Positions 1-49,053 of a stretch of DNA of 49,053 nt are shown here, one piece after another. The first letter of the stretch is position 1. Every line of letters begins with the position of its first letter. This DNA comes from Deltaproteobacteria bacterium (GTDB taxonomy: Bacteria; Desulfobacterota; DSM-4660; Desulfatiglandales; HGW-15). The stretch spans positions 1 through 49,053 of the forward strand of contig JAFGGA010000039.1 in assembly GCA_016930835.1 (NCBI GenBank), in the 5' to 3' direction. The notes beneath the pieces were generated by a model. The model had not been told where the DNA came from, searched no databases, and was given only the letters and a program-made list of their open reading frames with translations. Position numbers and translations under genes: made by a program.

Positions 1-492
1 AGCCTGTGCCCCGTCTACTCCAGCTCTTCAATACCTCTGCTAGAGTATACCACCTTCAAGCTAAACATTCATACCATCTCCTTATTTTTTCATTGGTTGA
101 TTGATATATTTCTTAACCTGAAATCTATTGAACATGAATCGAATTTTTTGCCTTTTTAACTATCTATCAATATCATCCTTTTGTTTTAACCGTCCAATAA
201 AACGCCTATTTTCAATCTCAATAACATACCTTTTATGAATCAGGAATATGAGAATGTTCTCAGAAATTTTTTTCATTTACCCACCTTATCTCATTCATCC
301 TCATTTCAAACGATTGTCCTTTTATCCGTCTCAAACCAATCCTAATCTTATATTCTATGCCGGCGTTGCGATTTATATTAAATAATATCAATCACTTATG
401 CTATATTTTACACACCCCTCTTGTCCGCGAAAATGTGTTTTTTGATCCGCTGAAAAAAATGCCGGTTATTTGACAATTCACTCAAAAAAGAC
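1..492. other. AT-rich region with no supported gene
   Basis: This stretch before the first promoter is AT-rich and broken by stops in every frame. On the minus strand a 17-codon ORF begins near position 73 and ends near 22, but it has no recognisable product and I do not call it. The stretch probably separates the island from whatever lies left of the window. I see no RNA gene, terminator or clear repeat in it. Confidence 0.6.
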
Positions 493-531
493 TTGACATG
501 AAAATATTTTAATTATACTCAGATTATACTC
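493..531 (+). promoter_or_regulatory. Probable promoter and possible operator of the GntR gene
   Basis: A perfect -35 (TTGACA, 493-498) is followed after 15 bases by TATACT (514-519). The 9-base sequence ATTATACTC occurs at 512-520 and again at 523-531, 11 bases apart, so two overlapping -10 choices or two regulator half-sites exist here. Another TTGACA lies at 470-475. GntR regulators usually bind beside their own promoter, so the direct repeat is a candidate operator. The regulator assignment is inference. Confidence 0.45.
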
Positions 532-596
532 TAGATATTTTTGAAATATTATTCAAGAAAAATCTTGATCATCAACCACCTGCCCCATGAGGAGAC

Positions 597-1244
597 ATGA
601 AAAATAAAAAAGTTGCGGTTTATGAAGAAATCAAGAAACAGATCATTGACGGCAGACTCACTCCCGGTCTACCGATCAATGAAAATGAATTCGCCAAAAA
701 CCAGAATGTCAGCAAAACCCCTGTTAGGGAAGCATTAAGACAACTTGAACGAGAGGGTCTGGTTGTAAACATCCCCGGGCGCGGATCAGCAGTCGCCCAT
801 ATTACCTTTCAAGATATCCGTGAGACCTTTGAGCTTCGCGAAATCATCGAGTGTGGTGCGGTTAAGCGAGCCGCCCTGGTATGCAATACGGAAGAAGTCC
901 GTATCAAGAAAAAGGAACTTGAAAGACTTTCAGCCCAGGATGCTGAAATGAATTGGCCGGTATGGGGTCCGGAGGAAGATATTCACCTTTTCATTATCAC
1001 ATGTATTGGCAACCAGAAGCTTATCGAAACTTATCTGGGTTTGTTGGACCATATCAAACGAATACGCATCCATTATGGCGGAAAATTCACCCAGCAACGT
1101 TATTACACCTTTTTGGCAGAACATATCGCCATCCTTGACGCAATGATTGAAGGAGATCCAGAGCGCGCCGAAACGGAGGTCCAGAATCATTTACGCAATG
1201 CGGCCGCTTATCTCCTCGGGCTGACGTCACCAAAGAAAGGATAG
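597..1244 (+). CDS. GntR family transcriptional regulator, FadR/FCD subfamily
   Basis: This 215-residue protein has the two-part layout of FadR-type GntR regulators. An N-terminal winged helix-turn-helix (about residues 5-75) carries the motif SKTPVREALRQLEREGL. A helical FCD ligand-binding domain (about 80-210) carries FELREIIECGAV, a conserved IHLF segment, GNQKLIE and a late EHIAILDA...HL segment; FCD domains often bind a metal through such Asp/His residues. It is the first gene of a + strand catabolic island and is followed 4 bases later by the aldolase gene. It probably represses the island until a sugar acid or similar effector binds. Effector and operator are unknown. A GGAG lies only 2 bases before the ATG, so the initiation signal is unusual, but no alternative in-frame start fits the family better. 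Confidence 0.9.
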   Translation: MKNKKVAVYEEIKKQIIDGRLTPGLPINENEFAKNQNVSKTPVREALRQLEREGLVVNIPGRGSAVAHITFQDIRETFELREIIECGAVKRAALVCNTEEVRIKKKELERLSAQDAEMNWPVWGPEEDIHLFIITCIGNQKLIETYLGLLDHIKRIRIHYGGKFTQQRYYTFLAEHIAILDAMIEGDPERAETEVQNHLRNAAAYLLGLTSPKKG

Positions 1245-1248
1245 TCAT

Positions 1249-1920
1249 ATGATACATGTTATCACACGATTTCAAAGACCTTCAAAAAACTTGGTGGAAC
1301 AGTTTTACCATTTCAGTGCCGCCACTGTATATGAAGCGGCCGGGCGGATCGGTTCCGTCAACCCTGAAATCAAGCCGCTCGGGAAAGGGGTGCGTTTGAC
1401 AGGCCCCGCGTTGACCGTTCAATGTTTTCCGAGGGACAACCTTATGCTTCACAAGGCTCTGCAAATTGCCGAACCCGGTGATATCATCGTCGCCTCCACA
1501 GATGGTTATGTCAAAGCCGGATATTTTGGTGAACTCATGGCAACTTCCGCCATGGCCCGGGGAGTGGGTGGGTTGGCCATCGATGGAGGGGTCAGGGACG
1601 GTGCCGAGATTCTTGAGATGGGATTCCCCATCTTCTGTCGCGGGACCTGCATGCGAGGCACGGCCAAGGAGAATCTCGGTTTCATCAATCATCCCCTGTT
1701 GTTCGGTGAAGTCACTGTCAATCCCGGTGATCTGGTGCTTGGAGATGATGATGGGATCGTCATTATCCCCCAAAACAGGCTGGAATCGGTTTTAGGGGCG
1801 ACCCGGAACCGCGTGGAAAAGGAAAAAGAAAAAGCAGCCCGACTCCGAGAAGGGGTCTCGGGCGTTGAGATTAATCAGTTGGATAAGGTTTTTAAATCCC
1901 TTGGCATGGTAGAGGATTGA
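1249..1920 (+). CDS. RraA-like aldolase family protein (HMG/CHA aldolase type)
   Basis: This 223-residue protein matches the RraA / 4-hydroxy-4-methyl-2-oxoglutarate aldolase family, once annotated as dimethylmenaquinone methyltransferase. The family signature is visible as GELMATSAMARGVGGLAIDG followed by GVRD. The Gly-Glu-Leu stretch and the Arg-Asp about 20 residues later form the divalent-metal and oxoacid site in true class II pyruvate aldolases. A late LVLGDDDGIVIIP segment is also typical. Such enzymes split 4-hydroxy-2-oxo acids to pyruvate plus another oxoacid, or decarboxylate oxaloacetate. An AAAGGA ribosome site lies 8 bases before the ATG. Its place directly after the regulator, and next to a dehydrogenase and an aldehyde oxidoreductase, suggests a lower step of the island's pathway. 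The substrate cannot be read from sequence. Confidence 0.85.
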   Translation: MIHVITRFQRPSKNLVEQFYHFSAATVYEAAGRIGSVNPEIKPLGKGVRLTGPALTVQCFPRDNLMLHKALQIAEPGDIIVASTDGYVKAGYFGELMATSAMARGVGGLAIDGGVRDGAEILEMGFPIFCRGTCMRGTAKENLGFINHPLLFGEVTVNPGDLVLGDDDGIVIIPQNRLESVLGATRNRVEKEKEKAARLREGVSGVEINQLDKVFKSLGMVED

Positions 1921-1922
1921 CG

Positions 1923-2975
1923 GTGAAAGTCGCAGAGAAACCATTAAAAGAGATTCTTACCAGCTTATTGATCACCATGGGGGCCGCGGACAAAGAAGCC
2001 CGGTTGGTAGCCGATGTGCTGGTGCAAGCGGATATGCGGGGAATCCATACTCATGGCTGTTCTTTTTTCCCTCTGATCGCCGAGCGCAAGGCCGCCGCCA
2101 TGATCAATATTCCGACACGGACTCAACGAATCGTGGATGATGAAGCCGTCACATTGATAGACGGTAATAACGGCCTGGGGCAGGTTGCAGCGGCTGAGGC
2201 TATGGAGGTTTGCATCTCCAAGGCTGAAAAGTTTGGTGTAGCGGTGACATTGGTCCGGAACACCAATCATATCGGGTTTCTGGCTTATTACGCCTTAATG
2301 GCCGTCAAAAAAGGGATGATCGGCGTTTGCATGACCAATGCCGCGCCATCCATGGCGCCCTGGGGTGGCGCGGAACCGCTTTTCGGGACAAACCCCCTGT
2401 CCATTGCCGCCTCGGTCTCGGATCGATCACCTATTGTCTTGGACATGTCTTCAAGCGTTGCCGCTCGTGGTAAAATCAGGCGTGCAGCCCGGCTGAATGA
2501 AAAGATCCCTCAAGGATGGGCACTTGATTCAAAGGGAAATCCAACCACCGATCCGGCTGAAGCGCTCAAAGGGACAGTGCTTCCCATAGCGGGGCCCAAA
2601 GGGTATGGATTGGCACTATTTATCGACCTGATCTGCGGCCTGCTTTCGGGTTCCAAGTATGGGCGCGACCTGCTTAGTTTCCATCAACCAATAGGACCCA
2701 CCGGAGTCGGAGCGATGCTCATGGCAATCGATATCTCCCGTTTCATGCCGCGAGAACGATTTGAAATCCTGGCATGCGAATATGCCGAAGCGATTATTCG
2801 TTCGAAAAAGGCAATGGGTGTAAGCCGCATTTATTTGCCTGGAGAGATTGAGGCTGAAAATGAAAAGATAAGCGGAACCCAGGGCATTGATTTGGATGCC
2901 CAGATTATTGAAAAAATCAATCAGATTTGCAAAGAAAAAGGTCTGTCGGTCCATCTAGAGGAATTGCGCTCATGA
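1923..2975 (+). CDS. Malate/L-lactate/ureidoglycolate dehydrogenase family (Ldh_2) oxidoreductase
   Basis: This protein of about 350 residues belongs to the NAD(P)-dependent Ldh_2 family, which includes malate, sulfolactate, ureidoglycolate and 2,3-diketogulonate oxidoreductases. Visible family motifs in order are RGIHTHG with the conserved His, NTNHIG, FGTNPLSIA, LDMSSSVAARGKI, IPQGWALDSKG and GPKGYGLALF. I place the start at GTG 1923, since AGAGGA (1911-1916) sits 6 bases upstream. The alternative TTG at 1917 overlaps the previous stop and has no room for a ribosome site. The end overlaps the next gene by four bases (ATGA). It probably interconverts a 2-oxoacid and a 2-hydroxyacid produced by the neighbouring aldolase. 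Exact substrate unknown. Confidence 0.88.
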   Translation: MKVAEKPLKEILTSLLITMGAADKEARLVADVLVQADMRGIHTHGCSFFPLIAERKAAAMINIPTRTQRIVDDEAVTLIDGNNGLGQVAAAEAMEVCISKAEKFGVAVTLVRNTNHIGFLAYYALMAVKKGMIGVCMTNAAPSMAPWGGAEPLFGTNPLSIAASVSDRSPIVLDMSSSVAARGKIRRAARLNEKIPQGWALDSKGNPTTDPAEALKGTVLPIAGPKGYGLALFIDLICGLLSGSKYGRDLLSFHQPIGPTGVGAMLMAIDISRFMPRERFEILACEYAEAIIRSKKAMGVSRIYLPGEIEAENEKISGTQGIDLDAQIIEKINQICKEKGLSVHLEELRS

Positions 2976-4702
2976 ACAACATCCTGAGAGTCAACACCCT
3001 TACGAAAGAGATCCGGTCGGAGGCATGCAAACCCGAGGAGGTTCTTCTCGGTGGTCGATCACTGATTGCTGATCTGGCGTTGAAAGAGATCGATCCGAAT
3101 TGTGACCCGTTGGGCCGCAAGAATAAATTCATATTGGCGGTCGGCTTATTAGGAGACACCAACGTCACCACATCCGGTCGATTCTCAGTAGGGGGGAAAA
3201 GCCCCCTCACGGGCGGGATCAAAGAGGCCAACGTAGGAGGTAGCGTCGGAAGGACGATGGCTATGCTGGGTTTCAGGGCTGTTGTATTGGAGGATGCACC
3301 CGCCGTCCGACAAACCAATATCCTCGTCATTACGGGAGAAAAGGTGCAACTGATCTCTGCCCCTGATTTTCAGAATCTGGCTGTCCGGGCCACCTGCCGG
3401 TTGTTGCGCGATCGTTTTGGTAAAAACGTCGGGGTCATCTGTGTGGGACCGGCGGGTGAAATGCAAATGGCCGGTGCCGGCCTTGCCACGACCGATAAAG
3501 ACGGCATTCAAATCCGATTTGCCGGTCGCGGTGGTATGGGTGCGGTCATAGGTTCCAAAGGGATCAAGGCCATTGTGTTTGACGACACTGGAGTAAAAAC
3601 GACGACAAAATATGACCGAAAAGCCCTCAATGCCGCCAACAAAAAGCTGGTCCAGATTATTCGTGATGATCCTAAAACGGAAAGCCGTCATAATTTCGGA
3701 ACGCCCGGTGTACTAGCGATATGTGACTCTTTGGGGATTCTACCCACACGAAATTTCAGCGCTGGCCATTTTGAACGAATGGATGCCATTTCCGGCCGAA
3801 CCATTCGCGAACTCATCGATAAACGGGGTGGGGATGGTCGCGCGGGACAGCCTTGCGTACAAGGCTGCATCATACAATGCTCAAACGTCTTCCCGGACCC
3901 GAGCGGCAAGGCAACGGTCGCATCCCTACAATATGAAAACATAGCCCTTCTAGGGTCCAACTGCGGTATCGGTGACATTGACGACATTGCCGAACTGAAC
4001 GATCTCTGTAATGAAGTGGGGCTCGACGCCATTGAAACAGGGGCCGCGATCGGTGTCGCGATGGAGGCGGGTGTCATCCCGTTCGGGGATTCCGAAGGAG
4101 CAAAGGATCTCATTCACCAGGTCTTGAAGGGAACCCCCCTGGGCCGAATCATCGGAAATGGCGTTGTCATTACCGGAAAGATTTTTGGCGTGAAGAGAGT
4201 TCCGGCCATCAAGGGGCAGGCCATACCCGCCTATGACCCAAGGTCATTAAAAGGTATCGGTGTGACTTATGTGACGTCCCCCATGGGTGCGGACCATACG
4301 GCAGGCAATGCTCTGGAGATGGCCGATACGATAGACCCTCGAGGTCGTGACGGCCAGGTCGAGGTCTCCCTCCGCCTCCAACTGCGTGCCGCCATTTTAG
4401 ACAGCCTGGGTGTCTGTCTATTCATCCGGCCGGCCTTTGTAAAATCGCCGGAGCTGCTTGCCGAACTCATCAATGCACGTCATGGCCGGAAACTCCAGTT
4501 CAAGGATGTCCAGCAAATGGGCATGAATTGTCTTGAAACCGAACGAGAATTCAATAGACGCGCTGGGGTAAGCACTGAGCATTTTGATGTCCCGGAGTTT
4601 ATGCGTTATGAACCGTTGCCGCCGTATAACACGGTTTTTGATCTGACAATGGATGAAATGAATAAGATTCTTGAAGTCCAGGCGCCTAAAGATCAATTTT
4701 AG
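2972..4702 (+). CDS. Aldehyde ferredoxin oxidoreductase family protein (tungsten enzyme)
   Basis: This 576-residue protein matches the AOR family, which oxidises aldehydes to acids with ferredoxin using a tungsto-bispterin and one 4Fe-4S cluster. The N-terminal domain has the pterin-binding segment SGRFSVGGKSPLTGG followed by NVGG. A Cys cluster PCVQGCIIQC is followed near the C-terminus by DSLGVC, the usual fourth Cys ligand. The cluster spacing is C-x3-C-x3-C rather than the C-x2-C-x3-C of classic AOR, which suggests a different subfamily. YDPRSLKG and GADHTAG are also family motifs. The start is ATG 2972, overlapping the previous stop, with AGAGGA 8 bases upstream; an upstream in-frame start at 2927 lies inside the previous gene. 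It implies anaerobic metabolism and an aldehyde intermediate in this pathway. Confidence 0.93.
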   Translation: MNNILRVNTLTKEIRSEACKPEEVLLGGRSLIADLALKEIDPNCDPLGRKNKFILAVGLLGDTNVTTSGRFSVGGKSPLTGGIKEANVGGSVGRTMAMLGFRAVVLEDAPAVRQTNILVITGEKVQLISAPDFQNLAVRATCRLLRDRFGKNVGVICVGPAGEMQMAGAGLATTDKDGIQIRFAGRGGMGAVIGSKGIKAIVFDDTGVKTTTKYDRKALNAANKKLVQIIRDDPKTESRHNFGTPGVLAICDSLGILPTRNFSAGHFERMDAISGRTIRELIDKRGGDGRAGQPCVQGCIIQCSNVFPDPSGKATVASLQYENIALLGSNCGIGDIDDIAELNDLCNEVGLDAIETGAAIGVAMEAGVIPFGDSEGAKDLIHQVLKGTPLGRIIGNGVVITGKIFGVKRVPAIKGQAIPAYDPRSLKGIGVTYVTSPMGADHTAGNALEMADTIDPRGRDGQVEVSLRLQLRAAILDSLGVCLFIRPAFVKSPELLAELINARHGRKLQFKDVQQMGMNCLETEREFNRRAGVSTEHFDVPEFMRYEPLPPYNTVFDLTMDEMNKILEVQAPKDQF

Positions 4703-4745
4703 GGACTCATTGCATAAAAATATGAACCGAATGACGGAGGAGAAA

Positions 4746-5117
4746 ATGTCGGGATTGAAAGTGGTCGATATCAATACGATGGAGGGGGAACGTAGGGAGC
4801 CGCCTCGCACTTCTTGGATATTAATCTCAGAAAAAACGGTGGGCGCCCGGAACCTTGCCATGGGGGTAAACAGAACGCACCCGGGCGGCATGGTTCCCGA
4901 GCATTCTCATGAAAGCGAGGAAGAGGTTATGTACTTCATGGCCGGAAAGGGGAAATTCATCACCGAACACGAGGAGATCGAAGTGAAACCGGGCATATGC
5001 ATCTATAATCCCCCGGGCGGTAAACACAAGATTGTCAATACAGGCGATGTGGATCTCGAATTTGTATGGATCTACTCGCCGCAATTGACCAGTCATCGCA
5101 AATCAAATCATTCATGA
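4746..5117 (+). CDS. Small single-domain cupin protein
   Basis: This 123-residue protein is one cupin_2 barrel. The first cupin motif reads GGMVPEHSHESEEE with the His-x-His and Glu metal ligands. The second reads PGGKHKIVNTG with the last His ligand. I use ATG 4746 because GGAGGA (4736-4741) lies just before it; earlier in-frame ATGs at 4671, 4722 and 4731 lack a ribosome site or overlap the previous gene. Small cupins next to sugar-catabolic enzymes are often isomerases, epimerases or metal-dependent lyases, but nothing here decides which. It lies between the aldehyde oxidoreductase and the creatininase-family gene and is likely co-transcribed with both. Confidence 0.85.
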   Translation: MSGLKVVDINTMEGERREPPRTSWILISEKTVGARNLAMGVNRTHPGGMVPEHSHESEEEVMYFMAGKGKFITEHEEIEVKPGICIYNPPGGKHKIVNTGDVDLEFVWIYSPQLTSHRKSNHS

Positions 5118-5132
5118 AAGGAGATTGAGATC

Positions 5133-6098
5133 ATGAACAAATGGACCATTCCACCTCAAGGTGGCCATATGGATAAGCCGGATGGAATCTACTTCCAAAC
5201 TATGACCAAAAAAGATATCGAAGAACGTCTTAAAAAAAATGACATCCTCATTATTCCGGTCGGTTCTACCGAAAATCACGGAGCGGCCGGCCCGTTCGGT
5301 GAAGACACCTTTGCCGTGACCCGCATGGCCGAAGAAGTCGCCAAGGCCACCGGTTGCACCGTGGCCGAACCGTTGTATTATGGTTCCCACCCTTTTCACC
5401 ACCTTGGACAGCCGGGGACCATTGTTATACCGGACGATGTTTTCTCCGCTCACCTTCGGGCCGTGATCGCGGGTTTTTGGAATACGGGATTTCGCAAGCA
5501 GATATGGATCAGCCTCCATGGTCAGGAATATATCATTCCCTCGGCATTGCAGGAGTTCGGCAAACGTTACCAGGTTCCATCCATGCTTTTCTTTGTGGAT
5601 GTTCCCCGCGTTATGGGACAGACACTGATGGATAAGGCCCATGGCGGTCCCTATGATAATCCTTTCCAGCATGCCTGCGAAGCGGAGCAGTCCATTGCCA
5701 TGGCCCTATTCCCTGAAATGTGCCAACCCGAAAACGCTGAAGACACCGAATTGAAAGGCTATCTGCCCCCCGGACACATTGATAAAGGTGGCGATATATA
5801 TGGATACCCCATCCCCGGACACTGCCACGTGGGGGCCGGCGGCATCGAATGCGTGATGTTCCCTGAAGGTGTCCTGGGCAAACCCAGTAAGGCCGATCCG
5901 AAAAAGGCCATTCCATCGGTGGAAAAATTTATGGAATACATGGTCAAACTCCATGACGATATCCTGGAGCGATTCCCGGCCGGCAAATTGCCGCCTATAC
6001 AAGAAATGACCCAACGCGATCCCAAACTCATGGAGGACATTCTCAAAGGTCCACTCAACGGCGGAAAGCACCTTTATGTTTTGGGTTTTCCACCCTAA
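5133..6098 (+). CDS. Creatininase-family metal-dependent hydrolase
   Basis: This 321-residue protein matches the creatininase superfamily (creatinine amidohydrolase, MftE, ArfB). The N-terminal metal site reads VGSTENHGAAGPFGEDT, equivalent to the family's PxGSxEqHGxHLPxxTD. HHLGQPGTI and SLHGQEY follow, with a later Glu-rich region (CEAEQS). In Thermotoga a member of this family (IolN) hydrolyses 3-dehydro-scyllo-inosose, and its neighbours there are a Gfo/Idh and a zinc dehydrogenase, just as here. A ring-opening hydrolase role on a keto-cyclitol is therefore an attractive inference, but creamides or lactams remain possible. AAAGGAG lies 9 bases before the ATG. The gap to the next gene is filled by hairpin repeats. 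Confidence 0.85.
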   Translation: MNKWTIPPQGGHMDKPDGIYFQTMTKKDIEERLKKNDILIIPVGSTENHGAAGPFGEDTFAVTRMAEEVAKATGCTVAEPLYYGSHPFHHLGQPGTIVIPDDVFSAHLRAVIAGFWNTGFRKQIWISLHGQEYIIPSALQEFGKRYQVPSMLFFVDVPRVMGQTLMDKAHGGPYDNPFQHACEAEQSIAMALFPEMCQPENAEDTELKGYLPPGHIDKGGDIYGYPIPGHCHVGAGGIECVMFPEGVLGKPSKADPKKAIPSVEKFMEYMVKLHDDILERFPAGKLPPIQEMTQRDPKLMEDILKGPLNGGKHLYVLGFPP

Positions 6099-6118
6099 GG
6101 AGTTTGATTTCAAGTATC

Positions 6119-6262
6119 ATTCTAGCCCTTTGAAAAGGCCTAGAATCTTAAAATGCCTTCGGAACAATTCGGGGTAGGGTGGGGTTTTACACCCCACCGC
6201 TAAACTCGAGGGGTGGGGTTTTACACCCCACCGAAAATCACGGTCGGGAATAAATCCCGACC
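6119..6262. repeat. Cluster of four short palindromes between genes
   Basis: The 200-base gap holds an imperfect hairpin with arms ATTCTAG and CTAGAAT (6119-6146). It also holds two near-identical palindromes with arms GGTGGGGT and ACCCCACC around TTTAC (about 6179-6198 and 6213-6232). The last palindrome has arms GGTCGGGA and TCCCGACC (6242-6262). None is followed by a T run, so these are repeat-type hairpins more than intrinsic terminators. They may stabilise the upstream mRNA end. Confidence 0.7.
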
Positions 6263-6299
6263 CTACTTGGATATATCAATAAAACAGGAAAGGATCGGT

Positions 6300-7373
6300 A
6301 TGGCAACAAATTCTCAGAAAAGTGACGGGCGTGTTCGGCTGGCTTCTATCGGCGTAGGCATGATCGGGCATGTACATGCCAAAATCGCGGCCGGTCTGAA
6401 CGAGTGCGAATATGTGGCCATATGCGACACGGACCCGGACCAAGAGCGAATGGCCCAAGGTTATGGCGTAAGGTTCTACACTGATTATAAAGAGATGATC
6501 AAAAAAGAAACGCTCGACGGAGTGATTGTTTCTTTGCCCAATGAATTGCATGAACCAGTTGGGACGGCCTGCGCGGAGGCCGGTTTACACATTTTCATGG
6601 AAAAGCCCATTACATCGACCATTGCGGAAGCCGATAAGCTTATCAACAGTACCCAACGCAACAACGTTCATTTGTTGATCGCACACCATCGGAGGTTCAA
6701 CCCCATGGTCGTGGCTACCCGGAAGATGATCCGGAGCGGAGAATTAGGGGATCTGGTGGGTGTTTCCATTCTATGGTGTATGTACAAACCATCGGAATAT
6801 TTTGTCGCTGGCCCGTGGCGTAGACAAAAAGGCGGTGGACCGATCCTGATCAACACGATCCACGAGATAGACAACCTTCGTTTTTTTTACGGTGAGATCG
6901 AACGGGTTTATGCGGAGGTAAGCAACAAGACCCGCCGGTTTGAGGTTGAAGACACGGTGAGCATCTCTCTTCGATTTACGGACGGCACCCTTGCCAGTAT
7001 CTTGATGTCGGATGCGGCCCCTTCCCTTTGGGGATATGAATGCACCATGGGTGAAAACCCTCATTTTTACCCGACCAAGGGCAACATCTATCACTTTCTG
7101 GGGACCAAGGCGTCTTTGACCTTTCCAGGTATGACCAAAGTATATTATGCGGATCCGTCAAAGGCCGGATGGCAACATCCCATCACCAGGGAGCAGCTGA
7201 ATATCAAAAGCGCTGATCCTTATCCGGACCAGCTGAAACATTTTTGCAAGGTCATTAATGGCGAAGAGACGCCACGAACATCCGGCGAAGATGCACGTAA
7301 GACATTGATAGCAACACTGGCCGTGCATGAATCCGGAATGACCGGTAAGCCCATTCAAATCGATTATACATAA
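6300..7373 (+). CDS. Gfo/Idh/MocA family NAD(P)-dependent oxidoreductase (first copy)
   Basis: This 357-residue protein has the Gfo/Idh/MocA plan. An N-terminal Rossmann fold begins IGVGMIGHVHAKIA. The cofactor/active-site motif MEKPIT (about residue 100) follows, then a C-terminal alpha/beta domain with GGGPILINTIHEIDNLRF holding the catalytic His of the HxxD type. The start is ATG 6300, with AGGAAAGGA (6286-6294) in front; the longer in-frame start at 6213 runs through the hairpin repeats and is unlikely. The family oxidises hydroxyl groups of sugars and cyclitols, including inositol. It shares long stretches with the second copy at 9194-10255, so the two arose by duplication and may act on successive hydroxyl groups or stereoisomers. 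Substrate unproven. Confidence 0.92.
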   Translation: MATNSQKSDGRVRLASIGVGMIGHVHAKIAAGLNECEYVAICDTDPDQERMAQGYGVRFYTDYKEMIKKETLDGVIVSLPNELHEPVGTACAEAGLHIFMEKPITSTIAEADKLINSTQRNNVHLLIAHHRRFNPMVVATRKMIRSGELGDLVGVSILWCMYKPSEYFVAGPWRRQKGGGPILINTIHEIDNLRFFYGEIERVYAEVSNKTRRFEVEDTVSISLRFTDGTLASILMSDAAPSLWGYECTMGENPHFYPTKGNIYHFLGTKASLTFPGMTKVYYADPSKAGWQHPITREQLNIKSADPYPDQLKHFCKVINGEETPRTSGEDARKTLIATLAVHESGMTGKPIQIDYT

Positions 7374-7406
7374 CTGTTCACGAAGTCTTAATTTAGAAAT
7401 TGTAAG

Positions 7407-7566
7407 TTTGATAATCTCGAAAAAAGTCGTCACCCCGGTCCCGTATCAAGTAAGGGATAGACTGCCAGGGTCCAGAGAGCATGTAACTATTTGAAAAGAC
7501 TGGATTCCGGTCTTCACCGGAATGACAAAAACAGGTTTTTTTCCGACTTTTTACGAGACCATCAAG
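7407..7566. repeat. Family A interspersed element with terminal inverted repeats
   Basis: A 160-base element fills the gap before the zinc dehydrogenase. The left end (GATAATCTCG then AAAAAAGTCG, 7410-7429) is repeated inverted at the right end (CGACTTTTTACGAGACCATC, 7544-7563). The inside includes GGTCCCGTATCAAGTA and GACTGGATTCC, with a small hairpin CCGGTCTTCACCGG. Related sequence occurs at 48489-48679 in opposite orientation and in part at 34915-35030. It carries no coding potential and looks like a MITE-type mobile relic. Confidence 0.75.
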
Positions 7567-7609
7567 TCCGTGATATGTGAGAACCATCCACACCATTGGG
7601 AGATGCAGC

Positions 7610-8638
7610 ATGAAGGCAATCGTAAAATATGATGAAAAGGCGGGATGTGTCGGTATCCGGGAAATGCCCGAACCGGAACCCGGCCCCTTTGATGTTAAGG
7701 TTCAGATTAAGGCCACGGGACTTTGTTATTCGGATATGTCCATCATCCAGAATAAATATGTCGGCCGAAAACCGGTGCCGATTCCGCTGATTCTGGGGCA
7801 TGAGGGAGCGGGTGTCGTCGTAAAAACGGGAGAGGCTGTCCGTAATGTGGCCGTGGGTGACCGTGTCGGCATGGTGCCCATTGAAGGATGTATGGTCTGT
7901 TCCGATTGCCTCAGCGGCAATGAAAATATGTGCATGAATTGGCGTCATCTCGGAATTACGTATCACGGTACGTTTGCGGAATACACCGTTACACCCGCCG
8001 CCAAAGCGCACAAGATCCCCGATGAGGTCTCCTTCGTGGACGCCGCATGTCTGGAACCAATCGGTTTGTCGGCCCGCACCTTTGAACTGGTGAAATTTCA
8101 ACTCGGCGATACCGTGGCCATAGTCGGCCCGGGATCTCTGGGCATTTTTCATCTCCAGGCCTTTAAAGCGGCCGGAGCGGCCAAGGTCATCATGATCGGC
8201 CTGGATCAGGATAAGGAGCGGTTCGAGGTGGCAAAAATAATCGGTGCGGATATCGTCAATGGGAGCAAGGAGGATGTCGTCTCCCGCGTATTTGAGCTGA
8301 CAGACGGTAAAGGGGTCGATGTTGCGGTTGAAACGGCCAACTCTCCGGCCGCTACCAGGCTGGCCATCGACGTCACCGGTAACAAGGGCCGCGTTGCATT
8401 ATTCGGTTTATATCCTGAGGCGAACATCAGCCCCCTTGTTATTACTCGCCGTGGGTTAACCGTGATTGGTGATGTTGCCCAAGTGCAAAGGCATTATTTG
8501 CGTGCCATGCGATGGGTTGCCCAAGGCTATGTGCGGGCTGAGCCGTTCATCTCTCGCACCTATCATTTGGATGAATTTGAGGAGGCATTCGCGCCCGATA
8601 ACTTAGGGAAAACATTTAAAGTCATATTTGAAATCTAA
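7610..8638 (+). CDS. Zinc-dependent alcohol dehydrogenase (MDR superfamily)
   Basis: This 342-residue protein is a medium-chain zinc alcohol dehydrogenase. The catalytic zinc region is TGLCYSDMS near residue 40, with GHEGAGVV following. The structural zinc lobe is C-x2-C-x2-C-x7-C in GCMVCSDCLSGNENMC. The Rossmann fold reads VGPGSLGIFHLQAFKAAGA, with an acidic end of the second strand (IGLDQDK) that favours NAD. I start at ATG 7610, with GGGAG 7 bases upstream; the alternative at 7577 has no ribosome site and lies next to the family A repeat. It lies between two Gfo/Idh dehydrogenases and a dehydroquinase. In Thermotoga the corresponding MDR enzyme oxidises scyllo-inosose, so a second ring oxidation of a cyclitol is a reasonable inference. 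Confidence 0.92.
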   Translation: MKAIVKYDEKAGCVGIREMPEPEPGPFDVKVQIKATGLCYSDMSIIQNKYVGRKPVPIPLILGHEGAGVVVKTGEAVRNVAVGDRVGMVPIEGCMVCSDCLSGNENMCMNWRHLGITYHGTFAEYTVTPAAKAHKIPDEVSFVDAACLEPIGLSARTFELVKFQLGDTVAIVGPGSLGIFHLQAFKAAGAAKVIMIGLDQDKERFEVAKIIGADIVNGSKEDVVSRVFELTDGKGVDVAVETANSPAATRLAIDVTGNKGRVALFGLYPEANISPLVITRRGLTVIGDVAQVQRHYLRAMRWVAQGYVRAEPFISRTYHLDEFEEAFAPDNLGKTFKVIFEI

Positions 8639-8654
8639 TCCGAAGGAGACTCAA

Positions 8655-9101
8655 ATGAAAAAGATACTGGTTCTTCATGGTGTTAATCTAAACATGTTCG
8701 GCAGGCGTAATCCCGATCACTACGGTACCATCACACTGGATGAAATCAACAGCCAGCTGAAAAATCTGGCTGACGAGCTGGGTTTGAGTCTGGAATGCTT
8801 TCAGACCAACCATGAGGGCGAGATGGTTGAAAAAATTCACAACGCCCACTTGGAAAAGATCGATGCCGTCATCGTTAATGCCGGCGCGTGGACCCATTAC
8901 AGTTATGCCCTCCAGGATGCCCTGGCCATCCTGGAGGTCCCCATCGTGGAGGTCCATATGTCCCACATCCATACCCGGGAGCAGTTCAGGCATTACTCCG
9001 TTGTTGCCCCTATCGCTAAAGGACAGATAACGGGGTTCGGTGCCGATAGTTACCTGCTGGGATTGAGGGCCGCATGGGGTTTGATCAAGGATTTGAAATA
9101 A
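8655..9101 (+). CDS. aroQ: Type II 3-dehydroquinate dehydratase
   Basis: This 148-residue protein has the size and motifs of type II dehydroquinase, a dodecameric enzyme that interconverts 3-dehydroquinate and 3-dehydroshikimate. The start LHGVNLNMFGRRNPDHYG holds the catalytic Arg and Tyr. NHEGEMV and NAGAWTHYS form the substrate site, and EVHMSHIHTREQFRHYS holds the catalytic His and the Arg that binds the substrate. All key residues are present, so it is probably active. The start is ATG 8655 with AAGGAG before it. It sits inside the catabolic island rather than with the aro genes further along, so a catabolic role on quinate-type or other keto-cyclitol substrates is as likely as the biosynthetic step. 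No other dehydroquinase was found in the window. Confidence 0.92.
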   Translation: MKKILVLHGVNLNMFGRRNPDHYGTITLDEINSQLKNLADELGLSLECFQTNHEGEMVEKIHNAHLEKIDAVIVNAGAWTHYSYALQDALAILEVPIVEVHMSHIHTREQFRHYSVVAPIAKGQITGFGADSYLLGLRAAWGLIKDLK

Positions 9102-9193
9102 TAAGGGCACCTGATGATGAGGCATGATCTTGCCTCATATTACTCATAAATGAACCCTTATAGTGGTTCTATGATTAACGAAAGGAGATGAAG

Positions 9194-10255
9194 ATGACAT
9201 CCAATGAATCTCCCGTTCGAATCGGCATCATCGGTGCCGGGCTCATCGGGCACCGGCATATTCAACACGTCGTCGAAGAGCCGCGCTGCATCTTGTCCGG
9301 TGTTGTCACACGAACCTTGAAGGCCAAAGAGCTGGTTGAAAATGCCGGCGCCACCCATTACACCGAAATAGATACCTTTCTAAAGGAAAGCGATGCCGAG
9401 GCGGTCATTATCGCCACGCCCAATGACACCCACGCCTCCATCGGGATCCAATGCACCCGGGCCGGACTTCATATGCTGGTTGAAAAGCCTATTGACTCGG
9501 ACCTCAAGGCCGCCGCCGGCTTGATTGAAGCGGCTGAAAAGGCCGGCGTCAAGCTTCTCATCGGCCATCATCGGCGTTTTAATCCCTACATAGAGGCCGC
9601 TAAAAAAATATTGGATGAGGAAAAACTGGGACAGATCGCAGCGGTAAACGTGCTCTGGACTGTTTTAAAACCCCCGAGCTATTTTAATGTCACATGGCGG
9701 CGTGAACCGGGCGGCGGTCCCATCCTGATCAATCTGATCCATGATATGGATAACTTGAGATACCTCTTTGGAGATATCGAACGGATTTACGCGGAGTCCA
9801 GTTCCGCCATTCGCGGCTTCGTGGTGGAGGATACGGCCGTCATCACGATACGCTTTCGAAGCGGTGTACTGGGCTGCATCACCACATCCGATGCGGTTGC
9901 TTCCCCTTATAACTTTGAATCCGCCACCGCTGAAAATCCCCTGATCTATTCCATAGCGCCGGATTGCTACCGGATCTTCGGCACAAAAGCCACCCTGAAC
10001 TTCCCGGAAATGACATTGTGGCGCTACACCGGCGAGGGGGAACAAGGGTGGGGAGACCCGATCTCCAATGAACGGATCGGGGTGGTGCGGACCGTCCCCC
10101 TGGTAAACCAGTTGCGTCATTTCTGTGATGTGATCCGTCATAACACCTCTCCCCGATGCTCGGGTGAAGAAGGGCTGAAGACACTTGAAGCCACCATGGG
10201 CGTTATCGAATCGATGCACAACGGAGCGCCGGTCATGTTCAAAAAGGCTCATTAA
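9194..10255 (+). CDS. Gfo/Idh/MocA family NAD(P)-dependent oxidoreductase (second copy)
   Basis: This 353-residue protein has the Rossmann motif IGIIGAGLIGHRHIQH, VEKPID at the cofactor site, and GGGPILINLIHDMDNLRYLFG in the catalytic half. It is a clear paralogue of the protein at 6300-7373; for example both have IGHHRRFNP-type and IER-YAE segments at the same places. I start at ATG 9194 because AAAGGAG (9181-9187) sits 6 bases before it and directly abuts the alternative ATG at 9188. It is the last enzyme gene before the transporter block and is likely part of the same pathway, oxidising or reducing a ring or sugar hydroxyl. Which of the two copies acts first cannot be told. Confidence 0.92.
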   Translation: MTSNESPVRIGIIGAGLIGHRHIQHVVEEPRCILSGVVTRTLKAKELVENAGATHYTEIDTFLKESDAEAVIIATPNDTHASIGIQCTRAGLHMLVEKPIDSDLKAAAGLIEAAEKAGVKLLIGHHRRFNPYIEAAKKILDEEKLGQIAAVNVLWTVLKPPSYFNVTWRREPGGGPILINLIHDMDNLRYLFGDIERIYAESSSAIRGFVVEDTAVITIRFRSGVLGCITTSDAVASPYNFESATAENPLIYSIAPDCYRIFGTKATLNFPEMTLWRYTGEGEQGWGDPISNERIGVVRTVPLVNQLRHFCDVIRHNTSPRCSGEEGLKTLEATMGVIESMHNGAPVMFKKAH

Positions 10256-10269
10256 GAAAGGAGTAACAC

Positions 10270-10482
10270 TTTAGCTATTTTCAAAAAATCCAAACAACTG
10301 GATTCCGCGATCAAGCCTGCCCCGCACTTGATGAGAGGTCGCGGAATGACAGAAAAGGGGAAATCATAAGGAAAAATAAAATGCGTGCTTCATAAAGGTA
10401 TAGCGATAGTAAGATCAAACGTCATTCCGCGACTTGATCGCGGAATCCAAGCCTTGCATCTCATCATTTTCAAAAGGCTAAA
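10270..10482. repeat. Family B-type interspersed palindromic element
   Basis: This element occupies most of the gap before the TRAP genes. It is bounded by TTTAGC (10270-10275) and GCTAAA (10477-10482) in inverted orientation. It contains two copies of the palindrome ATTCCGCGA-n-TCGCGGAAT. The first (from 10302) is interrupted by about 20 extra bases, CCTGCCCCGCACTTGATGAG. The second begins at 10424. It is related to elements at 11.9, 29.9, 35.0 and 48.1 kb. A 66-codon ORF across it is an artefact of the repeat. Confidence 0.7.
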
Positions 10483-10594
10483 CGGTTACAAAAAGGGATT
10501 ATCGGTTTTCAACGGGGTCGGATCTATATGCTCCCTGTTGAATGAAGAAGGGGAACAAGGAACAAGAATACAAAACGGGCAATGAAAGATTGAT

Positions 10595-10623
10595 TTGACA
10601 GCCGAACAAAGGCTGAAGATAAA
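10595..10623 (+). promoter_or_regulatory. Possible promoter for the TRAP transporter genes
   Basis: TTGACA (10595-10600) is followed by a 17-base spacer and GATAAA (10618-10623), four matches to the -10 consensus. It lies between the family B element and the first dctP. The repeat upstream would otherwise separate the transporter from the enzyme genes, so an independent promoter makes sense. The -10 is weak. Confidence 0.4.
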
Positions 10624-10744
10624 CATAAAATAATTCATCTTGACTCATGATAAAACGGTTTTAGAGGCTGGCAAAAGGAGAAAGCACCTGGATTTTCTTT
10701 TCTGCCATAACCATTTATTAACCCAAACAAAAAAGGAGGAAAAA

Positions 10745-11779
10745 ATGAATTGGAATCTTTCAAAATTGGCCAAAGTTTTATCGGTACTGGTTGCATTCGG
10801 TCTGATCTTCTCCCCGTCCTTTGTCAGCGCTGCTTCGGTGACCATAAAATTTGCGCATGTGGACCCTGAAGATGTCTTTAGCTCCAAAAAAGGGGCTGCC
10901 GCACGCGCCTTTAAGGACATTGTGGAGGCGGAGACATCGGGGGATATCGCCGTAAACCTCTTTCCCGCCGGGCAGCTTGGCGGCGAGAGGGAAATCATTG
11001 AGGCCTGCAAACTCGGGGCGGTTGAGGTCGTCATGGTTTCCGGAGCCATCGCCGGCTACTTCAAACCTGCCATGGTCCTGGATCTACCATACCTATTTTC
11101 TTCGCCACCAGTGGCATGGAAGGTTCTGGACGGCCCATTTGGGCAGGAATTGGGGGCGGCTATTCTCAAAGAAACGGGGTTGAGAAACCTGGCCTTTGGT
11201 GAAACCGGATTTCGAAATTTCACCAACTCCAAACGCATGATCAAATCTCCCGCGGACCTGAAAGGTTTGAAAATCCGCGTCATGGAAACACCGCTATATG
11301 TCACAATGGTCAAAGGACTCGGCGCATCTCCCACCCCCATCGCCTGGCCTGAAGTTTACACCTCGCTGCAAATGAAAGTAGTGGATGGCCAGGAAAATCC
11401 CGTGGGCGTTATATTGAATAATAAGATATATGAAGTCCAAAAATATCTCACCCTGGACGGTCATGCCTATGGGGCCGATTTCATGCTCATCAACGATAAA
11501 TTTTTTAACAAGTTGAGCGCCGATCAACAGAAGGTTGTAAAGACCGCCTCCATCATAGCTGGGAACTGCGGCCGTTCCATCCAGCAACTCAACTCTGCAA
11601 TGGGTGTTTCCAAATTGAAGGAATTGGGCATGGAGGTGTATTCACCTACTCCCCAAGAACGCGCCCAGTTTAAGGCCGCCACGCAAGGTCCGGTTATCGA
11701 TTGGATGAAGACCCAAATCGACCCGATGTGGATCGATAAGGTCATGAACGCCGTCAAACAGGCCGAGGCGTCTTTGTAA
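10745..11779 (+). CDS. TRAP transporter substrate-binding protein DctP (first copy)
   Basis: This 344-residue periplasmic binding protein starts at ATG 10745 behind AAGGAGG. Residues 1 to about 28 are a Sec signal peptide ending VSA, and the mature chain starts near ASVTIKFAH. Family hallmarks are GQLGGEREIIEACKLGAV, LDLPYLFSS, GLKIRVMETP (the Arg normally binds the substrate carboxylate), IAWPEVYTSLQ and VVDGQENP. It captures a carboxylated substrate and delivers it to the DctQM permease encoded downstream. A near-duplicate is encoded at 13991-15022. A family B repeat separates this gene from dctQ. The conserved carboxylate-binding Arg suggests an organic acid such as a sugar acid or quinate-like acid. 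Confidence 0.95.
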   Translation: MNWNLSKLAKVLSVLVAFGLIFSPSFVSAASVTIKFAHVDPEDVFSSKKGAAARAFKDIVEAETSGDIAVNLFPAGQLGGEREIIEACKLGAVEVVMVSGAIAGYFKPAMVLDLPYLFSSPPVAWKVLDGPFGQELGAAILKETGLRNLAFGETGFRNFTNSKRMIKSPADLKGLKIRVMETPLYVTMVKGLGASPTPIAWPEVYTSLQMKVVDGQENPVGVILNNKIYEVQKYLTLDGHAYGADFMLINDKFFNKLSADQQKVVKTASIIAGNCGRSIQQLNSAMGVSKLKELGMEVYSPTPQERAQFKAATQGPVIDWMKTQIDPMWIDKVMNAVKQAEASL

Positions 11780-11860
11780 CCAACCTTGTTTTCACATTCG
11801 GCAGAGTCATGAAGGATTCCCCGAGAACCTTTATGACTCTGACCATAAAAGTTTTGTATC

Positions 11861-12038
11861 ATTTTGGATTTTTGAAAAACTTGGCGCGAACCTATGGATT
11901 CCGCGATCAAGTCGCGGAATGACCAGCCTAGTTTTTGATTGCGCGACTGTGAATGATCAACTCTGGTTTTTGCATAGTCCTTCCGCGACTGGATCGCGGA
12001 ATCCAATCGTTTGGATTTAGAAAAACCTAAATTGTTAC
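11861..12038. repeat. Family B interspersed element between dctP and dctQ
   Basis: This 178-base element begins TTTTTGAAAAACTTGGCGCG and ends TAGAAAAACCTAAATTGTTAC, the same ends as the element at 29819-30076 and, inverted, at 48002-48180. It contains two palindromes of the type ATTCCGCGA-TCAAG-TCGCGGAAT at 11898 and 11980, 82 bases apart. The sequence between them is homologous to that in the other copies. It ends 12 bases before the dctQ start codon and so partly forms its upstream region. Non-coding. Confidence 0.85.
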
Positions 12039-12050
12039 AAGGTTTTAGAT

Positions 12051-12560
12051 ATGGCTAACGAGTTTCCAAAGGTTTCATCTTGCTTACACCGTATCATGGT
12101 TCCGGTGATTTTTCTGTTTTCCGGGGTCATGTTCCTGGTCGTTCTGACACAGGTAATTTTCCGGTATGTTCTCTCACACCCTCTTCCATGGTCTGAAGAA
12201 TCAGCCCGTTATTTAATGATCTGGGTGGCTTGCCTGGCCGCTTCGGAGGCCTATGCCAAGGGAAATCACATCGGTGTCACATTGATCACAGCCACGGTTA
12301 AACCGGCGCTGCGTAAAATCATGACATTAGCCATTCATCTGATTGTCGCGGCCCTATGTGGATTTATTGCCTACCAGGGGTTTTTTTTAGGTTTCTTATT
12401 ATGGGAGCAGGTGTCGCCGGCCATGGAGATCCCCATGACATTTCCTTACCTGGCTATTCCGACCGGAGCCAGCCTGATCTTCATACAAGCGCTGGCCCTC
12501 TTTTTTCAGAAGGTACGGGAACCGCCCATTCAAGATTCAGAGGCCTGTGAGTTGAAATAA
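12051..12560 (+). CDS. TRAP transporter small permease DctQ
   Basis: This 169-residue protein has four predicted membrane helices: about residues 16-42, 50-68, 82-106 and 124-146. It carries the DctQ signature IFRYVLSHPLPWSEESARYL after helix 1 and GNHIGV after helix 2. It is the small membrane subunit that pairs with DctM. The start codon is 12 bases after the end of a family B repeat. AAGG about 8 bases before ATG 12051 is a weak ribosome site. It forms the transporter with the DctM encoded 61 bases downstream. Confidence 0.93.
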   Translation: MANEFPKVSSCLHRIMVPVIFLFSGVMFLVVLTQVIFRYVLSHPLPWSEESARYLMIWVACLAASEAYAKGNHIGVTLITATVKPALRKIMTLAIHLIVAALCGFIAYQGFFLGFLLWEQVSPAMEIPMTFPYLAIPTGASLIFIQALALFFQKVREPPIQDSEACELK

Positions 12561-12621
12561 ATATTCAAACGAGGACCTATAAACGTAGTGATAAGTTCCT
12601 CACAAGAGATAGGAAACAAAA

Positions 12622-13905
12622 ATGTCCTTAGTCATCGTTATTGCTTTTTTGGTCACTCTGGCTTTAGGGATCCCGGTTGCCTTTTGCCTGGTTATCACGA
12701 GCCTGGCCGTCCTGGTCATTGCCGGCGATGTTCCCTTCTACCTGATCCCGCAGCGCATGTTTACCGGAATGGATTCTTTCCCACTGATGGCCGTGCCCTT
12801 CTTTATTCTGGCCGGTGAACTGATGAACAGCGCGGGCATCACCCATCGTATTATTCGTTTTTCCAATGCTCTTGTCGGCCACATACGGGGCGGGTTGGCC
12901 CATGTCAACATTTTGGCCAGCATGTTCTTTGCCGGTATCTCCGGGTCCGCGGTGGCTGATACGGCCGCCTTGGGATCCATTCTGATCCCGGCCATGGAGA
13001 AAGACGGGTACAGCAAAACATTCAGCGCCGCCGTCACTGCCGCTTCTTCGATCATCGGGCCGATCATCCCACCGAGCATACCCGTGGTCATTTTCGCCCT
13101 GGTGGGCTCCGTATCGGTAGGGGGGCTTTTTTTGGCCGGTGTGGTTCCGGGGGTTCTCGTCGGGCTCGGTCTCATGGTGGTATCCTATATCATCTCACGG
13201 AAACATCATTATGGGACCAAGCGCCCTTTGGTATCACTGCGGGAATTCGGGTCCAGCCTTGTGGGCGCCATTATCCCCATACTCATGCCGGTGATCATCA
13301 TGGGCGGCATCCTGTCCGGCGTTTTCACCCCCACTGAAGCGGCCTCCGTGGCCGTGGCCTATTCCTTTATTGTAGGATTTTTCGTACTGCGTACGCTCAA
13401 GCCAAGCGATTTGCCGAACATTTTCTATAAGGCGATGGTAACCACATCGGTCATTCTATTCATTATGGGTTGCGCGAATATTTTTTCATGGATCCTGGGC
13501 ACCCAATTGATTCCGCAAAGGGTGGCCCTCGCGATTTCCTCATTAACCTCCAATCTTTGGGTATTCCTGCTGTTGATCAATATCCTCCTGCTTGTTGTGG
13601 GTTGCTTTCTGGAAGGCCTCGCGGCCATTATTATCATTTCACCGATTATACTTCCCATGGCCATGCATATGGGTATTGATCCCCTTCATTTCGGCATCAT
13701 CGTGGTCATGAATTTGATGATCGGGCTCATCACACCTCCTTTGGGGTTGTGTCTTTTCGTGTGCTGCTCGGTCGCTAATCTAGATCTGGGCAGGCTCATC
13801 CGTGTGATGGGACCTTTCATTTTCGTGGAGATCATTGCATTGCTGATCGTCACCTATTTTCCACAGATCGTTTTATTCATCCCGCACCTATTCGGATATA
13901 ATTAG
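12622..13905 (+). CDS. TRAP transporter large permease DctM
   Basis: This 427-residue, highly hydrophobic protein has about 11-12 membrane segments and is the Na+-coupled transport subunit of the TRAP system. Typical motifs are PLMAVPFFILAGELMN, FAGISGSAVADTAALGSI, SSIIGPIIPPSIP, GVFTPTEAASVAVAY and NLMIGLITPPLGLCLFV. Full length for the family. It lies between DctQ and a second DctP, so one membrane unit may be served by two binding proteins. AGGAAAC precedes the ATG. Confidence 0.95.
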   Translation: MSLVIVIAFLVTLALGIPVAFCLVITSLAVLVIAGDVPFYLIPQRMFTGMDSFPLMAVPFFILAGELMNSAGITHRIIRFSNALVGHIRGGLAHVNILASMFFAGISGSAVADTAALGSILIPAMEKDGYSKTFSAAVTAASSIIGPIIPPSIPVVIFALVGSVSVGGLFLAGVVPGVLVGLGLMVVSYIISRKHHYGTKRPLVSLREFGSSLVGAIIPILMPVIIMGGILSGVFTPTEAASVAVAYSFIVGFFVLRTLKPSDLPNIFYKAMVTTSVILFIMGCANIFSWILGTQLIPQRVALAISSLTSNLWVFLLLINILLLVVGCFLEGLAAIIIISPIILPMAMHMGIDPLHFGIIVVMNLMIGLITPPLGLCLFVCCSVANLDLGRLIRVMGPFIFVEIIALLIVTYFPQIVLFIPHLFGYN

Positions 13906-13923
13906 GTCTTTATTCATTAATCC

Positions 13924-13944
13924 CCCCTCCCCTCGCGGGAGGGG
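13924..13944. repeat. GC-rich hairpin after dctM
   Basis: CCCCTCCC (13924-13931) pairs perfectly with GGGAGGGG (13937-13944) around a five-base loop. No T run follows, so it is not a classic intrinsic terminator. It may be a processing or mRNA-stabilising hairpin that separates dctM from the second dctP. A second GGGAGG follows at 13950-13955. Confidence 0.5.
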
Positions 13945-13990
13945 CTAGAGGGAGGAATTTTAAACGAATTTTTATAAGGAGGTATTGATT

Positions 13991-15022
13991 ATGAAGTATT
14001 CTCAGGTTGTCATTTTGCTGCTGACCGTTTGTCTTGTGGGTTTTGTTTTAAGTGGTCCTGCCATGGCCGAACCGATCATCATCAAATATGCGCATGTGAA
14101 CCCGGAAGATGTGTGTTCATCTCAGAAAGGGGCCCAGGCAGCCGCCTTCAGGGACATTGTAGAGGCTGAGTCATCCGGTGCCATTAAAGTGCAGGTCCAC
14201 GGGGCCGGACAATTGGGAGGAGAAAGGGAGATCACGGAGGCGTGTAAATTGGGGGCCCTCCAGATCGTAACGGTTTCAGGCGTGATGGCGAGTTATTTCA
14301 AACCCGCGATGGTCACTGATCTACCTTATCTCTTTTCCTCTCCCAATGTGGCCTGGAAGGTCTTCGACGGGGAATTCGGTGATGCATTATCGGCAGCCAT
14401 ACTCAAAGAAACCGGTCTGAGAAATCTGGGGTTCGGTGAAATCGGATTCCGAAATTTTACCAATTCCCAAAGACCCATCAAATCACCGGCGGATATGAAA
14501 GGATTGAAAATCAGGGTGATGGAGACTCCTTTATATGTAACCCTCATCAAATCTTTGGGTGGCTTGCCCACACCCATCGCATGGCCTGAGGTTTATACCT
14601 CCTTACAACAAAAGGTGGTAGATGGTCAGGAAAACCCGGTGGCCGTGATTAAATGGGCTAAATTTTCCGAGGTTCAAAAATATTTGACTCTTGATGGGCA
14701 TACTTATGGCGTGGACTTCTTTTTGATGAATGATCGCTTTTATCAGAAACTTTCAAAAGAACATCAAGAGATTATTCAACGTGCAGCGGAAGTATCCGTC
14801 ACCGTTGCCCGTGGCGTCCAACAGCTGAACTCGGCTTTGGCCGTGTCCGAACTAAGGCAACAGGGCTTTGAGATTTACTCCCCCACGTCTTCAGAAAGAG
14901 AGCAGTTCAGAAAAGCGGCTCAAGGTCCTGTTATTGAATGGATGAAGACCCAGATCGACCCCGCATGGATTGATAAGCTCTTGACGGCAGTGAAAAAAGC
15001 CGAGGATGAGCTGTATAAGTGA
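13991..15022 (+). CDS. TRAP transporter substrate-binding protein DctP (second copy)
   Basis: This 343-residue protein is a close relative of the DctP at 10745-11779, with the same motifs: GQLGGEREITEACKLGAL, GLKIRVMETP, IAWPEVYTSLQ and VVDGQENP. Its signal peptide (residues 1 to about 26) ends AMA, with the mature protein beginning near EPIIIKYAH. I choose ATG 13991, 8 bases after AAGGAGG; a TTG at 13985 also opens the frame. Two similar binding proteins flanking one DctQM pair suggest duplication, with either broader substrate range or different affinities. The carboxylate-binding Arg is kept in both. Confidence 0.95.
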   Translation: MKYSQVVILLLTVCLVGFVLSGPAMAEPIIIKYAHVNPEDVCSSQKGAQAAAFRDIVEAESSGAIKVQVHGAGQLGGEREITEACKLGALQIVTVSGVMASYFKPAMVTDLPYLFSSPNVAWKVFDGEFGDALSAAILKETGLRNLGFGEIGFRNFTNSQRPIKSPADMKGLKIRVMETPLYVTLIKSLGGLPTPIAWPEVYTSLQQKVVDGQENPVAVIKWAKFSEVQKYLTLDGHTYGVDFFLMNDRFYQKLSKEHQEIIQRAAEVSVTVARGVQQLNSALAVSELRQQGFEIYSPTSSEREQFRKAAQGPVIEWMKTQIDPAWIDKLLTAVKKAEDELYK

Positions 15023-15223
15023 CCGTAAGCTATCGCTGTTCAATAATCAATATACTATTACCCATGAAACCGGGGGGATCGTCAATCCATCCTCTTTAAT
15101 CGGAAGTATACCAGTCCTCCGGGACGGAGAGGATATTTCAGGAACATACGGGAACACAACGTCGTTCCTTCCTAAAGGAATGCGTGGGTTCCTGTGTGCT
15201 TCCATCATGAAGAGATCATCAAT

Positions 15224-16069
15224 ATGACCAATCGTTCTGCCGGTGTATTTGCGAGCGGATTTAGGTTCCCCGAAGGGCCGGCCTTTGATCGGTGTGGCAA
15301 TTTGTTCGTTGTGGATATCGATACGGGCCGTGTCTCCAAGATTTCAACGGAAGGCAAGATGGAGGTGTTTGTTCATACGGGTGGAGAGCCGAACGGGGCT
15401 GCATTTCATGCAAATGGGGATCTTTATATAGCCGACCGGACCAAAGGAATCATGGCCGTCTCTCCGGATGGTTTTATCCGCGTTATTGCAGACCAATTCC
15501 AGGGTAGAAAATTTTATGGCCCCAATGATCTGGCGTTTGATTACAGAGGGAATCTATATTTTACGGATCCGCTTGGTTCATCTTCTGAAAACCCTTTTGG
15601 TTGTATTTATCGAATATCCAATGACGGAGAAATCACCTGCATGGCTACCGGATTGCCCTTTCCCAACGGCTTACTGGTGAACAAGGAAGGGTCCTGTTTG
15701 TTTGTAGCCATCACCCGCAAAAACAGGATCCTCCGCTATGTATTGGATCCGCCGCCTTTCAGGAGTTATCTTTTTTCACAATTCACCGGCGGATGGGGCC
15801 CCGACGGAATGGCTCTTGATGAACAGGGGCATCTATATATTGCTCATTACGGTGGCGGTGACGTGCTGGTGGTCAATCCAAAAGGCGGACTCATCGAACG
15901 AATACCGGTTGGAGGTAATTTTCCCACCAATTTGGCCTTCGGGGGTCCTGACCGAAAAACACTTTACGTGACCGAGGTGGAAACAGGATCAGTGTATCGG
16001 ATTGAAACGGATTCCCCCGGACTTGAATTGTATAGCCACAAAAAGAATGAACGAATATTAAAGGAATGA
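15224..16069 (+). CDS. SMP-30/gluconolactonase/LRE family protein
   Basis: This 281-residue protein is a six-bladed beta-propeller of the SMP-30/gluconolactonase family. Metal ligands are expected in FPEGPAFD (Glu), FYGPNDLAFD (Asn) and GPDGMALDEQG (Asp). The repeated blade motif GNL(Y/F) plus hydrophobic-hydrophobic-D recurs along the chain. Such enzymes open aldonolactones or similar lactones with a divalent metal. There is no signal peptide at the chosen start ATG 15224, so it is probably cytoplasmic. The ribosome site is weak (AAGAGA). Within this island it would hydrolyse a lactone produced by one of the sugar/cyclitol dehydrogenases. Exact lactone unknown. Confidence 0.9.
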   Translation: MTNRSAGVFASGFRFPEGPAFDRCGNLFVVDIDTGRVSKISTEGKMEVFVHTGGEPNGAAFHANGDLYIADRTKGIMAVSPDGFIRVIADQFQGRKFYGPNDLAFDYRGNLYFTDPLGSSSENPFGCIYRISNDGEITCMATGLPFPNGLLVNKEGSCLFVAITRKNRILRYVLDPPPFRSYLFSQFTGGWGPDGMALDEQGHLYIAHYGGGDVLVVNPKGGLIERIPVGGNFPTNLAFGGPDRKTLYVTEVETGSVYRIETDSPGLELYSHKKNERILKE

Positions 16070-16222
16070 GCGGTGGATCGATTTTCGATCCTATACATCC
16101 ATGTTATTCAAGAATGAGTATCCTTTCAGCACCCATGATTTTTAAAAGAGATTTATCATGGTTAAGATAGTTCAAGTAATGCGTCAACATTCAATCTATT
16201 TTAAACAAGGAGGGAAAAGATT

Positions 16223-17902
16223 ATGAAAAAAATTACATCCATTATTGTCTGCATCTTTCTGGTAGCATTTGCCGTTGATGATGTCGGCGCCAAGAACAGA
16301 CACCATAGGCATAAGCATCCGACTGAGGCTGTGCCTGGGGTGCCGGTAATCGATTATATGGATTTATTGGACTTCGACTATCCCGGTACTGTAATTACTG
16401 AAGTTATATTGGATGAAGGTGGTGATATGCCTGCTCACTGCATCGTTAAAGGCTTTATGAACGAGCGGACAGGCATAGGCTTCCCGCCGATTACACCAGC
16501 TGCAACAACCTACGCGATCGGTTTTGAAATGCGCCTGCCCACGGCTTGGAACGGCCGTTATTTCTATCAGGCCAATGGAGGTATTGACGGCGCTGTTGTA
16601 CCGGCCTATGGGAATATTTCCGGCGGGGGGTCCGCACTCGAAATGGGGTTTACGGTCATCAGCTCGGATACCGGCCACGGAGGAGGACCGTTTTTCGGCA
16701 TGGATCATCAGGCACGTATCGACTACGGCTACAACGCCGTAGCTGAACTGACACCCATGGCCAAAAGCCTTATTAAAAATTACTATGGTAAATTTCCTGA
16801 CAAATCGTATTTCGCGGGTTGCTCCAATGGCGGAAGACACACCATGGTTGCCGCATCACGATATGCTGACGAATATGATGGTTTTTTCGCGGGTTCCCCG
16901 GGATTCAACCTCCCCCAAGCGGCCATTGCTCAAGTATGGGGAGCGCAGCAGTACGCAACCATTTCCGAGTATGTTGATGGACGCCCCGATATCTCCAGCA
17001 GTTTTTCACCCGAAGACACCGCACTGGTATCGGATGCCGTTTTGGCAGTATGCGATGGGATTGACGGTGTCGTAGACGGTATGGTCAGTGACCCCTTGAC
17101 CTGCCAGGCGCTATTTAATATCAACCGGGATGTCCCTACCTGTGAAGACCCGGATGAGGAAGAATGCCTGACCTATGCCCAGAAATCGGTGCTGGCGAGG
17201 ATTCACGCAGGGGCAATGACCGGCAGCGGTGATCCCGTTTATACCCATTTTCTCTGGGATCCCGGCATCAGATCCAATAATTGGCGGTTTTGGGAATTCA
17301 CCGCTTCACGCTCTCTTGATCCAGGAGCAGTCGGCCTTATCTTTTCAGTACCGCCGGACCCGAATTGTATTTTCGGAGGATTGGATTGGGTCTTGAATTG
17401 GAACGGTACAGGCTTTGATGTTGACCGGGACGCGCCGAAGATCTATGCCACCGACGATACCTATACCGAGGCGAGCATGTCATTCATGACCCCGCCCGAC
17501 CTGCTCATGAAGCAACTGTACGCCAGAGGGGGCAAGCTGATCGTATTCCACGGCACGTCTGATGCTGTCTTCTCCGTGGCGGACACAATAAACTGGTACG
17601 AAGCGCTCAGCGCTCGCTATAGGCGCCGGACAAAGGATTTCGCCCGTCTTTTTATCATTCCGGGTATGGCCCATTGCAGCGGTGGTCCCGCATGTGATCG
17701 GTTTGACCTTTTTCATGCCCTGGTGGATTGGGTTGAGAAAGGAATCGAACCTGACACGGTAACGGCATGGCCAAATCCGGACAACCCGGAAGTGCCTTCA
17801 GATTGGAGTCCTAGCCGCACAAGGCCATTATGTAGTTATCCGGCGGTTCCTGTATATCAAGGCGGGGACCTTGAAGACGACTCAAGTTTTAGATGTGAAT
17901 GA
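16223..17902 (+). CDS. Secreted tannase/feruloyl esterase family protein
   Basis: This 559-residue protein starts behind AAGGAGG and has a signal peptide ending near VGA (residue 24), followed by a His/Lys-rich stretch. It matches the tannase/feruloyl esterase family. The nucleophile elbow is AGCSNGGR, an Asp lies in HGTSDAVFS, and the catalytic His is in GMAHCSGG. The Cys next to the Ser and the Cys next to the His form the CS-D-HC arrangement of this family, where a disulfide joins the two catalytic loops. Further Cys pairs in the middle (for example CEDPDEEEC) may bind calcium or form disulfides. Family members cleave phenolic esters such as gallates, ferulates or chlorogenate. Here it could release the island's substrate outside the cytoplasm. 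Unusual for an apparent anaerobe. Confidence 0.88.
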   Translation: MKKITSIIVCIFLVAFAVDDVGAKNRHHRHKHPTEAVPGVPVIDYMDLLDFDYPGTVITEVILDEGGDMPAHCIVKGFMNERTGIGFPPITPAATTYAIGFEMRLPTAWNGRYFYQANGGIDGAVVPAYGNISGGGSALEMGFTVISSDTGHGGGPFFGMDHQARIDYGYNAVAELTPMAKSLIKNYYGKFPDKSYFAGCSNGGRHTMVAASRYADEYDGFFAGSPGFNLPQAAIAQVWGAQQYATISEYVDGRPDISSSFSPEDTALVSDAVLAVCDGIDGVVDGMVSDPLTCQALFNINRDVPTCEDPDEEECLTYAQKSVLARIHAGAMTGSGDPVYTHFLWDPGIRSNNWRFWEFTASRSLDPGAVGLIFSVPPDPNCIFGGLDWVLNWNGTGFDVDRDAPKIYATDDTYTEASMSFMTPPDLLMKQLYARGGKLIVFHGTSDAVFSVADTINWYEALSARYRRRTKDFARLFIIPGMAHCSGGPACDRFDLFHALVDWVEKGIEPDTVTAWPNPDNPEVPSDWSPSRTRPLCSYPAVPVYQGGDLEDDSSFRCE

Positions 17903-17987
17903 CATTGATACTGCCATGGAGGAGGTTCTAAGTTCTCCGGGATTCTATTCCAAAGTATTCGGGTAAAAAACCTGTCATGGTGATTCC

Positions 17988-19187
17988 ATGAATGATAATA
18001 CATGTCCGGCACCTGAACCGTTCGGTGCGATGATCGGAAATATTATTTTTCTGACAGTGCTGTTTTTTCTGACCTTGATCAGCCGTTTTATCTTCGCGCC
18101 GTTAATGCCTATTTTAAGCCATGACCTCGGCCTGACACACAGCCAGGCCGGGGCGATTTTTCTCATCAGCGCCTGCGGCAATTTTATCGGGGCGATTACT
18201 TCCGGGATCTTCTCCTCAAAAATCAATCACAGGGGAACGCTTATTCTTTCCACTGGTGGTGTCGGCATCATCATGTGGGTTTTCATATGGATATCATCCG
18301 TATGGGCTGTTCGCATGTGTGTCTTGTTCTTGGGTATCGTTGCTGGGTTTAACCTTCCATCAAATGTCGCGACCATCACGGCTATCGTCAGACGTCAGGA
18401 TTGGGGCAAGGCCTTGGCCGTTCAACAACAGGCACCGCCTTTAAGCACCCTATTAGGGCCACTGGTTGTGGTGATGTTTGTATCCTGGTTTTCATGGCGA
18501 ACCCCTTTTATGGCTTTGGGGAGTCTCGCGTTGATCGCTGCCCTGGCATTCATGAATTATGACCGTGTAGGAAATTTTCCGGGTGCAGCCCCACGACCCT
18601 CGGCCATTAAAGCCCTTATCAGGCGAAAATCCATCTGGACGATGGTCATCTTATTCACCTTGGCAATCGGAGGACAAATAGGGGTCTATACCATGCTGCC
18701 GCTTTATCTGGTTGCCGAACATGGGCTTTCAACGGAAACGACCAATATGCTTATAGGGTTATCTCGAATATCCGGCCTGTTCATGACCTTTTTTGCCGGA
18801 TGGATGACGGATCGGTTAGGCGAAAAACGAACCATCGCGCTGGTTCTATTTATTTCCGGTATCGCCACCATGTTGTTGGGATTGCTATCCGGTAGGTGGC
18901 TCACAATTCTCATTTTTTTACAGCCGGCACTTATCACATGTTATTTTCCTTCAGGATTTGCGGCCCTTTCAAGGGTCGTCCAGCCCAATATGCGCAGTCT
19001 GGCATCGGGCCTGGTCCCTCCGACCGCCTTTCTTTTCGGCGGGGGACTTCTCCCCGCCGCCCTCGGCTATATGGGCCAATCCTTCACCTTTGGTCTGGGA
19101 ATCACCCTATTCGGGATGATTATCTGCCTGGGCTCGACACTGGTATTTACGCTCACATTATTGGAGAAAATGGATGAGGGGTGCTGA
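17988..19187 (+). CDS. MFS transporter
   Basis: This 399-residue integral membrane protein has about 12 predicted helices and major facilitator features. GIFSSKINHRGTL occupies the helix 2-3 loop, and GWMTDRLGEKRT (motif A-like) the helix 8-9 loop. The half-way loop near residues 195-210 is basic (RPSAIKALIRRK). It is the last gene of the + strand island, next to the esterase, and may import or export the esterase product. Only a weak ribosome site (GGTGAT) precedes ATG 17988. Substrate unknown. No terminator with a T run was seen after it before the aroKB leader. Confidence 0.88.
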   Translation: MNDNTCPAPEPFGAMIGNIIFLTVLFFLTLISRFIFAPLMPILSHDLGLTHSQAGAIFLISACGNFIGAITSGIFSSKINHRGTLILSTGGVGIIMWVFIWISSVWAVRMCVLFLGIVAGFNLPSNVATITAIVRRQDWGKALAVQQQAPPLSTLLGPLVVVMFVSWFSWRTPFMALGSLALIAALAFMNYDRVGNFPGAAPRPSAIKALIRRKSIWTMVILFTLAIGGQIGVYTMLPLYLVAEHGLSTETTNMLIGLSRISGLFMTFFAGWMTDRLGEKRTIALVLFISGIATMLLGLLSGRWLTILIFLQPALITCYFPSGFAALSRVVQPNMRSLASGLVPPTAFLFGGGLLPAALGYMGQSFTFGLGITLFGMIICLGSTLVFTLTLLEKMDEGC

Positions 19188-19277
19188 ATCCGATCCGGAA
19201 ATCACCGAGACGATGATTACCTGAACACCCTTTCCCGGGTAACCGATTCGAGATAAGGCCGGATTCGAAAAAATAGC

Positions 19278-19307
19278 TTGACATGTCCCGAAAAGTTCCC
19301 TTACCTT
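19278..19307 (+). promoter_or_regulatory. Possible promoter of the aroKB-uvrA unit
   Basis: TTGACA (19278-19283) is perfect. The -10 is weak: TTACCT or TACCTT at 19301-19307 with 17-18 bases between. It lies 90 bases after the MFS gene and upstream of the aromatic-codon leader ORF and its terminator, mirroring the aroC and trp leaders. Confidence 0.45.
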
Positions 19308-19337
19308 TACCAGATCAATCCTTATTTTGATGGATAT

Positions 19338-19412
19338 ATGGCGGCATTTCATTCTGACAGATTTTTTTGGCGCATCTTCCCGGGGTATAAGTCCGCCTGG
19401 GATGAGCTCTGA
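19338..19412 (+). CDS. Putative aromatic leader peptide of the aroKB attenuator
   Basis: This 24-codon ORF encodes Phe at codon 4, Phe-Phe-Trp at 9-11 (context DRFFWRIF), Phe at 14, Tyr at 17 and Trp at 21. Seven of 24 residues are aromatic. It ends 32 bases before a terminator hairpin that precedes the shikimate kinase-DHQ synthase gene. This is the layout of an amino-acid-sensing leader peptide: stalling at Phe, Tyr or Trp codons would favour read-through. The ribosome site is poor. A second overlapping ORF in another frame from ATG 19330 to a TAA near 19418 also contains Phe-Phe and one Trp, so the translated frame is not certain. Confidence 0.5.
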   Translation: MAAFHSDRFFWRIFPGYKSAWDEL

Positions 19413-19444
19413 GTAAATATAACCGTCATAAAAAAGAGCAATAA

Positions 19445-19484
19445 GCCGTGGGCAGAGATCATGAAACCATGGCTTTTTTTATTT
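19445..19484 (+). terminator. Attenuator terminator before aroKB
   Basis: GCCGTGG (19445-19451) pairs with CCATGGC (19467-19473) with one G-T wobble. A run of seven T, then ATTTT, follows. The 5' arm continues as GCCGTGGGCA, the same sequence that opens the aroC terminator and nearly the same as the first trp terminator. It lies inside the 5' leader, about 70 bases before the start codon, so it acts as an attenuator and not as the end of the MFS unit. I see only a weak candidate antiterminator partner (GCCTG at 19395). Confidence 0.65.
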
Positions 19485-19553
19485 TACATCCATGAGGCAT
19501 CAACCCATAAGCTTCATTCGATTTCTTGCTTTCAACCAGGCGGAGGTATGAAC

Positions 19554-21143
19554 ATGACCAGACCGAATATCATCCTAACGGGGTTTATGGCCACCGGCAA
19601 GACCACTGTGGGAAAATTACTCTCAAAACAGCTCGGATACGAATTTGTGGATACGGACGAGTTGATTGAAGCCCGTACCGGCCAGACCATTGCCGAGATA
19701 TTCCGTGAAAAAGGTGAACCGGCCTTTCGAAAGATGGAATCGGATCTGGCAAGGGAACTGGCGGATAAAGATGGGCTTGTCATTTCCACTGGCGGCCGTT
19801 TGATGCTGGATGCGGATAACGCGGAAGCCCTGGGGAAAAGCGGCCGCGTCTTTTGTCTCGTGGCTACCCCTGAAGAGATATTGGAACGTGTTGAACGAGA
19901 TACGGGGGTACGAAGACCGTTACTTGAAGTCCCGAACCCGATTGAGCGTGTCGTGGAACTTCTACAGCAACGCGAAAAAGGTTATGGCCGTTTCTCCCAG
20001 ATGGTGACCTCGGATAAAATTCCGGAAATCGTTTGTCAAAACCTGTTCGGCATCATCCAGGCAAAGCCGGATCTGCGCCTGCCCATCAAGGCCCCTGTTA
20101 CACGGTATGAATTCATAGTCGGTGGAGGCATCTTGCCTTTTATCATCCAACTGGCCGGTATAAAAGGGCCGGTCGCTATCATCACCGATAGCCATGTCGA
20201 GCCGTTATATGCCAAGAGCTGCGGATCAGTCGATGTGGTTGTGACTGTGCCGCCCGGTGGACGGTATAAAACATTAGAAACCGTTCAATTTATCTTTGAT
20301 AAGCTGCTGGAATCTGATTTTGACAGAAGTGGAGCGATCATTGCCCTTGGCGGGTCTGTTATCAGTGAAATGGCCGGCTTCGTTGCAGCGACATATATGA
20401 GAGGAGTCGACTGCATCCAGTGCCCCACCAGTCTCCTGGCAATGGTGGATACAAGTATCGGAGGCAAAGTCGGTGTGGATCTGCCGCAGGGCAAGAATCT
20501 GGTAGGTTCCTTTAAACAACCCAAGGCCATCATCGCGGATGTGGCCACATTACAGAGCCTTCCTCCAAGAGAATTCGCATCGGGTATGGCTGAAGTGATC
20601 AAACACAGTCTTATCGCTGATACGGATCTGCTCAATAAAATAGAGGCCGGCCATTGGCAACGGGGATTGAATGATCTTCAACCTTCCCTCTCGGATCTTC
20701 AAGCCCTCGTAGCCCAAGCCATCCAGGTCAAGACCCATATCGTCCAGGAAGACCCCTTTGACCAGGGACGCAGACGAATGCTCAACCTGGGACACACATT
20801 CGGTCATGCCATCGAACAGGTCAGTGGGAATACCATTCGGCATGGAGAGGCTGTTTCAATGGGACTTGTAGCGGCCGTAAACCTCTCAGCACGCATGGGC
20901 TATTGTTCCCCTGTCTTGCAGGAACGTATCGAGTCTGCTCTCGTGCAGGCAGGTCTCCCCATCAGGATCCCGATGGATATGATCCCTGCCAGGCTTTTTG
21001 GCGCTATGAGCAGTGACAAAAAAAAGACGGCTGGTCGTCTAAGATTTGTCCTGCTTAGGGATATCGGGGATGTATTGATTACGGATGCCGTGCCTCAACC
21101 AGCGGTAGTTGCAACCCTTGAAGAATTGACCTTAACAGAATGA
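19554..21143 (+). CDS. aroKB: Shikimate kinase-3-dehydroquinate synthase fusion protein
   Basis: This 529-residue protein joins two shikimate-pathway enzymes. Residues 1 to about 175 are shikimate kinase: Walker A GFMATGKTTVGK (10-21), DTDE (33-36), and the lid RRPLL near 121. Residues about 195-529 are dehydroquinate synthase: PTSLLAMVDTSIGGKVGVDL, GKNLVGSF, AEVIKH, LNLGHTFGHAIE and HGEAVSMG. Two conserved spots differ from consensus. The kinase GGG is GGR (80-82). The synthase NAD-site GGGxxxD is GGSVISE. A separate canonical aroB lies at 30173-31201. I start at ATG 19554, 7 bases after GGAGG; ATG 19548 is too close. The end overlaps uvrA by four bases. A leader attenuator precedes it. Confidence 0.93.
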   Translation: MTRPNIILTGFMATGKTTVGKLLSKQLGYEFVDTDELIEARTGQTIAEIFREKGEPAFRKMESDLARELADKDGLVISTGGRLMLDADNAEALGKSGRVFCLVATPEEILERVERDTGVRRPLLEVPNPIERVVELLQQREKGYGRFSQMVTSDKIPEIVCQNLFGIIQAKPDLRLPIKAPVTRYEFIVGGGILPFIIQLAGIKGPVAIITDSHVEPLYAKSCGSVDVVVTVPPGGRYKTLETVQFIFDKLLESDFDRSGAIIALGGSVISEMAGFVAATYMRGVDCIQCPTSLLAMVDTSIGGKVGVDLPQGKNLVGSFKQPKAIIADVATLQSLPPREFASGMAEVIKHSLIADTDLLNKIEAGHWQRGLNDLQPSLSDLQALVAQAIQVKTHIVQEDPFDQGRRRMLNLGHTFGHAIEQVSGNTIRHGEAVSMGLVAAVNLSARMGYCSPVLQERIESALVQAGLPIRIPMDMIPARLFGAMSSDKKKTAGRLRFVLLRDIGDVLITDAVPQPAVVATLEELTLTE

Positions 21144-24100
21144 AAAGAGTCAACGAAAATATTCATGGGGCAGTGCCGAATCTGCAGAATCAAAGGATTA
21201 AACCTCTGCCGGACATACGAATTGTCGGGGCCCGGCAACACAACCTGAAAAACCTGGATCTGGATATACCGCAGAATCGTATCATCGTGATAACGGGGGT
21301 CAGTGGTTCGGGCAAATCATCCCTGGCCTTTGATACACTCTATGCCGAAGGCCAGCGCCGCTATGTGGAGACATTCTCTCCTTATGCGCGTCAATTTATG
21401 GATCGGATGGATCGGCCTCTGGTGGATCGGATCGAAAATATCCCGCCGGCCATTGCCATCGATCGCAAAGAACCGGTCCGCACATCCCGTTCCACGGTCG
21501 GCACCATGACCGAACTCACCGACTATGTCAAACTGCTTTATGCCCGTTTGGGACAACTCCATTGTCGAGGCTGCGGGAATCCGGTCAAGGCCGAAACACC
21601 CGAATGGATCTGGAACCGACTCCAGGGTGTACCAACCGGCACGGAAATGATTATCTCGTTCCCGGTTCCGCTTCATTTGACCTCCCTCCAACAGTTGCGA
21701 ATAGATCTTCATCGGATGGGATTCGATCGCGTGTTTTCCGGGGATAAAATGATAACCCTGGATGAATGGCAGGATCAAGGATCTCAAAAAGAGCTTCATG
21801 TGGTGGCGGATCGGGTCTTGTTCAGGCATTCAGACCGCACCCGCATCATCGATTCCATTGAACAGGCTTTTCGATTCGGGGGAGGAAGACTTCGGATTTG
21901 GATCAAGCCTGATCAGATCCTTTACTTCAGCAATCATCTTCAATGCCCTGTCTGCAATATCAAGTACAGCCCGCCCAATCCCAACCTTTTCTCATTCAAC
22001 AGCCCGGTGGGTGCCTGTAAGACTTGTCGCGGGTTCGGGCGCATCATCGACGTGGACCTGGACCTGATTATCCCGGATCTATCCCTTTCCCTTGCGCAAG
22101 GGGCCGTCAAACCCTGGGGGGATAGAGAAAAAGGACGCATGGAATATCACGACCTCGCGTCCTTTTGCCGAATGAAGAACATCCCCATGGACAGACCATT
22201 CAGGACCTTAACCGCATCTCAACAAAAGGTCATTATTGAGGGGGATCATGACTTCTATGGGATCAGAGGATTCTTCCAGTGGCTCGAAACCAAACGATAT
22301 AAAATGCACGTGCGCGTTTACTTATCCCGATACCGCAGTTACATGCCTTGCACAGCATGCAAAGGAACCCGTTTTTCTGATGATGCCCTGCTCTACCGCT
22401 TGGGAGGTCTGCACATCGGCCAGGTATATGCGCTGGATGTGGAGACGGCCGCCCCCTTTTTCAAATCACTCTCAATCCCCAAGACGGACAAGGCCGCCCA
22501 CCTGATCCTGAATGAAATCCTGAGCCGTCTCCAGTATCTTCAAGACGTGGGAGTGGGTTATCTGGCCCTGGACCGCCAATCCCGTACCCTATCAGGAGGA
22601 GAGGTACAGCGTGTGGCCCTGACCTCTGCCTTGGGTTCATCCCTGGCCAACAGTCTCTATGTCCTGGATGAACCCAGCATCGGCCTTCACCCGCGCGACA
22701 GCCACCGCTTGATGAGTATTCTCAAACGGCTCAGGGATCTTGAAAACACGGTACTTTTGGTGGAACATGATCCTGAGATCATCAGCCAAAGCGACCTCAT
22801 GCTGGACCTGGGTCCAGGCGCAGGCGACCAGGGCGGTGAAATCACCTATTTCGGACCCATAAACCGTGTCAACGGTTGCCTCACAGGCCAGTATCTTAAG
22901 GGGAAACAGCGTATCGCCATACCCCCGGTTCGACGGAAACCCATGAAGGATCAATGGCTGAACATCACCGGTGCCTCCGAAAACAATCTCCAAAACCTTC
23001 ATTTCCGCATACCATTGGGGCTGTTCATATGTCTGACCGGTGTGTCCGGGTCCGGGAAGTCGACCTTGGCTGAGGAGATCCTTTATAAGGGGATCAAACG
23101 TGCCAAGGGAGATTCCCAAGGCCGTCCCGGGCAATATCAGGAAATAAATGGTTTTAATGGAATCGAGGATGTCATCTTGGTGGATCAAAGGCCCATAGGC
23201 CGGACGCCCAGGGCCAATATCTTGACCTATACCAAGGCCATGGACCCGATTCGGGAACTCATGGCCAGGACCGACAATGCACGGGCGAGGCGGCTGAAAA
23301 AAGGTTACTTCTCATTCAATACGACCGGCGGACGATGCGAGACATGTCAGGGCGCAGGCTATGAAAAGGTGGAGATGCAATTCCTTTCGGATGTATTCAT
23401 TACCTGCCCGGACTGTAACGGCCGGCGTTTTAAGAAAGAGGCCTTGGATATCACCTATCATGGGAAAAATATCCATGAGATATTTTCCATGACCGTCAAG
23501 GAGTCCTCGGCCTTTTTTCATGATCAGCCTAAGGTAATCCGTTCATTAAAGGCCTTATCCGATGTGGGCCTTGAATACATTCGATTGGGGCAGCCCTTGA
23601 ACACGCTTTCCAACGGCGAGGCCCAACGACTCAAACTCTCACAATATATATCAGGCGCAAGCAAAGGGCCCAGCCTGTTTATCTTTGATGAACCCACCAC
23701 GGGACTGCATTTTGACGATATCCGCAAGCTCCTTCATGTTTTCCAAACGCTCGTCGGTCAAGGGAACACCCTCTTGGTAATCGAACATAATATGGATGTG
23801 GTGAAGTCGGCCGATTGGGTGATTGATCTGGGGCCGGAAGGAGGAAACAATGGGGGGCGTTTGATAGCCTCCGGGCCTCCAGAAGAAGTATCCGCGCACC
23901 CCACATCCCATACGGGTCGTTTTTTAAAAAGATATCTACATAGCCATCGGAGGCTCGCACCGATCCGGAACAAACCCATTGTGGGAAAATCCGTTTCAAA
24001 ATCCCCCTCCCCCGCCATCAATATATCCGGTGCCCGTGAGCATAATCTCAAGAATCTCAGTCTTTCCATACCCAGGCAAAAATTGGTCGTGGTCACGGGC

Positions 24101-26479
24101 GTCTCGGGTTCCGGCAAATCAACGCTGGTCTTTGATGTCCTCTTTGCTGAAGGGCAACGAAGGTATCTTGAAAGCCTGGCCCCGTATGTGCGGCAATATG
24201 TCAAGATCCTGGAGAGGCCCGACGTGGATACGGTCCATGGGATACCACCCACGGTGGCCATTCAGCAGCGCATCAGTTATGCCGGCCGGCGATCCACCGT
24301 GGCCACCCTCACTGAGATCTACCATTTTATGAGACTCCTCTACAGCAAGGTCGGATCCCTCCACTGCCCGCGCTGCGGACGAAGGCTCATCATTAGAACT
24401 CACGAACAGATCCTGGATCAAATAAAGGCTCAATATAAAGGGAAAAAGGCAAGGATCCTTGCCCCGAAGGTTGCGGGCCGAAAAGGCTTTCATAAAGATA
24501 TCCTGGCCGGGGCACTAAAAAAAGGTTACATAGAGGCCCGCATCGATGGAAACATTCATCGGTTGAGCCCTGAAATGGCCCTCAGCCGGTTCCAGGAACA
24601 TACCATAGACCTCGTAATCGGTCATTTGCCTCATGAACGGCTTGACAGGTTACTGCCCGAGGCCATGCAGGAGGGCAACGGGACGGTCATGGTCTTGGAG
24701 ACCAACGGGCATGAAGACATCTTTAGCATAAAGGGCATATGTCCTTCCTGCGGGATCGGTCTACCTGACCCGGACCCCCGGCTTTTCTCGTTTAACGGCA
24801 AATACGGCGCATGCCCCACGTGTCGCGGGTTAGGCACAATAGGTGATGGTGAACGTCCCAGGACCTGTCCCAAATGCGGCGGAAGCCGTCTGGGATCCCA
24901 GGCCCTGTCCATAAAAGTGAAAGGATATTCCATTTGGGACCTGGTGAGTCTCTCCGCGAAAAAGGCCCTTCATGTTTTTAAAACCCTTTCCTTTACCCGA
25001 CATGAAGATGCCATTGCAACACCCATTTTATCGGAAATCATGATCCGTTTGTCATTCCTGAATCAGCTCGGGCTTTCCTATCTTTCCCTGGATCGGAGCG
25101 GTCATACTTTATCCGGTGGTGAGGCGCAACGCATCCGTCTTGCCGCCCAGCTCGGTTCCAATCTGACCGGGGCCTGTTATATCCTGGATGAACCCACGAT
25201 CGGACTTCATCCCAGGGACAACCGACGGCTTTTGGATGCACTCCATGAACTGAAGGAAAAGGGTAATTCCGTGATCATTGTGGAACATGATGAGGATTCC
25301 ATCAAGGAAGCCGATTATATTATGGATCTTGGACCTGGTGCGGGTCATCAAGGAGGACGGCTGCTGGCCGCGGGCAAACTCGCTGACATCAAAAAAAATC
25401 CGGCCTCGGTCACAGGTGCGTCATTCAATGGAAAACCGCATGAATTGACCTCCCGCCTCAGGCCTTATAAAACGTTTCCTTTTATCCGCATACAAAAGGC
25501 CTCCGAAAATAACCTCAAGGCCATTGATGTGGATTTCCCATTAGGTACCTTGATTTGCGTGACGGGCGTCTCAGGGTCCGGCAAATCCACGCTCCTGAAG
25601 GATACTTTGTATTACGGTGTCCGCAACCGCCTTCTTAAAAGATCCGATCCCGAAGGAAAGAGTCAGGGGATCAAGGGATGGGAACGCATCAATCGTGTCC
25701 TGGAAGTAGACCACAGCCCCATCGGACGAACCTCCCGCTCCGTGCCCGCGTCTTACGTGGGATTCCTTGCTGAGATACGAAAATGTCTTGCCATGACACC
25801 CCAAGCAAAAGCCAGAGGCTACGGACCTGGCCGATTCTCATTCAATGTAACGGAAGGCCGGTGCGGTGAATGTAAGGGACAGGGTAACATTAAGGTGGAA
25901 ATGAGCTTTCTCCCTGATGTCCATATCCATTGCGAGGTATGTGAAGGCAAGCGATTCAATCCGGAGACCCTGGAGATCGGATACAAAGGGAAAAACATAG
26001 GGGAGATCCTTGACTTTACGTTTGAAGAGGCCTCTGAATTTTTCTCTGCCTTGCCCTTGATTCGACGATCGCTCCAGGTGGTATGTGATATCGGCCTTGG
26101 CTACCTGCGCCTGGGGCAACCAAGCCCCACCCTTTCGGGTGGAGAGGCCCAGCGCATTAAATTGGCAAAGGAGCTGGCCAAACCTTCAAGGGAACGGACC
26201 CTCTATATCCTGGATGAACCCACCACAGGACTCCATATTGCCGACGTGCGACACCTGATAGGCGTACTTCAAACCCTCGTGGATCAAGGCAATACGGTTG
26301 CGGTGATCGAGCACAATATGGAGATCATCAAGGAGGCGGATTATATTATCGACCTAGGCCCGGAAGGGGGTGATGGAGGGGGAAACGTAATGGTAACCGG
26401 ATCGCCCATCGAGATCCTCACAGGCCCGAATGATTCCCATACCGCCAAGTATCTCAAGCATTATATCAAGAAAAAATAA
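21140..26479 (+). CDS. uvrA: Double-length UvrA (two UvrA units in one chain)
   Basis: This 1779-residue protein contains two complete UvrA-like units and thus four ABC ATPase halves. UvrA is the damage sensor of nucleotide excision repair and normally works as a homodimer of about 940 residues. Walker A (GVSGSGKS) occurs near residues 53, 634, 987 and 1476. ABC signatures occur near 484 (LSGGE), 823 (LSNGE, degenerate), 1324 and 1665 (LSGGE). Walker B is LDEP or FDEP each time. Zinc-binding Cys pairs appear in both units (CETCQGAGYEKVEMQF near 733; CGECKGQGNIKVEMSF near 1575). The second unit starts near residue 958. Chlamydia is known to carry a similar double UvrA. The ATG overlaps the aroKB stop (ATGA), so it is probably translationally coupled and subject to the same attenuator. 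Confidence 0.95.
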   Translation: MKRVNENIHGAVPNLQNQRIKPLPDIRIVGARQHNLKNLDLDIPQNRIIVITGVSGSGKSSLAFDTLYAEGQRRYVETFSPYARQFMDRMDRPLVDRIENIPPAIAIDRKEPVRTSRSTVGTMTELTDYVKLLYARLGQLHCRGCGNPVKAETPEWIWNRLQGVPTGTEMIISFPVPLHLTSLQQLRIDLHRMGFDRVFSGDKMITLDEWQDQGSQKELHVVADRVLFRHSDRTRIIDSIEQAFRFGGGRLRIWIKPDQILYFSNHLQCPVCNIKYSPPNPNLFSFNSPVGACKTCRGFGRIIDVDLDLIIPDLSLSLAQGAVKPWGDREKGRMEYHDLASFCRMKNIPMDRPFRTLTASQQKVIIEGDHDFYGIRGFFQWLETKRYKMHVRVYLSRYRSYMPCTACKGTRFSDDALLYRLGGLHIGQVYALDVETAAPFFKSLSIPKTDKAAHLILNEILSRLQYLQDVGVGYLALDRQSRTLSGGEVQRVALTSALGSSLANSLYVLDEPSIGLHPRDSHRLMSILKRLRDLENTVLLVEHDPEIISQSDLMLDLGPGAGDQGGEITYFGPINRVNGCLTGQYLKGKQRIAIPPVRRKPMKDQWLNITGASENNLQNLHFRIPLGLFICLTGVSGSGKSTLAEEILYKGIKRAKGDSQGRPGQYQEINGFNGIEDVILVDQRPIGRTPRANILTYTKAMDPIRELMARTDNARARRLKKGYFSFNTTGGRCETCQGAGYEKVEMQFLSDVFITCPDCNGRRFKKEALDITYHGKNIHEIFSMTVKESSAFFHDQPKVIRSLKALSDVGLEYIRLGQPLNTLSNGEAQRLKLSQYISGASKGPSLFIFDEPTTGLHFDDIRKLLHVFQTLVGQGNTLLVIEHNMDVVKSADWVIDLGPEGGNNGGRLIASGPPEEVSAHPTSHTGRFLKRYLHSHRRLAPIRNKPIVGKSVSKSPSPAINISGAREHNLKNLSLSIPRQKLVVVTGVSGSGKSTLVFDVLFAEGQRRYLESLAPYVRQYVKILERPDVDTVHGIPPTVAIQQRISYAGRRSTVATLTEIYHFMRLLYSKVGSLHCPRCGRRLIIRTHEQILDQIKAQYKGKKARILAPKVAGRKGFHKDILAGALKKGYIEARIDGNIHRLSPEMALSRFQEHTIDLVIGHLPHERLDRLLPEAMQEGNGTVMVLETNGHEDIFSIKGICPSCGIGLPDPDPRLFSFNGKYGACPTCRGLGTIGDGERPRTCPKCGGSRLGSQALSIKVKGYSIWDLVSLSAKKALHVFKTLSFTRHEDAIATPILSEIMIRLSFLNQLGLSYLSLDRSGHTLSGGEAQRIRLAAQLGSNLTGACYILDEPTIGLHPRDNRRLLDALHELKEKGNSVIIVEHDEDSIKEADYIMDLGPGAGHQGGRLLAAGKLADIKKNPASVTGASFNGKPHELTSRLRPYKTFPFIRIQKASENNLKAIDVDFPLGTLICVTGVSGSGKSTLLKDTLYYGVRNRLLKRSDPEGKSQGIKGWERINRVLEVDHSPIGRTSRSVPASYVGFLAEIRKCLAMTPQAKARGYGPGRFSFNVTEGRCGECKGQGNIKVEMSFLPDVHIHCEVCEGKRFNPETLEIGYKGKNIGEILDFTFEEASEFFSALPLIRRSLQVVCDIGLGYLRLGQPSPTLSGGEAQRIKLAKELAKPSRERTLYILDEPTTGLHIADVRHLIGVLQTLVDQGNTVAVIEHNMEIIKEADYIIDLGPEGGDGGGNVMVTGSPIEILTGPNDSHTAKYLKHYIKKK

Positions 26480-26544
26480 CCGTCGCCTGATGAAAATTCT
26501 AAAGCCAACATCCAGGAAAAAATCCATGAGTCAACAAGATATCC

Positions 26545-27189
26545 TCAACGGATCTCGGCCGCTATCCTTTTCACTTCTTGTTTCAATGAATCCTTCACTT
26601 CTTCCCAACTGATCTCTAAAATCATCGACGGATTTTCTTCCCGATCGGCCTCCTCAAAATCAACGAGCCCCTTAAGAAAAAGCAGCTTACTATATTTCAC
26701 TCCCTTATCATGTTCCATAGCAAGGGAGATCAAAGACTCAAGGGTCATGATTTCCCTTGTGATGCAGTAGAGATCGATATAATCTTTTTTACTGCCTCTA
26801 CTGCTTATCGCGAGAATCTTCATTCTCCCGATGTCCCGAGGATCAGCAACTCTAATATTTTTAATATCCGGAGATAACGTTTTTAAGGGGAATTTCAGAG
26901 GAATGATCTCATTGATCCAATCAACCTTTATTGATTCAACCATCCATTCGGTATGGCGGGGTGTCTGATTGAGAATAAGGATGTTGAATCCATTCCGTTG
27001 AAGAATTTCCTCTAAGGCAAATGAATCAAAGCCTCTTCTCACATAAAAATCGAGATCCTCGGATATTCTATGACCCAATTGAAAGGCCAGGCCGGACCCG
27101 CCTCCCAGATACGTTGCCCGCATATCCGTATTTTCATCAATTTTTTTTAATAATCCCCAAAGGGGCTCGGATATTGCTTCTGAATGCAT
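26545..27189 (-). CDS. AbiEii/AbiGii-type nucleotidyltransferase toxin
   Basis: This 214-residue protein matches the AbiEii/AbiGii nucleotidyltransferase family of type IV toxins. The NTase core is LGGGSGLAFQLGHRISEDLDFY (residues about 29-50), with the Gly-Ser turn and the Asp-Leu-Asp metal site. A third acidic residue lies in IKVDWI. The later motif MKILAISSRGSKKDYIDLY is a family hallmark. It is encoded just behind, and overlapping by 43 bases, a small DUF6922-like gene that often accompanies these toxins. The pair sits between uvrA and uspA on the opposite strand to both, consistent with a mobile defence or stability module. Confidence 0.88.
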   Translation of the reverse strand: MHSEAISEPLWGLLKKIDENTDMRATYLGGGSGLAFQLGHRISEDLDFYVRRGFDSFALEEILQRNGFNILILNQTPRHTEWMVESIKVDWINEIIPLKFPLKTLSPDIKNIRVADPRDIGRMKILAISSRGSKKDYIDLYCITREIMTLESLISLAMEHDKGVKYSKLLFLKGLVDFEEADREENPSMILEISWEEVKDSLKQEVKRIAAEIR

Positions 27190-27464
27190 GGTTCATTCTC
27201 AATATCAAAAATTATTTTCCAGAAATGCCTTGACCTTTTGGAAATGGATCTGCTGTTTTTTATGACGTGAACCATTTCCATTCGCGAATAATTTTTAAAA
27301 AGAAATCTTATGGCCTTTTCATCTCCATGTTCTAAAAGACGATTGATGATAAAGTAGGATGAATCCTTTATGGAAAGTTCAGAAAAACGAACATCCCAAA
27401 AATATGGCACAAGATAATTCGGTAATTCTCCAATCTTTCTATCTTTTTTTTTCATAGCCTTCAT
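27147..27464 (-). CDS. DUF6922-like protein, putative antitoxin partner of AbiEii-type toxin
   Basis: This protein of about 105 residues carries the pattern of DUF6922: LPNYLVPYFWDVRF near the start, INRLLEHGDEKAIRFLF in the middle and SRSISKRSRHFWKIIF near the end. These small proteins are encoded directly before AbiEii-type nucleotidyltransferases and are thought to be their antitoxin or regulator. The gene overlaps the toxin gene by 43 bases, indicating translational coupling. The start is uncertain: TTG 27476, ATG 27464 and ATG 27455 are all in frame and none has a strong ribosome site. I use 27464. Confidence 0.72.
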   Translation of the reverse strand: MKAMKKKDRKIGELPNYLVPYFWDVRFSELSIKDSSYFIINRLLEHGDEKAIRFLFKNYSRMEMVHVIKNSRSISKRSRHFWKIIFDIENEPCIQKQYPSPFGDY

Positions 27465-27495
27465 ACGATACACCAAGCCATTTGATTCAATAAAT

Positions 27496-27522
27496 GGTAT
27501 AATACGTTAAGGGCGATGTCAA
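27496..27522 (-). promoter_or_regulatory. Possible promoter of the toxin-antitoxin pair
   Basis: On the minus strand TTGACA (27522-27517) is followed after 15 bases by TATACC (27501-27496). It lies about 32 bases before the chosen start of the DUF6922-like gene. Spacing is short but the -35 is perfect. Confidence 0.45.
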
Positions 27523-27918
27523 ACGAACGTTGAATCAACCAACCACACCTCACAAAAAGATAATGTGATGACGCCCTTCCGATGTCCCGCATTCAGGGCG
27601 GAATAAGTTCGGAGACAAATCCTATTCCGTAATCGATTGTTATTTTAAGGCTTTTTTTCGCGGGAAACAACGGTACACGATGGAATTGGTCCTATTGTTA
27701 ACCGTCTGATCAATGAATAGATATCATGTTCGCCTGAAGCTTTATATCTACTGGACCCCGGCTTTCACCAAGGTGACGGATAAAGGGAAGTTAGAGTGAT
27801 TTTGACCCGCAGGCACATATTACCTAGGTGGTGAGCATCAAAATCACGAAACAAGCTTTATAGTCAAGGCGATTCAAGCCGCAGCAGATGATCGGTGCAA
27901 GATTCAGGTATTACACCA
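27523..27918. other. Intergenic region with a long-looped inverted repeat
   Basis: No gene can be supported in this stretch between the toxin-antitoxin promoter and the uspA promoter. It contains an exact 10-base inverted repeat: GTGATTTTGA (27796-27805) and TCAAAATCAC (27838-27847), separated by 32 bases. That could be a paired regulator site or a hairpin of a small RNA. I see no T run behind it and no coding signal in any frame. Confidence 0.4.
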
Positions 27919-27947
27919 TTGACATCAGAACGCTTTATTCATATCTT
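27919..27947 (+). promoter_or_regulatory. Promoter of the universal stress protein gene
   Basis: A perfect -35 (TTGACA, 27919-27924), an optimal 17-base spacer and TATCTT (27942-27947) form a good sigma-70 promoter. It lies 45 bases before the uspA-like start codon. Confidence 0.65.
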
Positions 27948-27991
27948 AAGACAATGCGTTTCGCCCATCCGTCTCACAAAGGAGGCCTTCT

Positions 27992-28507
27992 ATGATACTT
28001 GAAATTCAGAGTATTCTCTATGCGACCGATCTGTCAAAAAATTCAGCCTATGCCTTCCTATATGCTACAGACCTGTCGGAATATAATAAAGCCCGGATCC
28101 ATATCATCCATGTCATTGAAGAGCTTCCCCCGAGCGTCAAGGCCATGGTGGAAGGTTATCTGACACCCGAACAGATGGAAAACCTGTCCCATCAGAAATC
28201 AAATACCGTGGAAAAGATTCGTAACCGATTGCATCTTTTTTGCGAGAACTTCCAAAAGGGAGACCCTCAATGTGAGCTGCGTGTCGCTTCCATAGATATC
28301 AGTGAGGGATATCCCGCCAATGAGATCCTTAAAAAGGCCAACGAAAAAAATTGTGATCTGATTGTCATGGGGACACACGGGAAAGGTGTAATCAGTCACG
28401 CCTTCTTGGGCAGTGTAGCCGAAAAAGTCCTGCGGCGGACGAAAATACCGGTCTTTGTCATTCCTCTGCCGGAAGATGAACAGGGATTAGGCTTTCAAGA
28501 TTTTTGA
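27992..28507 (+). CDS. Universal stress protein (UspA family)
   Basis: This 171-residue single-domain Usp protein begins IQSILYATDLSKNSAYAF. It ends with the ATP-binding motif GTHGKGVISHAFLGSVAEKV followed by LRRTKIPVFVIP, matching G-x2-G-x9-GS. The ATP-binding subtype is therefore likely. Usp proteins help survival in stress or starvation; the specific partner here is unknown. AAAGGAGG precedes the ATG. The gene is monocistronic and converges with aroA on the other strand, with only 9 bases between their ends. Confidence 0.93.
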   Translation: MILEIQSILYATDLSKNSAYAFLYATDLSEYNKARIHIIHVIEELPPSVKAMVEGYLTPEQMENLSHQKSNTVEKIRNRLHLFCENFQKGDPQCELRVASIDISEGYPANEILKKANEKNCDLIVMGTHGKGVISHAFLGSVAEKVLRRTKIPVFVIPLPEDEQGLGFQDF

Positions 28508-28516
28508 AACGATCAA

Positions 28517-29782
28517 TCACAATCCATCCCACCATTCCCAAAATGTGGGGAAGGATTTTTCCACACAATTCTCCTCTATAACACGCACACCAGGGACTCT
28601 TAGACCGATAATGCCGGCGCTCATGGCCAGGCGGTGATCATGATGGGGATCAACCTGCCTACCGGTTAGCCTGCTCCCGCCATGAATAACCAGGCCGTCA
28701 TTCAACACATCCACCACGCCGCCCATCCCCACCCACTCGACGGCCAAATCCCTTAGACGATCACTCTCCTTATACCGCAGATGAGCCACGTTTCTTATCA
28801 CGGTTTTCCCTTCGGCAAAAAGGGCAACAGCGGCCAGAGTGGGCACCATATCCGGCATCGCACCCATATCCACATCCACACCTCTTAATTGGCCGCCTTG
28901 CACGGTGACGCGATCTGTATCCTTGATGATACGGCAACCCATCTCCTCCAAAACACCCAACAGGCCGATATCCCCCTGTCTGGTCTGATATGGATGGATA
29001 TTTTCCGTAATAATGGTACCACCTGTTACGGCAGCGGCTCCCCAAAAGTATGATGCGCTGGATATATCGCCATCGACGATGAAACTACAGGGATGATACC
29101 GGCTGCCCGCTTGGACCTTGAAATGCGCATAAGCATCCCGTTCCACTTGGACCCCGAAGCGGTTCATCACATCAATAGTGATATCCACGTACGGTCGTGA
29201 GACCAGATCGCCGATAACTTCTATCTCAAGATCCTTTTTGCCGTATGCCCCCGTCAGAAGCAGTGACGAGATATACTGGCTGCTTATTTTTCCGGGAATA
29301 CGCACTCGACCGCCATGGATCCCCTTGGCCCTGACAGATACAGGCGGATATCCGTCTTTTCCCAGATAAAAAACATTTACACCCAGATCATTCAATGCCT
29401 GGACCAGATCACCGATGGGACGCTCTTGCATGCGGGGCGTCCCATGGAGTATATATTCGCCCTGACCAAGGGCCGCGACAGAGAGCAAAAGCCGATAGGA
29501 TGTACCTGAATTACCTAAGAATATCTCTTTTGTTCGAACGAAATGATCAAAATCTCCACCGTTACCGGACACCAAAACACGGTCTCCTTCAGCAGAGATA
29601 TCAATCCCCATATCTCTTAATCCATTGATGGTACGGAAGGTATCCTCACAATCAAGGAACGCCTCCAACCGGCTTTCACCTTTGGCCAGTCCGGCGGTGA
29701 TAAGAGCCCTATGAGAAATGCTCTTTGATCCCGGGATCCTGATGGAGGCATTGATATTGTTTCGGGTTTGGATCTCTTTCAT
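28517..29782 (-). CDS. aroA: 3-phosphoshikimate 1-carboxyvinyltransferase (EPSP synthase)
   Basis: This 421-residue protein is EPSP synthase, which joins shikimate-3-phosphate with phosphoenolpyruvate. GSKSISHRAL (residues 18-27) holds the catalytic Lys and phosphate-binding Ser/Arg. FLGNSGTSYRLL corresponds to the PEP-binding GNAGT region. RYKESDRLRD and DHRLAMS are C-terminal family motifs. It is the last gene of the minus-strand aroC-aroB-aroA set. A 258-base family B repeat fills most of the 390-base gap to aroB, so co-transcription is likely but not certain. The ribosome site before ATG 29782 is weak (AAGAAAC). Confidence 0.96.
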   Translation of the reverse strand: MKEIQTRNNINASIRIPGSKSISHRALITAGLAKGESRLEAFLDCEDTFRTINGLRDMGIDISAEGDRVLVSGNGGDFDHFVRTKEIFLGNSGTSYRLLLSVAALGQGEYILHGTPRMQERPIGDLVQALNDLGVNVFYLGKDGYPPVSVRAKGIHGGRVRIPGKISSQYISSLLLTGAYGKKDLEIEVIGDLVSRPYVDITIDVMNRFGVQVERDAYAHFKVQAGSRYHPCSFIVDGDISSASYFWGAAAVTGGTIITENIHPYQTRQGDIGLLGVLEEMGCRIIKDTDRVTVQGGQLRGVDVDMGAMPDMVPTLAAVALFAEGKTVIRNVAHLRYKESDRLRDLAVEWVGMGGVVDVLNDGLVIHGGSRLTGRQVDPHHDHRLAMSAGIIGLRVPGVRVIEENCVEKSFPTFWEWWDGL

Positions 29783-29818
29783 ATGGCTGTTTCTTGTTTT
29801 TTAAATAATCCTTGTATC

Positions 29819-30076
29819 ATTTTAGCTTTTTGAAAAACTTGGCGCGAACCCATGGATTCCGCGATCAAGTCACGGAATGACCAGCCTAATTTGTGGTTAC
29901 GCGACTGTAAATGATCACCTCTGGTTTTTGCACGGTCATTCCGCGATCAGGTCGCGGAATGACCAATATAGTTCTCGGTTACAGAACAGTAACTTGCCAT
30001 TTCTGTTTTCTGCCCGTCATTCCGCGACTTGATCGCGGAATCCAATCGTTTGGATTTAGAAAAACCTAAATTGTTA
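29819..30076. repeat. Family B interspersed element with three palindromes, between aroB and aroA
   Basis: This is the longest copy (258 bases). Three palindromes of the type ATTCCGCGA-n-TCGCGGAAT begin at 29856, 29938 and 30019, at intervals of 82 and 81 bases. The first inter-palindrome segment matches that of the copies at 11.9 and 48.1 kb. The second (with CGGTTACAGAACAGTAACTT) matches the copy at 35.0 kb. The ends are the same as at 11861-12038. Non-coding, inserted within the aro operon. Confidence 0.85.
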
Positions 30077-30172
30077 CTAATCTTTCAGATCTATCGAACG
30101 TGATTCGGGAAGCCAACTGATCAAACTTCCCATCTGTTATTTCTTGCGAAATCATCACTTCATTCTTCCGTC

Positions 30173-31201
30173 TCAATTCTGTCCCATTATCACAGCCTCA
30201 AGCTCCCTAAGGGGTATCTCTTCCAAAACGGCATTCCCGATCCCTTGCAGTAGTACAAAATCGACAAAATCGCCTTTTCTTTTTTTGTCTTTCCGAAGGG
30301 CGTCAAGTATCTCGACCTTGTTTAAGGAGAGTTCAGTCGGTAATTTCAGTTTTCGTAATAAGGCTTCGAGACGATTCGTATCCTCAGGGGATATATTCCC
30401 TCGCTTTTCAGAGAGTCTGGCGGCAACCACCATGCCCGCGCTGACAGCCTCTCCGTGCTGGATACCCGTAACTTTTTCAATGGCATGGCCGAATGTATGG
30501 CCGAAGTTGAGCTTTTTTCGCTCACCGTCCTCCCTTTCATCCTTGTTTACCAGGGCGGTCTTAATAACCACCGAATCATATACGAGCCTTTCTATAAGAT
30601 CCGCTTCCAAATTCAAGGCCTCTTGATGATTTTCCTCAAGATAGGAGAATAATCCCGCATCGGCAATGGCACCGTGTTTTACGATTTCGGCGAGGCCACA
30701 TAAAACCTCTCTTTCAGGAAGGGTTTTTAGAAGACTCATATCGCAAATAACAATCTCAGGTTGGTTAATCATGCCCATGATATTCTTATACCCTTTAAAA
30801 TTTACGCCATTCTTACCCCCCACGCTGGCATCCACCTGGGAAAGGAGGGTTGTGGAGACAAAACCAAACCGGATGCCGCGCATAAAGGTTGATGCCACAA
30901 ATCCCGCAATGTCACATACGATCCCACCACCGATCCCGATGATAAAACTGGAACGATCCGCCTCCAGATGAAGAAGTCTTCCATATATCTCCCTAACCGT
31001 ATCAAGGGTTTTGATCTGCTCACCGGTCCCGATCTCAATGATTTCATAAGGAGGGAAATCCTTTCGATAAAATGCTGACACGTTCGTATCCGTGATAATC
31101 ACGGCTTTCTCGACCGGGACGTACGTTTTTAGATTTTGAAGGCTCTCGCCGATCAGGATAATCGAATTGCCTTGGTTTCCGTTTATTTCAATGGTCTTCA
31201 T
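30173..31201 (-). CDS. aroB: 3-dehydroquinate synthase
   Basis: This 342-residue protein is a canonical dehydroquinate synthase, converting DAHP to 3-dehydroquinate with NAD and a divalent metal. The NAD region IGIGGGIVCDIAGFVAS keeps the GGGxxxD motif. STTLLSQVDASVGGKNGVNF, AEIVKHG, LNFGHTFGHAIE and HGEAVSAG follow, giving the metal ligands and phosphate site. It is encoded 18 bases after aroC on the minus strand, with GGAGTG before the ATG. It is a second synthase beside the fused one at 19554-21143, and of the two this copy keeps the standard motifs. Confidence 0.96.
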   Translation of the reverse strand: MKTIEINGNQGNSIILIGESLQNLKTYVPVEKAVIITDTNVSAFYRKDFPPYEIIEIGTGEQIKTLDTVREIYGRLLHLEADRSSFIIGIGGGIVCDIAGFVASTFMRGIRFGFVSTTLLSQVDASVGGKNGVNFKGYKNIMGMINQPEIVICDMSLLKTLPEREVLCGLAEIVKHGAIADAGLFSYLEENHQEALNLEADLIERLVYDSVVIKTALVNKDEREDGERKKLNFGHTFGHAIEKVTGIQHGEAVSAGMVVAARLSEKRGNISPEDTNRLEALLRKLKLPTELSLNKVEILDALRKDKKRKGDFVDFVLLQGIGNAVLEEIPLRELEAVIMGQN

Positions 31202-31219
31202 TTTTCACTCCGATACGAT

Positions 31220-32272
31220 CTATTTCATGGCTTTGAATCGCAAATAGTGATCCGCCAGCGTAAGTTTCACCATGGCCTCTAGTACCGGGACGATCCTAGG
31301 GATTGCCGTCACGTCATACCTCCCTGTCATCCTAATCTTCGCGGGTTGCCCCTGACGATCAATGGTATCCTGCTCCTTGCCTATGGTTGGAATGGGTTTA
31401 ACCGCCGCCCTTAGAATGATATCATCACCGTTCGATATACCTCCAAGGATACCGCCGGCGTTGTTTCCTTGAAACCCCTCCGGCAGAATAGGATCATTGT
31501 TCTCCGAACCCTTGAGTCTTGCGGCCGCGAAACCCGCTCCAATTTCAACACCTTTCACGGCCCCAACGGACATGAGCGCCTTTGCCAATTCCGCATCCAG
31601 CTTATCAAATACCGGCTCCCCCAGCCCGGCGGGGCAGCCCTTTACGAGAACCTCTACAATGCCCCCCACTGAATCACCTTCTTCTTTGGCCTTCGCTAAA
31701 ACCTGTGCCATAAGTTTGGAGGCGTCAGGGTCCGGGCAATAAAATGGATCGGTCTCAATGGATGCCAAGGATCTCGACTCGGCCTGAACACCTCCCAACT
31801 CAACGGTGTACGCCCGTACCCGGATACCCGGAGGTTCAATGATTTTCCCTGCCACTACACCCGCCGCCACCCTGGCAGCGGTTTCACGTGCCGAATAACG
31901 GCCAGCGCCTCGATAATCAAAATGTTGATATTTTTTAAAATATGTATAATCCCCATGGCCCGGACGAAAAAGCTGGCCGATGATGTCATATGGTTTGCTT
32001 TTCACGTCCCGATTCCTGATAAAAAGGACGATCGGCGCGCCTGTTGTGAGATCTTGAAAAACACCGGATAGGATCTCCACCTGATCCTCCTCTTTTCTTG
32101 GCGTATCAAAGGCCCTTTTACCCGGCCTGCGCCGGGCCATATCTTGTTCAAAGTCCTCGGGTGCCAGGGGGATGCTTGAAGGGCAACCGTCAATCACGGC
32201 ACCAATTCCCGCCCCATGGGACTCTCCAAATGTGGTAATACGAAAGATATTCCCGAGTGTGTTTCCAGCCAT
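31220..32272 (-). CDS. aroC: Chorismate synthase
   Basis: This 350-residue protein catalyses the last step of the common pathway, EPSP to chorismate, using reduced FMN. Signatures are FGESHGAGIGAVIDGCP near the N-terminus, RPGKRAFDTPRKEED, the central YRGAGRYSARETAARVAAG, and RYDVTAIPR near the end. I choose ATG 32272, as GAGGG lies 7-8 bases upstream; the longer in-frame start at 32299 runs toward the attenuator hairpin. It is the first enzyme gene of the aroCBA unit and is preceded by a leader peptide and terminator. Confidence 0.96.
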   Translation of the reverse strand: MAGNTLGNIFRITTFGESHGAGIGAVIDGCPSSIPLAPEDFEQDMARRRPGKRAFDTPRKEEDQVEILSGVFQDLTTGAPIVLFIRNRDVKSKPYDIIGQLFRPGHGDYTYFKKYQHFDYRGAGRYSARETAARVAAGVVAGKIIEPPGIRVRAYTVELGGVQAESRSLASIETDPFYCPDPDASKLMAQVLAKAKEEGDSVGGIVEVLVKGCPAGLGEPVFDKLDAELAKALMSVGAVKGVEIGAGFAAARLKGSENNDPILPEGFQGNNAGGILGGISNGDDIILRAAVKPIPTIGKEQDTIDRQGQPAKIRMTGRYDVTAIPRIVPVLEAMVKLTLADHYLRFKAMK

Positions 32273-32304
32273 ATTTTTTCCCTCGTAATAACTCCCCATC
32301 TTTC

Positions 32305-32341
32305 AATAAAAAAAGCCGTGAGCATCCTGATTGCCCACGGC
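32305..32341 (-). terminator. Attenuator terminator before aroC
   Basis: On the minus strand GCCGTGGGC (32341-32333) pairs with GCTCACGGC (32323-32315), 9 pairs with one G-T wobble, followed by seven T and ATTG. The hairpin lies 33 bases before the chosen aroC start and directly after the leader peptide ORF. An upstream segment GCTCATGG (minus strand, end of the leader ORF) can pair with CCGTGGGC of the 5' arm, giving a plausible antiterminator of eight pairs with two wobbles. Its 5' arm matches those of the aroKB and trp hairpins. Confidence 0.8.
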
Positions 32342-32363
32342 TTGTTGTTAAAACATAAAAACA

Positions 32364-32432
32364 TCAAACCATGAGCGGACCTCTACCCCAAGAAAAAAAA
32401 CAAATGCCCTGCCATGGTTGCTCATTTCTCAT
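32364..32432 (-). CDS. Putative aromatic leader peptide of the aroCBA attenuator
   Basis: This 22-codon ORF has Trp at codon 7, Phe-Phe at 12-13 and Trp at 15 (context GICFFSWGRG), then ends 22 bases before a strong intrinsic terminator. AAAGG lies 9 bases before the ATG, and a good promoter lies about 34 bases upstream. The last codons contain the region-2 sequence GCTCATGG that can pair with the terminator's 5' arm. Ribosomes pausing at Phe or Trp codons would therefore allow antitermination. This is too short for ordinary gene calling. Translation is inferred. Confidence 0.7.
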   Translation of the reverse strand: MRNEQPWQGICFFSWGRGPLMV

Positions 32433-32465
32433 GCTTTTACGCCTTTGCTTTAGGAATTTGCGGTT

Positions 32466-32493
32466 ATTTTAGTAGATTCGGGTTCTTTGTCAA
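32466..32493 (-). promoter_or_regulatory. Promoter of the aroCBA leader
   Basis: On the minus strand TTGACA (32493-32488), a 16-base spacer and TAAAAT (32471-32466) form a strong sigma-70 promoter. It overlaps the last codon of the histidine kinase gene, so the aro unit has its own start of transcription. Confidence 0.75.
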
Positions 32494-34577
32494 GTTATTT
32501 TGACCTTGGAAAAGATGGTTTCAAATTTCTCAAATTCCTTATCCAGCATTTCAGTGGCGATTCGAACCCGGCCCGGATCTTGACCTTTTCCGGCTGTCTC
32601 TATCCGGAAAGCCGCCTCTCTCAACGCCGTTGCGCCGATATTTGCGGCTGCCCCTTTAATGGTATGGGCCTGCTTAGACACCAGATCCATATCCTTACGC
32701 TCCATGGCGCGTTTGAGAGTGGCCATTTGTACCGGAAAATCGTCCACAAACAACTCCAGCAATTCATTGCATAGTTCTTCGTCTCCATTCACACGGCCCA
32801 ACAGTTCGGTTCGATTAAAGTCCCCCTGAATGGATTGTCCATCTTCAAACGCATTTTCTCCAGGTACCTCCGCACTTGCTTGTTTGACATCACCTAAATC
32901 AGCCAGGAAAAGGTATTCCTCAATGACCTCTTCCAACTCCTGGGGATTAATCGGTTTGGTCAAATAATCATTCATCCCGGCTTGCAGGCATTTTTCTCTA
33001 TCTTCAGTCATGACATAGGCCGTCATGGCGATAATGGGGATCTCATGATTCTTCACCTTTGACTTGGGATCGCGAATGATCTTTGTCGCCTCGATTCCAT
33101 CCATCTCAGGCATTTGTATATCCATCAGCACCAGATCATAGTGGGCTGTTTCAAGCGCCTTAACGGCTCTTTTCCCGTTCACGGCGATGTCTGACCGATA
33201 CCCGAATTTTTCCAACAAGCGCGTGGCCAATTTTTGATTCACTTTGTTATCCTCTACCAAAAGGATACGGCCGCGGCGTTTCTTTTTCTCATTAATCTCA
33301 TGACGAGTCACGATGCCCGACACTGGAGAATGGAAATCATCGGTTTTTAAACCCAGAACCGCTACCGCGCAATCATAAAGCTGAGAGGATCGAATGGGTT
33401 TGGTTAAATAACCAGCAAACCCGATTTGTTTCATTCTGCTCGCATCCCCCCGCATACCGCTAGGGCTGAGAATGATCATCACTGTGTCTTTTAGATCCGG
33501 GTCCGTTTTTATGATCCTCCCGATTTCCGCGCCATCCATTTCCGGCATCTGCAGATCCATGATAACCAGATCATAGGGGGCGCCGACCTTGTGAACCGCT
33601 CGCATCAGAGAAAAGGCCATCTCTCCGCCCTGGGCGAGATCCACCACGCAACCCCATGATTCGCAACATCTTTGAAGAACCTCCAGGCTGGTTTTATTGT
33701 CATCAATCAACAGTATACGTTTGCCGATCATATTATCCGGCTGAAGAAAAGCCTCCCGTGGAGCATTGACTTGTTTCTTGAACGGTATGGTGAACCAGAA
33801 TATGGATCCTTCATCCAATTTGCTTTCAACCCCGATCTCTCCACCCATCTGTTCCACGAGTTGTTTGGATATGGCAAGACCCAGGCCGGTCCCGCCGTAC
33901 CTTCGGGTTACGGATGAATCCACTTGGTGAAATGCGTTGAACAGCCGATCCCTCTCGATATTCGGGATTCCAATGCCTGTATCCATTATGACAAAACGGA
34001 CCTTTACATGGGTGTCCGACGCATCTTCAAGTTTAACGCGGATAACCACTTCCCCCTTTTCCGTAAACCTAACGGCATTATCCGACAGATTCATAATCAC
34101 CTGTCGAAGACGACCCGGGTCACCTTGGAGAAAAGACGGGATGTCCGGTTCAACCTGATATATAAACTCTAAACCCTTTTCTTGAGCCTTTGCCGCGGGA
34201 ACTTGTATCATTTCATCCAGAGCGGTCGACAGATTAAAGTCGAAATTTTCAATCTCCATCCTGCCGCTTTCAATCTTTGAAAAATCCAGGATATCATTGA
34301 CTATGGACATCAGCGAATCAGCGCATTTTTGGATGGTTGAGAGATAGTCTTTTTGCTCTTCATTCAAAGGGGTGTCGAACAACAGGCCCGTCATTCCAAT
34401 GATCCCATTCATGGGGGTCCGGAGTTCATGGGTCATATTTGCAAGAAAATCGGCTTTGGAGCGATTGGCATCATCCACAGCCCTTAGGGCTTTTTGGAGA
34501 TCTTCTTGAAGGTTTTTGGTCTGAGATATCCCCTTGATATCTTCTGTTGTTTTTTCTACCTGGGCGCTTATGGACAT
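32490..34577 (-). CDS. Cytoplasmic hybrid histidine kinase (HisKA-HATPase-REC-REC-HPt)
   Basis: This protein of about 695 residues has five signalling modules and no membrane segment. The HisKA box is FLANMTHELRTPMNG (His near residue 50). The ATPase shows NLSDNAVRF, DTGIGI and GTGLGLAIS. The two receiver domains are RILLIDDN...DLVIMDLQMPEMDG and RILLVEDN...DLVLMDIQMPEMDG. The HPt domain has the phospho-His in KQAHTIKGAAANIG. No sensor domain remains: only a short coiled segment precedes HisKA. I start at ATG 34577, as AAGGTGG lies 8 bases before it. An earlier in-frame ATG at 34640 would add 21 residues whose end (NNKVVGIMSIS) resembles the tail of a PAS domain. No DNA-binding partner is adjacent. 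The aroC promoter overlaps its stop codon. Confidence 0.93.
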   Translation of the reverse strand: MSISAQVEKTTEDIKGISQTKNLQEDLQKALRAVDDANRSKADFLANMTHELRTPMNGIIGMTGLLFDTPLNEEQKDYLSTIQKCADSLMSIVNDILDFSKIESGRMEIENFDFNLSTALDEMIQVPAAKAQEKGLEFIYQVEPDIPSFLQGDPGRLRQVIMNLSDNAVRFTEKGEVVIRVKLEDASDTHVKVRFVIMDTGIGIPNIERDRLFNAFHQVDSSVTRRYGGTGLGLAISKQLVEQMGGEIGVESKLDEGSIFWFTIPFKKQVNAPREAFLQPDNMIGKRILLIDDNKTSLEVLQRCCESWGCVVDLAQGGEMAFSLMRAVHKVGAPYDLVIMDLQMPEMDGAEIGRIIKTDPDLKDTVMIILSPSGMRGDASRMKQIGFAGYLTKPIRSSQLYDCAVAVLGLKTDDFHSPVSGIVTRHEINEKKKRRGRILLVEDNKVNQKLATRLLEKFGYRSDIAVNGKRAVKALETAHYDLVLMDIQMPEMDGIEATKIIRDPKSKVKNHEIPIIAMTAYVMTEDREKCLQAGMNDYLTKPINPQELEEVIEEYLFLADLGDVKQASAEVPGENAFEDGQSIQGDFNRTELLGRVNGDEELCNELLELFVDDFPVQMATLKRAMERKDMDLVSKQAHTIKGAAANIGATALREAAFRIETAGKGQDPGRVRIATEMLDKEFEKFETIFSKVKIT

Positions 34578-34821
34578 GATTCCTACCACCTTGTTGTTTT
34601 GATTCACACATAAATCTCTTTTGTTGTTATTTTTTTGCATGAACCATGCCGCTCAGGAAAAAGCATGAACCGCTTCCGCAAACAGGCGAACAGGTTGTCT
34701 GTCCAGGGGGAAAAAGCGTGCGGCTTTAACCGCGTCGGAAAAGAACATACATGTCATTTTTTTGGCTATCCAATATATTCATCGTCACATAAAAGCATTC
34801 ACGGTTCATCGTGCTGAAAAC

Positions 34822-35152
34822 CCGCTGGATTCCGGCCTTCACCTGTCCGCGTGCGAACACGCACAGGCAGGCCGGGATGGCGGGGGCGTGGGCAATTACG
34901 AGACAGTGAATAATTGACAAACTCGTAAAAAGTCGTCACCCCGGTCCCCTATCAGGTACGGGATAGACCGCGGCCGAGGTCCAGAGCCCATGTAACTATT
35001 TGAAAAGACTGGATTCCGCGATCGAGTCATGGAATGACCAATATCGTTCACGGTTATAGAACAGTAACTTGGCATTCCTGTTTCCTGCCAGTCATTCCGC
35101 GACTTGATTGCGGAATCCAATTTTTAGGTTTTTGAAAAAATCTAAATGTTTA
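34822..35152. repeat. Composite of family A and family B repeat fragments upstream of the trp promoter
   Basis: Left part (about 34826-34877) is an inverted fragment with the hairpin CCTGTGCGTG...GCACGC...ACAGG, also present inside the element at 48489-48679. From about 34915 a family A end (CTCGTAAAAAGTCGTCACC) leads into GGGATAGACCGCGGCCGAGG and GACTGGATTCC. The remainder is family B: palindromes at 35013 and 35094 (81 bases apart), with the same inter-palindrome segment as in the aroB-aroA copy. So the two families are fused here. It ends 15 bases before the trp promoter. Non-coding. Confidence 0.75.
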
Positions 35153-35166
35153 CGAAAAAACTTTTA

Positions 35167-35195
35167 TTGACATTTCGAATCTCAACTTATAAGAT
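35167..35195 (+). promoter_or_regulatory. Promoter of the trp operon
   Basis: TTGACA (35167-35172), a 17-base spacer and TAAGAT (35190-35195) form a good sigma-70 promoter; TATAAG at 35188-35193 is an alternative -10. The expected start of transcription is about 35200-35203, which puts the trpL start codon at or next to the 5' end of the mRNA. Confidence 0.7.
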
Positions 35196-35202
35196 GCATA
35201 CC

Positions 35203-35274
35203 ATGAATCATGAACAACGATATCATTATATTTCTTTAGGCAACTGGTGGTGGCTCAACTCTGACCTTTCATGA
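35203..35274 (+). CDS. trpL: trp operon leader peptide
   Basis: This 23-codon ORF contains three consecutive Trp codons at positions 15-17 (context SLGNWWWLNSDLS) and a stop at 35272-35274. It lies between the promoter and a strong terminator ahead of trpE, exactly as in classical trp attenuation. The Trp codons sit at the base of a first hairpin (see the attenuator entry), so ribosome stalling there would expose region 2. No ribosome site is visible and the start codon is at the predicted mRNA 5' end, so it may be translated as a leaderless message. Confidence 0.88.
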   Translation: MNHEQRYHYISLGNWWWLNSDLS

Positions 35275-35349
35275 GGTGAGCCCGCAGAAATATCTTGATA
35301 TAATCCATATAACCGTGGGCACCTCTCAAAGGTCCCACGGTTTTTTATT
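35252..35349 (+). promoter_or_regulatory. trp attenuator with alternative hairpins and intrinsic terminator
   Basis: Three mutually exclusive pairings can be drawn. In 1:2, GGCTC (35252-35256) pairs with GAGCC (35278-35282) and ACCT (35264-35267) with AGGT (35274-35277). In 2:3 (antiterminator), GAGGT (35273-35277) plus GCCC (35280-35283) pairs with GGGC plus ACCTC (35317-35325). In 3:4 (terminator), AACCGTGGG (35311-35319) pairs with CCCACGGTT (35334-35342) and ACCT with AGGT inside, followed by a T run. Region 1 begins inside the third Trp codon. This is full classical trp attenuator architecture. Confidence 0.9.
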
Positions 35350-35360
35350 GGTAAATAATA

Positions 35361-35394
35361 GGCCGTGGGATATGTAAACCCGCGGCCTTTTTTT
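35361..35394 (+). terminator. Second intrinsic terminator-like hairpin directly before trpE
   Basis: GGCCGTGGG (35361-35369) pairs with CCCGCGGCC (35379-35387), nine pairs with one wobble, loop of nine, then seven T. The trpE ribosome site AGGAG follows at once (35395-35399). It starts only 12 bases after the first terminator's T tract and reuses the same CCGTGGG 5' arm. It could act as a back-up terminator or control access to the trpE ribosome site. Confidence 0.8.
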
Positions 35395-35406
35395 AGGAGT
35401 GATCAA

Positions 35407-36894
35407 TTGGCAATAAAACCATCATTTAAAGAGTTTACAAAGACGTTGACGCGGGGAAACCTGATACCGGTCTATGAGGAATTCCTGGCTGATACGGAAA
35501 CGCCGGTATCTACTTATCTGAAAATCCGGGATGATTCATATTCTTATCTCCTTGAGAGCGCGGACGGCGGCTTACGATGGGGACGTTATAGCTTCATAGG
35601 ATATCGACCCTTTCTGCGAGTCCTGGCTAAAGGAGATGATGTCGAGGTATGGCAAGGAGATCATAAAGAAACATTTCATGGAATCAAAAACCCCTTGTTT
35701 GTCCTGAGGGATCTGACCAAAATGTTCAGACCGGTAACCATTCATGGCCTGCCTCCTTTCCAAGGCGGGCTTGTTGGATATGTGAATTATGATCTCATTC
35801 GAAAATGGGAACGTCTTCCCTGTATTTCTCCTGATAATAAGACCCTGCCGGAAACCATATTTATCGCATGCCGGAGGCTGATCGTGTTTGATCATTTCAC
35901 TCACATGATCCAGGTCATCGCCTTTGCCCACGTGATTGACGATGAGGACCCCAAAGAGGTCTATGACCGAACATGTCAGGAGGTTCAGGAGACCATGCAG
36001 GAACTGCAACGCCCACTAACGGGATTATTAAAAACGGATTCGCTCTCCTTAGCCGAGTTGGAATCCAATTTTAATAAGGAAGATTTCAAAGAGGCGGTGA
36101 AAAAGGCCAAAGAGCATATTGTAGCCGGTGACATCATTCAGGTGGTCCTTTCACAGCGTTTCTCGGGAAAAGTGGCCGGTGATGAATTTGATCTTTACCG
36201 GTACTTGAGGAGCGTCAACCCTTCTCCATATATGTTTTACCTGAATTTTCATGAGACCAAGCTGATCGGCGCTTCTCCGGAGATATTGGTCCGGCTGACG
36301 GATAACAAGATAGAGCTTCGTCCCATTGCCGGCACCCGCGCCCGTGGCCGGACTCCGGAAGAAGACAAGGCATTGGAACATGAACTGCTTGAGGACCCCA
36401 AAGAGAGGGCCGAGCATATTATGCTTGTTGATCTGGGACGAAATGATGTTGGGAAAGTGGCCGCGCCTGGTACGGTCACCGTTCCCGCTCTTATGGAGAT
36501 CGAACGGTATTCCCATGTGATGCATATTGTTTCCAGGGTGGAAGGGACCTTAAAAAAGGGCATGGACGCGTTTGATCTATTTATGTCGGCCTTTCCCGCG
36601 GGCACTGTATCCGGTGCCCCCAAAATCCGTGCCATGGAGATCATTAGTGAATTGGAACCTACAGCAAGGGGACCTTATGCCGGGGCGGTGGGGTATTTCG
36701 GGTTTAACGGGAATATGGATTTTTGCATCACCATACGTACCATTACCATCGAGAACAACAAACTCTATATCCAAGTGGGGGCAGGGATTGTGGCGGATTC
36801 TTCCCCGGAGGGAGAATACGAAGAGACACTGAGGAAAGCCGGGGCCATGTTTCGAGCCATAGAAAGGGTAAAAGAGAATGATTCTCCTCATTGA
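35407..36894 (+). CDS. trpE: Anthranilate synthase component I
   Basis: This 495-residue protein makes anthranilate from chorismate with TrpG. The Trp feedback site motif SYLLESADGG...WGRYSFIG lies near the N-terminus. The chorismate-binding domain has IVAGDIIQVVLSQRF, SPEILVRL, RPIAGTRARGRTPEED, LVDLGRNDVGKV, YSHVMHIVSRVEG, FPAGTVSGAPKIRAMEII and IQVGAGIVADSSPEGE. I place the start at TTG 35407, 7 bases after AGGAG. The upstream in-frame GTG at 35365 lies inside the second terminator hairpin and cannot be the start. The last 17 bases overlap trpG. Confidence 0.96.
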   Translation: MAIKPSFKEFTKTLTRGNLIPVYEEFLADTETPVSTYLKIRDDSYSYLLESADGGLRWGRYSFIGYRPFLRVLAKGDDVEVWQGDHKETFHGIKNPLFVLRDLTKMFRPVTIHGLPPFQGGLVGYVNYDLIRKWERLPCISPDNKTLPETIFIACRRLIVFDHFTHMIQVIAFAHVIDDEDPKEVYDRTCQEVQETMQELQRPLTGLLKTDSLSLAELESNFNKEDFKEAVKKAKEHIVAGDIIQVVLSQRFSGKVAGDEFDLYRYLRSVNPSPYMFYLNFHETKLIGASPEILVRLTDNKIELRPIAGTRARGRTPEEDKALEHELLEDPKERAEHIMLVDLGRNDVGKVAAPGTVTVPALMEIERYSHVMHIVSRVEGTLKKGMDAFDLFMSAFPAGTVSGAPKIRAMEIISELEPTARGPYAGAVGYFGFNGNMDFCITIRTITIENNKLYIQVGAGIVADSSPEGEYEETLRKAGAMFRAIERVKENDSPH

Positions 36895-37459
36895 CAATTA
36901 TGATTCCTTTACATACAACCTGGTGCAGATGCTGGAACGTATAGGCCAAAAGGTTGAGGTCTTTCGGAATGATCGGATCAGCATCTCGGAAATCAAGGCA
37001 CTGCAACCAACGAGGTTAATGATATCGCCGGGGCCGGGAACACCCGACCAGGCCGGAATCTCCGTTCAAGCCATCCGCGAATTCGGCCCAATGATTCCGG
37101 TGCTGGGTGTGTGTCTTGGGCACCAATCCATCGCAGCGGCCTTTGGAGGGAAGATCGTGAGGGCGGAACGGATCATGCACGGAAAGACATCACCGGTCTT
37201 TCATGACGGCCGCACGATCTTTAAATGCCTGCCCAATCCTTTTGATGCCATACGCTACCACTCGTTGCTGGTCGATAAAGACACATTGCCGGGCTGCTTT
37301 GAGGTAAGTGCATGGACCGCGGAAGGAGAGATTATGGGTTTGCGACATCGAATCCATCATATAGAGGGTGTTCAATTTCATCCGGAATCTATCTTATCTG
37401 AAACAGGGCCTAAACTGGTCGGACAATTTTTAACCCAAGGAGGCGCTCAAAATGATTAA
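36878..37459 (+). CDS. trpG: Anthranilate synthase glutamine amidotransferase component
   Basis: This 193-residue class I glutamine amidotransferase supplies ammonia to Trp[16 protein letters not shown] opens the chain. The nucleophile Cys lies in [15 protein letters not shown], and the His-Glu pair in [14 protein letters not shown]. It is unfused, unlike the TrpGD fusion of enterics. It overlaps trpE by 17 bases and trpD by 8, which points to translational coupling. Confidence 0.96.
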
Positions 37460-38513
37460 GGAATGTATCGCAAAGGTGGTTGATGGAGAAAATCTAACCG
37501 AGGCGGAGATGGAAACCGCCATGGATGAAATCATGAGCGGAAACGCCACACCCGCGCAGATCGGGGCTTTTATTACGGCCTTGCGGTTAAAGGGAGAAAC
37601 CGTCGAGGAAATCACGGGGGCCGCCCGGGCCATGAGGGCGAAGGCTACGAGGATTCGTGTCAACAACACCGTGGCAAGTCTAGACCGTGATGACATCAAT
37701 GTCGACGATGAAACCATCCTTGATATTGTAGGCACCGGCGGAGATGGCACCAAAACCTTTAATGTCTCGACCACAACGGCCTTTGTAGTGGCAGGCGGCG
37801 GCGTGAAGGTCGCCAAGCATGGAAACCGGGCGGTCTCAAGCCTGTGTGGGGCCGCGGATGTCCTTGAAAATCTCGGGGTCAAATTGGATATCACGCCCCC
37901 GGATGTGGAACGATGTGTTCAAGAGGTGGGTATCGGATTCCTGTTTGCCCCCCTGTTTCATGGCGCCATGAAATACGCGGCAGGTCCGAGAAAAGAGATC
38001 GGTATTCGAAGTATTTTTAATCTTCTCGGTCCGTTGACCAATCCGGCGGGTGCTTCCAACCTGGTGTTGGGGGTTTACGACCCGAATCTGACCGAAACCA
38101 TGGCCCGTGTGCTCAACAAATTAGGGGCTCGAGAGGCCTTTGTGGTCTGTGGAGAGAAAACGTGCGATGAAATCAGTATATGCGGTCCGACCCGGATATC
38201 ACACCTGAAAAACAATGAGGTGATAACCTTTCAAATGACACCAGAACAGTACGGGTTTAACACGGCACCCTTATCGGCAATCAAAGGGGGAAACGCCAAA
38301 GAAAACGCTGATATTACACGTCGTATCCTGGATGGCGAAAAAGGTCCCAAAAGAGACATCATCCTGATGAATGCGGCGGCGGCTTTTGTGGCCATGGGTC
38401 TGAGTCCTGATTTCAAAGATGGCATCCAAAAAGCAGGGGCATCCATTGATTCAGGGGCCGCACGGGAAAAATTGGAAAGGATGGCGGCATTTACACAAAA
38501 ATGTGCTTCTTAA
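37452..38513 (+). CDS. trpD: Anthranilate phosphoribosyltransferase
   Basis: This 353-residue protein transfers phosphoribosyl to anthranilate. The PRPP-binding motif is [19 protein letters not shown], followed by [21 protein letters not shown] helical N-terminal domain ([20 protein letters not shown]) is typical. AAGGAGG lies 8 bases before the ATG, inside the end of trpG. It has a short insertion, [13 protein letters not shown], before the PRPP loop compared with many homologues. A 94-base gap with several GCGCC/GCGCCTT repeats follows before trpC. Confidence 0.96.
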
Positions 38514-38607
38514 TGCAAAAAATTGTGAATCACGGCCCTCTCCCCTTTGCGCCATGCGCCTTGAGCCTTGCGCCTTTGACAAATAATCGCAATAAAGGCG
38601 GATCATC

Positions 38608-39387
38608 ATGCACTCTCGTTTAATAGAGATACTCGATAAGAAGAAAAAAGAGGTTGCTCAATTAAAAAAGACACTGCCGGCGCCGGAAATAGAGGGCATT
38701 CCACCCATACGCGACTTTAAGGCGGCCATTTCCCCCCTGGAAAAGATCGCATTGATCGCGGAAATCAAGTTTGCATCGCCATCGGCCGGATCTATCCGGG
38801 AAAAGACGGACCCGATCCGTATCGGCCGGATATATGAACAGGCCGGCGCGTCAGCCGTATCGCTATTGACGGATGAGGAGTTTTTCCATGGGAACCTGGC
38901 TCATCTACCGGCATTGAAAAAAGCCATCACCTTACCCATCCTCCGGAAAGACTTTGTCATTGACGAGATCCAGATCAAAGAGGCTCAACTGTACGGCGCC
39001 GATGCGGTTTTGCTCATTGCCAGGATCCTATCGGATGCGCAGCTCAAAGAATTCATCAGCATGACCAGGGACTTGGGGATGTCACCCTTAACCGAGATTC
39101 ACGACCAGGATGAACTGGATAAAGCACTTGCGTGCGGGGCCGATATCATAGGGATCAACAACCGTGACCTGAAGACGTTTGAGGTCTACACACACACAAC
39201 CTTGGAATTAGCCCCATTTGTCCCGGATGAGTGCATTGTCATCAGTGAGAGCGGCATTGAAGATGAAGGCGATATCCGGTTATTAAAACAGGTGCGAATC
39301 AATGCGGTGCTTGTGGGTTCCGCCCTGATGAGCAGTGATGATATAGGGGAAAAGACAAGGGAGATCGTGGCAGCGGGGAAGAGGTAG
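38608..39387 (+). CDS. trpC: Indole-3-glycerol-phosphate synthase
   Basis: This 259-residue TIM barrel closes the indole ring. Family motifs are LIAEIKFASPSAGSIRE (catalytic Lys), LTDEEFFHGNLAHL, LPILRKDFVIDEIQI, ADAVLLIARIL, GINNRDLKTFEV and ISESGIEDEGDI. Monofunctional, not fused to TrpF. It is encoded 94 bases after trpD and 13 before trpF. Confidence 0.96.
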   Translation: MHSRLIEILDKKKKEVAQLKKTLPAPEIEGIPPIRDFKAAISPLEKIALIAEIKFASPSAGSIREKTDPIRIGRIYEQAGASAVSLLTDEEFFHGNLAHLPALKKAITLPILRKDFVIDEIQIKEAQLYGADAVLLIARILSDAQLKEFISMTRDLGMSPLTEIHDQDELDKALACGADIIGINNRDLKTFEVYTHTTLELAPFVPDECIVISESGIEDEGDIRLLKQVRINAVLVGSALMSSDDIGEKTREIVAAGKR

Positions 39388-39400
39388 AAAGGTTCGTTTT

Positions 39401-40033
39401 ATGATACGTGTTAAGATCTGCGGGATCACAAGATTGGAAGACGCGACCGAAGCGGTCAAGCTGGGCGTGGATGCCCTTGGGTTTATTTTCGCGCCCAGCC
39501 CCAGGAATATCAGCCCTGAAAAGGCACGCGATATCATCCGTTCGTTACCACCCTTTGTGAAGACCGTGGGTGTGTTTGTGAATCAAACCACCTCTCTAAT
39601 CAGGGATACCATTGATTTCTGCGGCCTTGACCTGGTTCAGATGCATGGAGATGAATCTCCTGATCAATGCGAGGAATTCATGCCTTATAGCATCAAGGTG
39701 TTTCGAATGAAAAACGGGTCGGTGGTTCAAGCCATCAAGTCCTATCATGGTAAGATCAGGGCCATGCTTTTGGACACATATATGAAAGACAAGCCTGGTG
39801 GGACGGGGAAAACCTTTGACTGGGATCTGGCCCTGAAGGCCAAAGAATACGGCATCCCGATCATACTTTCGGGCGGCCTGGGACCGGAAAATATTGAAGA
39901 TGCCGTTAAAATCCTCCGGCCCTATGCCGTGGATGTGAATAGCGGTGTGGAGGAAGGTCCCGGGGAAAAAAGTCATGAGATGTTAAGGATGTTATTTTTG
40001 AAGATTCACGAGATGCAGTCCCAATCCGATTGA
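39401..40033 (+). CDS. trpF: Phosphoribosylanthranilate isomerase
   Basis: This 210-residue TIM barrel performs the Amadori rearrangement of phosphoribosylanthranilate. VKICGITRLEDATEAVKLG has the catalytic Cys, LVQMHGDES follows, LLDTYMKDKPGGTGKTFDW has the catalytic Asp, and ILSGGLGPENI plus DVNSGVEEGPG bind phosphate. It lies between trpC and trpB. The 158 bases to trpB hold no clear element. Confidence 0.95.
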   Translation: MIRVKICGITRLEDATEAVKLGVDALGFIFAPSPRNISPEKARDIIRSLPPFVKTVGVFVNQTTSLIRDTIDFCGLDLVQMHGDESPDQCEEFMPYSIKVFRMKNGSVVQAIKSYHGKIRAMLLDTYMKDKPGGTGKTFDWDLALKAKEYGIPIILSGGLGPENIEDAVKILRPYAVDVNSGVEEGPGEKSHEMLRMLFLKIHEMQSQSD

Positions 40034-40191
40034 TTCTGGTATAGGACGCTGGAAAAAGGGAGAGCTGGAGCGATACGCTAATGATCGAATATTATGACTT
40101 CTGGCTCCTGATTCCTAATCTCCCATCCGATGAATAATGATGTTTAGAAATCAAACCATAATGAAATCAAAACAGGAGGGAAATCCGTTAA

Positions 40192-41418
40192 ATGATTGAA
40201 TCTCGTTATTACGGAGAATTCGGTGGCGCTTTTATTCCCGAGATCTTGGTCGCCACCTTCGACCAATTGGTCCAGGAATTTAAAACGGCCAAAAATGATC
40301 CGGGGTTTTGGGATGAATATGTCAGGATTATGTCCACATATTCATGCCGCCCTACCCCTTTGACATTTGCGGAAAATTTGACCAATTACTTTAAAGGCCC
40401 CCGTATCTATATTAAAAGAGAAGACCTCAACCACACCGGCGCCCATAAGGCCAATAATGTCATTGGACAAGGTCTATTGGTCAAGCGAATGGGTAAGACC
40501 CGGGTGATCGCCGAGACCGGCGCCGGCCAGCATGGTGTCGCCACGGCCACCATGGCCGCCAAATTCGGGTTTCGATGCACCATTTATATGGGTGAAGTGG
40601 ATATGGCCCGACAACGGCCAAATGTATTCTGGATGGAGCGTCTGGGGGCCGAGGTCGTACCGGTTAAGGAAGGGACGCGCATTCTGAAAGATGCCATTAA
40701 TGAGGCATTCCGCGATTGGGCGACCAACATGGATAATACCCACTATGTCTTGGGGACGGCATGCGGACCCCACCCCTTTCCGGAAATGGTCTCCTTTTTT
40801 CAATCCATCATTGGAAAAGAAGCACGCAAACAGATCCTGGAGACAGAGGGACGCCTGCCGACACGCGTGTATGCCTGCGTGGGCGGCGGGTCCAATGCCC
40901 TGGGTATATTCAGCGGTTTTTTTGATGATCCGGTGGAGCTGGTCGGTGCGGAGGCGGGCGGCAAGGGATTGGATACCGGTTTGCACGCGTCCCGTTTGGC
41001 CTCTAAAGATGGTTTCCGGGGTGTGGCGCAAGGATATAAGACCTATTTTCTTCAAAACCAGGACGGCCAGATGAAGAAGACCCACAGCGTGGCCGCGGGA
41101 TTGGATTATGTGGGTGTTTCACCGATCCTCGCCTCCTTGCGGGAGCAAGGAAGAGTCCGCTTTGAAGCCGCCACCGATAGGGAGGTGATGGACGCCTTTT
41201 CTTTGACGCTCCGGAAGGAAGGACTGGTGCCGGCCCTGGAATCCACACATGCCTTTGCCCAGGCATTTAAAGAGATTTCCGGTTTATCTGGAAAAGACAT
41301 CATCCTGATCAATCAATCGGGCCGGGGGGATAAGGACATATTCACCATAGCCGATGCTTTTGAGGACCCGGCCTGGCGACAATTTATCATTGAAAAAGCG
41401 GAGGAGTACCGTGCTTGA
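40192..41418 (+). CDS. trpB: Tryptophan synthase beta chain
   Basis: This 408-residue PLP enzyme condenses indole and serine. The PLP Lys is in NHTGAHKANNVIGQG. The TrpB1-type motif AETGAGQHGVATAT and the phosphate loop GGGSNALGIFSGF are present, with the C-terminal Ser in INQSGRGDKD. It is preceded by AGGAGGG about 12 bases from the ATG, a rather long spacing. Its last 8 bases overlap trpA. Confidence 0.96.
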   Translation: MIESRYYGEFGGAFIPEILVATFDQLVQEFKTAKNDPGFWDEYVRIMSTYSCRPTPLTFAENLTNYFKGPRIYIKREDLNHTGAHKANNVIGQGLLVKRMGKTRVIAETGAGQHGVATATMAAKFGFRCTIYMGEVDMARQRPNVFWMERLGAEVVPVKEGTRILKDAINEAFRDWATNMDNTHYVLGTACGPHPFPEMVSFFQSIIGKEARKQILETEGRLPTRVYACVGGGSNALGIFSGFFDDPVELVGAEAGGKGLDTGLHASRLASKDGFRGVAQGYKTYFLQNQDGQMKKTHSVAAGLDYVGVSPILASLREQGRVRFEAATDREVMDAFSLTLRKEGLVPALESTHAFAQAFKEISGLSGKDIILINQSGRGDKDIFTIADAFEDPAWRQFIIEKAEEYRA

Positions 41419-42172
41419 GATTTATCTAAAAAAAAGACTGGAGGATAAAAATATCCTTTTGATGACCCACATCGTCCTTGGGTATCCCTCCTTTGATGCA
41501 AGTTTTCAGATCATTGAAGCCATGGTCAAGGCCGGCGTGGATTTGATGGAACTACAGATCCCCTTTTCCGAACCCACGGCAGACGGGCCGGTTATCGTGA
41601 AGGCCAGTCAAATGGCCTTGAATAACGGGGCCACCGTGAAAGAATGCCTGGATCTTGCTGAAAAGGCGGCCGATACCTTCGATATTCCATTCCTGATCAT
41701 GAGTTACTACAATATTCTCTTTCGGTATGGTGTGGAGAGGTTTGTATCCGGCATGACCAAGGCGGGTCTCAAGGGTGCTATCATCCCGGATCTCCCGCCG
41801 GAGGAAGGCCGAGATTATATTGACATCATGCGGGCGAATCAGATGGCCCCGATCCTCATCTTTTCACCCACCACGTCTCTTGAGCGAATGCGATATCTCA
41901 ATAACTTCGCGAAAGGTTTTATCTACTGCGTTGCCAGAAAAGGGGTAACGGGTCAAAACACGAATTTCTCGGATGAATTGACCTCCTATATCCATAAATG
42001 CCGTGAGGCAACTTCCCTGCCCCTGGCCATAGGATTTGGCGTCAAAGAAAAGGCGGATATTGAATTTTTAAAGGGAAAGGTGGATATCGCCGTGATCGGG
42101 ACCCAAACCATCCGAGTCATGGAGGAAAAAGGAGTGGGGGCTGTTGGCGATTTTATACGAAGTTTATTGTAA
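41411..42172 (+). CDS. trpA: Tryptophan synthase alpha chain
   Basis: This 253-residue TIM barrel cleaves indole-3-glycerol phosphate and passes indole to TrpB. The catalytic Glu is in MELQIPFSEPTADGPV, with the second acidic residue in the same segment. KGAIIPDLPPEEG, FIYCVARKGVTGQ and AIGFGVKEKADI are further signatures. I use GTG 41411, 4 bases after GGAGGAG; this overlaps the trpB end by 8 bases. A longer frame from 41354 runs inside trpB and is unlikely. It is the last trp gene; no strong terminator follows. Confidence 0.95.
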   Translation: MLEIYLKKRLEDKNILLMTHIVLGYPSFDASFQIIEAMVKAGVDLMELQIPFSEPTADGPVIVKASQMALNNGATVKECLDLAEKAADTFDIPFLIMSYYNILFRYGVERFVSGMTKAGLKGAIIPDLPPEEGRDYIDIMRANQMAPILIFSPTTSLERMRYLNNFAKGFIYCVARKGVTGQNTNFSDELTSYIHKCREATSLPLAIGFGVKEKADIEFLKGKVDIAVIGTQTIRVMEEKGVGAVGDFIRSLL

Positions 42173-42289
42173 ATCCGTAAAAGGTGAGATGGTGAGTTAG
42201 TGAGCTAGAAATTTACCGAGGCGTAGATACTTTCTTCCATAATCCATAAAGACAGCGATCTGTCTCACTATCTTACTATATTGCTTTTT

Positions 42290-45208
42290 TCACATCACTT
42301 TCACCACATTCAACCAATCCGGCCGTTTGGTCTTGGTTTCCTGAATGGCGCTCTGTGAACCAAGGATCTTCACCAGGCCGTTGTTTTTCACGGAATCCAG
42401 GACGCCCGAAAAGGCCTTAAAGTCAGAAACCGTTGTTCCCAGCACCTCCTCACGTATGCGTTGCCGGTCCTCGTCAGTCTCCCCGGAGAGATAACGCACC
42501 ATTGAGGTATATCCTTTGGCGTCCGGGAGTTTATAAGAATCCATATCACCGATTGCGCCCACTATGCACTTGGTTCGTTCATCATCATTCAATGAAAGTT
42601 CCTTCAAGTACTTTGCGGAACGATCAAATATATCAAGCGTGGCGAGAAGATTCGGATCACGGTAAGAGACAAAGGTCATCGTACCGGATAGCCGATCAAA
42701 CAGGCAAAAGGCGCCATAGGCGCCGCCCTGAACGCGAACGCGATCCCAAAGCCATGAATTGCGAAGGAATCGACTGATCACGTGTACGGACCCATGGAAT
42801 TTATAATGGTTCTGATAAAGATTCACTCCTTTACCCACGTAATTGACCTGAGACGGGATGGTCATCCCCTCAAAACCAGGTAGTTGAAAGGGAGACCACT
42901 TTTCCGGATAGACTTCGGACAGGGGCATATCAGCTAGGAATCCATCTACCTGAGGCCTGACATGAGACCATCCGGCTTCATCCATCGTCACATTCACCAG
43001 CAGGGCATTTCGATTGATGAGGTGGTGGTGGATGGTCTGAAGGTCATTCAAGACCCGGGGCCACTGTTTCTCCACGGCCTCAGCAAGGTTGCGGAGGAAA
43101 AAGAGATAACTGATACCGCTCATCTGTTCAGAGGCCCAATCCGCCTCATTAAAATGAGAACGCAGACGTAGGTTCACAAACTGATGGCCGTTTGGGATAA
43201 GCCGCTGCTCCAAGCCCGCTTTCACCTCTAATACGATTTGCCTGAATCGCTCTTGATTATCTAGACGAACATCGAGAAAAAGATCCTTGATGATGTTTAA
43301 AAGCTCTTCAGTCCGCGCCGTCATTACCTTCCCACGTAAAAAAAGCCAGGCTGAGGCCGTTTGATGATCTTTGACCACAGAGGAATATAAGGACGGTGAA
43401 ATCCCGCCAGTCTTGCGGCTGATTCGTTGAGACAATGTCACATAATCTTCTTTGTTCGTCCCCATTTCCAAAAGGGCATGGCTGAACAAATGTATATAGG
43501 GAAGATACTTTTGCGGTAAGACATGGAGATTCAATCCCATATCTAAATAGACTATCCCATTCGTGAAAAGATCATGGTAAAGGATTGGGGTATTTCCATA
43601 CAGTGTTGAGACGATCGGGATGTTCTTGTTTACCCTTTCCAAATCGGATAACTTCAACCTGGGTATGGTAGCGAGGGATCCGGGCGGATCAGGAGTTTGT
43701 TGAAGTTTTTTCAGTTCTTCAGTGCTTCGGATGACTTCTTGAAGCGCATTCGGGCCCATGGTTGCCCTGACCTTTTTAAGCCTCTCTTCTTCCGCCCTTT
43801 TTTCCTTCTCAGTCAACTCCGTATCCGGTTTCAAGATCACAGTTGTTCGATGTGGATTATCAAGGAAATATTTTTCTATCATCTTCTCAAATAATAATGG
43901 ATCAGCGGCATATCGGGATTTAACGGCTTGAAGGGGCCCCTCAAAGGCCACCAGGGCCAGAGGATCATTATCGTACAGCCACGTAGTCAGGGCCCGCAAC
44001 ATGATCACCAACCCTCTGGGATAGCTCCCTGTATTATTTTCACGAAGACTGAATTCAATACTGTTAAAAGCCGCTTCAATGGTATGGGGGTCTATTCTGT
44101 TTTCGACAAGACGCTTCAGGGTTTGGATAATCAGGATTTCGATCCGGTCGACGTTATCCAGATCAATCCCTTTGAGACCGGTGGAAAAATAGATCTGACG
44201 TATCTCACTGCCCAAACCTTGCCCTGTCAGGCCTTCACCGAGATTGGATTCGATTAATGCCTTTCGTAAAGGGGAACCAGGCATACCCAACAGGATATAT
44301 TCCAAGAGATGCAACGCCAGGTTGGTTTCTTTATCAATGGTCTCACACAACATCCAATTGATCGTGATAAAGCCTTTTAAGGCCTCTCCTTCCCCGTTAC
44401 CGGATGGGTAGGGTCGGATAAACCGCTTAGGACGATGAAACAGCTGTTGCAGTGGAATGGAAGATTGAATCTCCATTCGGGTAAAATCTTTTAAATACTC
44501 GCCCATCAAAAACAGACGATGGTCCGGATCATCATTGCCGTAAAAAAAGATCTTTGCATTGGATGGATGATAATACATTTGGTGAAAGGCCTTGAATTGA
44601 TCATATGTCAGGTTCGGGATTTTCCCTGGATCACCGCCGGCATCTAAACCGTAGGCATTATCAGGGAAAAGGGATTGAAGGGAATATTCAGCCAAGAGCG
44701 TGTCCGGTGAAGAATAGGCCCCCTTCATCTCATTAAAGACCACGCCTTTATAGATGAGGGGATCTTTCTCCTGTTCCAGTTCATAGTGCCACCCCTCTTG
44801 TTGGAAGATATGCGGGGTAAGGCGGGGATAAAAAACCGCATCCATGTAGACATCCACCAGGTTATAGAAATCCTTTACATTCTGGCTGGCCACTGGATAA
44901 CACGTCTTATCCGGGTATGTCATGGCATTGAGAAAGGTCTGCAAAGAACCTTTTAACAACTCCACAAAGGGTTCTTTGACCGGATATTTTCGCGAACCGC
45001 ATAAAACGGAGTGCTCAAGGATATGGGGCAACCCCGTGGAATCAGGCGGGGGTGTGCGAAAACTGATGCCAAAGACCTCGTTCTCATCATCGTTCACGAG
45101 GGATAAGATTTCCGCGCTGGTTTGCTTATGGCGATAAAAAAAAGCCCTGGTATTCAATTCAGGGATATCCTGCTGATTGAGGAGTTCAAATTCATCTATG
45201 TTTTTCAT
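42290..45208 (-). CDS. M16C family zinc metallopeptidase (PreP/Cym1-like)
   Basis: This 972-residue protein has the four-domain size of presequence protease-type M16C peptidases. The inverted zinc motif HILEH (residues 62-66) lies in DSTGLPHILEHSVLCGS, and a further Glu ligand is likely E160 in FNEMKGAYSS. The C-terminal half has the M16C-associated region and the late substrate-binding segment RVQGGAYGAF. Such enzymes form a closed chamber that degrades short unstructured peptides. No signal peptide, so cytoplasmic. It converges with trpA and lies downstream of a terminator that ends the capD-like unit, so it probably has its own promoter. GGGGAAG precedes the ATG. Confidence 0.93.
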   Translation of the reverse strand: MKNIDEFELLNQQDIPELNTRAFFYRHKQTSAEILSLVNDDENEVFGISFRTPPPDSTGLPHILEHSVLCGSRKYPVKEPFVELLKGSLQTFLNAMTYPDKTCYPVASQNVKDFYNLVDVYMDAVFYPRLTPHIFQQEGWHYELEQEKDPLIYKGVVFNEMKGAYSSPDTLLAEYSLQSLFPDNAYGLDAGGDPGKIPNLTYDQFKAFHQMYYHPSNAKIFFYGNDDPDHRLFLMGEYLKDFTRMEIQSSIPLQQLFHRPKRFIRPYPSGNGEGEALKGFITINWMLCETIDKETNLALHLLEYILLGMPGSPLRKALIESNLGEGLTGQGLGSEIRQIYFSTGLKGIDLDNVDRIEILIIQTLKRLVENRIDPHTIEAAFNSIEFSLRENNTGSYPRGLVIMLRALTTWLYDNDPLALVAFEGPLQAVKSRYAADPLLFEKMIEKYFLDNPHRTTVILKPDTELTEKEKRAEEERLKKVRATMGPNALQEVIRSTEELKKLQQTPDPPGSLATIPRLKLSDLERVNKNIPIVSTLYGNTPILYHDLFTNGIVYLDMGLNLHVLPQKYLPYIHLFSHALLEMGTNKEDYVTLSQRISRKTGGISPSLYSSVVKDHQTASAWLFLRGKVMTARTEELLNIIKDLFLDVRLDNQERFRQIVLEVKAGLEQRLIPNGHQFVNLRLRSHFNEADWASEQMSGISYLFFLRNLAEAVEKQWPRVLNDLQTIHHHLINRNALLVNVTMDEAGWSHVRPQVDGFLADMPLSEVYPEKWSPFQLPGFEGMTIPSQVNYVGKGVNLYQNHYKFHGSVHVISRFLRNSWLWDRVRVQGGAYGAFCLFDRLSGTMTFVSYRDPNLLATLDIFDRSAKYLKELSLNDDERTKCIVGAIGDMDSYKLPDAKGYTSMVRYLSGETDEDRQRIREEVLGTTVSDFKAFSGVLDSVKNNGLVKILGSQSAIQETKTKRPDWLNVVKVM

Positions 45209-45230
45209 ACGCTTCCCCGAGAATGATTAA

Positions 45231-45263
45231 AATAACAAAAAACCCCGCTCACGCCCGCGGGGT
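45231..45263 (-). terminator. Intrinsic terminator after the small membrane protein gene
   Basis: On the minus strand ACCCCGC (45263-45257) pairs with GCGGGGT (45248-45242) around an eight-base loop, followed by TTTTTTGTTATT. It lies 58 bases behind the stop of the small membrane protein gene and only 23 bases upstream of the M16C peptidase start, so the two units are separated or attenuated here. Confidence 0.75.
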
Positions 45264-45320
45264 ATATAACAATTTTGTGGTGATTCTTCTATAAAAACAG
45301 GCTACTTGATAAAATGATTT

Positions 45321-45761
45321 CTACATGTTCCCTTTTTCATGAATTTGCGTCTCATCGATCTTTGCATTGAGAAAATCACTTAGATATAATTTTGAGAGCA
45401 CGATTTTTGAATACACCACCTTGATTCTTTCCAAAAGTTCGTCATCGGATATATCGTTTAAAGCAGGATACTTGGCCCTTAATCTCGTCAAGGCCATAGT
45501 CGTATCCACTTGAGCAACAGGTGTTTGAAGGGCTTCACGGAGTGTTTCATCCACTTGTTCCCAGTCCTCGTCAATATCCAACATGCCTTTCCAATTATTA
45601 TCAACGAGGCGCCAGGATTTACCGGTCCATTTATCAATCTTAACGGGGAATGTCCCCATTTTTATCACCTCATACCTGGGGGCGAAATAATGGAAATAAA
45701 AAAACGCCAGGACAAGACCAATCACGATTCCCAAGATCACATGTTTTTTTTCACTTTTCAT
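45321..45761 (-). CDS. Small single-pass membrane protein of unknown function
   Basis: This 146-residue protein starts with a short basic segment and one membrane helix (about residues 8-26, VILGIVIGLVLAFFYFHYF). A soluble domain of about 115 residues follows, rich in acidic residues and Trp (KWTGKSWRLVDNNWKG), and then a helical C-terminus (ISDDELLERIKVVYSK). I do not recognise a family. It starts 8 bases after the stop of the capD-like gene, so both are likely co-transcribed and it may serve surface polysaccharide or envelope functions. A terminator follows it. Confidence 0.7.
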   Translation of the reverse strand: MKSEKKHVILGIVIGLVLAFFYFHYFAPRYEVIKMGTFPVKIDKWTGKSWRLVDNNWKGMLDIDEDWEQVDETLREALQTPVAQVDTTMALTRLRAKYPALNDISDDELLERIKVVYSKIVLSKLYLSDFLNAKIDETQIHEKGNM

Positions 45762-45769
45762 ATTGCAAT

Positions 45770-47680
45770 CTATTCCCCGACAGCGACCTTTCGATGAGGT
45801 TTATATTCCGGCAACACAACTTTGATAAAATCCTTTATGGCCTCTCCATCCTGGTTGACGATTAACGATAAAAAATGATCCAGTTTCCCGTTAATGGCAT
45901 CCACTTCACGATAAGGGGCCTTAAAGACCATTATTTTCTCATGGGATGTTTGGACAATTCCTTCATCATCAGTAATGAGCTCCTCTTGGAGCTTTTCTCC
46001 GGGTCTTAATCCCGTGTATTCAATTTTGATATCCGCATCCGGTTCAAAGCCGGAGAGCCTTATCAGATCCCGTGCCATATCGGCGATCCGAATGGGGACC
46101 CCCATATCAAGAATAAAAATCTCACTACCTTGTCCCATTGAACCCGCCTGTAAGATGAGTTGACAGGCCTCCGGGATGGTCATGAAATATCGGGTCATTT
46201 TGGGGTGGGTTACGGTGATGGGGCCGCCTTTCTCAATCTGCTTCTTAAAGAGCGGGATAACGCTCCCTACGCTTCCCACCACATTGCCGAAGCGGACGGT
46301 CATGAATCGAGTGGAGACACGGTGGCCATTCCCATTCTGGGATTGGACGTAGATTTCGGCCAGTCTCTTGGATGCTCCCATCATATTGGCAGGTCTCACG
46401 GCCTTGTCGGATGAGACGAAAACGAATCGCTCCACATGATATTGCCTGGATACCTCGACAAGATTTCGAGTGCCCAAGAGGTTGTTGCTCATGGCTTCCC
46501 AGGGTTGAAGCTCCAACATTGGCACGTGTTTGTAGGCAGCGGCATGAAAGACCACCTGCGGCCTTTCTTCATAAAAGACCTTTTCCAGTTGCAAAGGGTT
46601 GAGGATATCCGCAAGCCGGGGAATAATCTGGACATCCCCGCAAATGTCTCTCAGCTCCAATTCTATTTCATAAAGTGGACTCTCCGCCCTTTCATAGAGG
46701 ATAATGCTTTGGGGGGAAAATCGGCAGACTTGACGACAGAGTTCCGACCCGATGGACCCTCCGGCACCGGTAATTAATACTCTTTTATTTCTGATATAGG
46801 CACCGATCCGTTCTTCATCCAGTTTCACGGACTCCCTTCCGATCAGGTCTTCATAAGCCACATCACGGATGGCCTTCACGGTTACTCTGCCGTTGATCAA
46901 TTCCGTCATGCTCGGGACGGTCTTAAAAGGAATGCCGGTCTTTTCACAGCGGGCGACGATCTTGCGCATATTCCTCGATGAAACCGTGGGCATGGCGATG
47001 AGCAGTTCCTCCGCATCAGTCTTTTTGACCAACACCTGGACCTCGTCCATTTTCCCCATGACCGGGATCCCATGGATCTTTAGATTGGCCTTGGAAGGAT
47101 CATCATCAACAAAGCCCATCACCTGGTACCCCAGATGCGGGTTATCATGGATTTCCCTGCAAATTTTCTCCCCGCAATCGCCGGCGCCGATGATCAGTAA
47201 TTTTTTCCCTTGGTGGTGATGGGTTCTCAATATCTTGAAAAAGTTTTTCCATAACAAGCGGGCCGACTTATCCCCGGCACTAAATGACACGAAAAGCCGA
47301 ACACCGATCCGACTTCCGGATATGAGAAATAGGGTCAAAACCCAGTCGATAATGAATATGGATCGGGGAAAGCCGGATATTCCATGGACGAAGAGCATCA
47401 TGATTAATATGGTAACGGAAGCGACGGTGCAGGCCTTTAATATGTTGACAACATCGATAAGACTCGTATACCTCCACATACCCTGATACAGATCAAAAAA
47501 ATAGAATGAAAGTATCTTGATAGCTATTATAAGAGGTAATATATATTTTATAGTATAATAAGAATATTCAGGAATGACAAAATTAAACCTTAAAAGATAA
47601 GCAAAATACCATGAAAAAGAGATAAGAATAATGTCAGATAGAAGTATTATAAAAAAATTTTTATAAAAGATTCGTTTCAT
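45770..47680 (-). CDS. Membrane-bound nucleotide-sugar 4,6-dehydratase (CapD/WbpM/PglF family)
   Basis: This 636-residue protein has four N-terminal membrane helices (about residues 8-32, 42-66, 83-106 and 111-135). A first Rossmann region follows (LIIGAGDCGEKICREI), then a catalytic SDR domain (VLITGAGGSIGSELCRQV). The active site reads FVSSDKAVRPANMMGASK, with the Met-Gly-Ala-Ser-Lys form of the Tyr-x3-Lys motif as in PglF and WbpM. LRPGEKLQEEL closes the domain. Family members convert UDP-GlcNAc to a 4-keto-6-deoxy sugar for bacillosamine-type or O-antigen glycans. It is followed by the small membrane protein gene. No other glycan genes are visible, although the cluster may continue elsewhere. 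Confidence 0.93.
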   Translation of the reverse strand: MKRIFYKNFFIILLSDIILISFSWYFAYLLRFNFVIPEYSYYTIKYILPLIIAIKILSFYFFDLYQGMWRYTSLIDVVNILKACTVASVTILIMMLFVHGISGFPRSIFIIDWVLTLFLISGSRIGVRLFVSFSAGDKSARLLWKNFFKILRTHHHQGKKLLIIGAGDCGEKICREIHDNPHLGYQVMGFVDDDPSKANLKIHGIPVMGKMDEVQVLVKKTDAEELLIAMPTVSSRNMRKIVARCEKTGIPFKTVPSMTELINGRVTVKAIRDVAYEDLIGRESVKLDEERIGAYIRNKRVLITGAGGSIGSELCRQVCRFSPQSIILYERAESPLYEIELELRDICGDVQIIPRLADILNPLQLEKVFYEERPQVVFHAAAYKHVPMLELQPWEAMSNNLLGTRNLVEVSRQYHVERFVFVSSDKAVRPANMMGASKRLAEIYVQSQNGNGHRVSTRFMTVRFGNVVGSVGSVIPLFKKQIEKGGPITVTHPKMTRYFMTIPEACQLILQAGSMGQGSEIFILDMGVPIRIADMARDLIRLSGFEPDADIKIEYTGLRPGEKLQEELITDDEGIVQTSHEKIMVFKAPYREVDAINGKLDHFLSLIVNQDGEAIKDFIKVVLPEYKPHRKVAVGE

Positions 47681-48001
47681 TTTTTATATTGTTCTCAAAA
47701 CACCCGAGTGAGTACAGAACCAATACTTCATTTTGACTTACCATTCAATCGATTTTAGTGAGCTTGACTGTTCCCTAATAAAGCTAAGGGGAAGGGATAA
47801 AATTTATAATATCGGTAACATAAGACTTGAAAAAGACATAATGAAAAAAACCATCAGCTTAAAGTAGATAAAAATCCGGAACGTAATGGATTCGTATTAA
47901 TATTTTAATCAGAAAAGATCAAGCCTTTTCATTGTTTATTATTAAGTGCTGGATTATATCTCAACACTGACCTTTAAAAAAGGATAAATAATCCTTCTTT
48001 T
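47681..48001. other. AT-rich intergenic region upstream of the capD-like gene
   Basis: This 321-base stretch precedes the capD-like gene on the minus strand and borders a family B repeat. It has very high A+T content and no frame that I can support as coding. It probably holds the capD promoter, but I see no convincing pair of boxes. Confidence 0.5.
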
Positions 48002-48180
48002 GTAACAATTTAGGTTTTTCTAAATCCAAACGATTGGATTCCGCGATCAATTCGCGGAATGACCGTGCAAAAACCAGAGGTGATCATTTACTGTCGTTCA
48101 GCCAAAAACTTGGCTGGTCATTCCGCGATTTGATCGCGGAATCCATAGGTTCGCGCCAAGTTGTTCAAATATTTCAAATC
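48002..48180. repeat. Family B interspersed element, inverted orientation
   Basis: This begins GTAACAATTTAGG and continues through TTCTAAATCCAAACGATTGG. It ends near CGCGCCAAGTTGTTCAAA, the reverse complement of the element ends at 11861-12038 and 29819-30076. Palindromes start at 48038 and 48120, 82 bases apart. The segment between them is the reverse complement of the corresponding segment in the other copies. Non-coding. Confidence 0.85.
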
Positions 48181-48488
48181 GTCAGTGATGTTCTTATCCG
48201 GTTAACAATCAGTGAAACCGTGTACCATTCCATTTTATTGATCCGGAGTGAATTTTTGATATCATCATTGGTGTCGATCTGCATCATCCATACCAAAGCC
48301 TTTTCGACCATCTGGCATGAACCCATCAAATAATCAAGATGCTGGTCAATAAAGAAAAGCCTTAGGAGACGTCTTGGATGTTGAATAATTTGAAAAATAT
48401 ATTTTCTTTTTTCAACAACAGAACTTGTGCCCAAATTTTGTACAACAATGCCAACCTTTTGACGGGAAAACTTTCCCAATAGGCCAAT
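48181..48488. other. Stretch between two repeats, possible gene remnant
   Basis: A minus-strand open frame of 147 codons (48617-48174) crosses this stretch but begins inside the family A element at 48489-48679. The part outside the repeat contains LRLFFIDQHLDYLMGS and LVWMMQIDTND, which could be a helical protein remnant. There is no ribosome site and I recognise no family. I treat it as non-coding or decayed. Confidence 0.3.
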
Positions 48489-48679
48489 TTTGATAATCTC
48501 GCAAAAAGTCGAAAAACACCTTCTTTTGTCATTCCAACCTACCTGTGCGTGTCCGCACGCAGACAGGTGAAGACTGGAATCCAGTCTTTTCAAATAGCTG
48601 CATGGGTTCTGGACCACGGCCGCAGTCTATCCCGTACTTGATACGGGACCTGGGTGACGACTTTTTACGAGACCATCAA
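48489..48679. repeat. Family A interspersed element with terminal inverted repeats, second copy
   Basis: This 191-base element is bounded by TTTGATAATCTCG plus CAAAAAGTCG on the left and CGACTTTTTACGAGACCATCAA on the right. Its inside matches the copy at 7407-7566 in opposite orientation (GTCTATCCCGTACTTGATACG). It also carries an extra hairpin, CCTGTGCGTGTCCGCACG plus CAGACAGG (48543-48568), shared with the composite at 34822-35152. Confidence 0.75.
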
Positions 48680-48730
48680 TTTTATTTATCCAAAATCTTC
48701 CGCTGTTCAAACCTGCCCTTCATTATTTTT

Positions 48731-49053
48731 TCACGGTGGAAACGTTCCAAGGCCTTCTGATCGCGCAGCATAGTTAAGTCTCTCGTCGAAACATGCAAAC
48801 AGAAAATGATCAGGGAGATTTTCATGGATCATCATCGCTGATGCAAGATGTATCTCATCAAATCCTCTAAGCGGATGTTTCTTAATAACCTGAGTCATGT
48901 ATCCACTAAGTTCATCGTTTTCCTCTACGCGAATAAAAGTGATCCAGTCCTTTTGAAATGAATCTACTGTTTCTCGGATCAAAATACCCTCAAGGTCCGC
49001 CTCCCGTTTCTTACGGTACATAGAAGCCATGGTTTCCGTGTAAGCGACAAAAG
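48731..49053 (-). CDS. PIN-domain protein (VapC-like toxin), 5' part outside the window
   Basis: The frame stays open to the window edge (in-frame residues FVAYTET precede the internal Met at 49030), so the start lies beyond 49053 and this is a partial gene. The visible 107 residues hold the C-terminal half of a PIN ribonuclease domain. RGFDEIHLASAMMIHE contains the conserved acidic residue, and FACFDERLNYAARSEGL contains the last Asp. VapC-type PIN toxins cleave RNA and usually have an antitoxin gene directly upstream, which would be outside this window. The gene ends 51 bases from a family A repeat. Confidence 0.82.
   Translation of the reverse strand, partial: FVAYTETMASMYRKKREADLEGILIRETVDSFQKDWITFIRVEENDELSGYMTQVIKKHPLRGFDEIHLASAMMIHENLPDHFLFACFDERLNYAARSEGLGTFPP

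Follow-up and report, generated by a model that had tools for sequence, protein, structure and literature searches.

A probable ribosome-mediated attenuator with Trp and Phe codons upstream of aroC in a Desulfobacterota genome

Chorismate synthase gene aroC, together with aroB and probably aroA, is very probably controlled by a ribosome-mediated transcription attenuator in the window analyzed here (a 49,053-nt stretch of contig DNA, taken in full). The comparative and sequence evidence consists of a conserved leader peptide and terminator, a predicted antiterminator that covaries, the placement of the control codons relative to region 2 and the aromatic biosynthesis genes downstream; from it we infer the steps of translation, stalling, termination and response to starvation. 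RNA polymerase would begin some 30 nt 5' of the leader ORF, from which a ribosome would make the peptide MRNEQPWQGICFFSWGRGPLMV. With ample Trp and Phe, the ribosome would reach the stop codon and cover region 2, such that regions 3 and 4 would pair and transcription would end after about 150 nt. If charged tRNA-Trp or tRNA-Phe were scarce, the ribosome would instead stall on W7, F12, F13 or W15 and cover region 1, the 2:3 antiterminator would form, and aroC would be transcribed. Were the leader left untranslated, regions 1 and 2 would pair and the terminator would form. In the order at large, the leaders typically carry Trp, Phe and Tyr codons, and all three aromatic amino acids should be sensed; because relatives share the same switch, the aromatic pathway is most likely turned on when ribosomes stall for any one of them.

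An earlier note on this DNA had described an aroCBA operon behind a Trp/Phe leader peptide and attenuator. The genes aroC and aroB are indeed adjacent and co-directional, with aroB directly 3' of aroC, but aroA lies beyond 390 nt of noncoding DNA, so operon status is secure for aroC-aroB only and co-transcription of aroA is putative. No aroK gene lies between the leader and aroC. A second aroB, apparently fused to shikimate kinase (aroK-aroB), is found apart from the aroCB cluster at 19461-21143 (+), and no leader was seen upstream of this fusion. Similar copies of an interspersed repeat, whose translation reads DSAIKSRND.., occupy 29783-30172 (the aroB/aroA gap) and 34900-35120 (upstream of trpE).

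The leader elements that the earlier note had proposed were all recovered in the window copy (see the table). The minus-strand ORF has 22 codons, with its four aromatic codons clustered within nine of them, and the promoter lies about 33 nt 5' of its ATG. The strong terminator after the ORF has a stem spanning 32343-32313, with 12 pairs (7 G-C) and a loop of 7, followed by a T run. At the ORF end, GCTCATGG (32376-32369) can form 8 bp with CCGTGGGC (32340-32333), two of them G-U; in silico, the full match between regions 2 and 3 comes to 9 pairs. The fold of the leader RNA has a z score of -3.95 and was better than all 200 shuffles. An overlapping ORF picked by an automatic scan (MSNHGRAFVFF...) was rejected, as its ATG is internal and MRNEQPWQ is the window frame that corresponds to the leaders of relatives. 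The window also holds a second leader, that of trpE (35203-35395, +), in which two terminator-like hairpins follow each other.

Coordinates of the aroC locus and of the two leaders in the window
Feature	Position	Strand	Basis or remark
aroA, EPSP synthase	28517..29782	-	TIGR01356, 423 bits
aroB, 3-dehydroquinate synthase	30173..31201	-	TIGR01357, 338 bits
aroC, chorismate synthase	31220..32272	-	ATG at 32272; ORF; AroC relatives across the order
Region 4 TGCTCACGGCTT, 3' arm of predicted terminator, plus U tract	32306..32324	-	Sequence and covariation
Region 3 AAGCCGTGGGCAA, 5' arm of predicted terminator, partner of region 2	32331..32343	-	Sequence and covariation
Leader peptide ORF MRNEQPWQGICFFSWGRGPLMV, then stop	32364..32432	-	Homologous ORF in 40 other genomes of the order
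Region 2 CCGCTCATGG, partner of region 1 or region 3	32369..32378	-	Overlaps the ORF end
Control codons Trp7, Phe12, Phe13, Trp15	32388..32414	-	Sequence; aromatic codons of relatives similarly placed before the stop
Region 1 (codons 5-8, including Trp7), 5' arm of 1:2 hairpin	32410..32420	-	MFE fold
Shine-Dalgarno-like AAAGG	32442..32446	-	9 nt 5' of ATG; AAGG/GGAGG alike in many relatives
Sigma-70-like promoter TTGACA-16-TAAAAT	32466..32493	-	11/12 consensus match
trp leader peptide MNHEQRYHYISLGNWWWLNSDLS, then stop, before trpE	35203..35274	+	Second leader in the window
First trp leader terminator CCGTGGG..CCCACGG-T6	35313..35346	+	Sequence
Second terminator-like hairpin before trpE	35360..35395	+	Partial match of the aro leader model

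AroC is present in 53 of the 85 genomes of the order (a class-wide search gave the same 85 genomes), and a leader with terminator could be assigned upstream of aroK-aroC or aroC in 41 of these 53, including the window's; some of the AroC-bearing genomes without an assigned leader are cut by contig ends. The usual order is leader, aroK, aroC. The leader consensus, M..NQSWQ.FYFYF.GRGLPMD and then stop, consists of a Trp, a Phe/Tyr run and a C-terminal end set by the RNA, and W, F or Y make up 275 of the 982 residues of the 41 leaders. An ORF followed by a terminator was found in 39 of the 41 real leader regions, compared to 1 of 492 shuffled ones. Over the last 15 codons, the aromatic fraction is 37% in frame and 18-19% in the other frames. 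Alignment gaps within the ORF are 3, 6 or 15 nt long in 108 of 109 cases, whereas 1-2 nt is the usual length past the stop (counted per sequence, not per event). A promoter matching the consensus at 10 or more of 12 positions sits at the same place in 10 of the 41 leaders, against 0.7 in shuffles.

The proposed helices were scored for covariation on an alignment of 40 sequences. Antiterminator 2:3 is paired in 89.5% of cells, compared to 34-43% in slid controls, and 18 cells are changed on both sides versus a shuffle mean of 5.9. For terminator 3:4, 94.8% of cells are paired, and 30 are changed on both sides versus 6.5 in shuffles; as the sequences are related, the shuffle comparisons overstate independence, whereas the slid controls retain the relatedness. 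The 1:2 helix is weaker across relatives (73% of cells paired versus 28-51% when slid), a point against the proposed mechanism. The predicted terminator and antiterminator helices thus show compensatory changes.

We also folded only the RNA left uncovered by a ribosome, taken as free from 13 nt past the first base of the A-site codon. In the window copy, helices 1:2 and 3:4 form with no ribosome, 2:3 forms with the A site on W7, F12, F13 or W15, and 3:4 forms with the ribosome at the stop codon. When the complete RNA is folded at equilibrium, the terminator is favored over the antiterminator in most relatives, so that 2:3 would have to form co-transcriptionally in those relatives, as in known attenuators. 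Since such equilibrium folds are uninformative, RNA ending after region 3 was used instead: across 40 leaders, 2:3 formed in silico at 264 of 267 aromatic codons and in 0 of 40 leaders at the stop. Counting against the mechanism, the fold without a ribosome already paired 2:3 in 16 of 40. In these leaders, the computed sensing zone covers codons lying about 7 to 22 positions ahead of the stop. The aromatic codons of relatives match this zone, with peaks at 8-13 and 16-17 codons from the stop and almost none among the last seven. Taken together, the conserved leader, the covarying antiterminator and the predicted switch of fold upon ribosome masking support the attenuator first proposed from the window alone.

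The Trp/Phe character given to the leader in the earlier note holds for the window copy but not for the family, since the consensus predicts that a typical leader senses Trp, Phe and Tyr. Trp is missing from five of the 41 leaders, the window copy not among them; Tyr is missing from the window copy only. This copy therefore appears to be a Trp/Phe variant, with Tyr sensing at aroC lost in this genome. A further reading, which we consider unlikely, is that the family leader is real but degraded here, so that the response of the window copy may be weak or limited to Trp: the Tyr codons of the FYFYF stretch are lost, leaving four aromatic codons, and aroK is not found behind the leader. The DAHP synthase leader of the same genome likewise has Trp and Phe without Tyr. 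Against degradation, the promoter, the Shine-Dalgarno-like site, the W, FF and W codons and the 1:2, 2:3 and 3:4 pairings are all intact, and the masked window RNA behaves as designed.

We built a covariance model from the aro W/F/Y leaders and scanned the order and the phylum with it. At E≤0.01, leaders turned up in 61 of the order's 85 genomes; at E≤0.001, they did so in 108 of 395 genomes of the phylum (the E-values are rough, and the count includes uninspected weak matches). For about 120 leaders, the downstream genes were identified by comparison with references, mostly annotated by Pfam and NCBIfam. All three aromatics are present in 39 of 41 leaders with AroK as the first gene, in 15 of 17 before DAHP synthase (two type-I-beta groups), in 11 of 18 before ADH synthase and in none of the five with aroC directly behind the leader, the arrangement of the window. 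All 15 aminotransferase leaders have Phe and Tyr (two have Trp), three leaders before DAHPS-alpha with CM-TyrA are Tyr-rich without Trp, and the single trpE leader is Trp-rich. Of 81 common-pathway leaders, 67 contain Trp, compared to 8 of the 38 that are branch-specific or unassigned (Fisher p 1e-10, uncorrected for relatedness). Because W/F/Y leaders were used to build the model, it disfavors leaders without Trp, so the lack of Trp in those found is not made by the search. Four such leaders occur in the window's genome, namely those of aroC (W/F), trpE (WWW), DAHP synthase (FF WWW W) and an MBL-fold/acyl-CoA dehydratase locus (Y/F). The codon content thus tends to fit the downstream gene, with Trp, Phe and Tyr for the common pathway, Phe and Tyr for aminotransferases, a Tyr-rich content for DAHPS-alpha/TyrA and Trp for trpE.

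This dependence on the downstream gene also bears on whether the RNA is a metabolite- or tRNA-sensing element (riboswitch or T-box) or a protein-bound leader with an incidental ORF. A terminator and an antiterminator alone do not prove that the ribosome is the sensor, but a sensor that is not translated would not explain the codon content, and the consensus fold holds only the terminator. At the gathering score, no Rfam family, Trp_leader, Phe_leader and T-box included, reached its cut-off in the whole window or in 20 leader-bearing loci; at E≤10, the aroC leader gave no Trp_leader, Phe_leader or T-box match, and no family reached the cut-off in either window leader (aroC or trpE). We regard such a sensor as very improbable. 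Equally hard to credit is a second, trans-acting role of the peptide or of the terminated RNA, of the kind reported from Sinorhizobium for peTrpL (PMC7298713): the conserved C-terminal end of the peptide, GRGLPMD, would fit such a role, but region 2 of the RNA explains this end, and variants alter the peptide yet keep the 2:3 pairing. Least probable of all, and rejected, is an ordinary terminator of the histidine kinase gene that ends just upstream on the same strand (at 32490) with a chance ORF beside it, as none of the 40 other leaders has a kinase homologue upstream, the association of the leader with aroK/aroC is kept, and the ORF is conserved in frame with its aromatic codons, which shuffles hardly reproduce.

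The aro leader is predicted to work like trp, phe and ilv attenuation, and every testable defining feature of ribosome-mediated attenuators is found in it. A short conserved ORF, with in-frame indels and Shine-Dalgarno-like sites from which translation is predicted, precedes the operon; codons for the end products are clustered in it (W, FF and W in the window; W, F and Y in the order); an intrinsic terminator lies between leader and first gene; 2:3 covariation indicates a mutually exclusive antiterminator sharing the terminator's 5' arm; and in silico masking provides the evidence that a stall frees this antiterminator and a ribosome at the stop blocks it. With the trp attenuator of Escherichia coli and others (trpL; Rfam Trp_leader), it shares a Trp-codon ORF, regions 1-4, a terminator and the logic of the stalled ribosome, but it controls chorismate synthase, adds Phe codons (in relatives also Tyr), has its region 2 inside the last ORF codons and lacks an Rfam match; the trpE leader in the window is of the trpL kind. 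The pheA/pheST attenuators of gammaproteobacteria (Rfam Phe_leader) also combine a Phe-rich leader peptide with a terminator and antiterminator, but they serve other genes in another lineage, whereas the aroC leader is not limited to Phe and gives no Rfam match. The enterobacterial ilvGMEDA attenuator is multivalent, with one ORF sampling the three end products (Ile, Val and Leu) of a shared pathway. By description rather than sequence, the aro leaders share this multivalence, although for aromatic rather than branched-chain amino acids and in other genes and another lineage. Proteobacterial attenuators were reportedly surveyed by Vitreschak et al. in 2004.

In other former deltaproteobacteria, 5' control of the same pathway has been predicted. 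A putative attenuator lies before aroA'-aroB'-pheA-...-trp in Desulfovibrio vulgaris (Merino database, cited in Table 7 of PMC1173090), and a conserved 5' element of aroG-2 is given for Geobacter (PMC2700814). Both are likened here by description, and the relevant parts of these two papers describe them without a leader peptide or codon content. Our literature search found no description of a trivalent W/F/Y leader before aroKC, which is no proof of absence as subscription papers lay largely outside it.

Attenuation of single branches, such as trp, phe and his, is textbook biology. In the present case, the shared shikimate pathway itself appears to be under such control, with one leader sampling all three aromatic products, in a large and mostly uncultured group in which little is known of amino acid regulation. 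We lean towards the view that, in much of the phylum (Desulfobacterota-like), aromatic amino acid metabolism is governed by attenuators whose codons state the branch, and that this code also marks unassigned genes as Phe/Tyr-related. If so, these would include an MBL-fold gene beside acyl-CoA dehydratase, CoA ligases, an ABC binding protein and a protein of about 60 residues (EYALARPS) behind tandem leaders. As leader codons would report the amino acid that a gene serves, they offer a direct and testable lead to the roles of uncharacterized genes in these genomes.

Several of these loci are worth recording individually. In the window's draft genome (G000), where prephenate dehydratase (PF00800) was not found, the Tyr/Phe-rich leader MIKANQTIGTLYYYFYYFYGRGLLMV (contig C123, L164, model match at 8062-8203) is followed by genes for an MBL-fold protein, an acyl-CoA dehydratase activase and a 2-hydroxyacyl-CoA dehydratase-like protein. 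Phe/Tyr-rich leaders at L165, L168-L170, L181 and at L192, L199 precede either an MBL-fold fusion of about 800 aa or a protein of about 530 aa, which resembles the C-terminal part of the fusion and has no Pfam match. Tyr- or Phe-rich leaders at L235, L239, L166, L265, L260 and L261 stand before CoA ligases, IorA (indolepyruvate ferredoxin oxidoreductase) and an ABC-type substrate-binding protein, an association that suggests salvage or uptake of aromatic compounds. At L232, L233 and L241 (genomes of family f18), two tandem Phe/Tyr leaders precede a protein of 55-65 residues with the conserved C-terminus EYALARPS/V (EYAMARPS in L232).
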